Below are positions 1 through 64,000 of a stretch of DNA of 64,000 nt, piece by piece. The notes below the pieces were generated by a model. The model saw only the letters and a program-made list of their open reading frames with translations. It ran no database searches and was not told the DNA's origin. Source of the stretch: Gonapodya prolifera JEL478 (lineage: Eukaryota > Monoblepharomycota > Monoblepharidomycetes > Monoblepharidales > Gonapodyaceae); assembly GCA_001574975.1 (NCBI GenBank), contig KQ965757.1, positions 260,037 through 324,036 of the forward strand, written 5' to 3'. Positions within the stretch are counted from its first letter, which is position 1. Each line of letters opens with the position of its first letter. A program made the position numbers and the translations under genes.

Positions 1-942
1 CTATAAGCTCCAAATACTGCTGCTTATACAGCGCGTACTGGAACGCTCTGAACACCTGCCCGTTCTTCTGCAGCGTCTGCACGAGACTCGCGGCGGCAGC
101 CTTGGCTTGCGCGTTCGCGCTCGACGTGCTCGCGGATACGTGCAGACTCCCGGCGGCGGATATGGGTGTGGGGCCGGAAGATTGCGCCTGCGAGGGCGTG
201 GAGGTGGGGCCGGCGCCGTTGGGTGCCGAGGAGGTCGAGGGTGGGGTTGAGAGAAGCATTCGGTCGATTTCCTGCCAATCGCCCTCTTCAAACGAGTTTC
301 TCCCATCATTACAACGCGGAGCGTTTCCAGAAACGGAAGAGAACGTACCAAGCAGGAGCCGTTTGAACTTCCTTGCCTCCTGCGACTGCTCCTGCATCTC
401 AAGCGTCTTCATGTTGGACTCGTCGATGACGGTCTGCATGGAGAGGTAGTAGTTTTCGTCGCGGAGGTATTGGATGATCATGCGGAGGATGTCCTGCGAA
501 CGGTTTGTTGGGGTACCATACCCAAGTACTGATTGAATCCACACAATAGATGTCCTGCCATCACCGCACGCTCACCTCTTTAATCTTGGGATCGTTTTCG
601 TCAAAGATGTCATCCGTGGGCTTGATGTGTGCCCGCGGTGGGCGCGACGAGACCACATTCTCTGCGCGCTCCAATACCCTGCCCACACGCGCCGAGTGGA
701 GACGTCAGGTTACTGCCATCCACATTTTCCGACCGAATCCACCGCGTGCTCACGTTATTTGCGTCTGTGAGAGCTGTTGGCTCACCCGCCGAGGGACGGA
801 AAGTGGTCGTTCGCCGACCGTGAAGAGCGTTCGGCGGGCTGGAGATTGGACAGGGAGTTTCGAAGGTGCGTAAGGCCAGAGGAGAAGTGCGAGTGAGGGT
901 GCGGGACGACTCACGCGGCGTGTCTGTGGTGGGTTGGTCCAT
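1..942 (-). CDS. LisH/CTLH-domain protein, N-terminal part (runs off the left edge)
   Basis: Four exons can be placed on the minus strand: 942-754, 659-576, 493-349 and 285-1, separated by GT-AG introns of 94, 82 and 63 nt. The first Met is at 942. The first exon is Ser/Thr/Pro-rich and has no recognisable fold. From exon 3 the protein shows a LisH-type helix (RMIIQYLRDENYYLS), then a charged helix. Joining exons 3 and 4 gives LLLEGDWQEIDRML, the start of a CTLH region. A low-complexity Ser/Ala insert of about 65 residues follows, and the CTLH-like helix resumes with YALYKQQYLELI at the edge. LisH-CTLH proteins are dimerising or ubiquitin-ligase/WD40 scaffolds, but the C-terminal part that would settle the subfamily lies outside the window. 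The domain call is supported by sequence pattern; the subfamily is unknown. A dead methyltransferase lies directly upstream. Confidence 0.6.
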
Positions 943-1089
943 GAGAGGGGAATTTTGGTGCAGCTGTGGTGGGCGGGTGAATTTGGGAGGGTAAAATCCT
1001 CTTTGTCAGAGCACTCCAGGGTAAAGGGAAATTCAACAAACGCGCCTCCACCGCCGGTCCTTCCACGCGCTGACTATTTCCGACCCAAT

Positions 1090-1578
1090 CACCGTCGCCG
1101 AATACCCAATATAGGTGCCAAGCTCGAGAGCGTCCTTGGCTTGTTATCTCGAATCACTTTGCGGATGAGCACGGCTTTTTCGTCGCCCCGGGACATGTGC
1201 CAGTGGTTGTCCCAGCCGACTACACGGCGGCAAAAAAAAAAGGATTAATGAACACACGTCTGGTGTGCTTGATGAAGAGATCAACTCACGTTTGTCCATC
1301 ACGTCAACGACACTCTGCGCATTGCCTGGAGTCACCTGAAGCTTGACTTGCTCCAGGATCACTTCGTGAACTCGACTCTTGGATGGGTCTTCCATCATTT
1401 GATCCGCGGTACAGGTGTGCTGGAGATCTTTTTGTCCGTGGCCTGTTGTCCCCGCGTGCAGAGGGACAAAATAGAACCGAAAGGGGCAACGTGCGTTCAT
1501 CGAACCTGGCATACCCTGAACGTCCCCCAGAGCCTTCTGGAACTCATAGCGGAGTCGTTGGACTACTTTAAATCGCAT
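1090..1578 (-). pseudogene. Catechol O-methyltransferase-like gene, truncated
   Basis: Minus-strand reading from a Met at 1578 gives a COMT-like stretch: TPGNAQSVVDVMDK, then an intron at about 1230-1292, then GWDNHWHMSRGDEKAV. The SAM-binding motif (LELGTYIGYSAT) follows, but in another frame: one base is missing near 1138. PGN..SV and the GD.KG-like segment are signatures of the class I SAM-dependent COMT family. Homology stops after about 150 residues. The metal-binding Asp and Asn residues and the whole C-terminal half are absent, and the next gene begins 150 nt downstream. The first 60 residues do not resemble COMT and may be non-coding or a badly joined exon. Read as a decayed fragment. 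A sequencing error could explain the frameshift but not the missing half. Confidence 0.55.
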
Positions 1579-2274
1579 TGCGGCATTTATTGGTCAGTGT
1601 AGCAAAGACAAACCCGCTCAATGATAAACATTGATGCGCCGGAGAGCGAGCTCGAGCGAATTAAAATTGGAGTTCCAGAAATAACCAGCGACATTGCAAT
1701 GGCAGTGAATATTATGTACCAGATTCAATGAATGGAGCGGATTCGTTCGCCAAAATGTCGACATGTCGACAAGAGAAGACAGCACCCACTCTGAAACCTG
1801 ATTAGAATCGTTCTTTCTGACGAGCAAGTAGCAAGCGAGGTTTGCTGTACGTGAGAGCTGAGGGAGATAATGAACATCGCTCAACTGTACAAGACTGAAT
1901 TCTGTCCAAGTAAAGACGCAATCGAGGGCAAGGCACGTCGTGGCTTTATACCACTGTGACTGCAGTGAGAAAACGCTCCTTAAATACCCCAAGTAGGAAA
2001 ATGCACTTGCTCTAATGGATGGTATTTCAGTCAGAGTGGCCGGCAATTTTCGACGGACCTTTCGACGAACCGAAAGTGTACTTCAAGAGGTAAAATCTAA
2101 TCACATAACTTCTGCAGACATACATGATGAAGCGAACTGAAACTAAGAAACTAAAATCGAACCACGGGGGTATGCATATCCGAACCCAACACCCAAAACA
2201 AGCATAACATCACGGTACGTATACAAGGCGGTCTCACGCACGCCACGCCAGCGTCCAAATCTCCTCCTCATGCA
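1579..2274. other. Gap with an unrecognised minus-strand open frame
   Basis: The only notable content is a minus-strand open frame at 1618-2046 (142 codons) rich in Leu, Trp and Ser with LRR-like spacing. It resembles the tail style of the decayed F-box/LRR genes at 16.7-19 kb, but no F-box is visible and no alignment is convincing. Nothing else is supported. Confidence 0.2.
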
Positions 2275-3083
2275 TCAAATCTGCGTACAGCGCGTGTACG
2301 GGTGAGATCGGAAATCGCTCTTCTGCCTCGCCGCCACAAAAATGTCCGACCCCGCCCCGGGGGAGTTGCTCCGACGACGGCCCGCGTCGCCTTCTTCGAC
2401 AAAGTCCATATCGGGAACGGCCTGGTACTGCGACGAGGCGTCGCTGGGCGTGGGTGAGAGCGAGTCGATGGATGGTTTGCGTGAGGTAAGAATCTGGTAA
2501 GGGCGAGCCAGGCACAGCACCCGCGGAGAAAATATTAGGACAGGCATTGGCAGGTAGAGGTAGAGATGACGAGATGGAGGCTTACCATGGTTGAGATTTC
2601 GGCCAGCGCAAAAAGGTTCTTGTCCCGTCGTTGGTGTGGGGCTCGACCACCCGCTACAAAGTCGGCTTCAGGCACGTCAGGATCCTCGGCCCTCTCGTCG
2701 ACGAGGGACGCAATGCTCATTGGCGAGCATCGACGTCTTGACGAAGTGCGTATGGTTGATGTTATTGGCGTGGCGGCTTCCAATGGCTGACAGGGCGTGG
2801 AAGCAGAATCCGCCTCCGTTGCTCTGCCTGGCGTCACAGGAACGTCCGAGACTCGCTCTTCCGCGGTCCCAGCACGCGCGGCTGCAAGACACAGCAGCAC
2901 CGCCGCTGTCGTGAGCGTGCTCTCCTCCTCGTCGGGTCGATTCGCATCCGCCAGGTTGCGCAGTACCGATGTGGCGTGTCCGGGGTACGCGCGCCAAGGC
3001 AACAGCTCGAGCAGCGCGTCACTCGCCGGGTCTCGGAATAGCGCGAGCATGATGAAAAACGCCGTCGTCTTGTCGTCGCACAT
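2275..3083 (-). CDS. Orphan protein, tandem paralogue 1
   Basis: Two exons, 3083-2586 and 2493-2275, are joined by a 92 nt GT-AG intron and give 238 residues. I recognise no known family. The N-terminus (MCDDKTTAFFIMLALFRDP) is a short hydrophobic segment. It is followed by an Ala/Leu-rich hydrophobic stretch around residue 60, a long polar region, the motif SPMSIASLVDE near residue 120, and FALAEISTM ending exactly at the intron. The neighbouring gene at 3448-4288 matches at all three places, has its intron at the same codon and is nearly the same length (235 residues), so the two are tandem duplicates. No signal-peptide cleavage site or catalytic motif is evident. The shared splice position and shared islands support a real protein-coding pair of unknown role. 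Confidence 0.55.
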
Positions 3084-3447
3084 GTCTCGGAGCGTGTGTT
3101 TGGGGTGGAGTGTGTGGCGGGCTCCCTCGACTCGACGACCCTTCTATGGTGCCCGCTCCCTAACGCCACGACCAATTTTGCATGGCAAAAAACAAGACTT
3201 TGTTCATAGGACAAGAGAAAAATGCGGGTTGATGCGGGTTGATGCACGTTTTTTCTCCCGAAAACTCGATTGATGAACCGGCAAGAAATGGCAATAATCG
3301 AAGGGCGAAATCATCACCTGATACCAAGGATTTGCCGAATAAAGGGAATGGCGTGTTTCAGATTCATTCATGTACTTTGATTGAGAGTGAACACGAAAAC
3401 GGTATAATCATGAAAACACGAAAGTTCATATGGTAGGTGTGATTACG

Positions 3448-4288
3448 TTACGTCAACAACAGCTCAAATACTCCAGCGTCTGAATCAAACAGTCGCTCGT
3501 CAGGGTCAGCACAACGCGCCAGCGCGAGGGTAAGGGTAGGGGTGAGCTCGACGAGCTTTCCGGTGCGAGTCGGTGGCGTTTCGATACGCTTCAAGGAAGT
3601 GGCCTGCCCGGCTGCTTAAATCGGCGGGCGGAGGAGAGGAAGATTGCCGAGCTTCCAGGACCTACGAGAATGGTCGACGCGGTTAAAACGTTGCAAGCGA
3701 TTTCGAAGGAGGTCCAGTGACCGGGTCGACACTCACCATAACTGAAAGATCAGCGAGCGCCTCCAACGATCCCACTTCTCCGAAAACCAGCGGTAAAGGG
3801 GATTTTGGTGCAGGTAATTGTGAAATATTAGCCTCCGCAATTGATGTCGCTGCCGTGAGGTCTCGAGATGGCGACAACATGCGCTGAGGTGACATCCAAG
3901 ATGTTACCGCATCCCCCTCACTGGGGTCCACCAACGTCGCAACCGACATCCTCGAGTCTGTGCGATTGTGCTTTAGCGATACTGGTACTGTGGAGTCGGA
4001 TGTGGGGTTGAGAGGGAGCAGCTCGGCCTCGGATGAAGTCGACGTGCCTTCCGCCGCCGAAGAGATCCGCTGAGAGGATATGTGCAGGAGGAGCAGGAGG
4101 GCCGATGGGTACGGAGAGGGTGTGATGGTGTCGCCAAGGGTGGCTCTGGCTACTCCAGGTGGCGAGGTGGGTTCAGAAGCAGCTGCTGAGTTGCTTCCAC
4201 CACGGTCCATGAACACCGCCGGGTCGATCGGTGATCTCAGCAGCGCAAGCATCGCAAAGAAGGCCAGCGTTCTGTCTCGTGAATCCAT
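3448..4288 (-). CDS. Orphan protein, tandem paralogue 2
   Basis: Exons 4288-3737 and 3603-3448 (133 nt intron) encode 235 residues. The start at 4288 was chosen because MDSRDRTLAFFAMLALLRSP aligns with the start of the upstream paralogue at 3083. Shared islands are the AFF.MLAL.R.P N-terminus, an Ala/Leu-rich hydrophobic run (SALLLLLHI), SRMSVATLVDP and LEALADLSVM at the exon end. The second exons of the pair differ strongly; this one ends with ..DERLFDSDAGVFELLLT. Most of the chain is Ser/Thr/Pro-rich and probably disordered. The function is unknown and no family is recognised. The 3084-3447 spacer between the paralogues holds nothing else I can support. Confidence 0.55.
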
Positions 4289-4767
4289 GTTCTGTAGTTC
4301 CGTTCGTTCGCCAGCCGCAGCGAGGGATCGTGTTTTTGTCAGCGGCTGGTGTTTTGAGGACTTGTTTGGAGTACAGCCCCGCACGATGGGGGCGTAAATA
4401 AAGGTACTGTTTCACTGGGGCGCCACATGGCGGGACCACGTCCCCCAAAACAGAGCCGGGTCAGTGGGTGTGGCGATATAGTGGGAGAGTTGGTCGGATC
4501 GGCTTCTTGGTGGGAACGACAGGGACCGATGGCGTCCGCCGTACAGGGGGCGAGGAAATGTAAGATGGTTACATGTATTCCTAGGATGAGCAAGAATACA
4601 GCTAGCATGCCCAGAAGAGTGGTCACCTAGGGAATATGGCATGTAGTGGCGAAGGGTTGTGTCGTGGGACGTGGTCACTATTCCTCTCCCTCCCTTCATG
4701 TGAAATCCCTGACGACGCTGCTTGGATTTCCCCCTTCCTTGCCTCTTCGATACCCCACCTTTCCGTC
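4289..4767. other. Divergent intergenic region
   Basis: Spacer between the minus-strand orphan gene (start 4288) and the plus-strand Ser/Pro-rich gene (start 4768), so probably a shared promoter region. The stretch 4680-4767 just before the plus start is pyrimidine-rich, as is common near fungal start sites. No coding region or RNA gene is supported here. Confidence 0.3.
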
Positions 4768-7238
4768 ATGGACCCGTCCGACTCCCCATCCTCTCTGCCC
4801 ACACCTTCGCCATCCACACCCGCCTTCCCTCCCGAATCCAGCCACTCCGCAACCCTCACAGGCCGCGCCTTCCTCCCACCCAACAGAAGAGTGCGCATGC
4901 CCCAATCGCCCGCGAGCAGAATGTCCAGGCTCAGGAACGGGGTGCAAACGTGCGGACCCCCGGCAGGCACATTCGTGGTGCCTCTCAACGACCTGGACCA
5001 GCAGCCATTGGGCCAGAATGAGGGGGTGGGAGGGCCGTCTGATGGAAGAATGGGTCGAAGTCGCTCCATCTCGCTCGTGAGACTCCCCAATGCAGGTTCA
5101 GAAGGATCCAATTTAGGAGGACAACATGTGCCCAGCCGGTCCTCGTCGCTCTTTTCCCTCCCGCGGGAGACCGAGTCCGACACGGCCTTTGATGAGGACG
5201 GCGACGGCGACTCAGACTCGGATGACGAGCTGGAGGGGTACAGCGTGCACTCGAGACGGCCGCACCACGGTACCGCCTCGCAGACAACTTCGGGGTCGTC
5301 CCAGTCCTCGCTACCCGTCACGGGGAAGAGACTGGGAAGCGCCATGGACACGGACTCGAACGGGTCCGACAGTCCGCGGTTCGGACCCGTCTTTGGCGTG
5401 CAGTCGTTCCAGTTTTCCGCCTTGGGTGGAGGAGGGTCAGCCACCGCGGCGTTCGGAAATAACGTCTTCAACCACCTCAACGCCGCAGGATGGCTCAACA
5501 CCCTCCAAACCGCGCAAGAACCACTCTCCCTCCCACCCTCCGCTTCGCCAGCCAAACGCCGCCGCGTCTCATCGCCCCACTTCACAGGATCCGACATTGC
5601 GATGGAAGACGTGCCCTTGGGCTCGCCCGGGCTGCAGGGACGCACACCGAGGCACACCCCGAATAACTACACACTTGACGCGGGCCCTTTCTTTGGCGCC
5701 CCCGCGGGGGTGCTTGACGGGGCCATCACGGACTTCCCGCAGATGGACAGCATGGACACCATGATGATAATGTCCCCCCGAACCGGCTCGCCCGCCACCG
5801 AACCCGACCTCGGCACTGCAACTATGGCACCCGGTCTCCTCTCCGCATTCCCCTCTCGCCAGTCCGGCGGCGGCGGCGGTATCCCAACCACACCCCGCCG
5901 CGAATCCTTCTCCGTCTCCCACGCCCTGCGATCCACAAAGGCGGGTCTCTCCCGCGTCTCGGCGCTTCTGGCGGCTGAGAGGAACCCGGCGGCCGTCGAG
6001 GCGATCCACGAACGCGAGACGACGACATTGCTCAAGGGCACCGACGGGCGCGATTCGAGTGCAGCGCTGGCGCTGCACCCGCACCCCGTTGTTCACCACG
6101 GCACGCCGTCGTGGGTCAGCGGAGACACGTCGCCCTCTGGAACCGAGTTTCCCACTCAGGGACTGGACCGACCGGTGTCCGGGCAACACCCCTACCCCCA
6201 CTCGGGCACGCGCCTACGCTCTATCGCCCTCGTCGACGTCGCGCCAGACTCGCCTTCCATGATGTCCTCGGGCCCCGACAGCTCCTCCGGTGACCTTTCC
6301 GAGTATAACTCCCCTACGCCCAATTCTGGCCCGAGCGTCACCGACCTCCCAAAAGTGTCCTCCCCGGCCATGTCGGGGTCCTCGCTTGTTATCGAGGACG
6401 ACGCACTTGGCGCGGTCGGCGGCGTGCCGCTCGCGATGCAGTTGGCCCCAGTCCCCAATAAGGAGATCAAGAATCCGGCGCAGTATGTGAGCCATACGAG
6501 TAAACTGAATCCGGAGAATAATGTGAGTTGTGTAGGAATGAACGAGGGGCCATATCCTCCCCATTTGTTCGGTGTGACACCCTACTGTATTTTTAGTACC
6601 TCAACCGATCCGCCCACCCCGAAGTGTACGGCAGCTCTCCCGTCTTGACAACCTTCGTCCCTTCACCATCCGGCACGCCTGTCGTCACCGCCGTCACGTT
6701 GAGTCCCGGACTCGGAAGGAGTCTCAAGCGGAAATGTGAGTACTCGCTGCCATCCCGGTTCTTCGGGCAGGGGCATTCGCTGACCGCCGCTTGCCGCTTA
6801 GTCTCGGAGGATCCTACGCAACTGCACCTCGACTCCGTCAAACGCCATCACAGGACGCAATCGGGAGCCTCTATTTCTCCCCACGGGCATGTATCCAACG
6901 CGTCAGGATCCCCTTCGCCTTCCTCAAACTCCGCCGTGTCCATCACCCCGACGGTGCCACCACCATCCACTGAGCTCAGGCCCCGAGTAACGCCTGGGCG
7001 TGTGTGGGCGGAAGGGGGCTCTGTCTCATCCATACTGTTGAAGCCGAGGAGGAGTGACTCCACTGACACGCAGCAGTCCGAGGGTGGAGTGAGCGAGGGA
7101 GGTTTGCTGCAGATGGGAGGTCAGGGGAGGATTGCGGGCCACGGTCACGGATCAGGCGGGTTCTTGAACATTCAGGGAGCACAGGAGGAGTTGGTGAGGA
7201 TGAAGATCAAGGGTGGGATTGGTGGCGAAGGAGAGTAG
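4768..7238 (+). CDS. Large Ser/Pro-rich, probably nuclear protein
   Basis: Exons 4768-6522, 6597-6735 and 6802-7238 (introns 74 and 66 nt) join in frame to 776 residues. The frame stays open upstream to 4636, but the Met at 4768 begins the low-complexity body and follows a pyrimidine-rich leader. The protein is dominated by Ser, Pro, Gly and Thr. It has an acidic patch near residue 145 (DEDGDGDSDSDDELEG), a basic cluster near residue 265 (PAKRRRVSSPHF) that resembles a nuclear localisation signal, and a second one spanning the last intron (SLKRKFSEDP...VKRHHR). A more regular stretch around residue 395 (RSTKAGLSRVSALLAAERN) could be helical. No catalytic or DNA-binding domain is recognised. 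Many SP/TP pairs make phosphorylation control plausible, as an inference from composition only. Confidence 0.6.
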
Positions 7239-7528
7239 GTCTGGTTCGGTAACCGATTCGGGTGCAGTAGAGATCTTCGATCGTCAGTGGTCATGAGATT
7301 TTGTTGTGGTTACCCCTTGTGTCGCCGATACTGTAAAGGTTGTATTGTTCAACACGCATTTGATTCACATTCGATAATCCATTATATCATGAGGTGTCCT
7401 TGCAAACTCACATAAAAAATAGTAAAATCAGTTACACCATGCCTGGTTGAAACGCGAAAGTACATAAACACGTCTTCTACTTATTTTTGCTCGAGCTCAA
7501 AATACACCGTTATCTGACGTTGACGCAA

Positions 7529-8007
7529 TCAGGCTCTAAGCCGCTTCAATGCTTCCCTCGCTTCCCACGTTCCCGCTGGCTCATACAGCTCAATGGCTTT
7601 CGTCACGTCTTTCCCCTTGACCTCTGTGCACCTTCCCTCCTTCTTCTAACTCGCCTCTCTCTCACCCACCCAGCCACAACATCACCAACATTCCCCACGC
7701 TCCCCACCTCCACCACCACACCCGCACCTGCACCAACTCCCCAACCCCAACCCGCCTCGCTCCGCCTCCGCACATTCCTCGCATCCTCACTCCACCGCTC
7801 ACTCATCCCTTTCTCAAACTCCTCTTCCGCCTCCGTCACGTCCTCCTCTTCCTCCTCACCGCCCGACTCTTCTTCCCACCACCTCGCATACCGCCCGCGA
7901 ATCACACACCGCACGGGATCATCATCCTCCTCGCTCTCACTCGCCTCGTCACAGAGGAGTACATCGTATTTTGACGGTGAAGAGCGTACCACAGTGGTAT
8001 CGTCCAC
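7529..8007 (-). CDS. Small acidic protein of unknown function
   Basis: A minus-strand frame from Met 8007 runs through a strongly acidic segment (EEESGGEEEEEDVTEAEEE) and a Gly/Val-rich stretch. A 44 nt GT-AG intron (7622-7665) would join it to a tidy C-terminus, KAIELYEPAGTWEAREALKR, stopping at 7529; the product is about 144 residues. The C-terminus resembles the helix-turn-helix end of a Sel1/TPR-like repeat, but one partial repeat is not enough to name the family. The intron is shorter than its neighbours, so the splice is less sure than elsewhere. The gene converges with the Ser/Pro-rich gene ending at 7238; the 7239-7528 spacer holds only AT-rich 3' sequence. Confidence 0.4.
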
Positions 8008-8447
8008 GCTTCAGAGCCGGACTTCGGATTGAGGATGAGGCTCTGAATGCTTGTGGTTCGACTCCGGAGATCATTCACCGATTTTCTTTTTTCCCCATTC
8101 TCCAACGTCAAGCTGCTACTACACCGCACTGCACTTTTGTCAGGGAGCTCTCTGTTGGACTTCTATTTAGTTGAGTGCACTAATCATACTCCGCACTGGG
8201 CCACAGTTTCCTCCCGCAGTTCGACACCTACACGGCGGACAAACATTGCGCTGCAACGGCTTGGGGTTACTTCTGTCATCGTCCCAATTGATACGCGCCA
8301 GACAACACCAAGAGACTTGGCAGACGTACCGGCTAAACCTAGATCGAAGCCTCAGGTTTTTGCCAAAATGCGAACAAAAACTTTGGCACAGCCGCAACCG
8401 AATCCTTTACATCAACCACCTTACCTGCATACGATACCGCGTCCATC
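8008..8447. other. Region upstream of the pepsin-like gene, possible missing 5' exon
   Basis: The protease at 8448 lacks a signal peptide and propeptide, so a 5' exon may lie here. An acceptor-like CTAG near 8340 opens a frame that runs in phase into the Met at 8448, and the dead copy at 10.3 kb has weakly similar sequence at the matching place. No convincing signal peptide is seen in any frame. Confidence 0.2.
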
Positions 8448-9846
8448 ATGACATCGATTTCGCTACCCATCGATATCCTCAACACGTACATTTCCGTACC
8501 CGTGTACCTCGGTGAGCCGCACACGATCTCCGCTCGAGTTCGCGGAGTGTAATACATGCCGTTACGTAGGCACGCCACCGCAGAAGGTGAACTTGCATCC
8601 AGATTTGGGGTCCGACTCAGTATGGGCGCTCACCCCTTCATGCGATCGCTTCTGTTTGACATCTTGTACGTGGACTGTTGCGACCCCTCAGGAACGTTAT
8701 GAAGTGACCCACTCTCTGATTTTCAAGATAAAAACACCTCTCGGCTGTCTTACAACTCCACTGCGAGCAGCACAGCCCAGCTTACGCCCGAACTCTACGA
8801 CAGCATCACTTACCTCGGAGGATATGTCAGCGGCAGGATTGCCCGCGACGTTCTGTCATTAGGGGACATCCCCTCACCGTCTCCGAACCTCACCATCGCG
8901 TTCATCCAAGCCTCGTACAGCACGTGGTCTGCACTTCGGACCACCGGATTTATGGGACTGAGCTTTCCTGCCCTTTCGCACTACGGAAACAATATCTACT
9001 TGTCGCTCTACAAGGAGTCAGTCGGGTTGAAATCGCCCACCGCACTCCTTTTCCTCGGGTACGTGGTCGCGCGTGCATCATCATTATTGCGATTCCTCGG
9101 CCTTTTAAACGTTGTATTTGCATTCTTTCCTTTTGCCTAGGTCAGCGACATCATTTGACGCCAACCCGAGTCCACCAAACAACGGCGTCCTCCAATTCGG
9201 CGCCACAGAGCAAGACACGCGTCCGTACACAGACTGCACCGTATCCTGGTTTGACGTTCTGTTCGACAACAACTACAACGCTTACACCCTCTGGATGACG
9301 ACCCTTGACGCAGTGTACTTCGAATTCGACGGCGCCCCAGTTGACAGGGTGACCGACCCAACCTCGGGCATCATCGTCCCCAACGTGACGGCCGGACCTC
9401 TCCCAGGCGCCACCACCAACGGCACTGCCCGCCGCGCTATCCTGGACTCGGGCGCGGGTCTCATGTCTGTCCCCGACGCGCTCGCCGAGTCCTTGTACGC
9501 GGCCATTGGCGTGAACTACACCTTCATCTCACACGGCGGGCGGCCACTGTGCAGCGACATTGCGGCAATTGAGTCGACGGTGACGTTTGTGCTCGGCGGG
9601 CGAAACGTTACCGTATCTGCACGGGATTTGGCTCGACCTGGGTACACGGAGGACAAGTACTGCTGGCCCGTGTTCACGCCCTGGGATAGCCCAGACTTCA
9701 TCTTGGGGAGCGTTTTTTTGCAGAGTTTTGTGTGGCTGTTTGATATGGGCACATGGGTCGGCGACGGCGTGCTGCCGGCGGGACCAAAGATTGGGGTGGC
9801 GCCACTGAAGGAGGGGCTCAAGAGGCCCATCTTCCCTTCCCCATAG
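8448..9846 (+). CDS. Pepsin-like aspartic peptidase (family A1), altered first active site
   Basis: Exons 8448-8511, 8570-8665, 8728-9058 and 9141-9846 (introns 58, 62 and 82 nt) give 398 residues. The A1 fold is shown by YLGTPPQ before the first active-site loop, by a flap-side region (ITYLGGYVSGRIARD), by the second active site (ILDSGAGLMSVP, intact DSG) and by the C-terminal FILGSVFLQSFVWLFD. At the first active site the usual DTGS is DLGS (codons 8602-8613). The catalytic Asp is kept but Thr is replaced by Leu. The dead neighbouring copy has the same change, so it is older than the duplication. No signal peptide or propeptide is visible from Met 8448, so the true start may be in an unrecognised upstream exon. 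Many NxT/S sites fit a secreted protein. Family call firm; activity uncertain. Confidence 0.8.
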
Positions 9847-10331
9847 TGCTGATTCTCGGGGATGTGGAGTCCACTTCGGTGAGGGGCAGCACTTGAATGA
9901 GTCGCGTCTTGGCTTCGTGAAAAATATTTATTTTCTCGAGAAGGTCGGTGAGAGGGAGAAGTAGATTGATTACTTGCAACAAAGCTCCAAAAGAATATCA
10001 TATCTCGAGCCGACGCTATAAATTGGATGTCAAGGATAAGTGGCTTATTCCTCGTAGCAAAATCGGAACCGTGTTGCGAATTTCAGGACGCAGCGGCAGT
10101 CCTCCACACACCCGAATGTCTTCCTACCGCGAACCACTTGTTCTGTATCCACAGGGCCGTCGTACGGTGTGTGCATGCAGTCACGAGGCTGTCTCACCGA
10201 ATGTAACATTTGCAAGATCCTGGTACGTTCTCAGCCATTTACCTGCCGCCCCTCAATTTTTGCAGTGAACTGAACAAAGGCGATGCTCCAGGCGATTCAT
10301 CTCCTTTCGTCCATTCAGTACCACGCCGGTG
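9847..10331 (+). other. Spacer between tandem protease copies
   Basis: No gene supported. The last 60 bases before the second copy weakly match the sequence just upstream of the first copy's Met, as expected if the duplication unit began upstream of the start codon. Confidence 0.3.
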
Positions 10332-11729
10332 ATGACTTCGATCTCTATCGATATTCTCAACACCTACAGTTCGGTCTCGGTGTACCTCGGTGAGCAGTCC
10401 CGACCCACGTTGACGCTCGTCCTCGAAAGAATGCAATATAAGCTCTACCACCGTAGGAACGCCGCCGCAGAGGGTTGCACTTCATCCAGACTTGGGGTCT
10501 GATGCAATATGGGCGCTGATGCCAGATTGCCTTCGAGATTGTTCAACGGGTTGTAAGTGATGCGGATATCGCGATAGTTGGTGGTGAAATGACCGATTTT
10601 TTGATTTGCAAGATGCAAATACCTCGCGTTTGTCTTAAAACTCTTCGGCTAGTTCCACTGCGCAAATTCGTGACGAATACGACACCATAGACTACCTCGG
10701 TGGATACGCTAGCGGCCAGATGGCCCACGACGTTATCTCTTTTGGAAAGATCACGACGCAAAGGCCCAACCTCACCGTCGCGCTGCTCCAAGCTTCGTAC
10801 AGGACATGGGCTTCTATTCGGACCACCGGAGTTCTGGGTCTCAGCTATTCCTCTCTCTCCAATTAGCAAAACAACATATATCAGTGGCTTTACAAAAATG
10901 CAGTCGGCCTGAAAGCACCTACTATACTTCTCTACCTTGGGTGGGTTGTTGCTCCGCTGAGGGTTGCATTCTCTTGGTGACATGTGCCGTTCATCGCACC
11001 GCCAGATCTGGACAAGCCTTCGACGCCAATACGAGTCCCCCGAGCAATGGTGTGCTCCAATTTGGTGCCACTGAGAACGACGCACGTCGTTATACAGACC
11101 GATCTGTAACATGGTTCGACGTACTTTACGACAAGAACTATGACGCATACACGCTTTGAATGGCGACACTGGATGCGATGTACCTCAAAATCGACTCCAA
11201 ATGCATCTCGAACCGAACTCACGACCCAAAGTCAGGTCTTATCGTTCCCAAAGTCACTTCCGGACCTATTTTCACCAAGATGACTAACAGCACTGCATGA
11301 CGTGGCATTCTTGACTCAGGAGCCGGAGTCATCTCCGTTCCTTAGGACCTTGCTGAATCACTGTATGTAGCGATCGGGGTCAATTAAACGTTCTTCTCGA
11401 CCGGCGGTCGTCCTCTGCGCAGCGATATAGCAAAGGTCGACTCAACTGTCACTTTTACGCTCGGTGGGCGCAATGTGACCCTCACTGCGCGGGATCTGGT
11501 TCAACCGGGTTACACCGAGGACAAGTACTGCTGGCCTGTATTCTCACCGTGGGACAGTCCGGACTTCTCCCTTGGCGGAGTGTTTCTGCAGAATTTCGTG
11601 GGGCTGTTTGACATTGGGACGTGGGTGGGTGATGGTGTGAAGCCGGTGCGGCCGACGATTGGATTGACTCCACTCAAGGAGGGGCTCAAAAGGCCCCATC
11701 TTCCCTTCCTGACGATGTGTGTGATTTGA
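10332..11729 (+). pseudogene. Dead tandem copy of the pepsin-like aspartic peptidase
   Basis: The copy follows the 8.4 kb protease from its start (MTSISIDILNTY) to its C-terminus (GTWVGDGV...PLKEGLKRP), with the same intron positions and the same altered first active site (HPDLGSDAIW). At least five in-frame stops interrupt it: TAG at 10864, TGA at 11157, TGA at 11298, TAG at 11343 and TAA at 11385. The last exon from 11475 is still open and close to the parent (ARDLVQPGYTEDKYCWPVF). Spread-out stops with the remaining codons preserved indicate inactivation by point mutation after a tandem duplication, not a processed copy, since introns are retained. The duplicated unit is about 1.4 kb, 480 bp downstream of the parent. 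Confidence 0.85.
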
Positions 11730-12229
11730 AGGTGGTGGGGTGTCGAAGTACCACATCATCAGATCATGGAGCCGCATAGCGCTGGGCCGACCGGTGCTAG
11801 AGCCATTTGAGGCTCGAAGATAACCGATACTTTATAAAATTTTTGACTTTGCCCCCCGCACATATCATTGGATCCAAAGAATTAGATACAGCCTCTGTTG
11901 GATGCTTGCGGTAACTTCAAGGCAATACACGACCAACTCTTAGAAACAAATTTGCCTCATTCTGCACTTTATTTGTTGCTCTCTTGTCTTCCCAAGCATT
12001 TCGATTTGGAAGGTGCTCGGTAATAATATGTATCACCTCAGGGACAGAATGTATCGTTCGATATACATGTTATGTGACCAGGAATTGAACAACAACCGAC
12101 AGCTCAAAAAGGAACTTTCTTTCCAAGGTTCCCCCTGGCTAGCGGTGAGACGATAATGTGATGTGCGGCTTCTGGGACCTGACTCTCGCTCTCCCGTTCC
12201 GCCTCGACCCAAGCGATATACAGCGACTG
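11730..12229. other. Intergenic, nothing recognised
   Basis: AT-richer spacer between the dead protease and the acyltransferase. No coding region, RNA gene or repeat is supported. Confidence 0.3.
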
Positions 12230-13870
12230 ATGTCCTTTCTTTCCAGTTTCTTCTCATCCCAGCCCACGTCTCCACCTCGCGTCCCTACTGACACCGTGAT
12301 TCCGCTCGGGAGCTTCGACGATCATCAGATCCTCCGAAATGTCACTTTTCAGTTTATCTTCCGATTCGATGCTGTTTTGGATGGAGACAAGCTTGTCAGC
12401 GCCCTCGAAAGATTGTTGGAAAGACCCGGATGGAGAAGATTGGGTGCTCGAGTTCGGCTAAATGTTCGTACTTCCATTTGTTTTGTGGAAGATTGATGCA
12501 CACTTGGAACATTTGACATCAATCACCCTTCAACAGAAGAGCAATAAACTCGAGTATCATGTTCCCGTGGCGTACACGCCTTCTCGGCCAGCCGTACGCG
12601 CGACGAGACAAACGCATGGGATCTCGATTATGGAACATCCCCTCGCATCTCGCTTGTCAGGACCACATTCCAATTCTATACAAGTATCATGCGAATCGAA
12701 TGATTTTCTGCCATTGATGAAAGAGAATGGCACACTCGGACTTGATTTCTGGACCACCTCCGACGAACCACTCCTGGTTCCTGAAATCGTGACATTCACA
12801 GACGCAACGATGGTCATTCTCCACTTCAACCACACGTTTTTTGACGCAAAGGGATTGGAGTCTCTCCTACGAGCCTGGTCTGCTGAACTAGCTGGTCGCG
12901 GCGATGAGGTTCCCGAGTTCTTTGCGTACGACTTCGATCCACTAGCATCGTTCGGGGAACCCCTGCCGGAGGGAGCCAGCGGGGAGACTTTTGTGCACGC
13001 AAACAGACAACTTACCGGACTTTCACTCGTACGTTTCGCGGCTGGAATTGTCTGGGAGCAAATAACGAACCGCGGGGACGAAGGTCGCACCCTCGTCATC
13101 CCTGCTGCCGTCTTCCAAAAGATCAAAGCAGCCGCACTACAGGACCTGGCCTTCACAGATCTATCCACGGTAACACTTGACACGACGTCTTCAGAAGAGA
13201 AGAAGCCGTTCCTTTCTGACGGAGACGTCCTGTGCGGTACAACCACCTCGTCACGTCCTGTCAGCCCTGGGGGACTTCGGCGAGCCGCTCCAAAACGTTC
13301 CAAATTATTAATGTCGCAAACATGCAGGAATTAGTTCAAAACACGGAACCAACCCTTCTTCCAAAGGGAGGTTGCTTCATTGGCAATGCAGCGGCTGCAA
13401 TCAACACGTTCTTCACGATGGAAGAAATGAGGACTCTCACCGTGGGACAAATTGCCAGTCGCATAAGAAAAGATTTGATAGTGCAGGGTACGCGGGGCCA
13501 GGTGGAAAGCCAGCAGCGCATTTTGAAAGAATCGATGAAGGTTGACGGAAATCCGAGATTATTTGGAGACCCAGACATGTCCTTTGCCGTCTTTTCCAAC
13601 GCGACAAAGGCAAAGCTATTTGACGTGGATTTCGGGACAGCAGTCGTTGATTCCTCCGCTCCCACGTCCAACAAAACACCGGCACCAGTTTTACCCCCTT
13701 CAAGTATACACTTTCGGCCAAATCTAGCAATGAGTGGCCTTGGTTTTAGTTTCCGAAATTCGGGAACATGCACTGGAAAAGACAGTGGTGGGAATTGGTG
13801 GATTTATGGCATTTTGAGTGTCGCAACTTGGCGAAATATTATGCGTAAGCTGGATCAAGCGAGTTGTTAG
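12230..13870 (+). CDS. HXXXD-type acyltransferase (fungal transferase family), one frameshift
   Basis: Exon 1 is 12230-12463, intron 12464-12536 (73 nt), exon 2 from 12537; about 520 residues. The N-terminal half has the VPLGSFDDH-like start typical of the fungal PF02458-type transferases, then YTPSRPAVRAT and HGISIMEHPLA. The catalytic HXXXD motif is intact (HFNHTFFDAKG, about residue 185). LSDGDVLC should lead into a helix, but the reading frame changes near 13236, apparently by loss of one base. The C-terminal half then continues with FQIINVANMQ, a DFG segment (LFDVDFGTAVV; the family usually has DFGWG) and NSGTCTGKDSGGNWW, as in related fungal proteins. Such enzymes move acyl groups from CoA to alcohols or amines; the substrate is unknown. 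Either a recent pseudogene or a base-call error. Confidence 0.7.
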
Positions 13871-14055
13871 GGGCTCAAGATGTGATACATATAAACGCAT
13901 TTGTGCAATCACACTAACACGAAAAAGGCGGGGCCATCATTGAATGGGGTCTCTTTCGATAAATCAAGCCTTCCCCGGCCTTTAACAAATGAATCAGGTG
14001 ATCAACTTACGTAAATCGTCCACGCCACAGTTGAACCAGGCCAGCAAGCGACAAT

Positions 14056-15827
14056 TCACACCCATTCCTGAGGGTTCTTCAATGCGTCCTCTAGCTGCCT
14101 CTCTCTTGTTGCAGGCGTCGTCTTGTGCATGTATTCCCACCTGGCAGTGAGGGGCATCGAAACCAGGATAGATTCTATTCGGGCACCAGGTGTCGCGAGT
14201 CCGAACTTTGTGCCTCGGTCATGGATCTACCGCAAGTGCAAGTGCGAAGGCCAGAGCAGACGGCGGCGCGTAGTTCAGCGCTCCAGATTTAAATAACTGG
14301 CTGCAGACCAAATTTACAACTCACCAGGTTGAACTCCACATACCGGCCCCTTCGAAGCTGCTGCCACCGTATTTCCTCCTCTGTGAACTTGGTATCTTTG
14401 CGTTTTTGGACGATCGGAAGGTAACCGGCAGGGAAGTTCGAACCACAAGTTCCACAAAGCGGAACACGGCGTCTCGGTCACCCGTACCGGGCGCAGGTGG
14501 GTCAAGATCATCAAAGACTACGATACAAGAAAAAGTTGGACATTGAAAGGCAGTCCCTTCACCTGAAACCGCATTCAACTCAAGTCACAGATACCGCCGA
14601 CACCTCTACCCTCCTCTCTGTGTGTGTTCCAGAAGTACTTGTCTGCCCACTTCTTAAACTTTGGGTAGTATTCGGAGTTGTGCTTGTTGCAGGCCGACTT
14701 CAACACCGAGTGAAAGTGCGTCGCATCTTCTGGATATAAATAAATCGGGGTGAGGTCGGCGCCCCCACCATACCAGGAGCTGTAAGGTGCAGGTAAGTGG
14801 TCGAATTCCAGGTCGAGGTTACCATCATTCAAGGACGAACCTCAGGACTTTGCCAGTCTTATCCGACACCTCAAAGTAGCGATCTAAATTTTGAGGTAAA
14901 GAAGGGCAAAGCCAACGCTGTTACAGCACAAAATTGAACAAAGCATTTGTTGTGATAGAACTCACAGTTTAGGTGTGCAGTCGGGGCGTGAGGGTTCCTC
15001 GGGTGAATGACACCGCTCAATCCAGCCGCGAAGAACCTCAATCCGCCCACTGCCGCTGGACCGAAATCTCTACCTCTCGACTTCATCTGCAAAGCAGCTT
15101 CCTTGGACAAGTTCCCCTCGATGACGCTGACCAGAACCCCGGCCTTTTCGAACGTCTTGCCGTCTAAAAGGACGGCGCTGACTCCACCGCCTTCACCTTT
15201 GGGGCGCTTCCAGGCGTCTCGGTAGAAACGAGCCCCGTTGGGTCCTTCAGCGTGCTCGAGTGCGGAAATGATGTGGTTTTGGAGAGTGTACACAAGATTT
15301 GCCATTCGCGTTCGTGCAGGGAGGGACGGGGCTAATAAGCTCCCAGCGAGAGCAGGTGGACGGAAAACAAACCGAAACAGCGGGATTTGTGAGATTCTCG
15401 CCTGGCGTCAATGGCAGACAATCAGTCTTCACCTTCCAGTCTCCAAGAGCTTTTGTCCATCCGTCTTCCGCCTGAGGGGCCGCTTTACTCTCAATAGCAT
15501 TTCGTTCCGGATCACTGAATGTCTTCTTGATCAATTATCGCGTTTGGAGTGATCAGGGCGGTACGGATTACGAATCGCAACATGACCCCTTCGCAGTCCG
15601 TCACGACCCACCGCAAGCTGGTGCACAGCGACACCGGCAATCACGCCCGCAGCAGCGCCCACAGATGTCCATTTGGAATGGGCTGGGCCTGCTCCGGCAC
15701 CTGCTCTGTAGCATCGTGATGTCGAAATAATGGCATGTCGAGGAAAAGCGCGAACAGCGGATGACGATGCACGGAAGGAGAGAGTCGATGCGGATATGGG
15801 TAAGGCGGATTTCACGATGGAAGACAT
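14056..15827 (-). CDS. HEM13: Coproporphyrinogen III oxidase, mitochondrial-type N-terminus
   Basis: Oxygen-dependent conversion of coproporphyrinogen III to protoporphyrinogen IX in heme synthesis. Exons placed: 15827-15612, 15525-15433, about 15340-14966, 14883-14841, 14779-14589, 14517-14325 and 14226-14056. Family hallmarks are [55 protein letters not shown] (across a splice), [10 protein letters not shown] and [16 protein letters not shown]. Exon 1 encodes an Arg/Ser/Ala-rich presequence followed by a hydrophobic segment ([17 protein letters not shown]), as in mitochondrial intermembrane-space enzymes; the budding-yeast enzyme is cytosolic and lacks this. In exon 6 the frame slips by one base at about 14441-14459, between FRFVE and [11 protein letters not shown]. 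As the gene is otherwise perfectly conserved and essential, a sequence error is likelier than loss. The exon 2/3 splice is uncertain. Confidence 0.88.
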
Positions 15828-16699
15828 TGGGTTTGCAGAAGTTGCTCAATGTGTTTTTTCTGCCGCAGGTTCTTTGAGTCATGAGGGGTAAAATCCTTTT
15901 ATGACAAAAACGAACAATGCGGTGGCTTGCCGGCGACATGTCATAGTAAATTTAGTCCGAAAGGCCAGTTTCCTACAGTTAAAGGTCTGATACACATGTC
16001 GGGAGTTACCAGCCAGACAGTATTACATAAACTCCACGTCCAACGAATTTGCCAAAGCACGCAAGCCTTCATAAATATCATCAACGCCGTCTCCATCATA
16101 AGGTGCTACTCAATTTTCCGTTTCTGTTCCTTCAGGGCTGACATCCAATAAGATGGACCAGATGGGTTTGAGGATACGCATCTCTCGTGCTACAAGACGA
16201 CAATGATTCGGGATTAGTGCGAGTATAGTCCGGATCATAGCTTCGGCAACATGTCCCGCCATCTGACTACGATCCGCAAACGAAAAGTTATTCTCCTTGC
16301 CGACATACACGCGTGCTGTAAGGTAAATCGCGGCAAGATTTGGTTCTGCGCCAGTGATCCATCGCTGAAAGTACTGCGAGGGGCTTGGGCGAGCTCCCTC
16401 GCAAGTTGCTGTGGCCAACCTTTCGCACAACGATTCATCAAATCCGGAAGCTTTTGGACTTCACCCAGCTGTTGGACTTCACCCTCTTAGCGTAAACTAG
16501 AATCTGGCGATTTATAAATGTATGTAAACTGCTACAAAATAAGTTCCGACTTCGATCCTCACTCTCGCTCGCTCATCTCGTCCCCTCGTCTCGCTCGTCT
16601 CTCCGGTCACTTGGCGTGACCTCTCGGCTCTCGGGTCCCTCTCTCGACTCTCTCGTACTCGTTCTCGGCTCTCTCGCACGCTGGTCGCGTGCCGTCGGA
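15828..16699. other. Intergenic with one unrecognised open frame and CT-rich tract
   Basis: A minus-strand frame at 16110-16430 (open back to about 16490) has a cyclin-like patch (NLAAIYLTARVY), but no full cyclin fold follows. I do not name it. At 16557-16690 there is a low-complexity CTCTCG/CTCG tract. No RNA gene is supported. Confidence 0.25.
16557..16690. repeat. Low-complexity CTC/TCG-rich tract
   Basis: Imperfect repetition of CTCTCG and CTCGT words over about 130 bases on the plus strand, next to the 3' end of the decayed F-box gene. Simple-sequence origin; no coding frame is preserved through it. Confidence 0.6.
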
Positions 16700-17760
16700 C
16701 TCACTCAGCAACCCCCGCCCGCTCCCCCTCACAAGTACTACTTTGGGAATATCCGGGAGAACGGCAGAGGCAATATCCGGGAGAACGGCAGAGGCTCATG
16801 CCCTCAAAGTCGAGATGCAAGGTCTTCAGTTGCGGGAGAATGACAGCAGGATCCCCTGGGAGTCCGAGTGATGGTTCAAAGGAGCTGGCACAACAAAACT
16901 TCCAGAGTCCAGAATAGTTGGTTTGGCCACTTCCAATGCAGTTCACTGCTGTCACCACGCAAATTTGTGGCTATTATCGATTCCATGATGGACCTCCTTG
17001 TGAGAGGGAGGTGTTGCTCCAAGTACTGAACAGAGGTCCGGTCAGGCAAGGATATTCCACCGATTCGCTTCGCCTGTGGAAAAGCCAGAAAGGCCTCGAC
17101 GATGGCGCTTCGATACATGTCCAAGTCGTCCTCATAACGCTTCCAATACAGATTTTTCACTGAAAGTGTCGTTACATGCTTCCAGTGAGAACCACACTCC
17201 TTTAGATCAAAAATGCCGTCCAGCTCAACCTCCTCCAGACACTTCTTTGTATTTGCGTACTCGGCGAGCTTTGCGAGAGCAGTGCTCAAGTAAAAGTCCC
17301 CGCACAAATGCACGGTGACCGTTTTGCCTGTCCACTTCTATCTTCTTGAGGCAAAACTTCACCCTTCTCCCGCGTAGCTTTCCTTCCTTTGCCTTCGATT
17401 TGGTGCCACCGGCCCTCTCTTCTAGAAGCTTGTCGACGTCTTGCAAACTGCACCTCGCCAGCTCGACGTCGCTCAGCCACACAGTGACTTTGGAGGACTT
17501 CCAAGCTCGCTGCACTGTATCGCCGCTGCTGTTAATGTACAAAACCTCGAACTGACGGAGAAATTTGGCCGATGCTGGGGTTGGATCTAAGACAACTGTG
17601 GTACAGAGACTGAGAAGCTTCCCATATGGAAATCCAGGAATAGTGGAAAAGGTAGCGGCCCTAATCGAACGGGAGCGACGGCAAACTTCGTGTGGAATGT
17701 CACGGGGTCGACCAGTCGGCCTATTTGATGAAGAATCTCAAGGGGAAGCGACTCCAGCAT
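16700..17760 (-). pseudogene. Decayed F-box/LRR-like gene A
   Basis: Starts at Met 17760 with an F-box core (MLESLPLEILHQIGRLV). The frame then shifts twice or more: the continuation (SLCTTVVLDPTPASAKFL, VLYINSSGDTVQRAW) is in another frame by about 17600, and a further shift or lost intron lies near 17330, after which VTVHLCGDFYLSTALAKLAEY and CLEEVELDGIFDLKECG read well. A tail with LPQLKTLHLDFEGMSLC reaches about 16810 and runs into a 24 bp tandem duplication. F-box proteins are substrate adaptors of SCF ubiquitin ligases; the following region has LRR-like Leu spacing. Gene B just downstream on the map (18.2-19 kb) is a paralogue. The breaks make a working product unlikely, unless introns were missed. 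Confidence 0.55.
16748..16795. repeat. 24 bp perfect tandem duplication
   Basis: Two adjacent identical 24-base units (16748-16771 and 16772-16795), each starting AATATCCGGGAGAAC. The period is a multiple of three, and read on the minus strand it duplicates eight codons in the tail of F-box gene A. Probably replication slippage. Confidence 0.9.
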
Positions 17761-18224
17761 GCTTTTCTGTGACGTTATCAGAGCGTGATCGTTCCGTGGA
17801 GGAGCCGCAGGGGGACTTCGCGGTGAGGAATATTGTACCCGGATGAACCCACACAAAACGCTCCAACCTCCAAGTGCAATACTTTCAGGCGTGGAAGATC
17901 ACGCTAGGGTCTCCAGGCAAACCATCGAAGTGATTAAAGTTGCCAGTTTGGTTTCGATTTGTCCCATCTGTGCCAAGGTTGATCACCCCAGCTCCTTCAC
18001 ATTAGGAAATACTGCAAGAGAAAACAAAAGAACACCGGGCCATTGATCATTGGGCACATACTGGTGCACCTCAGAGTGCTGGGTATATCGATGTCACAGA
18101 CAATCACCTCTGCGGAGACAGTCTTCTAAAAAAAGGAACCAGTTGGCTATCTGGAATGCAAAATCCACGAATCTGACTCGCACTTGGAAAATATCTCAAG
18201 ATTTTGACAATCCCGTCTTTTTAC
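17761..18224. other. Spacer between two decayed F-box genes
   Basis: No coding region or RNA gene is supported. An alternative upstream Met for gene A exists at 17856, but the added residues are not F-box-like. Confidence 0.3.
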
Positions 18225-19010
18225 TTGTCAGGAGATAGTAATCTCGGCCCGCTCCAAAACACTTGCTGTTTCACGGTGACTTTGTCGACACAGTTCCACA
18301 ATGGAGGATTCACCCATCGAGTCATGTTAAGAAGATCCTTGAACACGAACTCGGTGCCAAGTTGGACCTCCGTGATGCTCCTTTGGACGTAGCACACTGT
18401 GCGAGCTTTTCCAGAGCTACATTCACATGCGCCAAATGAGCGCCATCTGATACGTTCGCCACAGTTCCCATGCGAGGAGCGCACATCGTCAAAAGTTCGA
18501 TCGTTTCGATACATAGTCGGATGGCACGTGTGTGCCGATTACTCTCCAACCCGAATGCCACACCCATCGCAACTTCTCCAAAGTCCTTGCTCCGCGCAAG
18601 CTCCACGTAGCTCAGTCATATGACTATCCTACAAGAGGTCCAGGCTGGGCAGACGGAGATGTATCCACTTGGTCTCTCCGAGTGGTGTAACTGTTCGTAA
18701 ACATCGACCATCTTCCGTCGCACAAGGGAGGCAGCATCCTTGGAAACGATGATCTCGCGGTGAGCCAAAATTTCTTCGTTTCTACACCTTGGAATCGCCG
18801 AGGAACACGCTTGGCGCATAGCGCGTGAGGTGCGGAAAAACTCGAGGTGAAAATTATCGGTTTCAGAAGGCGTGAGATTCGATGGATGAGTTCCAACGGA
18901 AGGGCCTCCAGATAGCACTTTGCGCAAGTTTGCTGGGAATGGCTGTCTAGGAGTTTCGTCGAAGTTCCTTGGAAGGGAACCCCGAAGGTTGCGTTGTTGA
19001 ACATGAGGGG
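18225..19010 (-). pseudogene. Decayed F-box/LRR-like gene B
   Basis: Begins near Met 19003 and shows an F-box core (YLEALPLELIHRISRLL) that matches gene A position by position (PLE.[IL]H.I.RL). The middle is out of frame. The C-terminal region reappears in two frames: ALEKLAQCATSK matches ALAKLAEYANTK of gene A, and ITEVQLGTEFVFKDLL with WNCVDKVTVKQQVFW matches gene A's EEVELDGIFDLKE and WKHVTTLSVKNLYW. The two are therefore paralogues that decayed independently after tandem duplication. It lies head-to-head with the myotubularin gene starting at 19176, so its promoter region overlaps that gene's leader. Confidence 0.55.
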
Positions 19011-19175
19011 GAGAGAAGGAGGCAGAAGTGGAGAGGCAAAGGAAACCCAAGAACGGTAGAACAGATGCTGAGTGCGATGTAAATCGTTGTTCGCTCTAGA
19101 GTAGTTGTAATACGGGACGTGGTTTGGTTTGGTTTCGTTGTCCACAGCAATGAGGTTTTGGAAGGCGACTTTGTG

Positions 19176-22100
19176 ATGGACGCGATCAGAATCACAAAGG
19201 TGGGCAACGTACGCTACTCTATATCTTTCTATCTCCAACAGAATCGCCCTTGGAACTCCGTTCAAGGTCGCTGCCCTGCTTGAAAAGGGTCGATCCACCG
19301 CTCGAGTTCCAGTACACCTTCATTTCACTCCGAACCATTTGCTTATCGTACCGGACGTGAGCGATGCTGCTGGGTGGGGCTCGTTGGAAGGACAGAAAGC
19401 CCTGCCAGGAGAGCTTTGGGTGAGTTTTAGCTCCCATCCACTCCACTCCGTCAAACGGAGTGTCGCTTCGAAACAACTCCATGTTCAATGGTACCTCAAC
19501 TATGTGGATTGGTTGCTCCTGACCCCATCGGCTCCTCCAGATACCCTATCCAACAGTTCATTCGATTGAACGGAAGTTTCCCACACCGGACGGTCTCCAC
19601 CCCATTCACATCGTCTGCCGGAACTTTCTTTTTGTGCGAGTGTTTGTGGACGTTGAGCAGGATGCCTTGGAGGCCTACGGTACCCTACAAAAGCTCATTA
19701 ATATCAGTAGGTTGAGTGAACAGGGCACAGTTTGATTAATGTGACGCTATAACTCCCCTTACCACGTGTCTTAGCGTCCATCGAATCGCTTTTTGCATTC
19801 TCGTATCGAAATACCTCTCCCCCCGTATCCCCTTCCTTCGCAAACTCCTGGTGCCCGTACAACCCAGAACGCGAATTTGCCCGAATGGGAGTCGGGACGC
19901 AAACAGGAGAATGGCGATTGAGCACAGTCAACCAAGAATACCAGGTAAGTGGCACTTGCACGACCAAACGAACAAGTGGTCTTGACCTTTTTTGAAATGA
20001 CCTCGTCAGCTTTGTCCAACATACTCCCGCGTCATTGTCGTCCCCACCAACGTTTCCGACGCTGTTTTAACCTATGCTGCGCGATTTCGGTCCAAGGGTA
20101 GACTCCCAACCCTCTCGTACATTCACCGAAAAGGAAACGTGAGCTCGAGTTTTGATATGCACAAAAGCAACCCAAAATCATCATACGTACCTCTTTCTTG
20201 CCTGATGGTCCGCATTGTTCTAGATTTCACTCACTCGATCTGCCCAACCCCTCGCTGGAATTACTGCAAACCGCAGTCCCCAAGACGAGAGACTCGTGCA
20301 GTCCATCTTCGGCACCGGCTCCCCGTCCCTCCCCCGCGACCGAGAACATCTCATCGTCGACGCTCGGCCCACTGTGAATGCACTCGCCCAAGGAGTTTTC
20401 AATGGAGCTGGGATGGAGAATACCGAAAATTACGGGAAGTGCAGAATGGAGTTCTTGGGGATCGACAATATCCACGTCATGAGGGATAGCCATCATCGAA
20501 TGCTCGACGGTAAGTATGTCACCATCCTTCTCCGCTATATTCTTCACTGTTACCTCCCCCAGCCCTCGACGAAGCCCGCCACCCCTCCCCACCTCCCTTG
20601 TTCGGCCGGACCAACTGGCTCAAACACCTCCGCCACATCCTATCGGGCGCGGCATCTCTCATCTCGTCGATGCACATTCATCAGCTTCACGTGCTCGTAC
20701 ACTGCTCTGATGGTTGGGACCGCACCGCGCAGCTGTGTTCCCTTGCCATGCTCTGCCTCGACCCGTACTATAGAACCTTGGAAGGGTTCGCGGTTCTCAT
20801 CGAGAAGGAGTGGGTGGCCACGGGACATAAGTTTTCGGCAAGGTTGGGACACCTCAGCAAGGAGGGGAAAGTGTGGAAGTCAGACGAGCAGAGATCCTCC
20901 GAGGGGCTCAGCTTTAGGCAACAGATAGGGCAGGCGGCGAAATCTGCTCAGGGATTTCTCAAAGCTGCCGCGGCGTCTGCGTCGGCCTCCTCTGGTGGTG
21001 ACGTACCAAATCGCACACCAAGCCCCGCTGACCCTCACCAACCTACCGCCACGGCACACGTCGCCAATCGCAACCTACTGCATGCGAAAGAGGTTAGCCC
21101 CGTTTTTCTCCAATTCCTCGACTGCACGTACCAGATCTGGAGGCAGTTCCCGACCCAGTTTGAGTTCAGTGAGGCCTACTTGGCCGAGCTCGCCACCGCC
21201 GCTTACTCGTGCCAGTTTGGGACCTTTTTATTTGATTCTGAGCGGGAGCGGAGTGAATTTCGATCTAGTAGCGGCAAGACGCTCCAGGAAGCGACGGAGT
21301 CAGTCTGGGCCCACCTAGAACGGAACAGAGAGCGTTTCCGCAATCCCATCTATATGCCCTCCGGCTACCCTAATGCAGTGCCGAAAACGAATCCCGTGGA
21401 CACGAACAGTCCTGGTCCACATGTCGCCGAAGATGACCCGGACGTGTTGCTCCCTGATCCGAAGGATGTGCAGTACTGGCGGACACTGCTATTCCGTAGT
21501 GATGGGAGATTGATGGGGATTGAGCAGAGTGTCCCCCCGGATGGTGTTAGAATGGAGTTTGCGGACGATGACGATCTCGGGAATTTAAAGGAACTTTCCG
21601 GAAGCACCTTTATGAGTGGTTCTGTGTACGGGTCTACTATCTCGGGACTTGCAAGCGATCGCGGTGGTTTAGGCGGAATGGGGTCGACGTTGTCAGTCGA
21701 TCCGGGTGGATCACCCGAAGACCAATCGTCCTTTGGCACAACGTTCAAACCTCCCCCGCCCACCTTTGACGGAAGGAGTGGTGACGGCGCAGGGGGAGAT
21801 GGATGGAGTTCCGCACCCAAGCCTTCGTGGTCTACTGCTGGTACGGGTGGTGGCTCCATCTTTGAGAGCGTGTTTTCTCGTGCCGCGGCAGGTCTGGAGT
21901 CCGTTGCCACTGCGTCGGATACTGTCTTTTCCCGGGCCGCAGCAGGCTTGGAAGCTGCCGTGGGAGCGATGGGAGGTTCCGCCTCCGGTGGTGGCGGTGG
22001 AGCTGGGCATGGGGGAGAAGCGGGAGGGAGAGGGGGAGATCCCTTGGCGGGGATGGACTTTAACCCGTGGGCTGCGGAGGAGAGACAACCAGGTGGAAGG

Positions 22101-22460
22101 GAGATGCTGTCGGCCAAGGCGGATACGGTGGGCACTGAGTGGCGCGAAGGAAGCACCGCCACGGTATCGAAGAAGTCACCATCGATCCCTGCCCTTGCGA
22201 TTACCACTGGAGACTTTAACACACCGACAAGGACACATTTGCCGTCTGCCTTGCGTCCTGCACCCCACTCTCCACCGACACTCCGATCCGAACTTGACCT
22301 TCGCACTCCAGGAATTCGCACTCCTCCTTCCCCACCACTTTCCGAAGTCGGGAAAGCCCCGGCGGCGGGAGTTGGATTGTCTCTACCTACTTCCGCAAAA
22401 GCAGTGGTACAAGAGGAACGGAAGAGGCCTGATGGTTGGCATCCCTTGATGGACTTGTGA
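19176..22460 (+). CDS. Myotubularin-family phosphoinositide 3-phosphatase
   Basis: Removes the 3-phosphate from PI3P and PI(3,5)P2 on endosomal/vacuolar membranes. A likely first exon starts MDAIRITK at 19176. PH-GRAM segments follow over several exons (VHLHFTPNHLLIV; YPTVHSIERKFPT; FLFVRVFVDVEQDALEAY). The catalytic part includes NSWCPYNPEREFARMGV, YSRVIVVPTNVSD, CRMEFLGIDNIHVMRDSHH and the active-site loop VLVHCSDGWDRTAQ (Cys-Ser-Asp-Gly-Trp-Asp-Arg intact, near 20700). The last exon (about 20570-22460) also carries FLDCTYQIWRQFPTQFEF, a conserved family segment. It ends in a Gly/Ser/Pro-rich tail of about 330 residues with two near-identical repeats (VFSRAAAGLE) and no FYVE finger. Family and activity are secure; exact splice sites in the N-terminal third are approximate. 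Confidence 0.88.
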
Positions 22461-22816
22461 ACTACTGACGTTATTTACCTATTGGATAGCGTGGCTGAAG
22501 TTGCTGGACAGGCGATTTTGGCGACCCAATTTTTTCACATGTGTATCTTTCAGGAATGTTGCTGTACACAATATTTCAAAAGAACAAAATGCGGCGTTGG
22601 CTCGCCTCGGCCGTTTCCAATTCGCACATTGGAGTACTTGCGTTCACCAGAAGCAAGATCAATTTCGAAGACACAGTTTGATATTTCAAGGTAAAAACGT
22701 AACCACAACAGCAAGGAAACTAGTTGTTAACTACAACTATCTTCCCAGAGGGTTGACATCTTCATCGATGTTTGTTTTTCTTACAAACCTTCCGACAGTG
22801 TCCTCTCTCGTCCCTG
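22461..22816. other. Convergent 3' spacer
   Basis: Lies between the ends of the myotubularin gene (plus) and the C2H2 gene (minus). AT-rich, no gene supported. Confidence 0.4.
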
Positions 22817-24452
22817 CTACCCTTCATCTCCTCCACCTCTATGGTCATTCCCAGAAACGGCTGACGCCGTGGCCTGCGAAGCGGGGTTCGAATCGTATTT
22901 GTATAAAGGGGCACCTGAAGTTTTCATGGATGACATCCATTCGTTTAAGATGAGTGCGGCTGCGTCGACGGATGATGATTGCTGTGGAGATACAGCCGTA
23001 GTTGTGTGCGAGGTGGGAAGGGCCGGAGATCGAGCTGGTGTCACACTGGCCGGTCCAGAGTTTTGCTGACTTTTAGAGTTCTCCGTGTCGCGATTGCTGG
23101 AATCCCAATTCCTCGGATCGCTTGCCGCGACAACATTTTCTGCAGGTGTTTCTGTTGTGCCTGCACCGTCGAGCCAAGGACGAGTGTGGGGGGTCGCAAT
23201 GCCAGGGATTCCACTGTCAGCTGTGCCGTTCGATCTCGTGTCCCACGATGACAGGACGGTCCACGATCTGGGGGTGGCGTCACCAGCGGGTGCTTGGAAG
23301 TGTTGCTGCTCGGCGCCACTCACGGGAGCAGGGGCTGACGTCGTCACGGCCTGGAAATGCCCCTGGTTCGCCTGCCACGGCTGCTCGACATACGGCTCGT
23401 TTCTCACCCACGACTGATGCTGAGTGAATTGAGGCGCAGGGGCGTAGTAAGGGGCGTAGTGGGCAGGATAATCGACAGGAGGTGGACCAGAAAAGTATCC
23501 CATAGTATGACCGGTTTCACCAGGTCCAGGCACAGGAACAGGTGCACCATGTTGAGCTGGCCCAAGATAGTGGTAAGGTCCAGACAAAGTACCGTCAGGT
23601 CGGAACATAGGTTCGACGGACACATGTTGATTTGGGCCACCAAGAGGGTTTCCCATGTTGGCGAGCGACGGGTCAGTCAAAGCGAAAGGGTTCGGACCCT
23701 CGGATGATTGTGCGCTCTCAGTCGATTGTTGACGGGAGTTCCGGCCTTTGCGGCGTGGTTTCTGTTCTGGTGCGGTCCCTGTGCACTTTGCCTCGTGAGT
23801 GCGCATACGATCTTGTCTGGAAGAGTTTCGTTAGCGGAATGATAGCAACACAAGTCAAAACTGTAAATACCTTGCGAAATCTTTTCCACAGTGACTACAA
23901 ACATGTGGTTTGTGTCCAAGCTCGTGCATTTTGCGATGTCGAACAAGGTCGGAGCGTCGGTAGAACTCGCTCCCGCAGCCATAATCACAGGGTATTTTGG
24001 GACGCCCCGTCTGGTGTGTCAGCATGTGCGTGTCTAAGTTGAATTTCCTACCAGTTATGGAAGAAGTTGGTGAGTCTAACCATATGAGCGCGCACCTGAG
24101 TCCAGAATACCTACTTCGCGAACGATGCCCCACATCCCTGGGGACAAACAAACTTCTTTCGTGTAAAGTCTTTATCTGAGTCTTTCCGAACTCGCGTGGG
24201 ACCACGCTGGGGAAGACCGTTTTCGTCCACATTCCCGTCTAGCGGGGGATTCGGTCGCGACTCGAAAGCGAACTGGATGATACTCTCGACAGTGAGAGGA
24301 AAGTTCTGGTGCGTCAAATTCTGCTGGTGCTGCTCTTTTCCCGCCGACGGGTCCATTTGAAAACGACTCCTGCGGACCAGCGACGACAGCCTGCGGACCT
24401 CTGTGGACGTAAAGCGGCAGAAGGGACCGTTGATTTCAGCATCGAACAGCAC
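22817..24452 (-). CDS. Three-finger C2H2 zinc-finger transcription factor
   Basis: Exons about 24452-24115, 24047-23871 and 23816-22817, with introns of 67 and 54 nt that split finger 1 and finger 3. Finger 1 is C-x3-C-x12-H-x3-H (FVCPQGCGASF...HMLTH). Finger 2 is CDYGCGSEFYRRSDLVRH. Finger 3 is CSHCGKDFAR joined to QDRMRTHEAKC, a C2HC variant whose last ligand is Cys. The N-terminal 110 residues hold no known domain. The roughly 280-residue C-terminal region is rich in Pro, Gln, Tyr and Ser (YPAHYAPYYAPAPQF), as in activation domains. The start could instead be a later Met (MDPSAGKEQ, near 24356). The gene shares a 300 bp divergent promoter region with the SGNH hydrolase. A sequence-specific DNA-binding role is inferred from the fingers; targets are unknown. 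Confidence 0.8.
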
Positions 24453-24754
24453 TGGTTGAAGTACGTGCGCGTTCGCTTACGGTGAGATGATTGGACTTTC
24501 GGCGATGTTCCTTCAGCCGCGAAACGACACCCGGAAGAAGAACACGAGGGGGCGGAACGAAAGCCAGAGGGACGGAACCGGATGGAGTGAGCGTGTCACA
24601 AACACGTGAGAGGCGCCTGCAGGAAGACGAATAGACGTGCTGGAGAAGGTGATGTTTTATGTGTTTTGGGGAAGTCTTCAAAACCTTGCTTCACCCGCCC
24701 ACCAGAAAATACCCAACGAGAAATCATTTCTGTAGGTCTATTTCACTAAACACT
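24453..24754. promoter_or_regulatory. Divergent promoter region, C2H2 factor / SGNH hydrolase
   Basis: About 300 bp separate the two outward-facing starts, so both promoters must lie here or overlap the genes. I see no clear TATA box or operator-like repeat. Confidence 0.3.
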
Positions 24755-25862
24755 ATGAGCTTTTCGAACACTCCTCGACTGGCTCCTCTTCGCCTTCTTC
24801 TCCTTGGCGACTCGCTCACATCAGGATGGCTTCTTCACTACCGGGGGCGCTGGGGGGGAGCGCCCATCAGAGTGGAATTTGTACGTGCGGGAGAGACGGG
24901 ACTGGTTAGCACACGTGTGGTCGAGTGTTGTGTGTTAGGTCTCTCTCTTTGCAATGTGCCACGTTACCAAGATAAATACTACGGCTAAAGTAATAATACG
25001 CAACTTAGCAACTGTCAGTGGGCAAGGGGGGCGCCCGAAACCCCTGACAATATCCCTACAGCACGGCTCTCACACGTCACCTCACACGAGCATTTCCCCA
25101 GTGTGAAGTCGAGACCGTCGTTTCTGGAGTACCCAGTGACACTGTTGTTGGAGGGTTCATGCAAGGATTCGCAAGAAGGCTCAAGAAACGACTCGAGGAG
25201 GCCACGAAGGAGGGACGACTGTTCGATTGGACGATTATTTTGGGAGGTGTTATTTCCTTTCGTGACAGGGTCCACATGACATCTTTGACCCATGTTGGTG
25301 CTATCTCGGTTTTCGATGTTGGCCAGGCACGAACGACTTGGGAGCCGAAGTACCCGTGAGTCTCCTCGTCCAGCACTCGCGGCGCCGTGCCAACATAATT
25401 ACTGCTCACTGCTTTTCTACCGCCACGTCGGATTGAAGACACATTCTCGACCCTGAAGGAACTGTACAGTTCGTTTCTGGCCCACAATCCCTCTTGCCGA
25501 ATTCTGTGCTGTCAAGTTCCCGAATGCTCACCCGTTTTTGTCGATCTGGCACACCAGAGAGATGCTCTCAACGAATTGATCAGGTACTTGAACGAAGTTC
25601 CGCTAATTGTCGCCGCTTGCTGAACTGATTTCTGAAACCCTCCGTCACGGGCCAAAACAGAACCCATGCGACGACTAACCACCTCGACCGACTCCATTAC
25701 TTCCCCACATCTACATATCTCCCCCTCAAGTCGGCGACTCCGGAGTTCGTGGAGCGATATTGGGCCGAGGACAAGCTCCAATTCTCAGAGGAAGGGTATG
25801 ACCTTCTTGGCGTATCTGTCGCCGAAAGTTTAGAGGAGCTTGAGAATGAGACTGTGGTGTGA
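24755..25862 (+). CDS. SGNH-fold (GDSL) hydrolase with catalytic His replaced by Gln
   Basis: Starts MSFSNTPRLAPLRLLLLGDS at 24755. Block I is intact (LLGDSLTSGW, Ser nucleophile). A later exon (from about 25062) reads TRAFPQCEVETVVSGVPSD, with the block II Gly in SGV. Block III is rebuilt across an intron: IILGG joined to TNDLGAEVP. LAHNPSCRILCCQVPE and the last exon (25661-25862, HYFPTSTYLPLKSATPEF) complete the fold. Block V, normally D-x-x-H as in DGLH, reads EDKLQFSEEGYDLLG, with Gln (CAA, 25779-25781) where the catalytic His should be. The neighbouring F-S-E-E-G-Y-D-L-L is typical, so alignment is not in doubt. The enzyme is probably inactive or strongly altered. Two middle splice junctions could not be fixed and may hide further damage. 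Confidence 0.75.
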
Positions 25863-25988
25863 TTAAGCGTGCTGGAGCGTTGAGTGTAGGATCCCCGCAT
25901 CGGAGTACTATTACATTTATGGAGGGAGCGGAAGTGGATCTAACGGGTTGATAACAATTCGCCACTTGCCGCGCACGAAAATCTTGTG

Positions 25989-26534
25989 CTACAACCTACG
26001 TGACAAATCCAGCACAACAAGAGTATAACTGAACTTGAGGCCTTCCAGAAGATCGCGAATTCCGTCAGAGTCAATACCAATGCTTACAAGGCACGGAAGC
26101 GTGCCGAAAGACAGTGCATAAGTGCGTGTGTTTTCTTTATGTCGTTTCCACATTCGGTCACGGCACACTGATAGTCTCAGCTCAATGAGAGTTCGATAAC
26201 AATTGACCACCTCGCTACGGAATTTTGAGCCACTGTTTTTAATGCTGTTGACTACGCATTTGTTCGGACCAGGGACCATGTTAAACCTCCTCTGCACATG
26301 CTGATGAACGGGGGATGGGGGGCGGGGTGGTTCCCAAAGCAATATATTGTCTTCTATTGATGCATGAGGCGTGTTGCAGTTCAACCTTTTCTCTCCCCAC
26401 AGAAACAGCATCGTCTGTGCTGTTTTCGTTGTAGGGACAAGGGAATAATGTCCCTGCAAGTTTTCTGGAGCTGGAAGCGCCGCTTCTCGCTCTAAGTGTA
26501 AGATTGAAAATGAGACTGACAACCAATTGCGCAT
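25989..26534 (-). other. Unrecognised open frame, 181 codons
   Basis: A minus-strand frame free of stops from 26534 to 25989. Its C-terminal third (LIELRLSVCRD, LPCLVSIGID, LLEGLKFSYTLVVLDLS) has LRR-like Leu spacing, which would fit the degenerate F-box/LRR families elsewhere in the window. No F-box is visible and no family is recognised. It may be a chance frame. It lies between the SGNH hydrolase and the transcription factor, both with clear ends. Confidence 0.25.
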
Positions 26535-26628
26535 TTCGCTGAGTGCACAGTTATTTGCAAATGGCTTGCTATTAGATAATTTAAATCAAGAATTACCCTA
26601 TCTATCGGCGCGTCGAAAAAGTCAATGT

Positions 26629-29072
26629 TCAGTGTTGGTGATTAATCCACTTTGTGTGTTTCTAATTTCAAAGATAATCCACTGAACAAGCGCAGCGATT
26701 GAAGGATTGAAACCAGCTGGATAATCCGACCATCCAAACGCACGCAAAAACAATTCTGCCCGCTCGAAAACGTTGTCACAGTCAGAGGTTGAAGCACCAG
26801 CAGACTTGCCAAGAGCCGCAGCAATAATCAAGATGATGGCAGCATGTGATAGACAAGGCGCCGGCAGTGTATGAGAAAGGAATCAACGATGGGGAACGAA
26901 TGTTGCTCACCCAAGCAATTCAACTCTTCCCAGTGGAGTTCTTATTCGGTGTTGTCGGGGTTCCAGGTCTTCCCTGGCTGTTCTCGGTGCATGAAGCAGT
27001 GTTTGATGCGTGCTCAAATGCACACAAGAAGGATGGAGACATGGACTGCCAGAACAAGAAATTTAGATCCGATCGTGACAAGCACATTTCCGTGACTCGT
27101 CAACTCACCCAAGCCAGTAAAGTAGAGCGCCGGTATCCAGGCCGAAGGAGGTTTGTTGGCGGACTAAACTGCTCGACTGGGGGAATACCATCAAGGCGTT
27201 CCTGAGTAACCGAGTGAAGACTGTGCACTAAATATTTTGCGAGAATTGAGCTGAAGGTGGTCCGTGGAGTGCTGCGAAAATATGAGTTTTTCATGTCGCA
27301 AAGTGGCATGTATGTCAACGTCTGTTTCATCTAAAGAACGCACGTGCCCACACCCCATCCCAGCTCGCTCTTAGGAGCGGGACAATTTCGCGTGGAATAT
27401 CCATTCCTCCAACAGCAACGCGAAGCTCAAACATGCATTGCCACGCTGTGAGATCTCTTTCAATGTCCTCCACATCCCTAAGGCCTTCTTCCCGACTCTG
27501 CTGTTCCCCGGCATGAACGCAAATATATCACGGGCGGCGCACCAACGGTGCACACGCGACGAGCGCGCGAGAAGACTGATAAGGGATTCTGATAGCCGGA
27601 AACCGCGCTGGCGGATGTCGGGTGAATGGCAGCATCTTCCAGCCTGGCAAAAAGCGCATCCAGAGTTGGTGGAGGGAGGGAGGATTGAGGAGGACGGATT
27701 GAAGAATCCGTAATACTAGAGGCTCTTCGTTGCTAATCATGAACAGGGAGAAGAAAGCTTTTCCATTGCAACCCACCTCTCTGGTACAGGTAGTCCAACC
27801 ATTCCCAGAGGGTCACCGCATGCCAGTTGACCTGTTCCGGCTCGGATCATTACATTCACTCCTCCGTCGAGCATCACTGTCGCCCAAACGGTTCTTCGAG
27901 CGGATTCAGATTCAAGCAATGGAAGACTTGACAGGGTCTTCTCGTCATCAAGGTTGAGATATGTTACTGCGCCATGAAAAGTCATCAGTAAAAGGTAAGC
28001 ACGGTTCCACTGTCAAAGAATGTTATATAAGGCAAAGCAAGTCGCTTCAGAGCTTCACGAATAAACCAATCTTACCATGACGTGGTTGCTGGCATACACG
28101 AAAGCATGTATCCGTGCCTGAAGGAACTGCAGAGAAGCTGTGTCTTCATTGGAGGCATCTCCCACAAGACGATCCAGTCGCGGATAGAGACCCTGCCTCC
28201 CGAGTCTCCGGACATCAGGAGATCTATGATACGCCGCAGCAAAGCAAAGCACCGCCGCGTAGAGTGCTGGGTGAGCTGTAGGGTCAGTTAAGAATGTCGG
28301 GCGGTGGAGAAACGAAAACGTAGGAGGAATGGAGAGGAAATAGCGCGTGGTGAGTTCGTTGCATAGATCTGTCGATGGGAGTGGAGGAAGCTATCGCCGG
28401 GACGACCGAATGTAAAATGTAGATACCCTGCAGGAATGCCGAATAGCTCACATCATCGAAAAGTGTAAGGATGCGCGGGATGCGAGACAAGTCAACTTGG
28501 TGAGAAGGTTCAGGCGTGGGTGACGCACTAGGTGCGATCAACGCCTTTGGGGATATGATGTTTTGGACCATATAGTACTTCCGGTGACATCTCCTTGAAA
28601 TCCAGGATGGTGCACCAAGCCACCATCATGCGCATCTTCCGGTGCTTTTCCGCAACGCCCGAATGTATCGGCGTGGACTGCTCGCCTTCGCATTCGTGTG
28701 GTGCCATCATGCAAGGTCCACTCATGGTAACTGGTTGAGACATGGCATGCCGGTTGATTGCCTGCACTTTGGGGCACTTTCGACGATTGCTCAAGCGCCG
28801 TTTCAAGGAGAAAGCTTTCAAGGTGCGCGATGCGGTCCTTTGTGAATCTTGGCACTTTCCGGGGTTTCGCTCGTAGGGTGGAAGGAGTCGCGTCCTCGAC
28901 AACATAAATGACAACGCTTGCCACCGGACCTAGGTCGGTAGAGGTTTCGGGCGTTGCGTTCACTGATGGTGGTGGATCGGAACGTGTTAAATTTTGTAAG
29001 CACCCTAACTCCAGCGGACCATACCTCCACAATCGATACCTGAAAATGAGAATAAACCACGGTTGAGTCCAC
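26629..29072 (-). CDS. Fungal-specific transcription factor domain protein
   Basis: A multi-exon minus-strand gene. Near 28850 PRKVPRFTKDRIAHLES resembles the linker/coiled-coil that follows a Zn2Cys6 cluster. The regulatory domain follows over several exons: HQVDLSRIPRILTLFDD; PALYAAVLCFAAAYHRSPDV; SLQFLQARIHAFVYASNHVM joined by an intron (about 28015-28078) to WNRAYLLLMTFHGAVTYLNL; and SESARRTVWATVMLDGGVN, the typical ..RR..W..F.LD.. helix of the PF04082 domain. Further exons give RDVEDIERDLTAWQCMFELR, TTFSSILAKYLVHSLHSVT and a last exon ending near 26629 (LFLRAFGWSDYPAGFNPSIA). I could not find the Cys6 cluster itself; it may be in an exon I missed, or lost. The domain call is good, exon borders approximate. 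Confidence 0.65.
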
Positions 29073-29290
29073 GAAGCCCCTTTATCTCAACTTCTTCCAC
29101 TTTGATTCATTATCCAAAAGAGCGCGTTCCGAAATGAAGTTCTTCGGGCACCGGACAGAAAGCAATTGACGGAGAGCGCGATAGAATTTCAACACATACG
29201 CAACATCCGATGCCGCTGATCAATAAAACCACAAAGCCCTTCCAAAATTGTCGCCTCCTACTCCTACTCCCACTTCTACCTAGTTCACTC

Positions 29291-31157
29291 CTACTCCTGC
29301 CCCAAAAACGCTTCCATCTCCACATCTCCCATCTCGCCTCCATCCGCCGCCTTACCCGCGCCACTGCGGCGCGACAACGGTTCGGGTTGTTCCTCGTCCT
29401 CGTCCTCGTGGTCGAACTCTTGGTCGTGAAGGACCTCGGCGGCGCCTTCTTCAGTCGATTTCGAGCCCGTGCTTCCAACCGCGGCGGCGGCGAGCGAGCC
29501 GATCAGGACGAGCCATGCGACGCCTGTGGTGGTGGGGGAGGTTGACGTGTGTGTTCAGCGCTGTGATACGGAAGGGGTGAGTACCTGCAAGTAAAACTCA
29601 CCAAAAAAGCTAATCGAAATCAACCCATTCGACAACTGCACCGCGTCCAAATTGGCCGCGGCGGCCCATTTGGGCGGCACGCCCGACGCCGAGCTTCCAA
29701 TGTACAGCACCCCCGAGGTGAACAGGAAGAAGTTGTGCAAGAAGACAGGGATCGCGTCCGATCGTTCTGGACGTTTCGGAGGCGCGGGGGCTTGGAGCGG
29801 GTTGCTCGTCAGGTTGCCGACGGGAAGGGTTAAGTCGGAGCTGGAGAACCGGGTCTCGGTAGTCGCAAGGGGCGCGTAGGCTGTGGTGGTTGCTGTAGGG
29901 GGTGGGGGCAGTGGCCGTGTCGCGGTGGCTAGGATGCGGAACACCCCGGCTAGTGTCATGGCCCACCCAAAGTACGTCTCGGCAACGGCGAGGTAATCGT
30001 CGTTCTTGACCGCGAACGGGTCGTACCCGGCCTTACTCAACACGCTCAGCCCCACCGCGACCATGATCATCCCCGGAACGGGGTTTCGCCACCGCAGGAT
30101 CTCGGACATTTCCAACATGCACCCCAGCATACCTCCCGAAACGAGCAGGAGGGCCGTCGCGGGGGACGGGGCGCCCCAGACGATGAACCCGATGATGGCG
30201 ATGATGCCGAAGGCAGTGATGGCGAGGGAGTCGTAGAATTCGACTGAGCGCTGACGACGGAGGATGGAAGAGGGGGATTGCAGTTGGGCGAGGATGGCGA
30301 AGGCGGAGTACCAGAGGAGGATGGAGCCTAAGGGTGGGGGCAGGGCGGGAGACGTGGGGTCGAAAGGAGGTAGGAGGTAGGTCCGGGGAAGGCAAGTGGG
30401 AGGAACGTACCGAAAATGAGGTGCGAGGCACACCCTCCAAGCCCGTCCAATCCGCACGTCCCCGTCATCGACACAAACCCTGCCGCGATGGCCGCATACC
30501 CGATCGGCAACACAAAGTACCCGATCGTGTTATGCAGTCTCGTTACCACACCCTTGATCGCTCCGTATCTGTTCGGGTCTGCGAATATATTCCTCAGCGC
30601 GATCCGGTCCGACTCCAGCACCTGCGACCTCAGGACCCCGAGTATGGGGCCCTGGACCATGACGAGGGCAAACACGAGCCACCCGAGCTTGTTGTGCACG
30701 TCCTGCGACAGGTCCGTAAATTCCCACCCGAGGGCTTCCGCCCATGTGCGCCAGGTCTTGTCGCCCTTACGGGCGGTGACGGTCGTGAAGAAGACGAGGA
30801 AGACACCGATGGATTGAAGAATGATGTGCCCCCGGTACGAGCGGCGGGCGAGGGCGACGCCGAGGGGGATGATGACGGTGACTTTGGGTGAAGGGAAATG
30901 AGGCAAAAGGTGGAGATCAGGACGGGTTCGAGGGAGGGGACAGCGAGTGAGATAACGTCGTTATCGGGGTGGAAAAACGGAGACTCACAGGCAATGAGCG
31001 AAAGAAAGACGTGGGCAATCATCCACCCGTTTGGCGGCTTCACGTCCACCAGGACATCGCCCCATCCGTCGTCGACTGCTGTCAGGTCCCCTCCGGTGGG
31101 CGATATTGTGGCGAACGGGTCCAGAGAGGGTAGTTGGCCGTCGCCGAGGTCGTCCAT
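29291..31157 (-). CDS. Ytp1-like multi-pass membrane protein
   Basis: Exons 31157-30989, about 30886-30416, about 30330-29610 and about 29540-29291. The first exon carries NGWMIAHVFLSLIA. The second gives membrane segments VTVIIPLGVALARRSYRGH and LQSIGVFLVFFTTVTARK, then DVHNKLGWLVFALVMVQGP and RLHNTIGYFVLPIGYAAIA, the pattern of the DUF2427 half of the family. The third has LLWYSAFAILAQLQ, ITAFGIIAIIGFIVWG, GGMLGCMLEMSEILRWRN and FGWAMTLAGVFRI, matching the Ytp1 half. A last membrane segment (VAWLVLIGSLAAAV) precedes an acidic cytoplasmic tail (EFDHEDEDEEQPEP). Related yeast Ytp1 is an uncharacterised membrane protein, so the role is unknown. An earlier in-frame Met at 31271 would add a hydrophobic leader (MLFEFHLSLQVAFPAAE) and may be the real start. 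Confidence 0.78.
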
Positions 31158-33240
31158 GGTTGGGAAAGGGGGGGGAGACTGGAGAGACCACTGGATGTGG
31201 GCTGGCGATTGGCGACCAAGTTCGGCCGCAGGAAATGCAACTTGGAGGGACAAGTGGAATTCAAAAAGCACAAAAGAGGGAAGGGGAATCCAGAGACACT
31301 GTCAGTTCAATGCTGTAGAGTGTCGCTTGAAAATGAGCTCTTCAATAGTAGTCTGGCTGAACGTTCGAGCAAGATACATAAACTGTTACAATAACATTTC
31401 AAACGCAAAATTGTTTCTCTAAAGGAATAGAGTATGCATATGAAAGCCAGCTTCCCAAATCCATCACCGATCCCGATTCCAGACCGTGCACTTTTAGTCC
31501 CGGGCGACACTCGCAATGAACCCCCGTTAAGCTGTCGCTGTCTTTAACCCCTCCCTTTGAAAATTCTCGCTCCCTTTGGCGAAACTGTGCCCAGCATGAA
31601 AATGTGAGTCGACGTCACCCCCTCATTCCACCTCACTTTGGGCCGCGGCGTGAGACATGTTTATGACATTTTGTACGTGCTAACGACGCAGGCAACGCTG
31701 GTACTTGGTGCTTGAGAGTGCGACTCGTGATTCGGAAATTCCACGTCACCAATTCACAAGGCTAGCTCTACCTCATCATTCAAGAAAACGTTTTATGTCA
31801 CCTTTCATGAACGCAACGCACCGTGTCACCTCGTTGTTCCACCATATTTTCTGCTACGGCTTGAGATTCGCCCAATTTCGGCACACCTGCATTGATGCTG
31901 CAGGCAAACTCTTGTCCTGTACGCAGTGCCCGGAGTGTGGAGACTGTGCGCTGGCCAATTACTATTTGAGAGGCCCCCGGCCAGTCCCTTGGTCCACAAC
32001 CATACATTGCACTCGCCTTGGAAGTCTCTCGAAACAGCTAGTCCACATAGATATTTTGGGGGTATGAGAGTGGAGGAAAGTTGTCACCACCTCTTCCATT
32101 ACCCCCTTGTTTTTCATCTCATTCTTATTGGAGTTTCATTGTGACTTCCCCCCGTTTCTCCAATCTTTTCATGTCTGCGACACGCTGAACGTTGCGTCAC
32201 CCACTCGTCTCACAGTATTTTCCGCCGCGACTTGGGCTACCCAATACCGCAAGTCTCCACAGATACTGGCACGAGCGAGAATTTCCAGAAACCGAATTAA
32301 CCCTTATGATATCCCGGCGTCGTGACTGTTGTTTTGACTGCTTTCCTTGGTATTCCTCGCCGAGGCGCTGTACAGAGGGGAATTAATATAAGTAGCCCTG
32401 CTTGGTCACGCACAGTTCCGTGAGCATTTGAGACTGAAGTATAGCGAGAGAGAAACACATGGATAGCTTCGTTGGAGAAAGATGGGAGACAGTTGTTTTG
32501 TCACATTTTCGGACAAAGGAAAAAACGATTTGTGTCAGAGAAGTATGTGACAATGGAAAGACTTGGCCGTTATTCAAACCGATACCCTCATTATTTGAGA
32601 AAAATAAAATGGTGGATGTTTGAGGCCTTGAGACTTGGTTTTCCTATCTTCTGGCGAGCCAAATCCCCGACCCACCCGCAACGCCTTATATCACACGCGC
32701 TGCAGTCCTTACTCACCACCTTACTCACCACCAATCGTGTCTCACATGCATCTCGGCACCAAAAGTGCGGAATCACATGTGTCGGAGCCCCCCTCCCCCC
32801 GCCGGCTAAACTCCGGCACCACACAATCGCGTTCCCGCCCTCTTGACAGCTCCGCCATCTCCCGCCCCTCTCCGCATTCCGAAGTCTCGCACCTCCGCTC
32901 GCTTTCACACTCCAGACGTGAGTAGGATGGGGAGAAAGACACAGAAGGGGAAGGACACGCGGTCACATCGTGGGGGTCTGTGCGCCATCACTCATCGGAA
33001 CGTCGGTGGGCACGCGCGGGCGGGGGAGGGACGTACGCTACCGGGTTAGGCTCGGGAAAGAGTCGCAAGGGCCGATACGAACGCCGGCGGAAGGAAACGG
33101 CGTCGTGTCTGCGATGACTCGACCCTATCACGTGCGCCATCGACGCGTTCTTTTGAGTCGCTCTAGACTTCCCACACCGCAAAACCTCACTTCTAACGTC
33201 TGCTAATGTATTTACATGCCCTCTCTCGCCCCGTCGCCAG
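31158..33240. other. 2 kb intergenic region
   Basis: A possible tiny first exon at 31594 (ATGAAAAT before GTGAGT) could splice to an open frame ending near 32067, but the product resembles nothing known. 32640-32930 is pyrimidine-rich. No gene, RNA or repeat is supported with confidence; 33050-33240 should hold the promoter of the cyt b5-ACAD gene. Confidence 0.3.
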
Positions 33241-35871
33241 ATGTCCGTCTCTCGTGAAGTTATTCCGTCGAACATCACACCGGCAGGGAAGAAGCTCAAG
33301 CTCTTCACTCGGTGAGTGGGACTGGGTTCAAAATTTAAATTCTGGGACCAAGGTACTGATTGATGTCGCCTATTCTCTGTTTGCTTTTGTCTGTACCGGG
33401 GGAGATTAGCAATGAAGTCGGAACCCACAACTCCGCCGAAGACTGCTGGGTCGTCATCGACTCCTACGTCGTAAGTCGCCCTCCATTTTCCACTCCCATT
33501 TCCCCCCTCACCCCCTTGCCCTTTCCTCCTTACCCACAAACCCCTCCCCCCCAGTACGACCTAACCCGCTTCGCCGACATGCACCCTGGCGGCGCTCTCA
33601 TCATCACCTCTCTGGCGGGTCGGGACGTGACGGACGAGTTCTACGGCCTTCACAGGCAGGAGGTGCTGCAGAAGTTTGGACCGAGATATGTGATTGGGCA
33701 GATTTTGAATGAGAGGGCCAAGGTTGTGGTGAGTTGAGACGCGAGCGAGGCCAAAGCGCGGAGCGCTGACCGAGGAGTCTGCCGGAGGCGAATGTCCCAC
33801 GCGGAGCGTGCATTAAGCGACGGAGTCACCAAGGTCGAGGCCTAAGTGCGAGGCGTCTGCCGGAGGCTAGCTTATACCACGAAGGGGCATCTGAATTCTT
33901 TGATTTACGTGCGGAGTTTCATAGTCAGTATTAATCAATCTTCTCGACTGCCTCTCCTCAGAACACGTACCGCAAACCCGGCGCACTCTCGGACGTTCCC
34001 TACGCCGAGCCCTACTCGGTCCGTCCCGGATTCAAGTCGCCCTACTACGACGGTGAGTCAGCCGAGTACTTTACTCCCTCTCCAACTGCTGAAGTCCAAC
34101 AACGATTTTGATTTTGATACAGAATCCCACCACCGTCTCCGCAAGTGGATGCGCACGTTTGTCGAGGAGCACATCATCCCGGACGCACTCGAGAAGGAGC
34201 AGTCCAACGAGAGGCCCAGCTTGGAGTTATGGAAGAAAATGGCGTAAGTCTCCCCACTGTCTGCTCTTCGACCAAGACGCTATGAAATAACCCGCGCATT
34301 TTCCCCCTCAAAGCGCTGAGGGACTTCACGTCGCTCGTCTCGGCCCCGGCAAGCACATCGCCCAACTCGAGAAAATGGGTCTCAAGCTTCCGTGCGGCCT
34401 GACGGCCGACACGTACACCTACTTCCACGAGGCCGTGCTCAACGAGGAGCTTTCCCGGATCGGCGCGCGCGGGTACGGTGACGGGATTGGAGGCGGCATG
34501 GTCATTGGTCTCCCGCCCGTGTTGAACTTTGGGAGCGAGAAGCTGAGGAATAGGATTATCCCGGAGGTGTTGAAGGGAGAGAAGTTTATATGTTTGGCGA
34601 TTACGGAGGCGTTTGCGGGGAGTGGTGAGTGCGGTGTTGGGATTCTGGGAATCACAATGCTGAGGGGCTGACCTTGTGAACTCTTTTCACAAGACGTCGC
34701 TGGTTTGACCACAACCGCCAAGCTCACCGACGACGGAAAGTTCTGGATCGTCAACGGTACCAAGAAGTGGTACGTATCCCACTCTCCATCTTTCCTTCCC
34801 GTCCCCAACCAAAAACTAAAAATACACTCCCACTCCCACATGCAGGATCACCAACGGCACCTTCGCCGACTACTTCTCTACCGCTTGCCGTACCGACAAG
34901 GGCCTCACCATGATCCTGATCGAGCGCTCCTTTGGCGGCGTGGAGACCAAAGTCATCAAGACGAGTTACTCGCACACGGCGGGAACCAGCTACGTCACGT
35001 TCGAGAACGTTAAAGTTCCTGTGGAGAATACGTTGGGCAAAGTGAATGATGGGCTCAAGGTTGTGTTGAGTAACTTCAACCAGTGAGTTGGTTTGTGATG
35101 TTTGGGGAAGATGTGTGGGAGGCTGATGGATGTTGTGTGTGTCAGCGAGCGATGGGTTATGTGTGTCAGCGCCAACAGGGTCGCTCGTCTTATCCTCGAA
35201 GAATGCATGGTATGTGTGCCACCTCCATTTTCATATTCGAAAAGCACTCACAGGTTCTGTCAATATAGAAATGGGCCGACCAGCGTAAGGTGTTTGGCCA
35301 GAAGCTGAACCAGCAGCCAGTCAGTGAGTATTTAAAGTGTTCGTGATATTGAAAGGGACTTTGTGTCTTATCAAACTTTCTGTGACCAGTTCGCCAGAAG
35401 TTGGCTTCCATGATGGCGAAGATCGAAGCTGACACCGCGTGGCTCGAGAGCATCACCTACCAGGTACGTTTTGGTCATCTCTTCTCAGTGGAGTGATGAG
35501 ATGTGACAAGTGTTCTCTTTTCATGAATCTCAGATGTGCAACATGACCTACGCCGAAATGAGCGAGCACCTCGCCGGACCCATCGGTCTGCTCAAGTTCA
35601 ACATCACCCGAACTGCTCATTGTACGTTTTATCCTCATCCCTTTACCTGTTACCCTTCACATTCTGACCCTCACCGTCCCTTGCAGTGGTCGCCGACGAA
35701 GCCGTCCAAATCTTTGGCGGTCGCGCCATCACCAAGACCGGCATGGGCCGTCTCATCGAGCTATACCAGCGCACGTACAAGTTCGACGCCATCCTGGGAG
35801 GCTCCGAGGAGATTCTCGCCGACTTGGGTGTCAGGCAGGCCCTCAAGAAGATGCCCGTTGAAAAGCTGTGA
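33241..35871 (+). CDS. Cytochrome b5 / acyl-CoA dehydrogenase fusion
   Basis: Thirteen exons from 33241 to 35871, all with GT-AG introns that keep the frame (for example 33241-33311, 33410-33470, 33555-33728, 33962-34052, 34123-34243, 34314-34624). Residues 20-100 are a cytochrome b5 domain with the heme ligand motif MHPGGALI and the second His in FYGLHRQEV. The acyl-CoA dehydrogenase domain follows: N-terminal helices (HHRLRKWMRTFVEEHI), FICLAITEAFAGSDVAG and FWIVNGTKKWITNGTFADY in the FAD/substrate-binding beta domain, WADQRKVFGQKLNQQPV, and QIFGGRAITKTGMGR with ILGGSEEILADLG at the C-terminus. Such fusions occur in fungi, where the b5 unit probably passes electrons from or to the flavin. 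The substrate and catalytic base are not fixed by sequence alone. Intron 3 is unusually long and holds the repeat described separately. Confidence 0.92.
33741..33868 (+). repeat. GC-rich intronic repeat, copy in cyt b5-ACAD intron 3
   Basis: Lies within intron 33729-33961 (233 nt, against 60-100 nt for most introns here), starting 12 nt after the splice donor. Diagnostic words are CTGACCGAGGA (33766-33776), GCCGGAGGCGAA (33781-33792) and GAGGCCTAAG (33837-33846), with a second GCCGGAGGC at the end. The same words in the same transcriptional sense fill an intron of the GH18 gene at 60.6-60.9 kb. No open frame and no terminal inverted repeats are visible. Confidence 0.85.
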
Positions 35872-36037
35872 TACCGCTACGATCGTCAAAACTTTTAATC
35901 CTGTATAATTGCACTGAACACGCATTACTTCACTTTGCAGTTGTATTTTAGCTTTTGTGACTGAAGTTTCTAGATATTGCACTTTACACAGTGCTGAGGT
36001 CAAGACTTATTCCCTTTGTCTTCAATCGCTCGTTTTC

Positions 36038-37167
36038 ATGTCGGCGGAACCATCAGTACCTGGATACAGCTACCCAGAAGCGTCTCAAAGTGTCGATGAT
36101 CCCACCCTGCAAGCCTACTACGCACAGTACTACGCCCAATACGCAGCTCAGGCAGACCCCTCCGCAGCTGCATCGTACGGGGCGCCTGGAACGACGCCCG
36201 CAGCGGGATCAGCGGGCGCCTACGGCTACGCGGACTACTCTGGTGGTGCTGCCGGCGGCTATGCGGCTTATGGGACGGCTGCACCTGTCCAAAACTACGG
36301 GCAGGGAGGCGAGTACGATTACGGCGCGGGATCCAGTGCAGGATATGGGTATGGAGCTCCTGCTGGGGGAGCGTTTCCTGGGTTCCCGCCGATCCCGAAG
36401 AAGGAGCTGGACCCGGTGGCGTTGGCAGAGCGGGGCGGGAAGCAGAAGAAGAAGGGGACGATTCGAGCGGCCGGTGGGGATTTGTGGGAGGATCCGACGA
36501 TGGCGGATTGGGATTCGAGTGAGTAGGGGTTCTCTTGGTTGGGGGTGGTGTCGAAGTGGTCTACGTACTGAAACCTACTCTTGGATGACTCTTCCCAAAG
36601 ATGATTTCCGAATCTTCTGCGGTGACCTTGGTAACGAAGTAAGCGACCAGGACCTGTGAGTTTCATGAACGGCGTGTCTTTCTCTTTGGTCCTTTTGCTG
36701 AGAATCGCCCAACCCCCACTCCGCGACAGCATCCGCGCCTTCACAAAGTACCCCTCGTTCCAAAAAGCAAAAGTCGTCCGAGACAAGCGCACCAACAAGT
36801 CCAAAGGGTACGGATTCGTCAGCTTCAAGGACCCCGAGGATTTCGTCCGGGCAATGAAGGAAATGCAGGGTGAGTAATACCCTCCACCACATTCGGGACG
36901 ATCTCGGGGAAGAAATCTCACGCTCAACGCATATCCTCGCTCACTCAGGTAAATACGTCGGTAACCGCCCTATTAAACTCCGCAAGTCTGCCTGGCAAGA
37001 ACGGAACGTGGACCCGAAGGCCCTCAAGAAAGCCATTCACGGAAGTGGAATCGTCAAAACCCAAGGCGGTAACTTTGCCAGTGGGTATTCTCGCCGCGTT
37101 GGAGAAGATCCTGGCCCATTATTAACTTTTCGGACGTTGTGCAGTTGTGCCCAAGAAAGCCGGCTGA
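36038..37167 (+). CDS. RRM RNA-binding protein, RBM42-like
   Basis: Exons 36038-36518, 36601-36655, 36730-36869, 36949-37080 and 37145-37167 (introns 82, 74, 79 and 64 nt) encode about 276 residues. The N-terminal half is a Tyr/Gly/Ala-rich low-complexity region with a YYAQYYAQYAAQ repeat. A Lys-rich linker (KKELDPVALAERGGKQKKK) leads to a single C-terminal RRM with RNP2 RIFCGDL and RNP1 KGYGFVSF, split by two introns, and the family-typical tail KYVGNRPIKLRKSAW. Domain order and the tail match RBM42-type proteins, which bind RNA and are linked to hnRNP K and splicing in animals. The nuclear/RNA-processing role is inferred from the family. It follows the ACAD gene in the same direction after a 166 bp spacer. 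Confidence 0.85.
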
Positions 37168-37329
37168 AACCACGAAACTGCGCTCCTCTAATATTGTGCC
37201 CCGCGACGTAGACATTCATGGATTCGGCCGCGGGCAGTCAGATCTCCCTTTCACTGTACCATTTACTTAGCTGGTGAATATACCGACCGGACTTGACCAG
37301 ATGAAACGCTTCGTGTGAACTCCCAGTAG

Positions 37330-37832
37330 CTATATAAGCAGCTTGTCCAGGCTTGACTCAGCTATAGTCTGATTGTGCACCTGAGGGTTGGTTGTAGTCG
37401 AGCCGCACGTCGATTCTCGCAGCAATTTTCTGAATATATCCAAGTGTTCACCAAATGCAACTGGACGCTTGTACTGGCACACTAGAAATTGAAATTCAGA
37501 ACATGAATGCTGCACGATATCCAAATTTTCTGTATCTGAGCTAGCTTCACTTCCTTCACGAAGCTGATCACCACACTGTTGACAAAAGTCCTCGTAGTAA
37601 TGGTGTTTATGATCGAGGCACACTAACATTCTACGATTCTCGCATTTGAAGCATCCATCTTCTTCCTCGACGGAAAGTCACAAAAGAAGTCATTATAGCA
37701 ATCTGGGTAATCGCATGTGCGGTGCGAGAGAATCCTGATTCCTGAGATAATGCCTTTTGCAAACCCTCTTGAAAACGTCTTCGCGGCCGATAACCAATAG
37801 GTCGATTTCCAACAATAATCTCGGAAGCTCAA
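37330..37832 (-). pseudogene. Frameshifted Cys-rich protein, paralogue of the 38 kb gene
   Basis: The segment 37832-37623 (FRDYCWKSTYWLS, ILSHRTCDYPDCYNDFFCDF) and the segment 37670-37330 (EEDGCFKCENRRMLVCLDHK, YYEDFCQQCGDQL) are in different frames, overlapping near 37640-37680. Joined conceptually only by alignment, they follow the neighbour at 38.0-38.5 kb: YCWK, a C-x4-C pair, D-x-C-F-x-C, [LM]-x-C-x2-H and a final C-x2-C-G-[DN]. Cys and His spacing suggests a zinc-binding treble-clef or RING-like fold, but no named domain fits. One frameshift separates the halves; it could be real decay or a base error. Function unknown. Confidence 0.5.
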
Positions 37833-38047
37833 CTCTCTAGACGATCTTCGAATCTTCTATGGTGCTCTTGGCAATACAGCAAGTGAACGTGATCAGGGGA
37901 GTGGATCCTGTTTCTCATGACAAATTACATGTATGTGACCGCAAGTACTACATGTGACTGACTCCTTCCCCCTCCAGTGCAATCCCAGAAAATCAAAGCG
38001 AAGTTTTGAATGAAAGCCACACGCTAACCTGATTATCGGAAGTCTCC

Positions 38048-38450
38048 CTAGTCACTTCCGTCCTCACTAGCTACATCATTTCCACACTCTAGACAAAGGT
38101 CTAAGTATTTGCGATGGTTGAAACACATCAATCGCCCACATCTTTCGCATTGGGAGCATCCACTTTCTTCCTTGTCACAAGAACGACAAAAGCATCCACT
38201 TCCGCAATCTGATCCCCAGCAGACACGCCGTAACATGGAAACTCCAATGTGATGCTTTATGCAAAGAACAGCCTCCTCGTTGCAGTTTGAACACTCTATG
38301 TGATTTGGATAACTTGATACAGCACAATCACAAACATCGCACACAAATTCGTCCAGGCATTTCCAGCAGTATCTGTTGGATAATTCGACGGCAGATTTGT
38401 GGTGTCGCAGGTAATTGCAACCTGATTGGGTTTGACTGCACGACTAGCGG
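38048..38450 (-). CDS. Cys/His-rich putative zinc-binding protein
   Basis: A continuous minus-strand frame from an acceptor-like TAG near 38445 to the stop at 38048 contains about 20 Cys and several His in regular pairs: YCWKCLDEFVCDVCDCAVSS, IECSNCNEEAVLCIKHH, CWGSDCGSGCFCRSC, CSQCERCGRLMCFNHRK and LCLECGND. This looks like three or four zinc-binding units in about 125 residues. A Met exists at 38344, but it would cut off the first CxxC pairs, so a 5' exon is likely missing from the model. It has a broken paralogue 200 bp away at 37.3-37.8 kb on the same strand. No catalytic residues or named family recognised; RING-like or RBR-like zinc units are possible. Confidence 0.5.
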
Positions 38451-39099
38451 CCCAAATGCAAGGCGATACGCACCACGTTTGTGAATGGAGCGGGAGCGTT
38501 ATGGATTAAATAGTTTTTGTGTCTGGGTTTGTGATTCCGTGCGGACTATGGGTTGGTTCTTTGAGTGACAAGTAGCTTTATTTGGCTTAGCTTGGCGTAT
38601 GTTTAACTGTGTGCCGGGAGACACAAGGGAGGGGAAAACACCGATTTGTGTGAACGGAGGCGAAACCCGACCACCGAAGCAACGCGGGCCAAGGACCGCT
38701 TTAAGGGCAAGTTGGGGGACTGCTCCTGCGCGTTTCTGCTGGATTGATTGCGTCTGTTGCGACCGTTGAGTTTACATTCGACTGCGTACTTTCTATCGGC
38801 GGAGTTGATCATCATATCACCCACCAAGGCACACCTGCAACATCCCCCTGAGCATTGAGTTGTCCGTGGGTCAATTGGACTTGCAACAGTGGTTGAGATC
38901 TTTTGACGGTTATCAAAAAAAAGGACTTACAGCCGGTACAATGTTGCAGCCGCATGCTATGCAAGGGGATGGCCTCAAAGTGACGTCTGGATATATGAAG
39001 TAAAGGCAGAATAGGGCTTGCATCATTTCCCTTATTTGTGTTGTAAGCACATCCCAATTGTGAGTTGAGTCCCAAGCATAAGTCGAGCACTCAGTGAAG
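38451..39099. other. Intergenic, nothing recognised
   Basis: No coding region, RNA gene or repeat that I can support. Confidence 0.3.
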
Positions 39100-39558
39100 T
39101 CAAGGAGTCAGAGAGATCGCTGTATTGTCCATAGCTGATAAAACTGTCCAATTCAACACCTCCATTCCATCAAACACCATTTCCAGAATTGCCATTGCAG
39201 CGAAGCTCCTTGACATTTCGATGTCGCATTTCAATGTGGGTGCCATCCACCGAGCAATTTGGTACATGAAGTATGAGTACTCAGCATTGTCGAAGTGATC
39301 TTTTAGCTCCAAAAAGTCCAAACGTTCCCATGAATTGTCACAATTCAGCCGATGGAGCGCGAGAATGAGGAGAAGCGGAGGATTTCGCGGACGGGAAGAA
39401 AAAATTCGATGGATTTGAGGATTCTGAGGGGGAATTCGGCAAGAGAAGTGCTTGGAAAGTTTGAAACCATGACCACAGTTGGGGTATCTGCACAGTCCAG
39501 CTCTGAACGCAAGGAGAATGATGGGCAAGGTCTTGGCTATATCAGTCAGTGACAACAA
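39100..39558 (-). pseudogene. F-box-family fragment related to the gene at 52 kb
   Basis: A 152-codon frame without a recognisable F-box. Its C-terminal half aligns with the intact F-box protein at 52043-52753: SWERLDF against IWERINF, IARWMAPT against ITRWMAPS, DIEMS against NIEMA, VFDGMEVLNWTVLSAMDN against KFDRIVVSYYTVIAAMQL. The upstream region (SSRPRNPPLLLILALHRL) occupies the place of the F-box but has lost its pattern. It is best read as a diverged or truncated copy; a missed intron upstream could restore an F-box. The two relatives are 13 kb apart on opposite strands. Confidence 0.45.
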
Positions 39559-39974
39559 TTATAAAAATGCACATAAAAATGGAATCAAGAAAGCCCTGCG
39601 CAGTGACTTTGCAAGTGAACGTCATTGGATCTAATTTGGGGTATGCCATGTTTTTGGTCTCACCCCCAAACTATTTTGCATTTTGAAACATTTAGCACAT
39701 TTTGATAATTATTCCCAACCACCAAAAACGACAAACAAGGCAGCGCAAAAGACAATGAACATATTTCTTGGCATGCCAGGTAATAGAGGAGTCCCCCTCT
39801 TCAGTTCACCGCTGCTCAAGGCCTCATTCACATCAAGAGCACCTCATTCTAGAAATGTAATAGTGCCAGTCAAACGAATATAATGCAGCTAAGATAGTAA
39901 AGGCTTTGCCCTGACCTGAAGGCTCTTGCAGAAGAAACACAGGAGGCTGTTGAACCATTCCCGCGGTGAAACAC

Positions 39975-40789
39975 ATGGCTGCCATCAAGGACTTGCGACT
40001 TATCGAGGCTGTCGAGGCCCAGAATCTCGACCTCGTGAAAAAGATGCTAGCAAGTTTGGAGCAAATCCTAATGCGGGGAAGAAAGTAACTCAAACACGCA
40101 CAATTGGGGGGACTCCCATGTCCGACACGGCAGAGTGCGAGTCGGTGTTGGCGCTAGCGATACTTATTGGTCAGACAGAGATTGCCAATGCTCTATTGCA
40201 AGCCGGTGCTGAACTGAGTCGAGTGGTGGAGTGGAAGATTCCTGCCTGCTTCAATCTCTCAAACTAGGCCAATTGGGATCGTTCGCGCTGGTACCCAATC
40301 CTGTCATGGCCCTCAGCACTTGCACTATCATTGTCTCTACTTGGTAATTCATCCAGGTCAATTGGGGATTCCGTTTCTGATTATTACGACGGGAACAAAT
40401 GGATTGACCTAGACCTCGTCAACGGCAAGTCCATCAACAAGGCTGGTGGCGAAGTAAACGTCAACACTCCAACCAAAGGTGCAGATGCACAAATCGAAGT
40501 AAACCACCAACCTCGCCTGGACATGGTTGCAACCCTCCTCAGATACGGTGGACCCCTTCTCGTCACCACAGAGCTCTATACTGCGGTGAAAAATATGAGC
40601 GACAAACATTTTCACCAAATCATGGAACATTCACTGGACGAAGGCCTGGAAGTGGCTAAGGACATTGTCCGTCCCACATCTGGCTCCAACGAGGTCGCTG
40701 ACATGCGCGCGCAGGTTGAGGCACTTAGGACAAGGATCCTTTCCGACGACGACACCTTCGCCGCCGTTGAGTCAACGAGGTTTATGTAA
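39975..40789 (+). pseudogene. Ankyrin-repeat protein pseudogene
   Basis: Begins MAAIKDLRLIEAVEAQNLDL at 39975, a typical ankyrin start. The frame slips by one base near 40045, where KFGANPNAGKKV resumes, followed by ESVLALAILIGQTEIANALL and AGAELSRVVEWKIP. A TAG at about 40267 interrupts, then NWDRSRWYPILSWPSALA and LDMVATLLRYGG continue to a C-terminus with a coiled-coil-like helix (VADMRAQVEALRTRIL). The layout (two ankyrin units, a Trp-rich middle, a third unit, a helical tail) matches a family expanded in chytrid genomes, from general knowledge. Two lesions leave most codons readable, so inactivation is recent or partly due to sequence error. Confidence 0.65.
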
Positions 40790-41226
40790 CCCAGTCCCAA
40801 TCCAGCGGATCATACCGAATGCAGGGAGCACCAAGCACAAGGAATGTTGCAGACGTGAGAGGACCAATGTGATTGAAAAAAAGTTGGAGAGTTATATGCA
40901 CACCCCCCGTAGATTAGCTGCTTGGGTACTGAATGTATTTTATTTGAGAGGAATTCGTTCACAATTCATGGCTCCAGAATTTTTTTCTAACTTTGAGGGC
41001 GGTGGGTACCGGAGTACCTCCGTCGTGAATGGGTGGTTAAGTCGTCCCACATTTCAGATAGCCATTCCAGAGCTTCCTCAGAATGTGGAGAGTGGTCGTG
41101 GATATATTAGTGATATCTACAGGTGCAATGCATCCCCATAACTAAACTTGAAAAGTGACTTTCGCACCAGGCATTCTGACCATGACTCTGCTCGTGCTAC
41201 GTGTTGCGTTTCCATGAATCATCTGC
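40790..41226. other. Intergenic, nothing recognised
   Basis: Convergent spacer between the ankyrin pseudogene and the phosphatase gene; no gene supported. Confidence 0.3.
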
Positions 41227-43175
41227 TTACAAAACTCCAGCGCTGGTACCTTTGTCCGTGAGGGATGTCGCTCCAAAGTCATTCCCACTCGGTCCACGTT
41301 CGGCGTTCTCCATTTGCACACCAGCGGATGGCGCGTTCTCCGTGGCATCAGCCGGTGTCCCGCCCGCACCATCTGCAGCCCTCACCAGCCATGCCCAAAA
41401 TCCCTCCACAAATTCCTCCTGCCTCTTTGTCTCCACGCATCTCATTCCCCTCTTTGCTCGCACCACCGCAATGGCTCGGCGACCCCGCTCCTCCGAGCTG
41501 CCACCCTTGATAACGCCCAGTCGGATCAACAGACAGCACGCGACGACGGCGGCTCGTCCGACTCCACCCCGGCAGTGGGTGAGGACGTGGTGGCCCCGTT
41601 GGAGGTGGGAGAGCATGTGAGTGAGGAGGGCGTTGAGGGATTGGTACGTGGGGGGTGCATGACCTTCTACAATAGGGTACCTGGCGGTGGCAGGCATAAC
41701 GGACGTAAGGAGGAGGATGGAGGAGCAGTGGAGGAATGTAAGTCCTTACCGAGCGACGTCTATCCCAGAGCCGTGCGCAGCTCCTCGGTATTGCTCCCAA
41801 GGCGCACCAAGCCGGGCCATCTCAGCGTTGTCAAGGAGGCTGTTCGGGGGGGCAGTCAGAAGGTGTGGTCACAGACCCCCGGCAAGCGAATGTCCGCTCT
41901 TACTCACCACACGACAAGCCCCACACCCCGCTCCTTGAGCCGGGCAAAGTCTTCACCCAGGTCTCTGCACACAGCGGCACGGCCTCGAACGGGGCCGGTA
42001 GTGAGACGGACCTTCTTGCCTGGGCAGGAGGAGAGGCATAGATTGCCTCGGCGGGGTGGGTATGACTTAGCGAGGATGGAAGTTAGTGAGGATGTTTGGG
42101 TGAGCCTGGGTAAGCTGGTGGGGTGGGTAGGTTGTGGGCGGGCGGTGGGTGGAGCAATACAGACACGACATGGTATCAAGGAGATGTTGAGGTCGGAGTG
42201 CGAGAGCGTTTTTTCAGTAGTACGTCGTGAGTCAAGATTATCGTTTTTCGACGACGGTGAGTTGGATCCGGAGGCAGCGGAGGAATCCTCGGTTGCCTGC
42301 CCCACCTCGTGCACGGACATGCGGGTGGCACCATCGTCGGCTTCTTCAGAAGTCGCGTGCGTCAGAGCGTCATCAATTGTCTTCAAAGGCGCGTTTTCGG
42401 TGCCCTCGGATGCCTCCGTGTGTGGAAAGAACATCAGCCCTTGTCCCAGCAACTCTGGTTCGGTCGAGTGGTGTTCCCACACCTCCCGCCCCCCCGGGAC
42501 GTCGCCTCCAAAATCATCCATTCGCCGCACCCCCATCGCATGCATGACTCGAGGGTCTAGCGCTCCGGGTCCCATAGCGGATACTACCAGGTCAAGCAAG
42601 TCACTGCCGTGCGCCATCACGTGCGCGTCCTCCACGCGACCACCAGGAGACGCCGCAAGGAGCTCCTCGGGGAATATCCACGAAATGTTCAAGGGGTGAG
42701 ACTGCGACGTGCGAGGGGGTGGGTGGGCGGGGTTTGGAAGGAAGTCCGAGAGGGTGGGTTGGTGAGGTCCAGCCTGGGCGGGCGCAGGCTCAGGTGAGGG
42801 CGTTCGAGATCCCTTCGGAGACACAGAGCGGGCCAACAGAGGAAGTGGAGCTGCGTGCGCAGCGGACTTATGTGGCGTGGGGTGCCGATGGGGTGGTGGG
42901 GACCGCGCGACGGTTGGGCTTGCGTTTGGGGGAGCAGTAGGCGAGCGAGAGGTGGGGGTGGACGAACTGCCAGGCATCACTGCAGTGGAGGACTGTTCCG
43001 TTTCGGATGCGTTTGCGTCGGGGGCTTTGGTGGGTTGGAATCCCGTTCCAGCATCCAGGGACGTCCCTTCCCTCGCAGTCGAAGATCCGGGCATGTCAAT
43101 GGGCGATTCTTCAAAGGCCGGTGCTTGTGTGCTCTTTGGAAGGGGATCGTCCACCGATCCCATTGCACCTGTCAT
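41227..43175 (-). CDS. CDKN3-like dual-specificity phosphatase with long disordered N-terminus
   Basis: Exons about 43175-41917, 41850-41750 and 41677-41227. The first 330 residues are Ser/Pro/Thr-rich, with a more ordered patch near residue 165 (PLNISWIFPEELLAASPGGR). The phosphatase part begins with LCLSSCPGKKVRLTTGPVRGR and DLGEDFARLKERGVGLVVC, matching the start of CDKN3/KAP enzymes (..PG...DVRR...D...L...GI). The next exon gives LLDNAEMARLG, then YPIVEGHAPPTYQSLNAL and the active site HVLTHCRGGVGRAAVVACCL, an intact HCxxGxxR. At the general-acid loop, KAP has PIADGG; here it is PIVEGH, with Glu for Asp. KAP removes a phosphate from the T-loop of CDKs; a cell-cycle role is inferred from the family. 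The N-terminal extension is not part of the animal protein. Confidence 0.75.
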
Positions 43176-44072
43176 AGACTCCGTTGTGAGAAGACAGGTT
43201 CTCGCTGAGGCAAGCAGTTGTTTCTCCGTTATGATAATCGTATCAAAAAGGAAAGAATTTCATTTCAAAAATCATAATAATATAAATGTTTCATGGTTAG
43301 ACAAGATCCCGTTCCTATTTCGCAACTCTGTGATCATCCAGGATCCAAAACTTCAACGACAAGATTTCATCTTTTTGATAAGAGATTGAGAGTTATTGTG
43401 CGACAAATAGTATTGATATGAGCAGTCACGGCAGCAACCCGTTATCAATCGCGTCCAATCGCATCGAATCGCGTCGCAGCCCTGAGTGTCCGGGAACATC
43501 AACAACCCTGACGCGTTACAAAAGACAAACGAGCGCACCAAATGGCCGTAACTTAGGGAGAGAGAACAACACAATTTTAGTAGCCCAGCGCGCGTGTTGG
43601 AAAGTAACTTCGGGCGTTGTTTAGCAATATGCCTGCAACCGCGAGTTTAGAGCTGAGCACAGATCATTGCATTCCATAAACGTATCAGCTTCAATCTAGC
43701 CGAGTAGCTGCTCGTATAGATAAACAAGTCTTGCGGCGTGATGCTATTGACTACATCTCCACCAGATCTGTAAACGTCGCATGCCAACAGGTCTGACTGC
43801 AAACCCATACTTTTACAAACCGAACACGTCATCCTTAACATTTGCCCATAGTTTGCGGTTTACTTCCAGGAATGTGTGGTTGTTTAATTTGTCTGTGTAT
43901 CTCTTGTAATTCTATCGGCGTATCTTTGTACGATCAATCGAGAAACTTCATCGTACGAACTGAACGTTTCCAACAAATGCTAGTTGTAATTGTAGACTAA
44001 GCCATGATTACAGAGTTTGAATAACAAACGCGAATGCTCTCTGTGTGAGACTTTCAATACCCAAAGAAACAT
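43176..44072. other. 900 bp intergenic region
   Basis: AT-rich. Around 43440-43480 short words of the type AATCGCGTC/AATCGCATC recur a few times, too few to call a repeat. No gene supported. Confidence 0.3.
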
Positions 44073-47000
44073 CTAAAGCTCTCCTTTAACAATTTTCTCC
44101 ACAGTTTCGTTGATGAACGCTTTCTTGGATGACATATCATGTCCGTAGAATTCTTGAAGTTGATCCCGCACCTTCCGCTTGGTAAGGAGTCGCAGATCAG
44201 TGGTGCTGAGGATGGTTCTAATCTTCCAGACGATCTCGTCATCCGAAGGGAATGCAAGAGAACCACCAGCGGGAGCACGACGTCCCGATTCCGCTTCGCT
44301 ATCTTCAGCCTCGCTGGCACTAATTGGGTTTGGCAGCAGCGCCTCGGACGGGCGGGGTGCAGTTGGGTAGGCGGTAAGAGAAGGTCCAAGCGGTGCACCA
44401 AAGTTCATAGCGGGGATCGGGCCTTCATGTGCAGGGAGAGCACAACCAAATAAATGAACGAGAAATTTAACATCTATTCGATCAGTACTTACTTGGAGCA
44501 GACGGGATGCTCGACCCTCCGACAACAGATCCAGGCGCTGGCGGAAGAGTCATGTATGGTGTTGGCACTCCCGGCATACCCATCTGATACGGAGAATAAC
44601 CCATTCCGTAGTATCCTTGAGGCATCATTGTCGGAGCTCCAGCCATCATCTGCATTTGCATTGGCATTCCGGGCAATCCCATCAAACCTGGAACTGGTAT
44701 AATGACCGAAGGTGCCGCAACAAACGATCCCGGACCGTATCCACTGACGTAAGATCTGCCAGATTGGGAGGCAGAGTCATCGAAGTCGCCGCGTGGGTAA
44801 ATCTGGGTTTGCATTCCGTGAAGCATTCGGGTCCGAGATTGAGCCGTGTGCTCGCTGCCCGACTCAGATCCAGATGGAGAACCAGCCCTGTACTGAGCGG
44901 AATTCTGAACGCTCATTGCCGGTTGCATGAATACAGGTGTCGGAACATGGTAGCCGTTCGGCGTGGGTGCGGTCGGCATGGCACTCATTCCGTCAGAACC
45001 GACAAGGTTCGCGGTTTTGCGCTCGAAATCTTCCCAAGTGATGGTCGGAATCTCCGAGGGGTCGAACTCCTCGTTGTCACCACCATGATCACCACTGGTC
45101 TTCATACCAGCGATTTGGCGAGTGTTACCCCAGGAGAAATCGTCCATGTTCCAGAATGCGTAGAGAGGCAGGAGAAGCGAGAAGAATGGCGATGAAATTA
45201 TGGAGATAAACATCCAGCCGATGTGCTCAAATCGGCGTTTAAGGATGAAAATAACAACTTGGAGACCTGAGTAGACAAATTCATTTGGTTCAGTCAGAGA
45301 GGGGGACATAGGAAAAGTTTCAACTTACCATAGCCGACACCAATCATGATAAGGGATATAGTAGGTGCCGCCATTGACTGGATGGACGCAATAATCAGAT
45401 ACATGAGGTAAGCAATGGCAGCAGGCATGGTGACAGTGGAGAACAAATCCAAGAAAACAATGAACCTCATCGAGAAGCAGAGACAACCGCAGAGCTGGTT
45501 GATGAAAAGGAGTTCGAACTGGTTGTGAACGGTTGAGTTAATCCAACGACGACGCTGCGACATGAGAATTTTGAAGTTATCCGGGACAACAGTCTTGCAC
45601 TGAGCGTCCCCGGTGAATTTCGTCCGCATGTCTGGGAAGTTCTTCAACATGATGGTGGTCAAGTAGCGGTCTTCACCGAGGGACAGCAGGTTCTTCTTGT
45701 GGAGGGTGTCGACCTTGGAGTTGGAGTACTCCTTGAGAATCTCATCGGAGACGAGAAGCGGGCGGTTCTTGACTGGAGTTCGAATTCGGTACATGGTGAA
45801 GCATCCTGGCAAACACGTTACGTTTCCAAATAGAGATTCAAAAGCCTTCGCCAAGTGGTGGGAAATGTAGTACTAGCGAGAGAAACGAGCGTCAGATACG
45901 ACGCGCGGTGAAAAATTCCCGGTACTCACTTCGTAGACTTGCATCATCGTCACGAATGTCTTCCTTTGGTTGGCGATTTGAGTCTCTCCCGAGATTCCCA
46001 TGATTTGAGTGTCGTGAATCGCTGATGATATGAGTCGATTCAAGGAATCCGGCAAAACTTCCGTATCAGCATCCACCATGAGAATGTACTCATAATTGTA
46101 AGGATCCGTCCCAACAGTCTCCTGGATTTGTCTGGAAATCTCGAGCTCGAGGGGTGGCATCGCAGAGCGGAANTGGACGTGGTTGAGGAATCGCATCAAG
46201 ATCATTTGCGAGTCACGTTTTCCTCTGTTGCCGGGCTTGGAAGTTTCCGTCTCCTTGCCGACCTTCACCACGACTATGAATGGAATACTCCGAGCCTGAA
46301 TGTGATAGAAGCCCGAGTAGACTTTCGCCTTGTTGTGTTGCTTCGACCCTTCCCCAATCGCGAAGTAAGAGAGCGCTGGGTGCTGTTCGTCTACAGATTT
46401 CATGTCGATTCCGAGGACGTTCAGTACAATCTCTGGAGTCGATCGGTCGTTTCCGGAACCACGAATCATTCCATCAGCGATTACGAACAAAAGCTTTCGC
46501 TCGTCCACATAATGGAGGAGACAGAGTGAATTGATCGTTTTCCGTAGCGAGTCTTCGCCTTCGGTGTAGCACGGAACCAGCATGATTGTGTACTTTGTAG
46601 CGAAACGTTGGTGCGTTCAGAGTGAGTGCCGATGAAGCGTCTAATAAATCTCTCACCTTGTCTTGGTCTTCAGGAATACGTTTGGACGAAAGCTGAAGCG
46701 CGGACAAGAACTTGATGACCATGATCCCGACCTTTTTAGTTCACTAAGATTAGATTCCGTGAGCGTTGGGAATTCAACTCAGGTACTCACAACTAGACCG
46801 GTAAGAGAGTACAAAATCCAGGTGGACGCTTGACATCTTGCATCATTACGCCGATCAACAACACCAATGTAGAATCCAGCCTCCAAGCAGGGAATATAGT
46901 CGGCGAGATTGGGTGCGAAAAGACTAGCGTCGCGACCCTTGTAGCTCTGAAGGATACCGTCAATAGCGGTGCCAAAGATTGGAGGGTTCGTGTTGACGAG

Positions 47001-50000
47001 AAGCGATGTGTTGTAGACCCTGTCGTTGACGATCATCCAAGAGTCTGTTTGCGTGTTGTGTGATGCAATGAGGTCTGTGGAGTAGCCTAAAGGACTGTGG
47101 ATAAAGTATGGTCGAAATGAAGAAGCGACACATTATGAATAGTGCAACTCTTCAACTCACCCATTGTACACAATCGGGACGCTTTTGTACTTGACGTCCA
47201 ACGCCACGTTGGAAGTATTGTGACAGTGGCAGGGGATACTCGACTTTATCATGCACCGACGCTCCCAATTGTTGGCGCAAACATTAGTCGAAACGTTGGA
47301 AGATTGGCGAGCCCCGAGACGTCCAAGAGCACCATGGCCGGGAAGGCCTGGGGACTCAAGGTCCACTAAATCGCGACGGGTCAGTTTGAGGGTGGCGCCG
47401 AAGCATTCCGCAGGGAGAGCGCCCGTTTGGGGGTTAAATCGTGGGAAGTACGCGGAGACATCCTTCAAACAGCCCGAAATCGAGTTAACTCTCTGCCCTA
47501 GCAATCGGAGCAGCACAAAACGTCATTTTCACCTTTCCTGCGAACTGGTAGTAAGTTGCCGTAAGATCTAAATCGTTAGGTGTTGGGTGGTAGTAGTAAG
47601 ACATGTCATACACAGCTCCGTTCCAAGCCATCCACATATCGCGAGCGTCGTAATTGTTGTGCAACTTAATATCATCCAAGGACCGAATGTCTGACGATGG
47701 ACACAAAAGGCGACCAAAACCTTGCACAAAGAATAGCAGGATGCCCATGAGAAGGAAGAATATGACGTTGATCGCAAGCTTTTCTCTCCAAGCCTATCAA
47801 TGGTGAGAGTGACGTTTAGCAGCGCAGCGATGGAATGAGAAGAGGCAAACCTACCTGTCTCGTCTCCGAGTTTCTCATTTTGCCACACCTCGTCAGACAA
47901 AAGTCGGGGACATACCACGTCAGACACATCGTTATACACATCCATCGCTTCCTGGACGGCGAGACACGCGCGTTGGGCTTCTTCTTACCGGCTCCCTTCT
48001 TGCCACCCTTCTTCTTTCCCTTCTCCACGTTACCGGCTTTGGTGGTGTCGGCGACAGTTGATTTTTCATCATCGATGAGATTGTTGGTGGAGTTGTACTC
48101 GGATCCCGCGACACCGTATCCAATTTGGCTTCCCGCCATGTCCGTCATTTCCATTCCCTCACCAACTCCCGGGATTCCATCATCCATCCCGGCCCTGTTC
48201 TCCGCCGCTGCTTCGGCTCTCTGCAGAGCATCTGCGCCAGAAGGCGACATCGGGTCAGTGAACGGCAAGAATACCCTCTTGAACTCGGCTGGAGCTCCAA
48301 AGTCCAGCAGAGCCTCCAAGTTCCTCCAAATTGTTTCGGTGAGGAACATGCGCTCACGGCCAACATAAGCCTGATCCTCCCTCCACCCCTGGAAGCGGAC
48401 TACATCGGAGCACTTCTGGCGGAGCTCCTCCAACGAGCCAACAATAGCCTCCGTTTCCACATCGTACACGGGGAATTGCTCAGGGAACAAGACAGACTTG
48501 TACCGGTTGAGGAAGAAGTTGAAACCGCATCTAAACGAATAAGGACAACACCATCAAATCGCTGGGCCAATGTCACGCCGACCGATGCCAAACCACTCAC
48601 CGAATGGGATAATCCGTCTGCAACGCCCTCGTAATCCTCACGGTCGCCATCGCCTGCAGCTGCTGCTTAAACTTAGCCTCATCGACCGCCATAGCCCTCT
48701 TATCCGCGTTGGGGTTGATGCAAAACGTATACCAACACCTCGCCTCACGCACAACCGTCAGAAGCTCCTCCAGGCCCGCTCGCAGACTCGCGAATGTCGA
48801 CGACGAGAAGGACGCGGGCTCCTCCGGTTCGGACTTCATGCTGGGCGCCCCTCGCGACTGGGAACGCACGCTCTGGCGCGACTTGACCGACAGTCGGCTC
48901 ATTCCGGCTTCCTTGGGGTGCCCCTTGACGGTGGGGCGGTGGCTGGACTGGCGTCTGCGGGCCATGACGACTGACTGGCGACTGCGCGGGTGGAGAATGT
49001 CTACCTTCTGGTCCCGGAACAGGCGGGCGAGGAAGGTGCCAGCCTTGCCGCGTGGCTTTCCTCCGGTGCCGGCGGGGTCGAAAAGCTTGAAATAGTCTTG
49101 TGGCATGTAGGTCTTGTTGCGGGCGACGAATCCGGCGGAGTCGTAAGTGACAGTTCCGGGCGAGTGACGGATAACGAACTGAAGGGGCTTGCGACCCGCG
49201 GCGACAAAGGTGTTGTCCTGGGTGAAGCACACGACGTTAAACCAGTGTCCAAACCAAATCAAAGGTGAAGCATACTCACCCTTTGCAGCTGCTTCACCGC
49301 CTCAATTACTTCGGTTTCCTTGCCCGCATCTCCCTTCATGTTCGCTTGCTCGTCGAGGTGCCTGATCAACCCCCAGCTCCTGTCCTCGAACACGCTGAGG
49401 CAGCTTCCCTCCTCGGGGGCCTCCACCTTTCCACCCACAGGCACACCCTCCCTTGCATAGATGGCGCGCTCGTTGTCGACGAGATCGCGGAGCGCAAACT
49501 CATGGATCTTCTCGACGGTGTAGTTTGCCATGAGCTGCTGGAACCCGTTAACCGCCGCGGGCTGGCAGTCCTCGAACCCGGCCAGGTCGAGGATCCCAAT
49601 GAAGTTGGCCGGCTGGTTGGAGCACAGGCGGTTGTTGACCGTCTCCACGACGTGCTGGAACAGAAGCGAGTACACCGTCGTCGCAAGCTGGTCCCGCGCG
49701 GCCCGGGCTTGTGACATGTTTAGGAAGTTGGTGCACACAGTGTCTCCGACGAGAACGTTCTGGTTTGTGAGAGCGGCGTCCAGGGCCTCGGGCTTCACGC
49801 CCAGGAGTTGGGCAGCCACCTCGAGCTGGTCAAAGTTCTTGACCACGGCGTCGGCGTCGTCGCCCGACTTGCCCGTGTCGACTTTAAACTCGATATTGCC
49901 GAGGTGGATGATCCCCGCAATGGCCTGGAAGATGGCTCCCTGCACGCTGCGGTTGAACCCCAGCGTCTTCATCACACTCCGGAGCAGCCGCATGTTGGCC

Positions 50001-51048
50001 GCGTCGTCGATCCCCGGAGCCTTGTGGTTCCGCGCACCGGCGAGGTACGCAAACTTGCTAGGATCCCCACCCAACCTCCACGCCGCGCGCTCCTCTGCCG
50101 ACGCCCCCGCCATGACATAGTACAGCACGTGGAAGTTACGTTCTCCCTGTGGCGCCCCGGCGATCCGCGCGGCCTCATGGGCGGTGACGACGACTTTGGC
50201 GCCGATGAGGGTGTTGTCGGTGTCATACTGGACCTCGATGTAGCGGTTGTACCGGGACGAGTCCTCGTTGAACAGTGTCCGGGCGTTGCCGAACGCGTCG
50301 ATGCAGAAGAGCGAGTTGTACGCTTCGGTGGGGAGGTGTTCCAGGTCGTCGAGGGGTTCGGTGACCACCGAGGCGGTCCGGGAGGAGAGGTAGGCGAGTT
50401 GCTCGAGGATGAGTTTGGAGGAGTAGGTTTTGCCGGAGCCGGATTCACCGCTATAAGGGGGATTTGGGGCAAGGAGGAGGACGGTGAGTAGGGTGTCGGG
50501 GTGCAAGTGCAGCTTGGGGAACATGGGAGCCCAGTGGATGTGTGGCTCCATTCCGGTTTGTCAGTGAACGCTCCTCGAGCTCGCGCAATTACACCAACAC
50601 TTTGCATATCCTCTACGCCATCGTCGGAATATGGAAGCTCTGCTGAGGAGCATGCGTCGAGGAAGCAATCCGCGATCCGCCTTCCTCGGTCTCCGTATCG
50701 TCACAGCACCCTGGGTACTCACGTCAGAATAATGACTTGGTCTTCCTCGACAGCACAAAGGTGCATGTATGCTCCGGCAGCGATCTCCCAGAGGTGGGGA
50801 TCCTTCCTGGTGCTCCCACACACTTGCTCGACATCGTACTCCTGGGGGTTCGGAGGGGGAACCGGCGAGCGGCACCACGGGTTCACAGCGACGAGTGCTC
50901 GAGGGGATATGGAGGTATAAGCGAGGCCCCGGGAGAGACGAGTGGCGAGAACCGAGTAGAGCGATTCTTGCGAAATCTTTGACGAGCTGATGGTTGTCAG
51001 ATCGGATGGCAGGTCCTGCGCACCACCTGCTTGGGGATGCGAAGCCAT
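44073..51048 (-). CDS. Myosin motor-chitin synthase (class V/VII type)
   Basis: Polymerises UDP-GlcNAc into chitin at the plasma membrane. Exon 1 (51048-50723) is the start of a myosin motor; a 272 nt intron leads to 50450, joining ILT to GESGSGKT, the intact P-loop. The motor continues to about 49280 ([36 protein letters not shown]). After a linker come the region with [20 protein letters not shown], membrane segments, a cytochrome b5-like stretch ([19 protein letters not shown]) and the synthase: [40 protein letters not shown] and [13 protein letters not shown], all key motifs present. Several membrane helices follow, then a Met/Pro/Gly-rich linker and a C-terminal DEK domain ([13 protein letters not shown]...[10 protein letters not shown]). 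One N at 46173 lies in the catalytic region. Start chosen at 51048, where [14 protein letters not shown] precedes the motor. Confidence 0.93.
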
Positions 51049-52042
51049 TGCTGGATGCAGGTGAGTGTGAGATGGACGGTCCCTTCATCAAGAGGAAGCA
51101 TGAATGCCAGGAGGCGATGCGAAGCCCAGGCGAGACCATTCGCAAAGGTACGCCAATGGGCGAAGACGGAGCAGCGGAAACGTCAGTAAAGGAACGATAG
51201 AGTATTTGTATGGGCAGGTGCTCACCGTGCTCGTGCGAGAGCGTCGTGGAGCCGCCGATGAGGTGACCGATAAGGCTCACGCCCGAGACCACCGATTGAC
51301 GTCTTTAGTAAAGAGGGAAGACTTTCTGTAGTGTTACGGTGATCCAAATGCGTGGTGGATACGCAGCCACCGAGAAGCCGATTGCGAGGCGGTCAGACAA
51401 CGTTGTCCCAGCGAAGAGGAAACAAGAGAAACGCACCGCCGTCCGCTTCTCCGTCACACCCAAGTCCACTGTCACAACACCGCTCTCCTTCGTCGTCTGC
51501 GCTTCCTTCGCGGGTCGACGCGGGTTTCTTTTGGGCGTGTGTCTCAACGCGGCAAAGTCCCTGACACAGGAGCTGCGCCACCAAAGCCGGCGTGCAACAT
51601 TCTCGCCTCGGTTCGGAAATTTGATGGCAAAAATTTATTCATTGCATTTTTACATGCACAAATTGCTACATGAATTGCGCGCAAGGTTCGTCGTATTTGA
51701 CCTGTTTCTGCTTGCCCGGCGTGTCCCCTTCCCTGCAAGCACTCGGTGCGGCAAGAGATCTCGTGCCCAATACGGACACACCCACAACCATTTGACGGGA
51801 AGACACCTCTGCAGAGCGCTCCTGCCACGACGGAAGATCTGCTATCTCCGCGATCACCCATCGCACCGCCATGCTCGTCCGCCCTTCCGAGAGGCCAAGA
51901 CCCTCTCAAGACCATTCGGAGTGAAATCCTCTTACGTCACTGGAAGCCACACAAACGAAAATACAGAATTGTCGATGTAGTATGGCATACCAACGAAAAA
52001 TAACGACTGTCGTAGACCCGCACGAAAGTAGAGGCCCACGAT
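51049..52042. other. 1 kb region upstream of chitin synthase
   Basis: A 213-codon plus-strand frame at 51339-51980 is open but resembles no family and has shifting, Arg/His-rich composition. 51427-51452 is an imperfect palindrome, so both strands spell EKRTAVRFS there. I treat the frame as unproven. The chitin synthase promoter should lie just above 51048. Confidence 0.25.
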
Positions 52043-52753
52043 GTGTCGTTCAGAGGAATCTGTGAAACAGCAACACCTCGTCAGCTTTGCGAAAAAGAAG
52101 AGATGCAAGCGGGAGCGCCGACGAATATGATACGGGAAGATGCGGGATCACCACAGCCTTGGTTCAACCTCCACAGCTGCACCTGCTGCCAGGATAACTT
52201 GTACACCGTTGACACAAAATTCCAGCCGGGTATCCGAATGCAGCATCAGAAGGCGTCGCTTTCCGATCTCCCCCTCGAAACACTCAAGGCGATCGCCTGT
52301 CTCCTCCCGGCACGCGCCATCGTGCGTCTCTCCACCACGTGCCGTACCCTTCGCCCCATTGTCGCCATTCCGGCCATTTGGGAGCGAATCAACTTTACGG
52401 ACATCTCAACCGGTCTCACGGATGTGGGGTGCACTCGTTTTCTGGCTCAAATCACGCGGTGGATGGCCCCGTCCTCGTCGAAGGTGCAGAATAACATTGA
52501 GATGGCGACGAGCCACGTCTTGCCGACCGCGAAGGTGAAAATGAAGTTTGATAGGATAGTGGTTTCGTATTACACTGTTATTGCGGCAATGCAGCTGCCA
52601 CAAGTGCAGAGGGTATCGTTTCGAGGTGGCCGAATTGACGTTATTTCTGACGATCTTGAAAGTATGGAATTGGAGGAGTATAAAGGCGAAGCTCTTGTCA
52701 CAGCGCAGGCGAAGACGGATTCTCTGATAAGGAGTATGGACTTATCAGAATGA
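52043..52753 (+). CDS. F-box protein, intact member of a local family
   Basis: Single exon of 236 residues from Met 52043 (a later in-frame Met, MQAGAP, is possible). The F-box core is SLSDLPLETLKAIACLLPAR followed by RLSTTCRTLRPI and IWERINF, at residues about 75-115. The rest (FLAQITRWMAPSSSKV, NIEMATSHVLP, LPQVQRVSFRGGRIDV) shows no classical LRR or WD40 repeats, so the substrate-binding region is unknown. A diverged fragment of the same family lies at 39.1-39.6 kb. F-box proteins link substrates to Skp1-Cullin ubiquitin ligases; that role is inferred from the F-box only. The acidic Ser-poor C-terminus ends cleanly at 52753. Confidence 0.65.
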   Translation: MSFRGICETATPRQLCEKEEMQAGAPTNMIREDAGSPQPWFNLHSCTCCQDNLYTVDTKFQPGIRMQHQKASLSDLPLETLKAIACLLPARAIVRLSTTCRTLRPIVAIPAIWERINFTDISTGLTDVGCTRFLAQITRWMAPSSSKVQNNIEMATSHVLPTAKVKMKFDRIVVSYYTVIAAMQLPQVQRVSFRGGRIDVISDDLESMELEEYKGEALVTAQAKTDSLIRSMDLSE

Positions 52754-52869
52754 GGGACTCGCAAAGTTCGGTATGGTTTTTCGGACGAGTTGATCACAGT
52801 GGCTTTACCCAAACGTTGCGTTAAAACCCGCAGTCTGTAAAGGTTGCGCGAGAGATGTCGTAGCAGGAG

Positions 52870-55100
52870 ATGATCCTGAAGAATTTGGGCCATGGGAGAA
52901 CTCTCGTCGTCTGCCGTCGGTTGTGCAGCAAGACTCAGGCAGTTTGTGCTGGACCTGCCTTGACCACTCCCTGTGTCGCGTATGTAGCGTCTCTCCGGTT
53001 ATCTCTGATGGTCATCCCGCCCCAATCCCCAAACAGTGTTGTGATTGCCGGCGCGAAGTCATATTTTGCGCACGGCACGGTCACGTATTACCTCGAAATC
53101 ATACTTGCTCGGAAACAGGCTGCACCAATTTTATATGCGATGCCAACGTCCGGTGGTCTGTACTACTGGGCAGCAAAACTTGGAGGGGATAGCTGGGGAC
53201 CGTTCTTCTCCTGGAACACCGCTTGGCTCAACATTATTGGTGAGTTCTCTGACATGAATTTGATTCCAGAGGTGTGGTATTGATATTTTTGAAGGTGGAG
53301 TTTGTGCTTTCGTCTCCGTCTCTTACTCCATCTCTTAGTTCGTTTGGAGTTTGGTCCTGAGTGAGTTCTGATGCACAACTTACTTGAGTCACCTCACTGA
53401 CGATCATTTCCCGCGCGCCCGCACCAGTCTGGCGACCTGACGTCGAAATCACCCTCTACAAGTTGCCGCTGTCTCCGAAGCGGCGCTCCTTCTCGCTGGC
53501 ATCCTCAACTCCATTCACGACGAAGTCCTCGCAAAAGTCATGGAGCTTTCTGTATAGACTCGCTTATTTGGAGCGGTGAGCTTCAATACTCTCATCCCCG
53601 TTCCAAAGACGAATCAACTGACGGCCACCCGACCTTTAAAGTTCTTCATCGGCATCACTGTCCTTGCACGAGCACCCACACGCCACTCTGCGCAATTCGT
53701 GTTCCAAACCTTTGAGAATTTGACGGGACAAGACTACCAAGGATTCGCGGTGCTGCTGGGATTGCTGTTCCCTGCATGGACCTTCCTAGGCTTTGACGCA
53801 TGCGCTCACATTGCAGAAGAGTGAGTCCGGTCAACTTATTCTTTCTCGAGGAGCATCTTGAAACCGAAATTTGTTCCGCTGTCCGCAGAACAATCGACTC
53901 CCACGTTCACGCAGCTCGTGGAATCTAAATGACCGTCACCATCGGCGTCCTCGCCGGAATCTTTCTCATGATGGCAGCCCTGTTCTCCATCCAAGACGTC
54001 AACGCCATCCTCGGATCCCCTTCCCTCAAACCGTGACACAGCTTTACATGGACGCTTGTGGTCCCTGTAGACGACCGTCATCATGGTCATCACATTCATT
54101 TGCGCGCTTGCAAATATTATTGGATCGATGATGGGGAATAGTCGCGTTGTTTATTATGAGTTGAGCAATGAACGTATGAGAGAAATCACCGCAAGGTCTG
54201 TAATGTTGATGCTTCTTTGACATGCGCAGCGTGGTCTCGTGATGGTGGATACGGACAAGCTCTTTCTAAATTCCTGTACTATGCTCACCCCACGAGCAGA
54301 CTTCCTCTGCGACGAGTTTGGCTCACATGCGGTCGTAAGTTTACGTCAGTGGTAGCTCGCCTTGATTTCAAGTTTCTAACGGGCTACTTTCTATGATCAG
54401 TTGGTATGATCCTGGCATTTATTGGTTTCGGAAGCACCGCTGCACTCTCTGCATTCTCTTCTGTCTCTACTAGTGAGTGATGCAATGACTTTCGTCGCAT
54501 TTACAGTTTATATTGACGGTTTCCTTTTTCCCAAATAGTTGGTATGTTCGTCTCATATATGATCCCAATTCTGTCGAAGGCGACGGTTTCCAGGAACACC
54601 TTCAAGCGTGGACGTGAGTTGCTGTTATGGAGCCGGTGCGACTGCCCCCCCNNNNNNNNNNNNNNNNNNNTCGCTGACACCGCACGAATTGCATTTAAAG
54701 TCGTCAGTCTCGGGAAACTCTCTCCAGTCGTCAACTGGGTTGCCATCACCTGGATCACGTTCCTGTCCATTCTTTTCTGCCTCCCTTCGTCGTACCCCGT
54801 GACCGGCCAAAACTTGAACTGTGAGTAAATGCACACCGAGTGACAAGTGTTCGAATGGGATATCTAAGCAACACGGCATTTCAGACGCCCCTATTCTTAT
54901 CGTGTTCTGGACCTAAATGATCACCATCGGGTGTCTGATCTGACAGTTCAATCTTCTCGCACTAGTTTGCTGATCCTGCCACCTTAGTTTTCCCCCGACA
55001 GACCGCCCGACACTGGTTCAAGGGACCAGTGATGCACCTATCTGACGAAGATATCGCGGCCCTCGAGAGCACGGCGCCAAAATCTCTCAATCAGAAGGCC
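52870..55100 (+). pseudogene. Amino-acid/GABA permease (APC superfamily) pseudogene
   Basis: Recognisable islands in the right order: SLRLSLM near the first membrane helix, MPTSGGLYYWAAKLGG with FFSWNTAWLNIIG (the best-preserved permease signature, near 53150-53240), TFENLTGQDYQGFAVLLG and WTFLGFDACAHIAEE, MTVTIGVLAGIFLMMAALFS, SKFLYYAHPTSRLPLRRVWLTCG, FIGFGSTAALSAFSSVS and ADTARIAFKVVSLGKLSPVV. Between them are at least four in-frame stops (for example just after 53920, at about 54035 and at about 54139) and a decayed helix around 53060-53120. Short intron-like GT...AG stretches remain, so this is not a processed copy. The 19 N gap lies inside one exon (54652-54670). The family would import amino acids; this copy should not. 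Confidence 0.75.
54652..54670. other. Assembly gap (19 N)
   Basis: Run of 19 undetermined bases within the permease pseudogene, directly after a poly-C run. A further single N is at 46173 in the chitin synthase. Confidence 1.
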
Positions 55101-55667
55101 TAAACCTCAAATAATACTCTTGCGTACCCTACATGCGTAAATGTACTATACCCTTGCATTACTAGACTCGCATAAATTATAGCAACTTTCAGCACTGAGT
55201 AAGCTTTTTTTCTGTACCACATTAGTGTGTTCAGTCCTGGAGCATTCAACTCGCAACAGTGACGCTTGCTTCCCTTTGATGGCGATCTAACGCTTTACGC
55301 TTCAGCAGCCGTGTTCCCACGTGACACTCGCGGGGCTGATACCTGTTGTTGACCGCTACCTAAGCCCTGACCACTGCGGACTTACCTCAGCACTGCCTCC
55401 CCCCGAGATCAAGGAGGTGTTTTTTCCACGCCTCGAGAAAAACTACACGTGTCGATTACCTGCCACCAAGCGTGTTACCTACTCCGGAATTCTCGCCGAT
55501 GCGAATTGTCGGTCTCGCCCTCGTGCTTTGTGACGACCGGCCCGCACCCGAGTACCACCCCGTATAGTAATATACGACCCACCCCAATGACTATTTAAGC
55601 CAGCCCATCCTAGCAGCCTACCCGAGCCTACCCGAGTCCAATTAAACCGAGAAACCAAGCATACACA
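55101..55667. other. Spacer with short direct repeats before the next gene
   Basis: A TATA-like TATTTAAG at about 55591 and tandem CCTACCCGAG words at 55619-55637 precede the putative start at 55668, so this may be its promoter. No gene supported here. Confidence 0.3.
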
Positions 55668-57446
55668 ATGGACAAGGTCAGACTGCGTACACTTGCTCAT
55701 CGCTGCCACCACGCCACCCACGCTACCTGCTCACTATGAAACATTGTTGACAGATAACTGTCGCGACGCTTTCGCCTGATGACCTAGCCCCGGCATTCGC
55801 GACGATTACAGGCGCCACACACGAAGAAACCACGACATTCAAGAAACTGGGCCTTAGCGGCGCCCAACTCGTGTCACTCAATCCCGCGAGACTGCAAACC
55901 GACGCAGCATGGAAAGAGTTCCGATAGTTTACGATCTTCGAGCTCGAGAAATTTCTTGGGGCCACGAAAGAAGTGAGTGACATGTTGCATTGAGAAGCAA
56001 TACCACGCATCTATAGGTCCCCAAGCGATGCAAGCTCGACGATACACTTGCCAGCGTCATGGACGATGGAAGCAACGATAAGGAAAATGTATGTGTGATG
56101 AGCCGGCCGGCACCTAAACAAAACTAACGCCAAACCACTTGTCCCCATGCGAGAGCATCCTCCCATCACTTGGAAACTCAATCAATACCGCCAACACCAT
56201 CCAAGTATTATCTTAGTCATCTGATGACACCAAAGTGGACCTCATGAGCAAGATGATAGAAGATAAGGCGCGGCGCAGCCTTGAGAACTTCAGGTAACGA
56301 ATGCGACGTTGCAAGGATCGCCTCAAGCCCACACTGAACCCGCCATGCCTCAATACCACGTCAAGCCGCTCAGCCTTTCGCCAAGATATCTGAGACATAT
56401 GGGCAAGAAAAGGCAACCAATGCACCCGAACCTCCTAACCGAGGACCAAAGAAAAGACACCAGGCTCATCTGTGAACAATGGGCACAAAAACATGCATTG
56501 CCCGAGATAGATTGGACAGCCGGTAGGACGAAAAATGCATTCGGCGACGCCATTTCACCGACTAGTGACTGAATGTCCCCGTAAAATTGTGATCTTTCCG
56601 CCCAAGGCACCATGTACGCAATATACAGGGACGTTGCCAGAGAGTACCGCCACTGCCCTAATATAACACCAACGTCAGGGTGAGCACAATTCTCGCGGTG
56701 TTGAATTCAACGGTCCAAAGTGATGTTGAGATCCGAGCATCTTTCCCGGTCACAGCGTTTAACCAGCACAAACGCAAATCTTGCCAACAATGCCAAGGAA
56801 TACGTCAATTCGGACGCCGCGTCCGATGACGCTAATACCAACAAGTTCCGCCCTGTGAGCACACATATTCCCAATATATTTAACGAGTCCACGTTAAAAG
56901 GGACGCATTACAGGCCCACAACGTCGACATATGCAATATGAATCCCGCCAAAATCAGTGGAAGCAACGTAATGCAGCTGAACCTCAGCGACGCCTTGCCA
57001 GTACTGCCAAGGGCCTTCAAGTCAAAGTTCGTAACCCAGGATCAGATCTCCATCGTCTGGCTCAAGGCCTGCTGCAAGGCTCTCGATCTCCAAGTCCGCA
57101 ACCAGAGCAAACTGGAGCTCGTCGTGATTGTGGCAAAGCATCTTGTACGAGCGAAACATGGTATCGCTCCCTGCAGACTGGCAAGACGACCCCGACAGCA
57201 TTACATTCGAGAAGGTCCAGGTGAGGCCAATAGCGCCAAAGCGGAAGTTATCCCCACCTAATCGCAAATGCAACCTAGGTCTCTGTAAACCAAGAAAACG
57301 ACCTCAGTACGCTGACGAAGCGCATCGGCGAACTGTTCCTGGAGAACTAGGAGAAGCGCAAGGAGTGAGATAAGGAGAAGTTCGAGTGGCAATTGAAAGG
57401 CAAGAGCGGACGTAAGCGCAAACGTACGGGAGCCGGGAAATTCTAG
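55668..57446 (+). pseudogene. Unrecognised multi-exon gene with SAP-like segment, broken
   Basis: Starts MDK at 55668 before a 77 nt intron, then ITVATLSPDDLAPAFATITG, FKKLGLSGAQLVSLNPARLQ and, after an in-frame TAG near 55927, FTIFELEKFLGATKE. Later exons include PKRCKLDDTLASVMDDGSND. A helix pair at about 57000-57140 (QDQISIVWLKACCKALDL, NQSKLELVVIVAKHLV) has the spacing of a SAP DNA-binding motif. The last exons give LPADWQDDPDSITFEKVQ joined to VSVNQENDLSTLTKRIGEL, then two stops within a Lys-rich tail (KSGRKRKRTGAGKF). Introns are preserved but several stops break the frame. No family is recognised, and neither transposase motifs nor terminal repeats are seen. A nucleic-acid-binding origin is an inference from the SAP-like and basic segments. 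Confidence 0.4.
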
Positions 57447-58064
57447 CAACCAGTTGTAGCCTCAAATGTTTTCACGGGAGCGGTAAATCGATTTCGCTTT
57501 TCACCGCCTGGTGTCCCGTTCCCACCCGATGGGAATTCCTCCACATTAACGGAGACGTGGGATTCACTACCGACAGTGTAAATGCAAAAGGGTTGTACAG
57601 GTACTTTAGACTTAATGTGAGCAGAATGATGAACGTACACAACGGGAACGAGGCTGACTGGAGTGCTGGACTGCATGAAGTCACAGTTTATGCCTTTTAG
57701 TAGTGCTATCGCAAGATAATGTTTATATGTGCATTCAGAAAAAGAAAAAGCACTTCGCCTTGAAATATATATACCGTCCTCCCACGTTGGCCTCGCAACA
57801 TTCTCCAAGACCCAAATGCAGGCCTTCTTGTGCCATTAGAGCCCTCTTTTCATCGTTCAAGCCAAAAAGCCGAGTGTGCTCCACGAAGCCGAATTCGAAA
57901 AATACAGCATAATAGTACGACATGAAAGAACCAGTACAAGATGCCAAATATTACTCCAGCAATCCTACCCTCTAATCGCCCAACCAAGTATGCACCCAAC
58001 ATCGTTTCTAGATCGAACGTGAAGCTCTTTTCCCATCGAACCAAAATCCCAGCCTCAGTAGTTA
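57447..58064. other. Intergenic, nothing recognised
   Basis: Spacer between the broken SAP-like gene and the 3' end of the first GH18 gene; no gene, RNA or repeat supported. Confidence 0.3.
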
Positions 58065-61000
58065 TCATCTCCAGCTGCCCTTACCCATCCCGGCAGCACT
58101 CCCCGTACTCCCTCCCCTCGCATGCCCCACAACTTTATTCCGCTCCTCCATCGCGCGGGCAAGTTGGGCCTGTATCCCGCCGCCGGCACCTGTCGAAGCC
58201 GTCGATCGAGTCGACGCGCTGTCCCCAGTCGCATTCCGACCTGGTGTCGGAACGCCGGCGCCAGGGTAAACTTGGTACACTGGCTCAGTCACCGGCGCTG
58301 CCTGGTTGTAATAAGCGTACCCTGCGTCGACTCCTGTCGTCGTGGACACCATTCCCAACGACCGGCCCGACTTCCCAGACCGAGCGCTGGACCTCGGCGG
58401 GTCAGCTCTCGCGGCGGCGGCGGCGGCGGAGGCCTGCTGCTGTTGCACGAGGTATGCCGCGCCGGGGTTCATCGGTTGCACGTACTGCACTGGAGGGTAC
58501 CCTGGTGCAGTCGCCACGACGGCGGGGGCCGCACCGTACAAGTGCGCCAGAGCAGGGTGGGCGTTGACAGCGGCCGCTTGGGGGTACACCATATGCGCTG
58601 GAACAACCGGAGTGCCCCCGCCGCTTCCTTCGATGTCCGAGCCCGCCAGAGATCCTCGAGAACGATGCGAGGGGGTCTTTCCGGCGCCCATCTGCACAAG
58701 CGGCACGCCACTGGGGCTGCCGACAAGCGACGCTGTGGAAGTGTCGTCTTCGGACATTCCGCCCCGCATAGGTGTCGCGTGGGGCGAGCCGTCCCGTCCA
58801 GGGCTCGTCGGAGCGGCGCCATACCCGCCAGCCCCGCGTGGTGGCGACCCAGGAATAGGCGCTGGTGCGTAGTAGTTGTACAGCGCAGGGTCGGGCTTCG
58901 TGATTGTTGGGGAGGGCATTTTGGCCATCTGCGGCGGGAAGTTAGCGCCCGGTGAGGGGAGCGTTTTGCTGGCGGTGGAGCGGGGCGAGCGAGGGTTATT
59001 GTTGTCTTCGTCATCGGAATCCTCGTCGTCGTCTTCTGACTTGCGCTGGAGGCGAAAGGAAGGGGTGGTGAGAATAATTGGGGCCAGGGGAGAATGGGTA
59101 GAGAAGCAGTGTAGACACGTACCTTGCGCGCCCGTACAAACACCACAGCCGCTGCGACAATCCCCACCGCCACTCCCACACCCACGGCTATCCCGACCAC
59201 TGCTGGAACCGAAACACCCTGGTACACCCAGCCACCACGTTAGTACCATCTCCACACACATCCTCCACATCAACCATCAACTCACCCCACCCCCACCCCC
59301 CACATTCGTCTGCGCTGCCGCCGTAGCCGTGGGCTTCCCCGCGGTCTTCCCACCGCCATTCCCAAGCACGACATCGACCCTCTCAACGCACCGACTTCCC
59401 GCGGGCGTGTTCTTCCCCGACACGGACGTGTTGACGGCCTGGAGTTCCTTGAAGATGAGGTCGGCGTACGAGGAGGTGGGCAGGTTGGAGCAGGGGATGT
59501 TGAGTGTATCCAGGGAGACGTCGCGCAGGAAGACGGCGCCGAAGGTTGGGGTGGTGCGGACTTTGGGTACGGAGGGAGGGGTGAGCGTGTGGAGAGTGAG
59601 GTTGGGGAGGAGGGTGAGTGTTTGGGGAAACGGGTACTCACGTGCTTGAATGAAGTTGTTGGTGTAGAAAGCAGTCACGTTGACGAAATCGCCCGCCTAC
59701 ACGCACATCATCGTAGCGTCAGTCCCATCACACCCTTTCCCTACTCGCCCCCCACCCGCAACTCACATTGCCCCCAACCACCCCTTCATACCCCCACCCC
59801 AAATTCGGGATCTGCACGCCAAACTGCATCTTATCCACCCCTCCCGCCCAACTGCTCCAAGAATTCACGGCCGCGAAGAAATTGTCCGCGCCAGCACCCC
59901 CCGCCCAGGAACACGTGGTGTTGATGAAGGAGAGGACCATGTAGTCGATGAGGGTCGCGTTGGTGCCGAGAAGGGTGAAGCTGGAGGGGCCGAAGAAGGG
60001 CGAGGGGAAGGTGCAGCCGACCGTTGCTGTGGAGCGTGGTTGGGTGGACTCCGTGGTGAGGCGGGTAAAGTGATGAACGGGCAAAGAAAACGGAACTCAC
60101 CCGAAATTGACATATACGTCGGCAACCCGTAATAATCCGCCGGGCTGCTCACGTTCCGCCAGGGGCTCGTATAATTCGCCAGCCCCGTACCTGTGGGCAC
60201 ATCGGGCACGACCTCGCCCGTTGCGTTGGCGGTCCATACGGTGCCGTTGTAAACGATGGTAGTGCCGTTGAACACGGCCGTGGCGTTCACAGAGGGCGTG
60301 GTGGGAGCGAGGGGGTCGATGCCGTTGAGGAGCGTGCGGAGCGTGGTGATGAAAGTCGTGTATGCCGGAGCAGATTCGGCGGGGCTGGGGCGGTGCGGTG
60401 GTGTGATGGTAAGCGTCGCATTCACAACGGGAAATCTTGTCTTGACTCGGCCCGAACTCACTTCACGACCTGAATATCCAACCCATTCAGCACCGCATCG
60501 TCAAACGGCCGCGGCGCGCCCTGGATCGTGCGGTCAAAGAACATGGAGTAGATTTGGTACGCTGACCGGTTGCCGTCGCTGGGGGTAAGGAGGTCCGAGG
60601 GTTTGGAGGCTGCGGTGTGGAGTGGTAGGAAGAGATAAGACATGGCAAAAACTAAAGTCTCTATATCGCTCCACGATGTATTCGCCTCCGGCGGACTCCT
60701 CGGTCAGACTATCGCGCTTAGGCCTCGATGTCGCTCCGCGACGTTCCTCGGTCAGCACTTTGTGCTTACGCCTCGGGTTTCGCTCCGCGGAAGAGTCCTC
60801 GGTCAGCGCTCTCGCGCTTAGGCCTCGGCGCAGTCCTCGCTCCGCTCGGCCTGCGACTACTCACCCAACTGCAACACCACCCTCACCCCGACCCTCTGAC
60901 ACGCCTTAATATCCTTTCCAATCTGCGGGCAATACAACAACGTATACCCATTCGTCTTGCTCTCGTACCCCGTGTAGGCTTGAGCGCCCGAGAAGGAGCA

Positions 61001-61427
61001 GTGGTTGGAGAAGTCGATCCCGGGGGCGTTCTTGGTGGAGAAGTGGGCGAATATGCCCTGGATATAGATTGTGGAGTATTTTTGGAGCTGGCAGACGGCG
61101 GCGAGTGTCGCTTCGGATTGGGCCGTGTCGAGTTGGGCAATGGTGTTTTGGCCCCAGTAGCCGACCATCTGCGTGGGGTAAGGGAGTGTGGGGGATGGGG
61201 GAGAGCGGCGTGAGGAAGTGAGATGTGAGTGGCGGGTGCGAAAAGAGGGGAGAGAAGCGTGAGCTCACTTGGAAAGGAGTGCCCTTGTTGATCGTGTCTG
61301 GCGGTATCCGCGCATGGACAGGGGCAGCGAGGTAAAAGAGTGCGAGGAGAGAAACAAATAGAAGGGAGCGGGTGTTTTTCTGTGTCGATGTCGTGATGGG
61401 ATGGGAGAGAGGGGAGAAGTGTCGCAT
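58065..61427 (-). CDS. Membrane-anchored GH18 chitinase-like protein lacking catalytic residues (copy 1)
   Basis: Exons include 61427-61269, 61168-60865, 60609-60462, 60384-60101, 60026-59767 and 59696-about 59653, then ectodomain, membrane and tail exons to 58065. A signal peptide (RSLLFVSLLALFYLAAPVHA) leads into a class III-type GH18 barrel: MVGYWGQNTIAQLD, LLYCPQIGKDIKACQ, YSMFFDRTIQGAPRPFDDAV, IDYMVLSFINTTC and SWSSWAGGVDKMQFGV. The catalytic signature DGxDxDxE reads NGLDIQVV, so both the general-acid Glu and its supporting Asp are missing. A Cys-containing juxtamembrane region follows, then one membrane helix (VGIAVGVGVAVGIVAAAVVF), VRARK and a roughly 300-residue Ser/Gly/Ala-rich cytoplasmic tail ending GGGIQAQLARAMEERNK. 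The layout is that of a receptor or chitin-binding surface protein, an inference. A paralogue follows at 62.2 kb. Confidence 0.8.
60672..60852 (-). repeat. GC-rich intronic repeat, three-unit copy in GH18 intron 2
   Basis: Fills most of intron 60610-60864 (255 nt). Three units with periods of 48 and 51 bases are marked on the plus strand by TCCTCGGTCAG at 60697, 60745 and 60796. Each is followed within about 15-20 bases by a CTTAGGCCTCG-like word and a CGCTCCGCG-like word, and the block begins with TTCGCCTCCGGC. In the gene's sense these are CTGACCGAGGA, GAGGCCTAAG and GCCGGAGGCGAA, the same words and sense as in the ACAD intron at 33.7 kb. No coding potential. Confidence 0.88.
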
Positions 61428-62202
61428 AGGAACCCGCGCAGGGAAGGGATGGAGCGACAGCGGCAGCGCATTGGAGCCGTTCGAGCATTGCAGTGGCGAC
61501 GCAAAGAGTAGATAAAAGCAGAACCGCGTCCGTCGCTTGAGTGTGCCGGATATGGAAGATACGACTCAGACAAAAACGCACCGAGTCACCCCTCCTGCGA
61601 CGGCTTGCACATCCCATCGCCACCGCCACTCCACCCATCGCTCCTGCGCCGTGTCGGCCCACCACTGTCTCCCGCGAGTCGCGCGCTCTCCGCTCCGTGT
61701 GCATGCGTGCGCCCGCTTTTCGGTTTTGCAAGGGGATCGACTCGGCGTGGCGCATCGTCGGATAAACCTCTGCAAGCGTGCGCCCTCGCACCGGTGGGGG
61801 GATCAATAATTCAATTCTTTTGTACTCTTTCGACTCTCTGTATGCACTGCATTACTTCTCTGTGAGTGCGAAACGTCTGTGTCCGCCGCCCGGAGAAATC
61901 TCCGCGATCTCAGGTACGCCGAGCAGTCAAGCAGAGCAGCACCGGATCCCACTCACGGTTTGGTATACGGGAGGTTGCTAGATAGTCCATTTATGTGCCG
62001 TTTGGCTTTATTGGGCACTTGCCCAGCATCGTTGCAAATCTCTGAATTCAAGAGTCTCTCTCACAAATCCGTGCCCTTTTCTCAATGCTCGCTAATAATG
62101 CTGTATGCAAATCGAAACGCATGTTCTCAAGTTCTCATTAGAATCCAAGTTCGTTCCGAATCATCTCTCTCCCGGTCCAACCACCACGCCCGAGCCCCAC
62201 CA
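61428..62202. other. Spacer between the two GH18 paralogues
   Basis: No gene supported. 61430-61800 is GC-rich and probably carries the promoter of copy 1; 61810-62200 is AT-richer 3' sequence of copy 2. Confidence 0.3.
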
Positions 62203-64000
62203 TCACCTGCCCCCCTGCGCAGCCCTCCTCCGCTCCTCCATTGCCTTCATCAACGCCGCCTGAACTCCTCCTCCTGCTCCTCCCGCTCCACCGGGACTCG
62301 CTGGCGCACCACCCACCATTGCCGCTGAACTCCCTTGCGACGCACTCGATGCCACCGACGCCAACGTCGTCTGACTCCCAGACACAGGTACAGTTCCTGA
62401 TACGCGCACAGGAGATGGGGGCGCCACAGACGACACGTTACCCGCTCCCACACTGGCACCGCTGCCGACTTTCTGGTACACGTATCCCCGTGTCGTCTTC
62501 CTGCCCCTTTCTTCATCCCGTTTCTGCGACTGCACCTGGGTTTGCACCTGGGCCTGCCTCTGGGCCTGCGCTTGCACCTGAGCGACCCCTGCACTCGCCC
62601 TTCCAACCAACGGCGCATCCTCCCCACTCCCCCCACTCGCCGCACTCGACGGCGGGCGACTCGCGAAGCCCAAATCCGCCACGACGACGGGAACGGGCAT
62701 CGCCAGGACGGGCGGCTCGGCCATACGCGTCGTCGACACCATCCCCATAGGCCCGACCGCGTCCGTCGTCAGCGGAATAGAAGGCGACCGCGCGATTGGT
62801 CCGCCAAGAACGGGAGAGGACGTGGACGTGCGTCCCAACGAAGGTGCGCCGGGGGACCCTACACTGCCGGGAGGTGTGGATGCGAGCGGGTACGGCGACT
62901 GCCTCGTCATCGTGGAACCGGCTGTCGGTGTTTTCTTGAGAGGGAGTGTAGGCGTCCCCGCGGGCGAGGGCGGGTTCGTGGAGGGAACCGACGAGGGATC
63001 CACCAGAGCGCGCATCTCGGTCATGCTGCCGAGGGACCCGGAGGGTTCGGGTCCGCGTTTGGATCGCTTGGATTTGCTTGGCTTTGCCTTGGCAGCCGCG
63101 GGAGCAGGTTTGACTTCCCCATTCGTGGACCCGGCGTCCGAGTCGTCATCTTTTGTTCGTGCCTAGTAGGTAACGCGCGTCAGCATCGGTGTTGCTAAGT
63201 CGGTGGGATGAAGATGAAAGCAAGGGTACTCACGTACACCGACCGGTAGGTCACGAACGCTGCCCCCCCAATCACCAGCACACCCGCAAGGCCTCCGACC
63301 GCAATCCCCGCAATAGCACCCGTGCCTAACCCACCTCCCGAGGTCGCCACCTGAGTCGCAATGGGACTCGCAGGCCCCGCAGGCCGTCCCGTCCCATTGC
63401 CCCGTCCCTGCACCACGACACTGTCCTTCCACACGCACTGCTTCCCCACGGGCGTGTTCGCGCCGTCCGCTGTCGTGTTGAAGGATGTGAGGTCGGTGTA
63501 GAGTAGGTCGACGTACCGGGATGTCACGAGGGTGGACGGGGCAGTGCAGGGGAGGTTGAGTTGGTCGAAGGAGGAGTCGTAGAGGGAGACGGCGGTAAAT
63601 TTGGAGACGGTGCGCAGGCGGGGGATGAGAGAGGCGGAGTAGAAGAAGGTGGTGTTGATGAAAGTGTTGGGCTGGGATGGTACGGTAGGAGGTGGGAGAG
63701 GCATTGTCAAGGGGGGGCGTCCGGTGTGGCAATTGTGTAACTAAACGTATCAACTCACATCCGACTCCGTAAATGCCTCATAGCCCCATCCAATATTGGG
63801 CAACTGGGCCGCGAACTCGAGCTTATCCACGCCCGCCACCCAGTTACTCCAACTCTGCAGGTTCTGCCAGAACCCGTCCTGGTTCGCCCACGTGCAGTTG
63901 GCGCCGTGACGGTAGGATACGAGAAGGTAGTCGAATTTGGTGGGGACTGTCGAGAGGAGCGTGCCGTTGGAGGGGCCTAGGATGGGGTCGGGGAGGTCGC
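62203..64000 (-). CDS. Membrane-anchored GH18 chitinase-like protein, copy 2 (5' part beyond the window)
   Basis: The visible part begins inside the GH18 barrel (FDYLLVSYRHGANCTW, SWSNWVAGVDKLEFAAQL, NIGWGYEAF), matching IDYMVLSF, SWSSWAGGVDKMQFGV and NLGWGYEG of copy 1. The juxtamembrane exon aligns as well (SLIPRLRTVSKFTAVSLYD, LNLPC, ANTPVGKQCVW). A membrane helix (AIAGIAVGGLAGVLVIGGAA) is followed by a Lys/Arg stop-transfer exon and a roughly 310-residue cytoplasmic tail containing a Gln/Val run (VQAQAQRQAQVQTQVQ). The tail ends GGGVQAALMKAMEERRR, nearly the same as copy 1, and both tails also share MGMVSTT/LGMVSTT. The catalytic motif lies outside the window, so activity is unknown. Tandem duplication on the same strand; the two tails have otherwise diverged. 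Confidence 0.78.

Follow-up and report, generated by a model that had tools for sequence, protein, structure and literature searches.

The window analysed here is the whole stretch of 64,000 nucleotides (C27:260037-324036) taken from the genome of Gonapodya prolifera, which comprises 47.6 Mb in 207 contigs. The species is described as having a record intron density (PMC8476143). Two introns of the window, located in different genes and on opposite strands, carry arrays of the same hairpin repeat (Table 1). Pfam analysis of the spliced N-terminal 380 aa of the first protein revealed the Cyt-b5, Acyl-CoA_dh_N and Acyl-CoA_dh_M domains, which agrees with the cyt b5-ACAD (acyl-CoA dehydrogenase) identity proposed in a sequence-only reading of the window. 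The GH18 name given there to the second gene was not confirmed, as a 175-aa fragment of its product had no Pfam match. The acceptor of the second array intron was placed at 60652 in one gene-finder run and at 60610 in a later one; position 60610 is supported by the homeologue on C21 (two protein matches, 95 and 90% identical). For the first array intron, an intron is present at the same site in the homeologue as well as in a paralogue. Elsewhere in the window (8456-11582), duplicated parts are arranged in tandem at a spacing of about 1.87 kb (families D1 and D2).

Table 1. Positions of the arrays, of their introns and host genes, and of one paralogue locus with an array-free intron on another contig.
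Feature	Position	Strand	Basis and remarks
Host gene of the first array, with many short introns	33241..37125	+	Own gene-finder model; Pfam on spliced N-terminal 380 aa
Array-bearing intron of the cyt b5/acyl-CoA dehydrogenase (ACAD) gene, 233 nt	33729..33961	+	Donor GTGAGT, acceptor CAG; own gene finder gives exactly both ends
Hairpin-repeat array in the ACAD-gene intron	33746..33869	+	Motif cluster, 7 matches; word positions
Approximate host gene region of the second array	58065..64000	-	Own gene finder; 5' limit uncertain, possibly well inside
Array-bearing intron of the second gene ("GH18" in the sequence-only reading), 255 nt	60610..60864	-	Donor GTGAGT at 60864, acceptor CAG at 60610; gene finder and C21 homeologue alignment
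Hairpin-repeat array in the second-gene intron: three D modules, E modules, GCGGAGC mini-hairpins	60666..60846	-	Motif cluster, 12 matches; word positions
Locus L108, FMN_dh paralogue with a GC-AG intron	C14:425560-426100		

The two introns have several GC-rich words in common, as had been claimed for them. CTGACCGAGGA is found at 33766 (+) and at 60697, 60745 and 60796 (-), GAGGCCTAAG at 33837 (+) and at 60717 and 60817 (-), and GCCGGAGGCGAA at 33781 (+) and 60681 (-). In the ACAD gene, the array comprises a D-type module (CGAGGCCAAAGCGC...GCGCTGACCGAGGA), an E-type module (GTCTGCCGGAGGCGAATG) and further degenerate D/E modules. The repeat reads in the sense direction in both genes, and a fuzzy-motif scan of the window returned these two clusters only, so that the other observations made from the sequence, on orientation and on absence from the rest of the window, were also borne out. 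With 233 and 255 nt, both introns are indeed unusually long compared with the median of 84 nt for 389 repeat-free introns from the window and the fetched loci, hereafter ordinary introns.

The repeat is a genome-wide family in the sample that we collected. Chance similarity was far exceeded when the first intron was used as a BLAST query, with at least 49 genome matches at E <= 0.001 (40 of the 146 candidates scored). The exact 13-mer GAGGCCTAAGCGC occurs 322 times in the genome, 164 times forward and 158 times in reverse; its reversed control gave 0 and 1. When no more than one mismatch was tolerated, the 5' module GGAGTGCGAAGCACGGAAGAC was found 47 and 41 times on the two strands (control, 0 and 0), and GCTGACCGAGGMKTC 187 and 147 times (control, 8 and 9). 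The family was estimated at about 900 arrays from the 9 of 27 arrays, selected via the 5' module, that hold the exact 13-mer, and at about 1500 from the reverse calculation (1 of 17); both estimates are rough. No description of such a repeat was found in the titles and abstract beginnings of the literature searched.

The location and orientation of the arrays were determined with a two-strand gene finder written for this genome. For its self-training we used the window together with the first 60 loci, array loci included; its non-coding model is strand-symmetric. The loci were sampled by pattern and by order in the search output, not at random. For L001-L060, a set in which some loci overlap and L040 gave no cluster, 60 of the 69 array instances were in sense introns, none was in an antisense intron or an exon, and nine were uncalled. 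Similarly, 33 of the 34 module copies in L061-L090, which were picked by the 5' module and include a few copies seen twice, were in sense introns, the last one being uncalled. Removing every array that shared any 30-mer with one already counted, at the cost of some genuine ones, left 72 distinct arrays, with 61 called sense-intronic, one antisense-intronic and 10 uncalled. The restriction to introns and the sense orientation proposed from the two window introns therefore hold in the genome sample. Introns make up 14.2% of the window and sequence outside called genes 45%, so random placement, with an expected sense-intron share of about 7%, is excluded.

The uncalled arrays were forced into an intron parse. 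Eight of the 10 came out as sense (L023, L025, L032, L045, L055, L059, the second array of L076 and the first of L079), at a cost in score of about 8 natural-log units for L023 and L025 and of 0.2 to 5.3 for the remaining six. The other two, the second array of L065 and L068, came out as antisense; the L068 array is at the edge of its locus, where a sense donor is visible. Arrays that had been dropped from the 72 were parsed in the same way, L010 and L058 into sense introns and L007 into an antisense one. The L007 array (about 1380-1700) lies outside any called gene and has a direct repeat of about 60 nt on both sides (CGCTTCTTCnCTCGGTGGC...GTTGTGGTTyGGGTACAA). The sole array called antisense in an intron, by gene model, is at 2685-2783 of L086. 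Read on the strand of the array itself, the donor-like word GTGTGGGTG lies shortly before its start; this single case would fit an anchoring to donor-like words.

In 8 of the 10 proteins scanned, a Pfam domain spans the array intron (FMN_dh, ThiF, MscL, NGP1NT, LUD, TFIIB, homoserine DH and MFS). The sense-intron calls are therefore not merely a product of the gene finder. The array introns are presumably still spliced, judging from the reading frames and the Pfam domains that continue across them. The genome also encodes, at C9:271113-271961, the flagellar component radial spoke protein 3 (PF06098); as the genes otherwise look fungal, its presence suggests a flagellated, zoosporic fungus.

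The 77 non-redundant array introns have a median length of 323 nt against the 84 nt of ordinary introns. The median distance from the donor to the start of their first recognised module is 24 nt (quartiles, 13 and 36), in keeping with the start near the donor first noticed in the window. Under loose BLAST scoring, 84% of the positions in the first 10 nt were covered, that is, matched by at least two other array introns, versus 17% in the last 10 nt. The same coverage was 0-6% in ordinary introns. Loose alignments overrun into the exon (54% of the positions in the last 10 exon bases), which blurs the 5' edge. Under strict scoring, a median of 18 nt remained uncovered at the 5' end, compared with 117 nt at the 3' end. 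Array introns thus resemble each other at the donor side, not at the acceptor side, and these values do not describe an element that spans the intron from donor to acceptor. A retroposon of the LINE/SINE type would have a constant 3' end and a variable 5' truncation; the pattern here is the reverse, with a common 5' side and a ragged 3' side. Runs of at least five G were seen just behind the donor, before the first module, in L011, L013, L020, L027, L030, L080 and others. Within the first 60 nt, such runs occur in 29% of the array introns, 19% of the ordinary introns of at least 120 nt and 5% of the shorter ones.

A rival possibility is that selection has sorted the copies. In that case the repeat would enter transcribed or open DNA without regard to orientation, and copies lying in antisense or in exons would then be purged, the antisense strand bearing words that resemble 3' splice sites (CTTAG|G, for example) and sense copies being harmless. 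The antisense of CGAGGCCTAAGCG does contain CTTAG, and the L086 array is an antisense copy by gene model. Moreover, the donor GTGAGT is enriched, being used by 44/77 array introns versus 82/268 introns of 50-110 nt (p = 5e-5); this would be expected if strong signals are needed for long introns to survive. A filter of this kind accounts for the orientation but not for the scarcity of arrays in sequence outside called genes, although such sequence forms 45% of the window, and it leaves the near-constant distance behind the donor without explanation. We consider it unlikely.

The modules follow a recurrent order. Read by eye, the series begins with (CGAACGAACGAGG...), GGTCTGGAGTGCGAAGCACGGAAGACC, GTCCGAGCGnAGCGAGGAC, CGAGGCCTAAGCGC-loop-GCGCTGACCGAGG and GTCCGCCGGAGGCGAATGATCC and continues with CGCGAAGCGG / CGCGGAGCG hairpins, after which it repeats. 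When 74 array introns were compared, the 15 longest matches between introns were collinear over 170-248 nt (74-89%), and no near-identical end-to-end pair was found. Unit spacings recur near 48-57 and 83-97 nt, as ordinary minisatellite growth by local slippage within each intron would produce. Within an intron, however, units resemble one another on average no more than they resemble units of other introns (p = 0.84). In this comparison, where a few introns were represented by two loci or by two homeologues, 125 of 131 units had their nearest relative in another intron. Six had it in the same intron, where 1.1 were expected. These results indicate that it is mostly multi-module blocks that spread, with some local duplication. 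Slippage as the main source of the arrays is contradicted by this comparison and by the presence of the same words, in the same order, in different genes, and we find it barely credible. The similarity between introns was 0.28 for first units, 0.15 for second and 0.14 for third ones. Of 20 arrays, 13 had a first D module nearer to the consensus than their last one, and in four it was worse; a decay of modules from the donor toward the acceptor is suggestive only.

Six gene families were searched for paralogues and four of them (MFS, ACAD, the second gene and FMN_dh) were informative. In all six array introns that could be tested, both window introns included, a paralogue has an array-free intron at the same site. 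For the MFS family, 87 matches led to nine fetched stretches, chosen for matches flanking the site, of which L091 gave no parse. At the phase 1 site GRA|VAG, an array intron of 277 nt in L082 corresponds to an array-free one of 110 nt in L096 (79% exon identity), and an array intron of 230 nt in L097 to array-free ones of 72, 64 and 62 nt in L092-L094 (72-78%). At the phase 0 site GR|AVAG, four bases away, the array intron of L095 measures 512 nt and the array-free introns of L098 and L099 67 and 69 nt (82%). L082, L095 and L097 thus provide three separate array introns at two sites of one family, which hints at recurrent insertion in this non-random sample. The ACAD array intron has a counterpart of 57 nt in the paralogue L107, at the identical VV|NT site, and ordinary introns are found at the identical site of the second gene in L102, L103 and L106. 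At the FMN_dh site, the intron of L002 is 507 nt long with its array, that of L108 is a GC-AG intron of 71 nt without one, and L109 has no intron. Two paralogues were wrongly taken as intronless from the searches. For L108 the search match had run into the intron, and for the ACAD paralogue on C2 an intron missing from the search coordinates is present in the sequence. For calcineurin B, the genome search gave no close paralogue (next best match, 37% identity) and no second copy. For homoserine dehydrogenase, it gave only the homeologue, whose introns also contain array modules. The paralogues without arrays could have lost them; the array-free intron would exist all the same.

A classical introner, or introner-like element, is a repeat that carries splice sites and makes new introns in exons. 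Several features would suit one, namely the hundreds of copies, the sampled ones being in introns of different genes, in sense and starting near the donor, and also the FMN_dh paralogue L109, which lacks an intron where L002 has its array intron. The six array-free counterparts speak against it, as do the intron of L108 at that very FMN_dh site, the 3' ends that the array introns do not have in common and the lack of near-identical end-to-end pairs among the 74 introns compared. We therefore regard an introner as very improbable. Of the suggestion that an introner-like element was creating or enlarging introns here, the enlarging is confirmed and the creating is not. By the evidence of paralogues in the same genome, not of close relatives, both window introns are old introns in which the repeat was inserted later, an outcome that the sequence-only reading had itself named as telling against its proposal.

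Homeologues give an indication of the pace of change. The homeologous introns of the ACAD gene, the second gene and homoserine dehydrogenase have array modules but differ strongly, with exons that are 87-98% identical at the protein level, and we conclude that the arrays are remodelled quickly. Both host genes, ACAD and the second one, have homeologues on C21 (L100, L101), with individual protein matches that are 89-98% identical, and the C29/C93 (L009/L016) and C63/C42 (L076/L110) pairs also look alike. The assembly thus holds homeologous or haplotypic segments.

Hairpins, counted as 4-bp stems with loops of 3-4 nt, have a density of 12.8 per kb in array introns versus 5.4 in ordinary introns. 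In array introns, GNA/GNNA loops are found 197 times on the sense versus 6 times on the antisense strand among 358, compared with 15 versus 15 among 241 in ordinary introns; these loop counts are not independent because the loops descend from common modules. The heptamer GCGNAGC shows the same bias, with 211 sense versus 6 antisense occurrences in array introns and 6 versus 11 in ordinary ones, and outside introns it is balanced (52 and 52 in exons, 40 and 47 outside genes). The four-base loops of array introns are GNYA in 29 cases versus 10 for GNRA, which is the loop rule of RNA. In DNA, mini-hairpins with a GNA or GNNA loop closed by at least two G-C pairs are reported to be extraordinarily stable and nuclease-resistant (PMC4686876). 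The observed loops thus fit this DNA rule better than the GNRA rule of RNA, which suggests that the stable sense-strand hairpins act in single-stranded DNA. The sense-only loops could also come from one founder, without any present function.

At the RNA level, the folding of whole introns was not above that of dinucleotide shuffles (40 array introns, median z of 0.07 in sense and -0.35 in antisense). A stable global RNA fold was accordingly discarded as the cause of the sense orientation. The stem of the D module shows weak covariation: among four pairs, two tie with the maximum of 500 shuffles, a third lies above it and the last is at the shuffled mean. No Rfam match was obtained in the window at the gathering score. 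We also consider it improbable that the arrays are kept by the host as intronic RNA elements, whether splicing enhancers, loops that shorten the distance from donor to branch point or precursors of small structured RNAs. Such a function would agree with the sense-only hairpins, with the position of the arrays on the donor side and with the three separate array introns in one MFS family. Besides the folding and Rfam results, it is at odds with the strong differences between homeologous arrays in genes with similar exons and with the absence of arrays from most paralogous introns in the families read.

On balance, we think it fairly probable that the arrays represent a non-autonomous, modular hairpin element, copies of which insert into pre-existing introns and are then remodelled within them. 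The element would land in sense to transcription, and its 5' edge would lie between a few and a few tens of bases downstream of the 5' splice site. It would leave the acceptor side of the host intron largely intact, and the intron would grow from about 60-110 nt to typically 200-600 nt. New copies would arise by copying that is anchored at the donor region and reads the sense strand as a single-stranded nucleic acid. This might occur, for example, through template switching onto the displaced non-template strand of an R-loop, or through an intron-RNA copy recombining at a donor-like sequence. Donor-anchored copying of the sense strand would explain together the restriction to introns, the single orientation, the near-constant 5' edge and the ragged 3' edge. 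No junction with a target-site duplication and no source copy were found; the copying step itself was not seen, and we infer it from this pattern. It is possible, if doubtful, that the element represents a new kind of intron parasite. Such a parasite would target the stretch behind existing 5' splice sites and be copied through sense DNA exposed by transcription, via its strings of exceptionally stable GNA/GNNA DNA mini-hairpins, and the donor would determine where it lies, which way it reads and where its 5' edge falls.

Introners are the usual explanation of repeats that are confined to introns and to the sense strand. Here, this signature is found genome-wide, yet the introns exist without the repeats wherever this could be tested, so the signature alone is not proof of intron creation. 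The family offers a natural system for asking how an element finds introns and picks one strand, and whether the DNA beside 5' splice sites is open to copying during transcription. It also offers a route for short fungal introns to become long.

The arrays have points in common with several known systems. Their loop rule and heptamer are identical to those of the stable DNA mini-hairpins of the GCGAAGC type, as these are presented in PMC4686876; those are a chemical motif, not a genetic element, which the arrays may form in vivo. The mitochondrial repetitive hairpin-forming or double hairpin elements, thought to be selfish, are likewise short hairpins in many dispersed copies, and the account in PMC2800124 places them in organelle DNA, in intergenic regions and in some genes and rRNAs. 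The arrays, in contrast, are in nuclear spliceosomal introns and in one orientation; the contigs on which they were found reach 1.57 Mb and bear genes with spliceosomal introns, which does not correspond to an organelle location. Introners in general are defined as introns that multiply and create introns (PMC4457414, PMC9860276). The introners derived from DNA transposons resemble our family in being large, non-autonomous and located in introns, but they create introns and part of them have target-site duplications or terminal inverted repeats, according to the description in PMC9860276. Neither of these hallmarks, which a MITE would also carry, was evident by eye in the MFS alignments, where junctions are few and diverged. 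The fungal introner-like elements described in PMC4457414 are themselves introns, occur in near-identical copies and mark newly gained introns. The arrays are like them in their many similar copies in introns of unrelated genes and in their bias toward genes. They are unlike them in that the intron exists without the array (6/6) and in that the 3' part is not common to the copies. The description as an element enlarging introns is thus right, and the term introner-like element, in its defining sense, is not.
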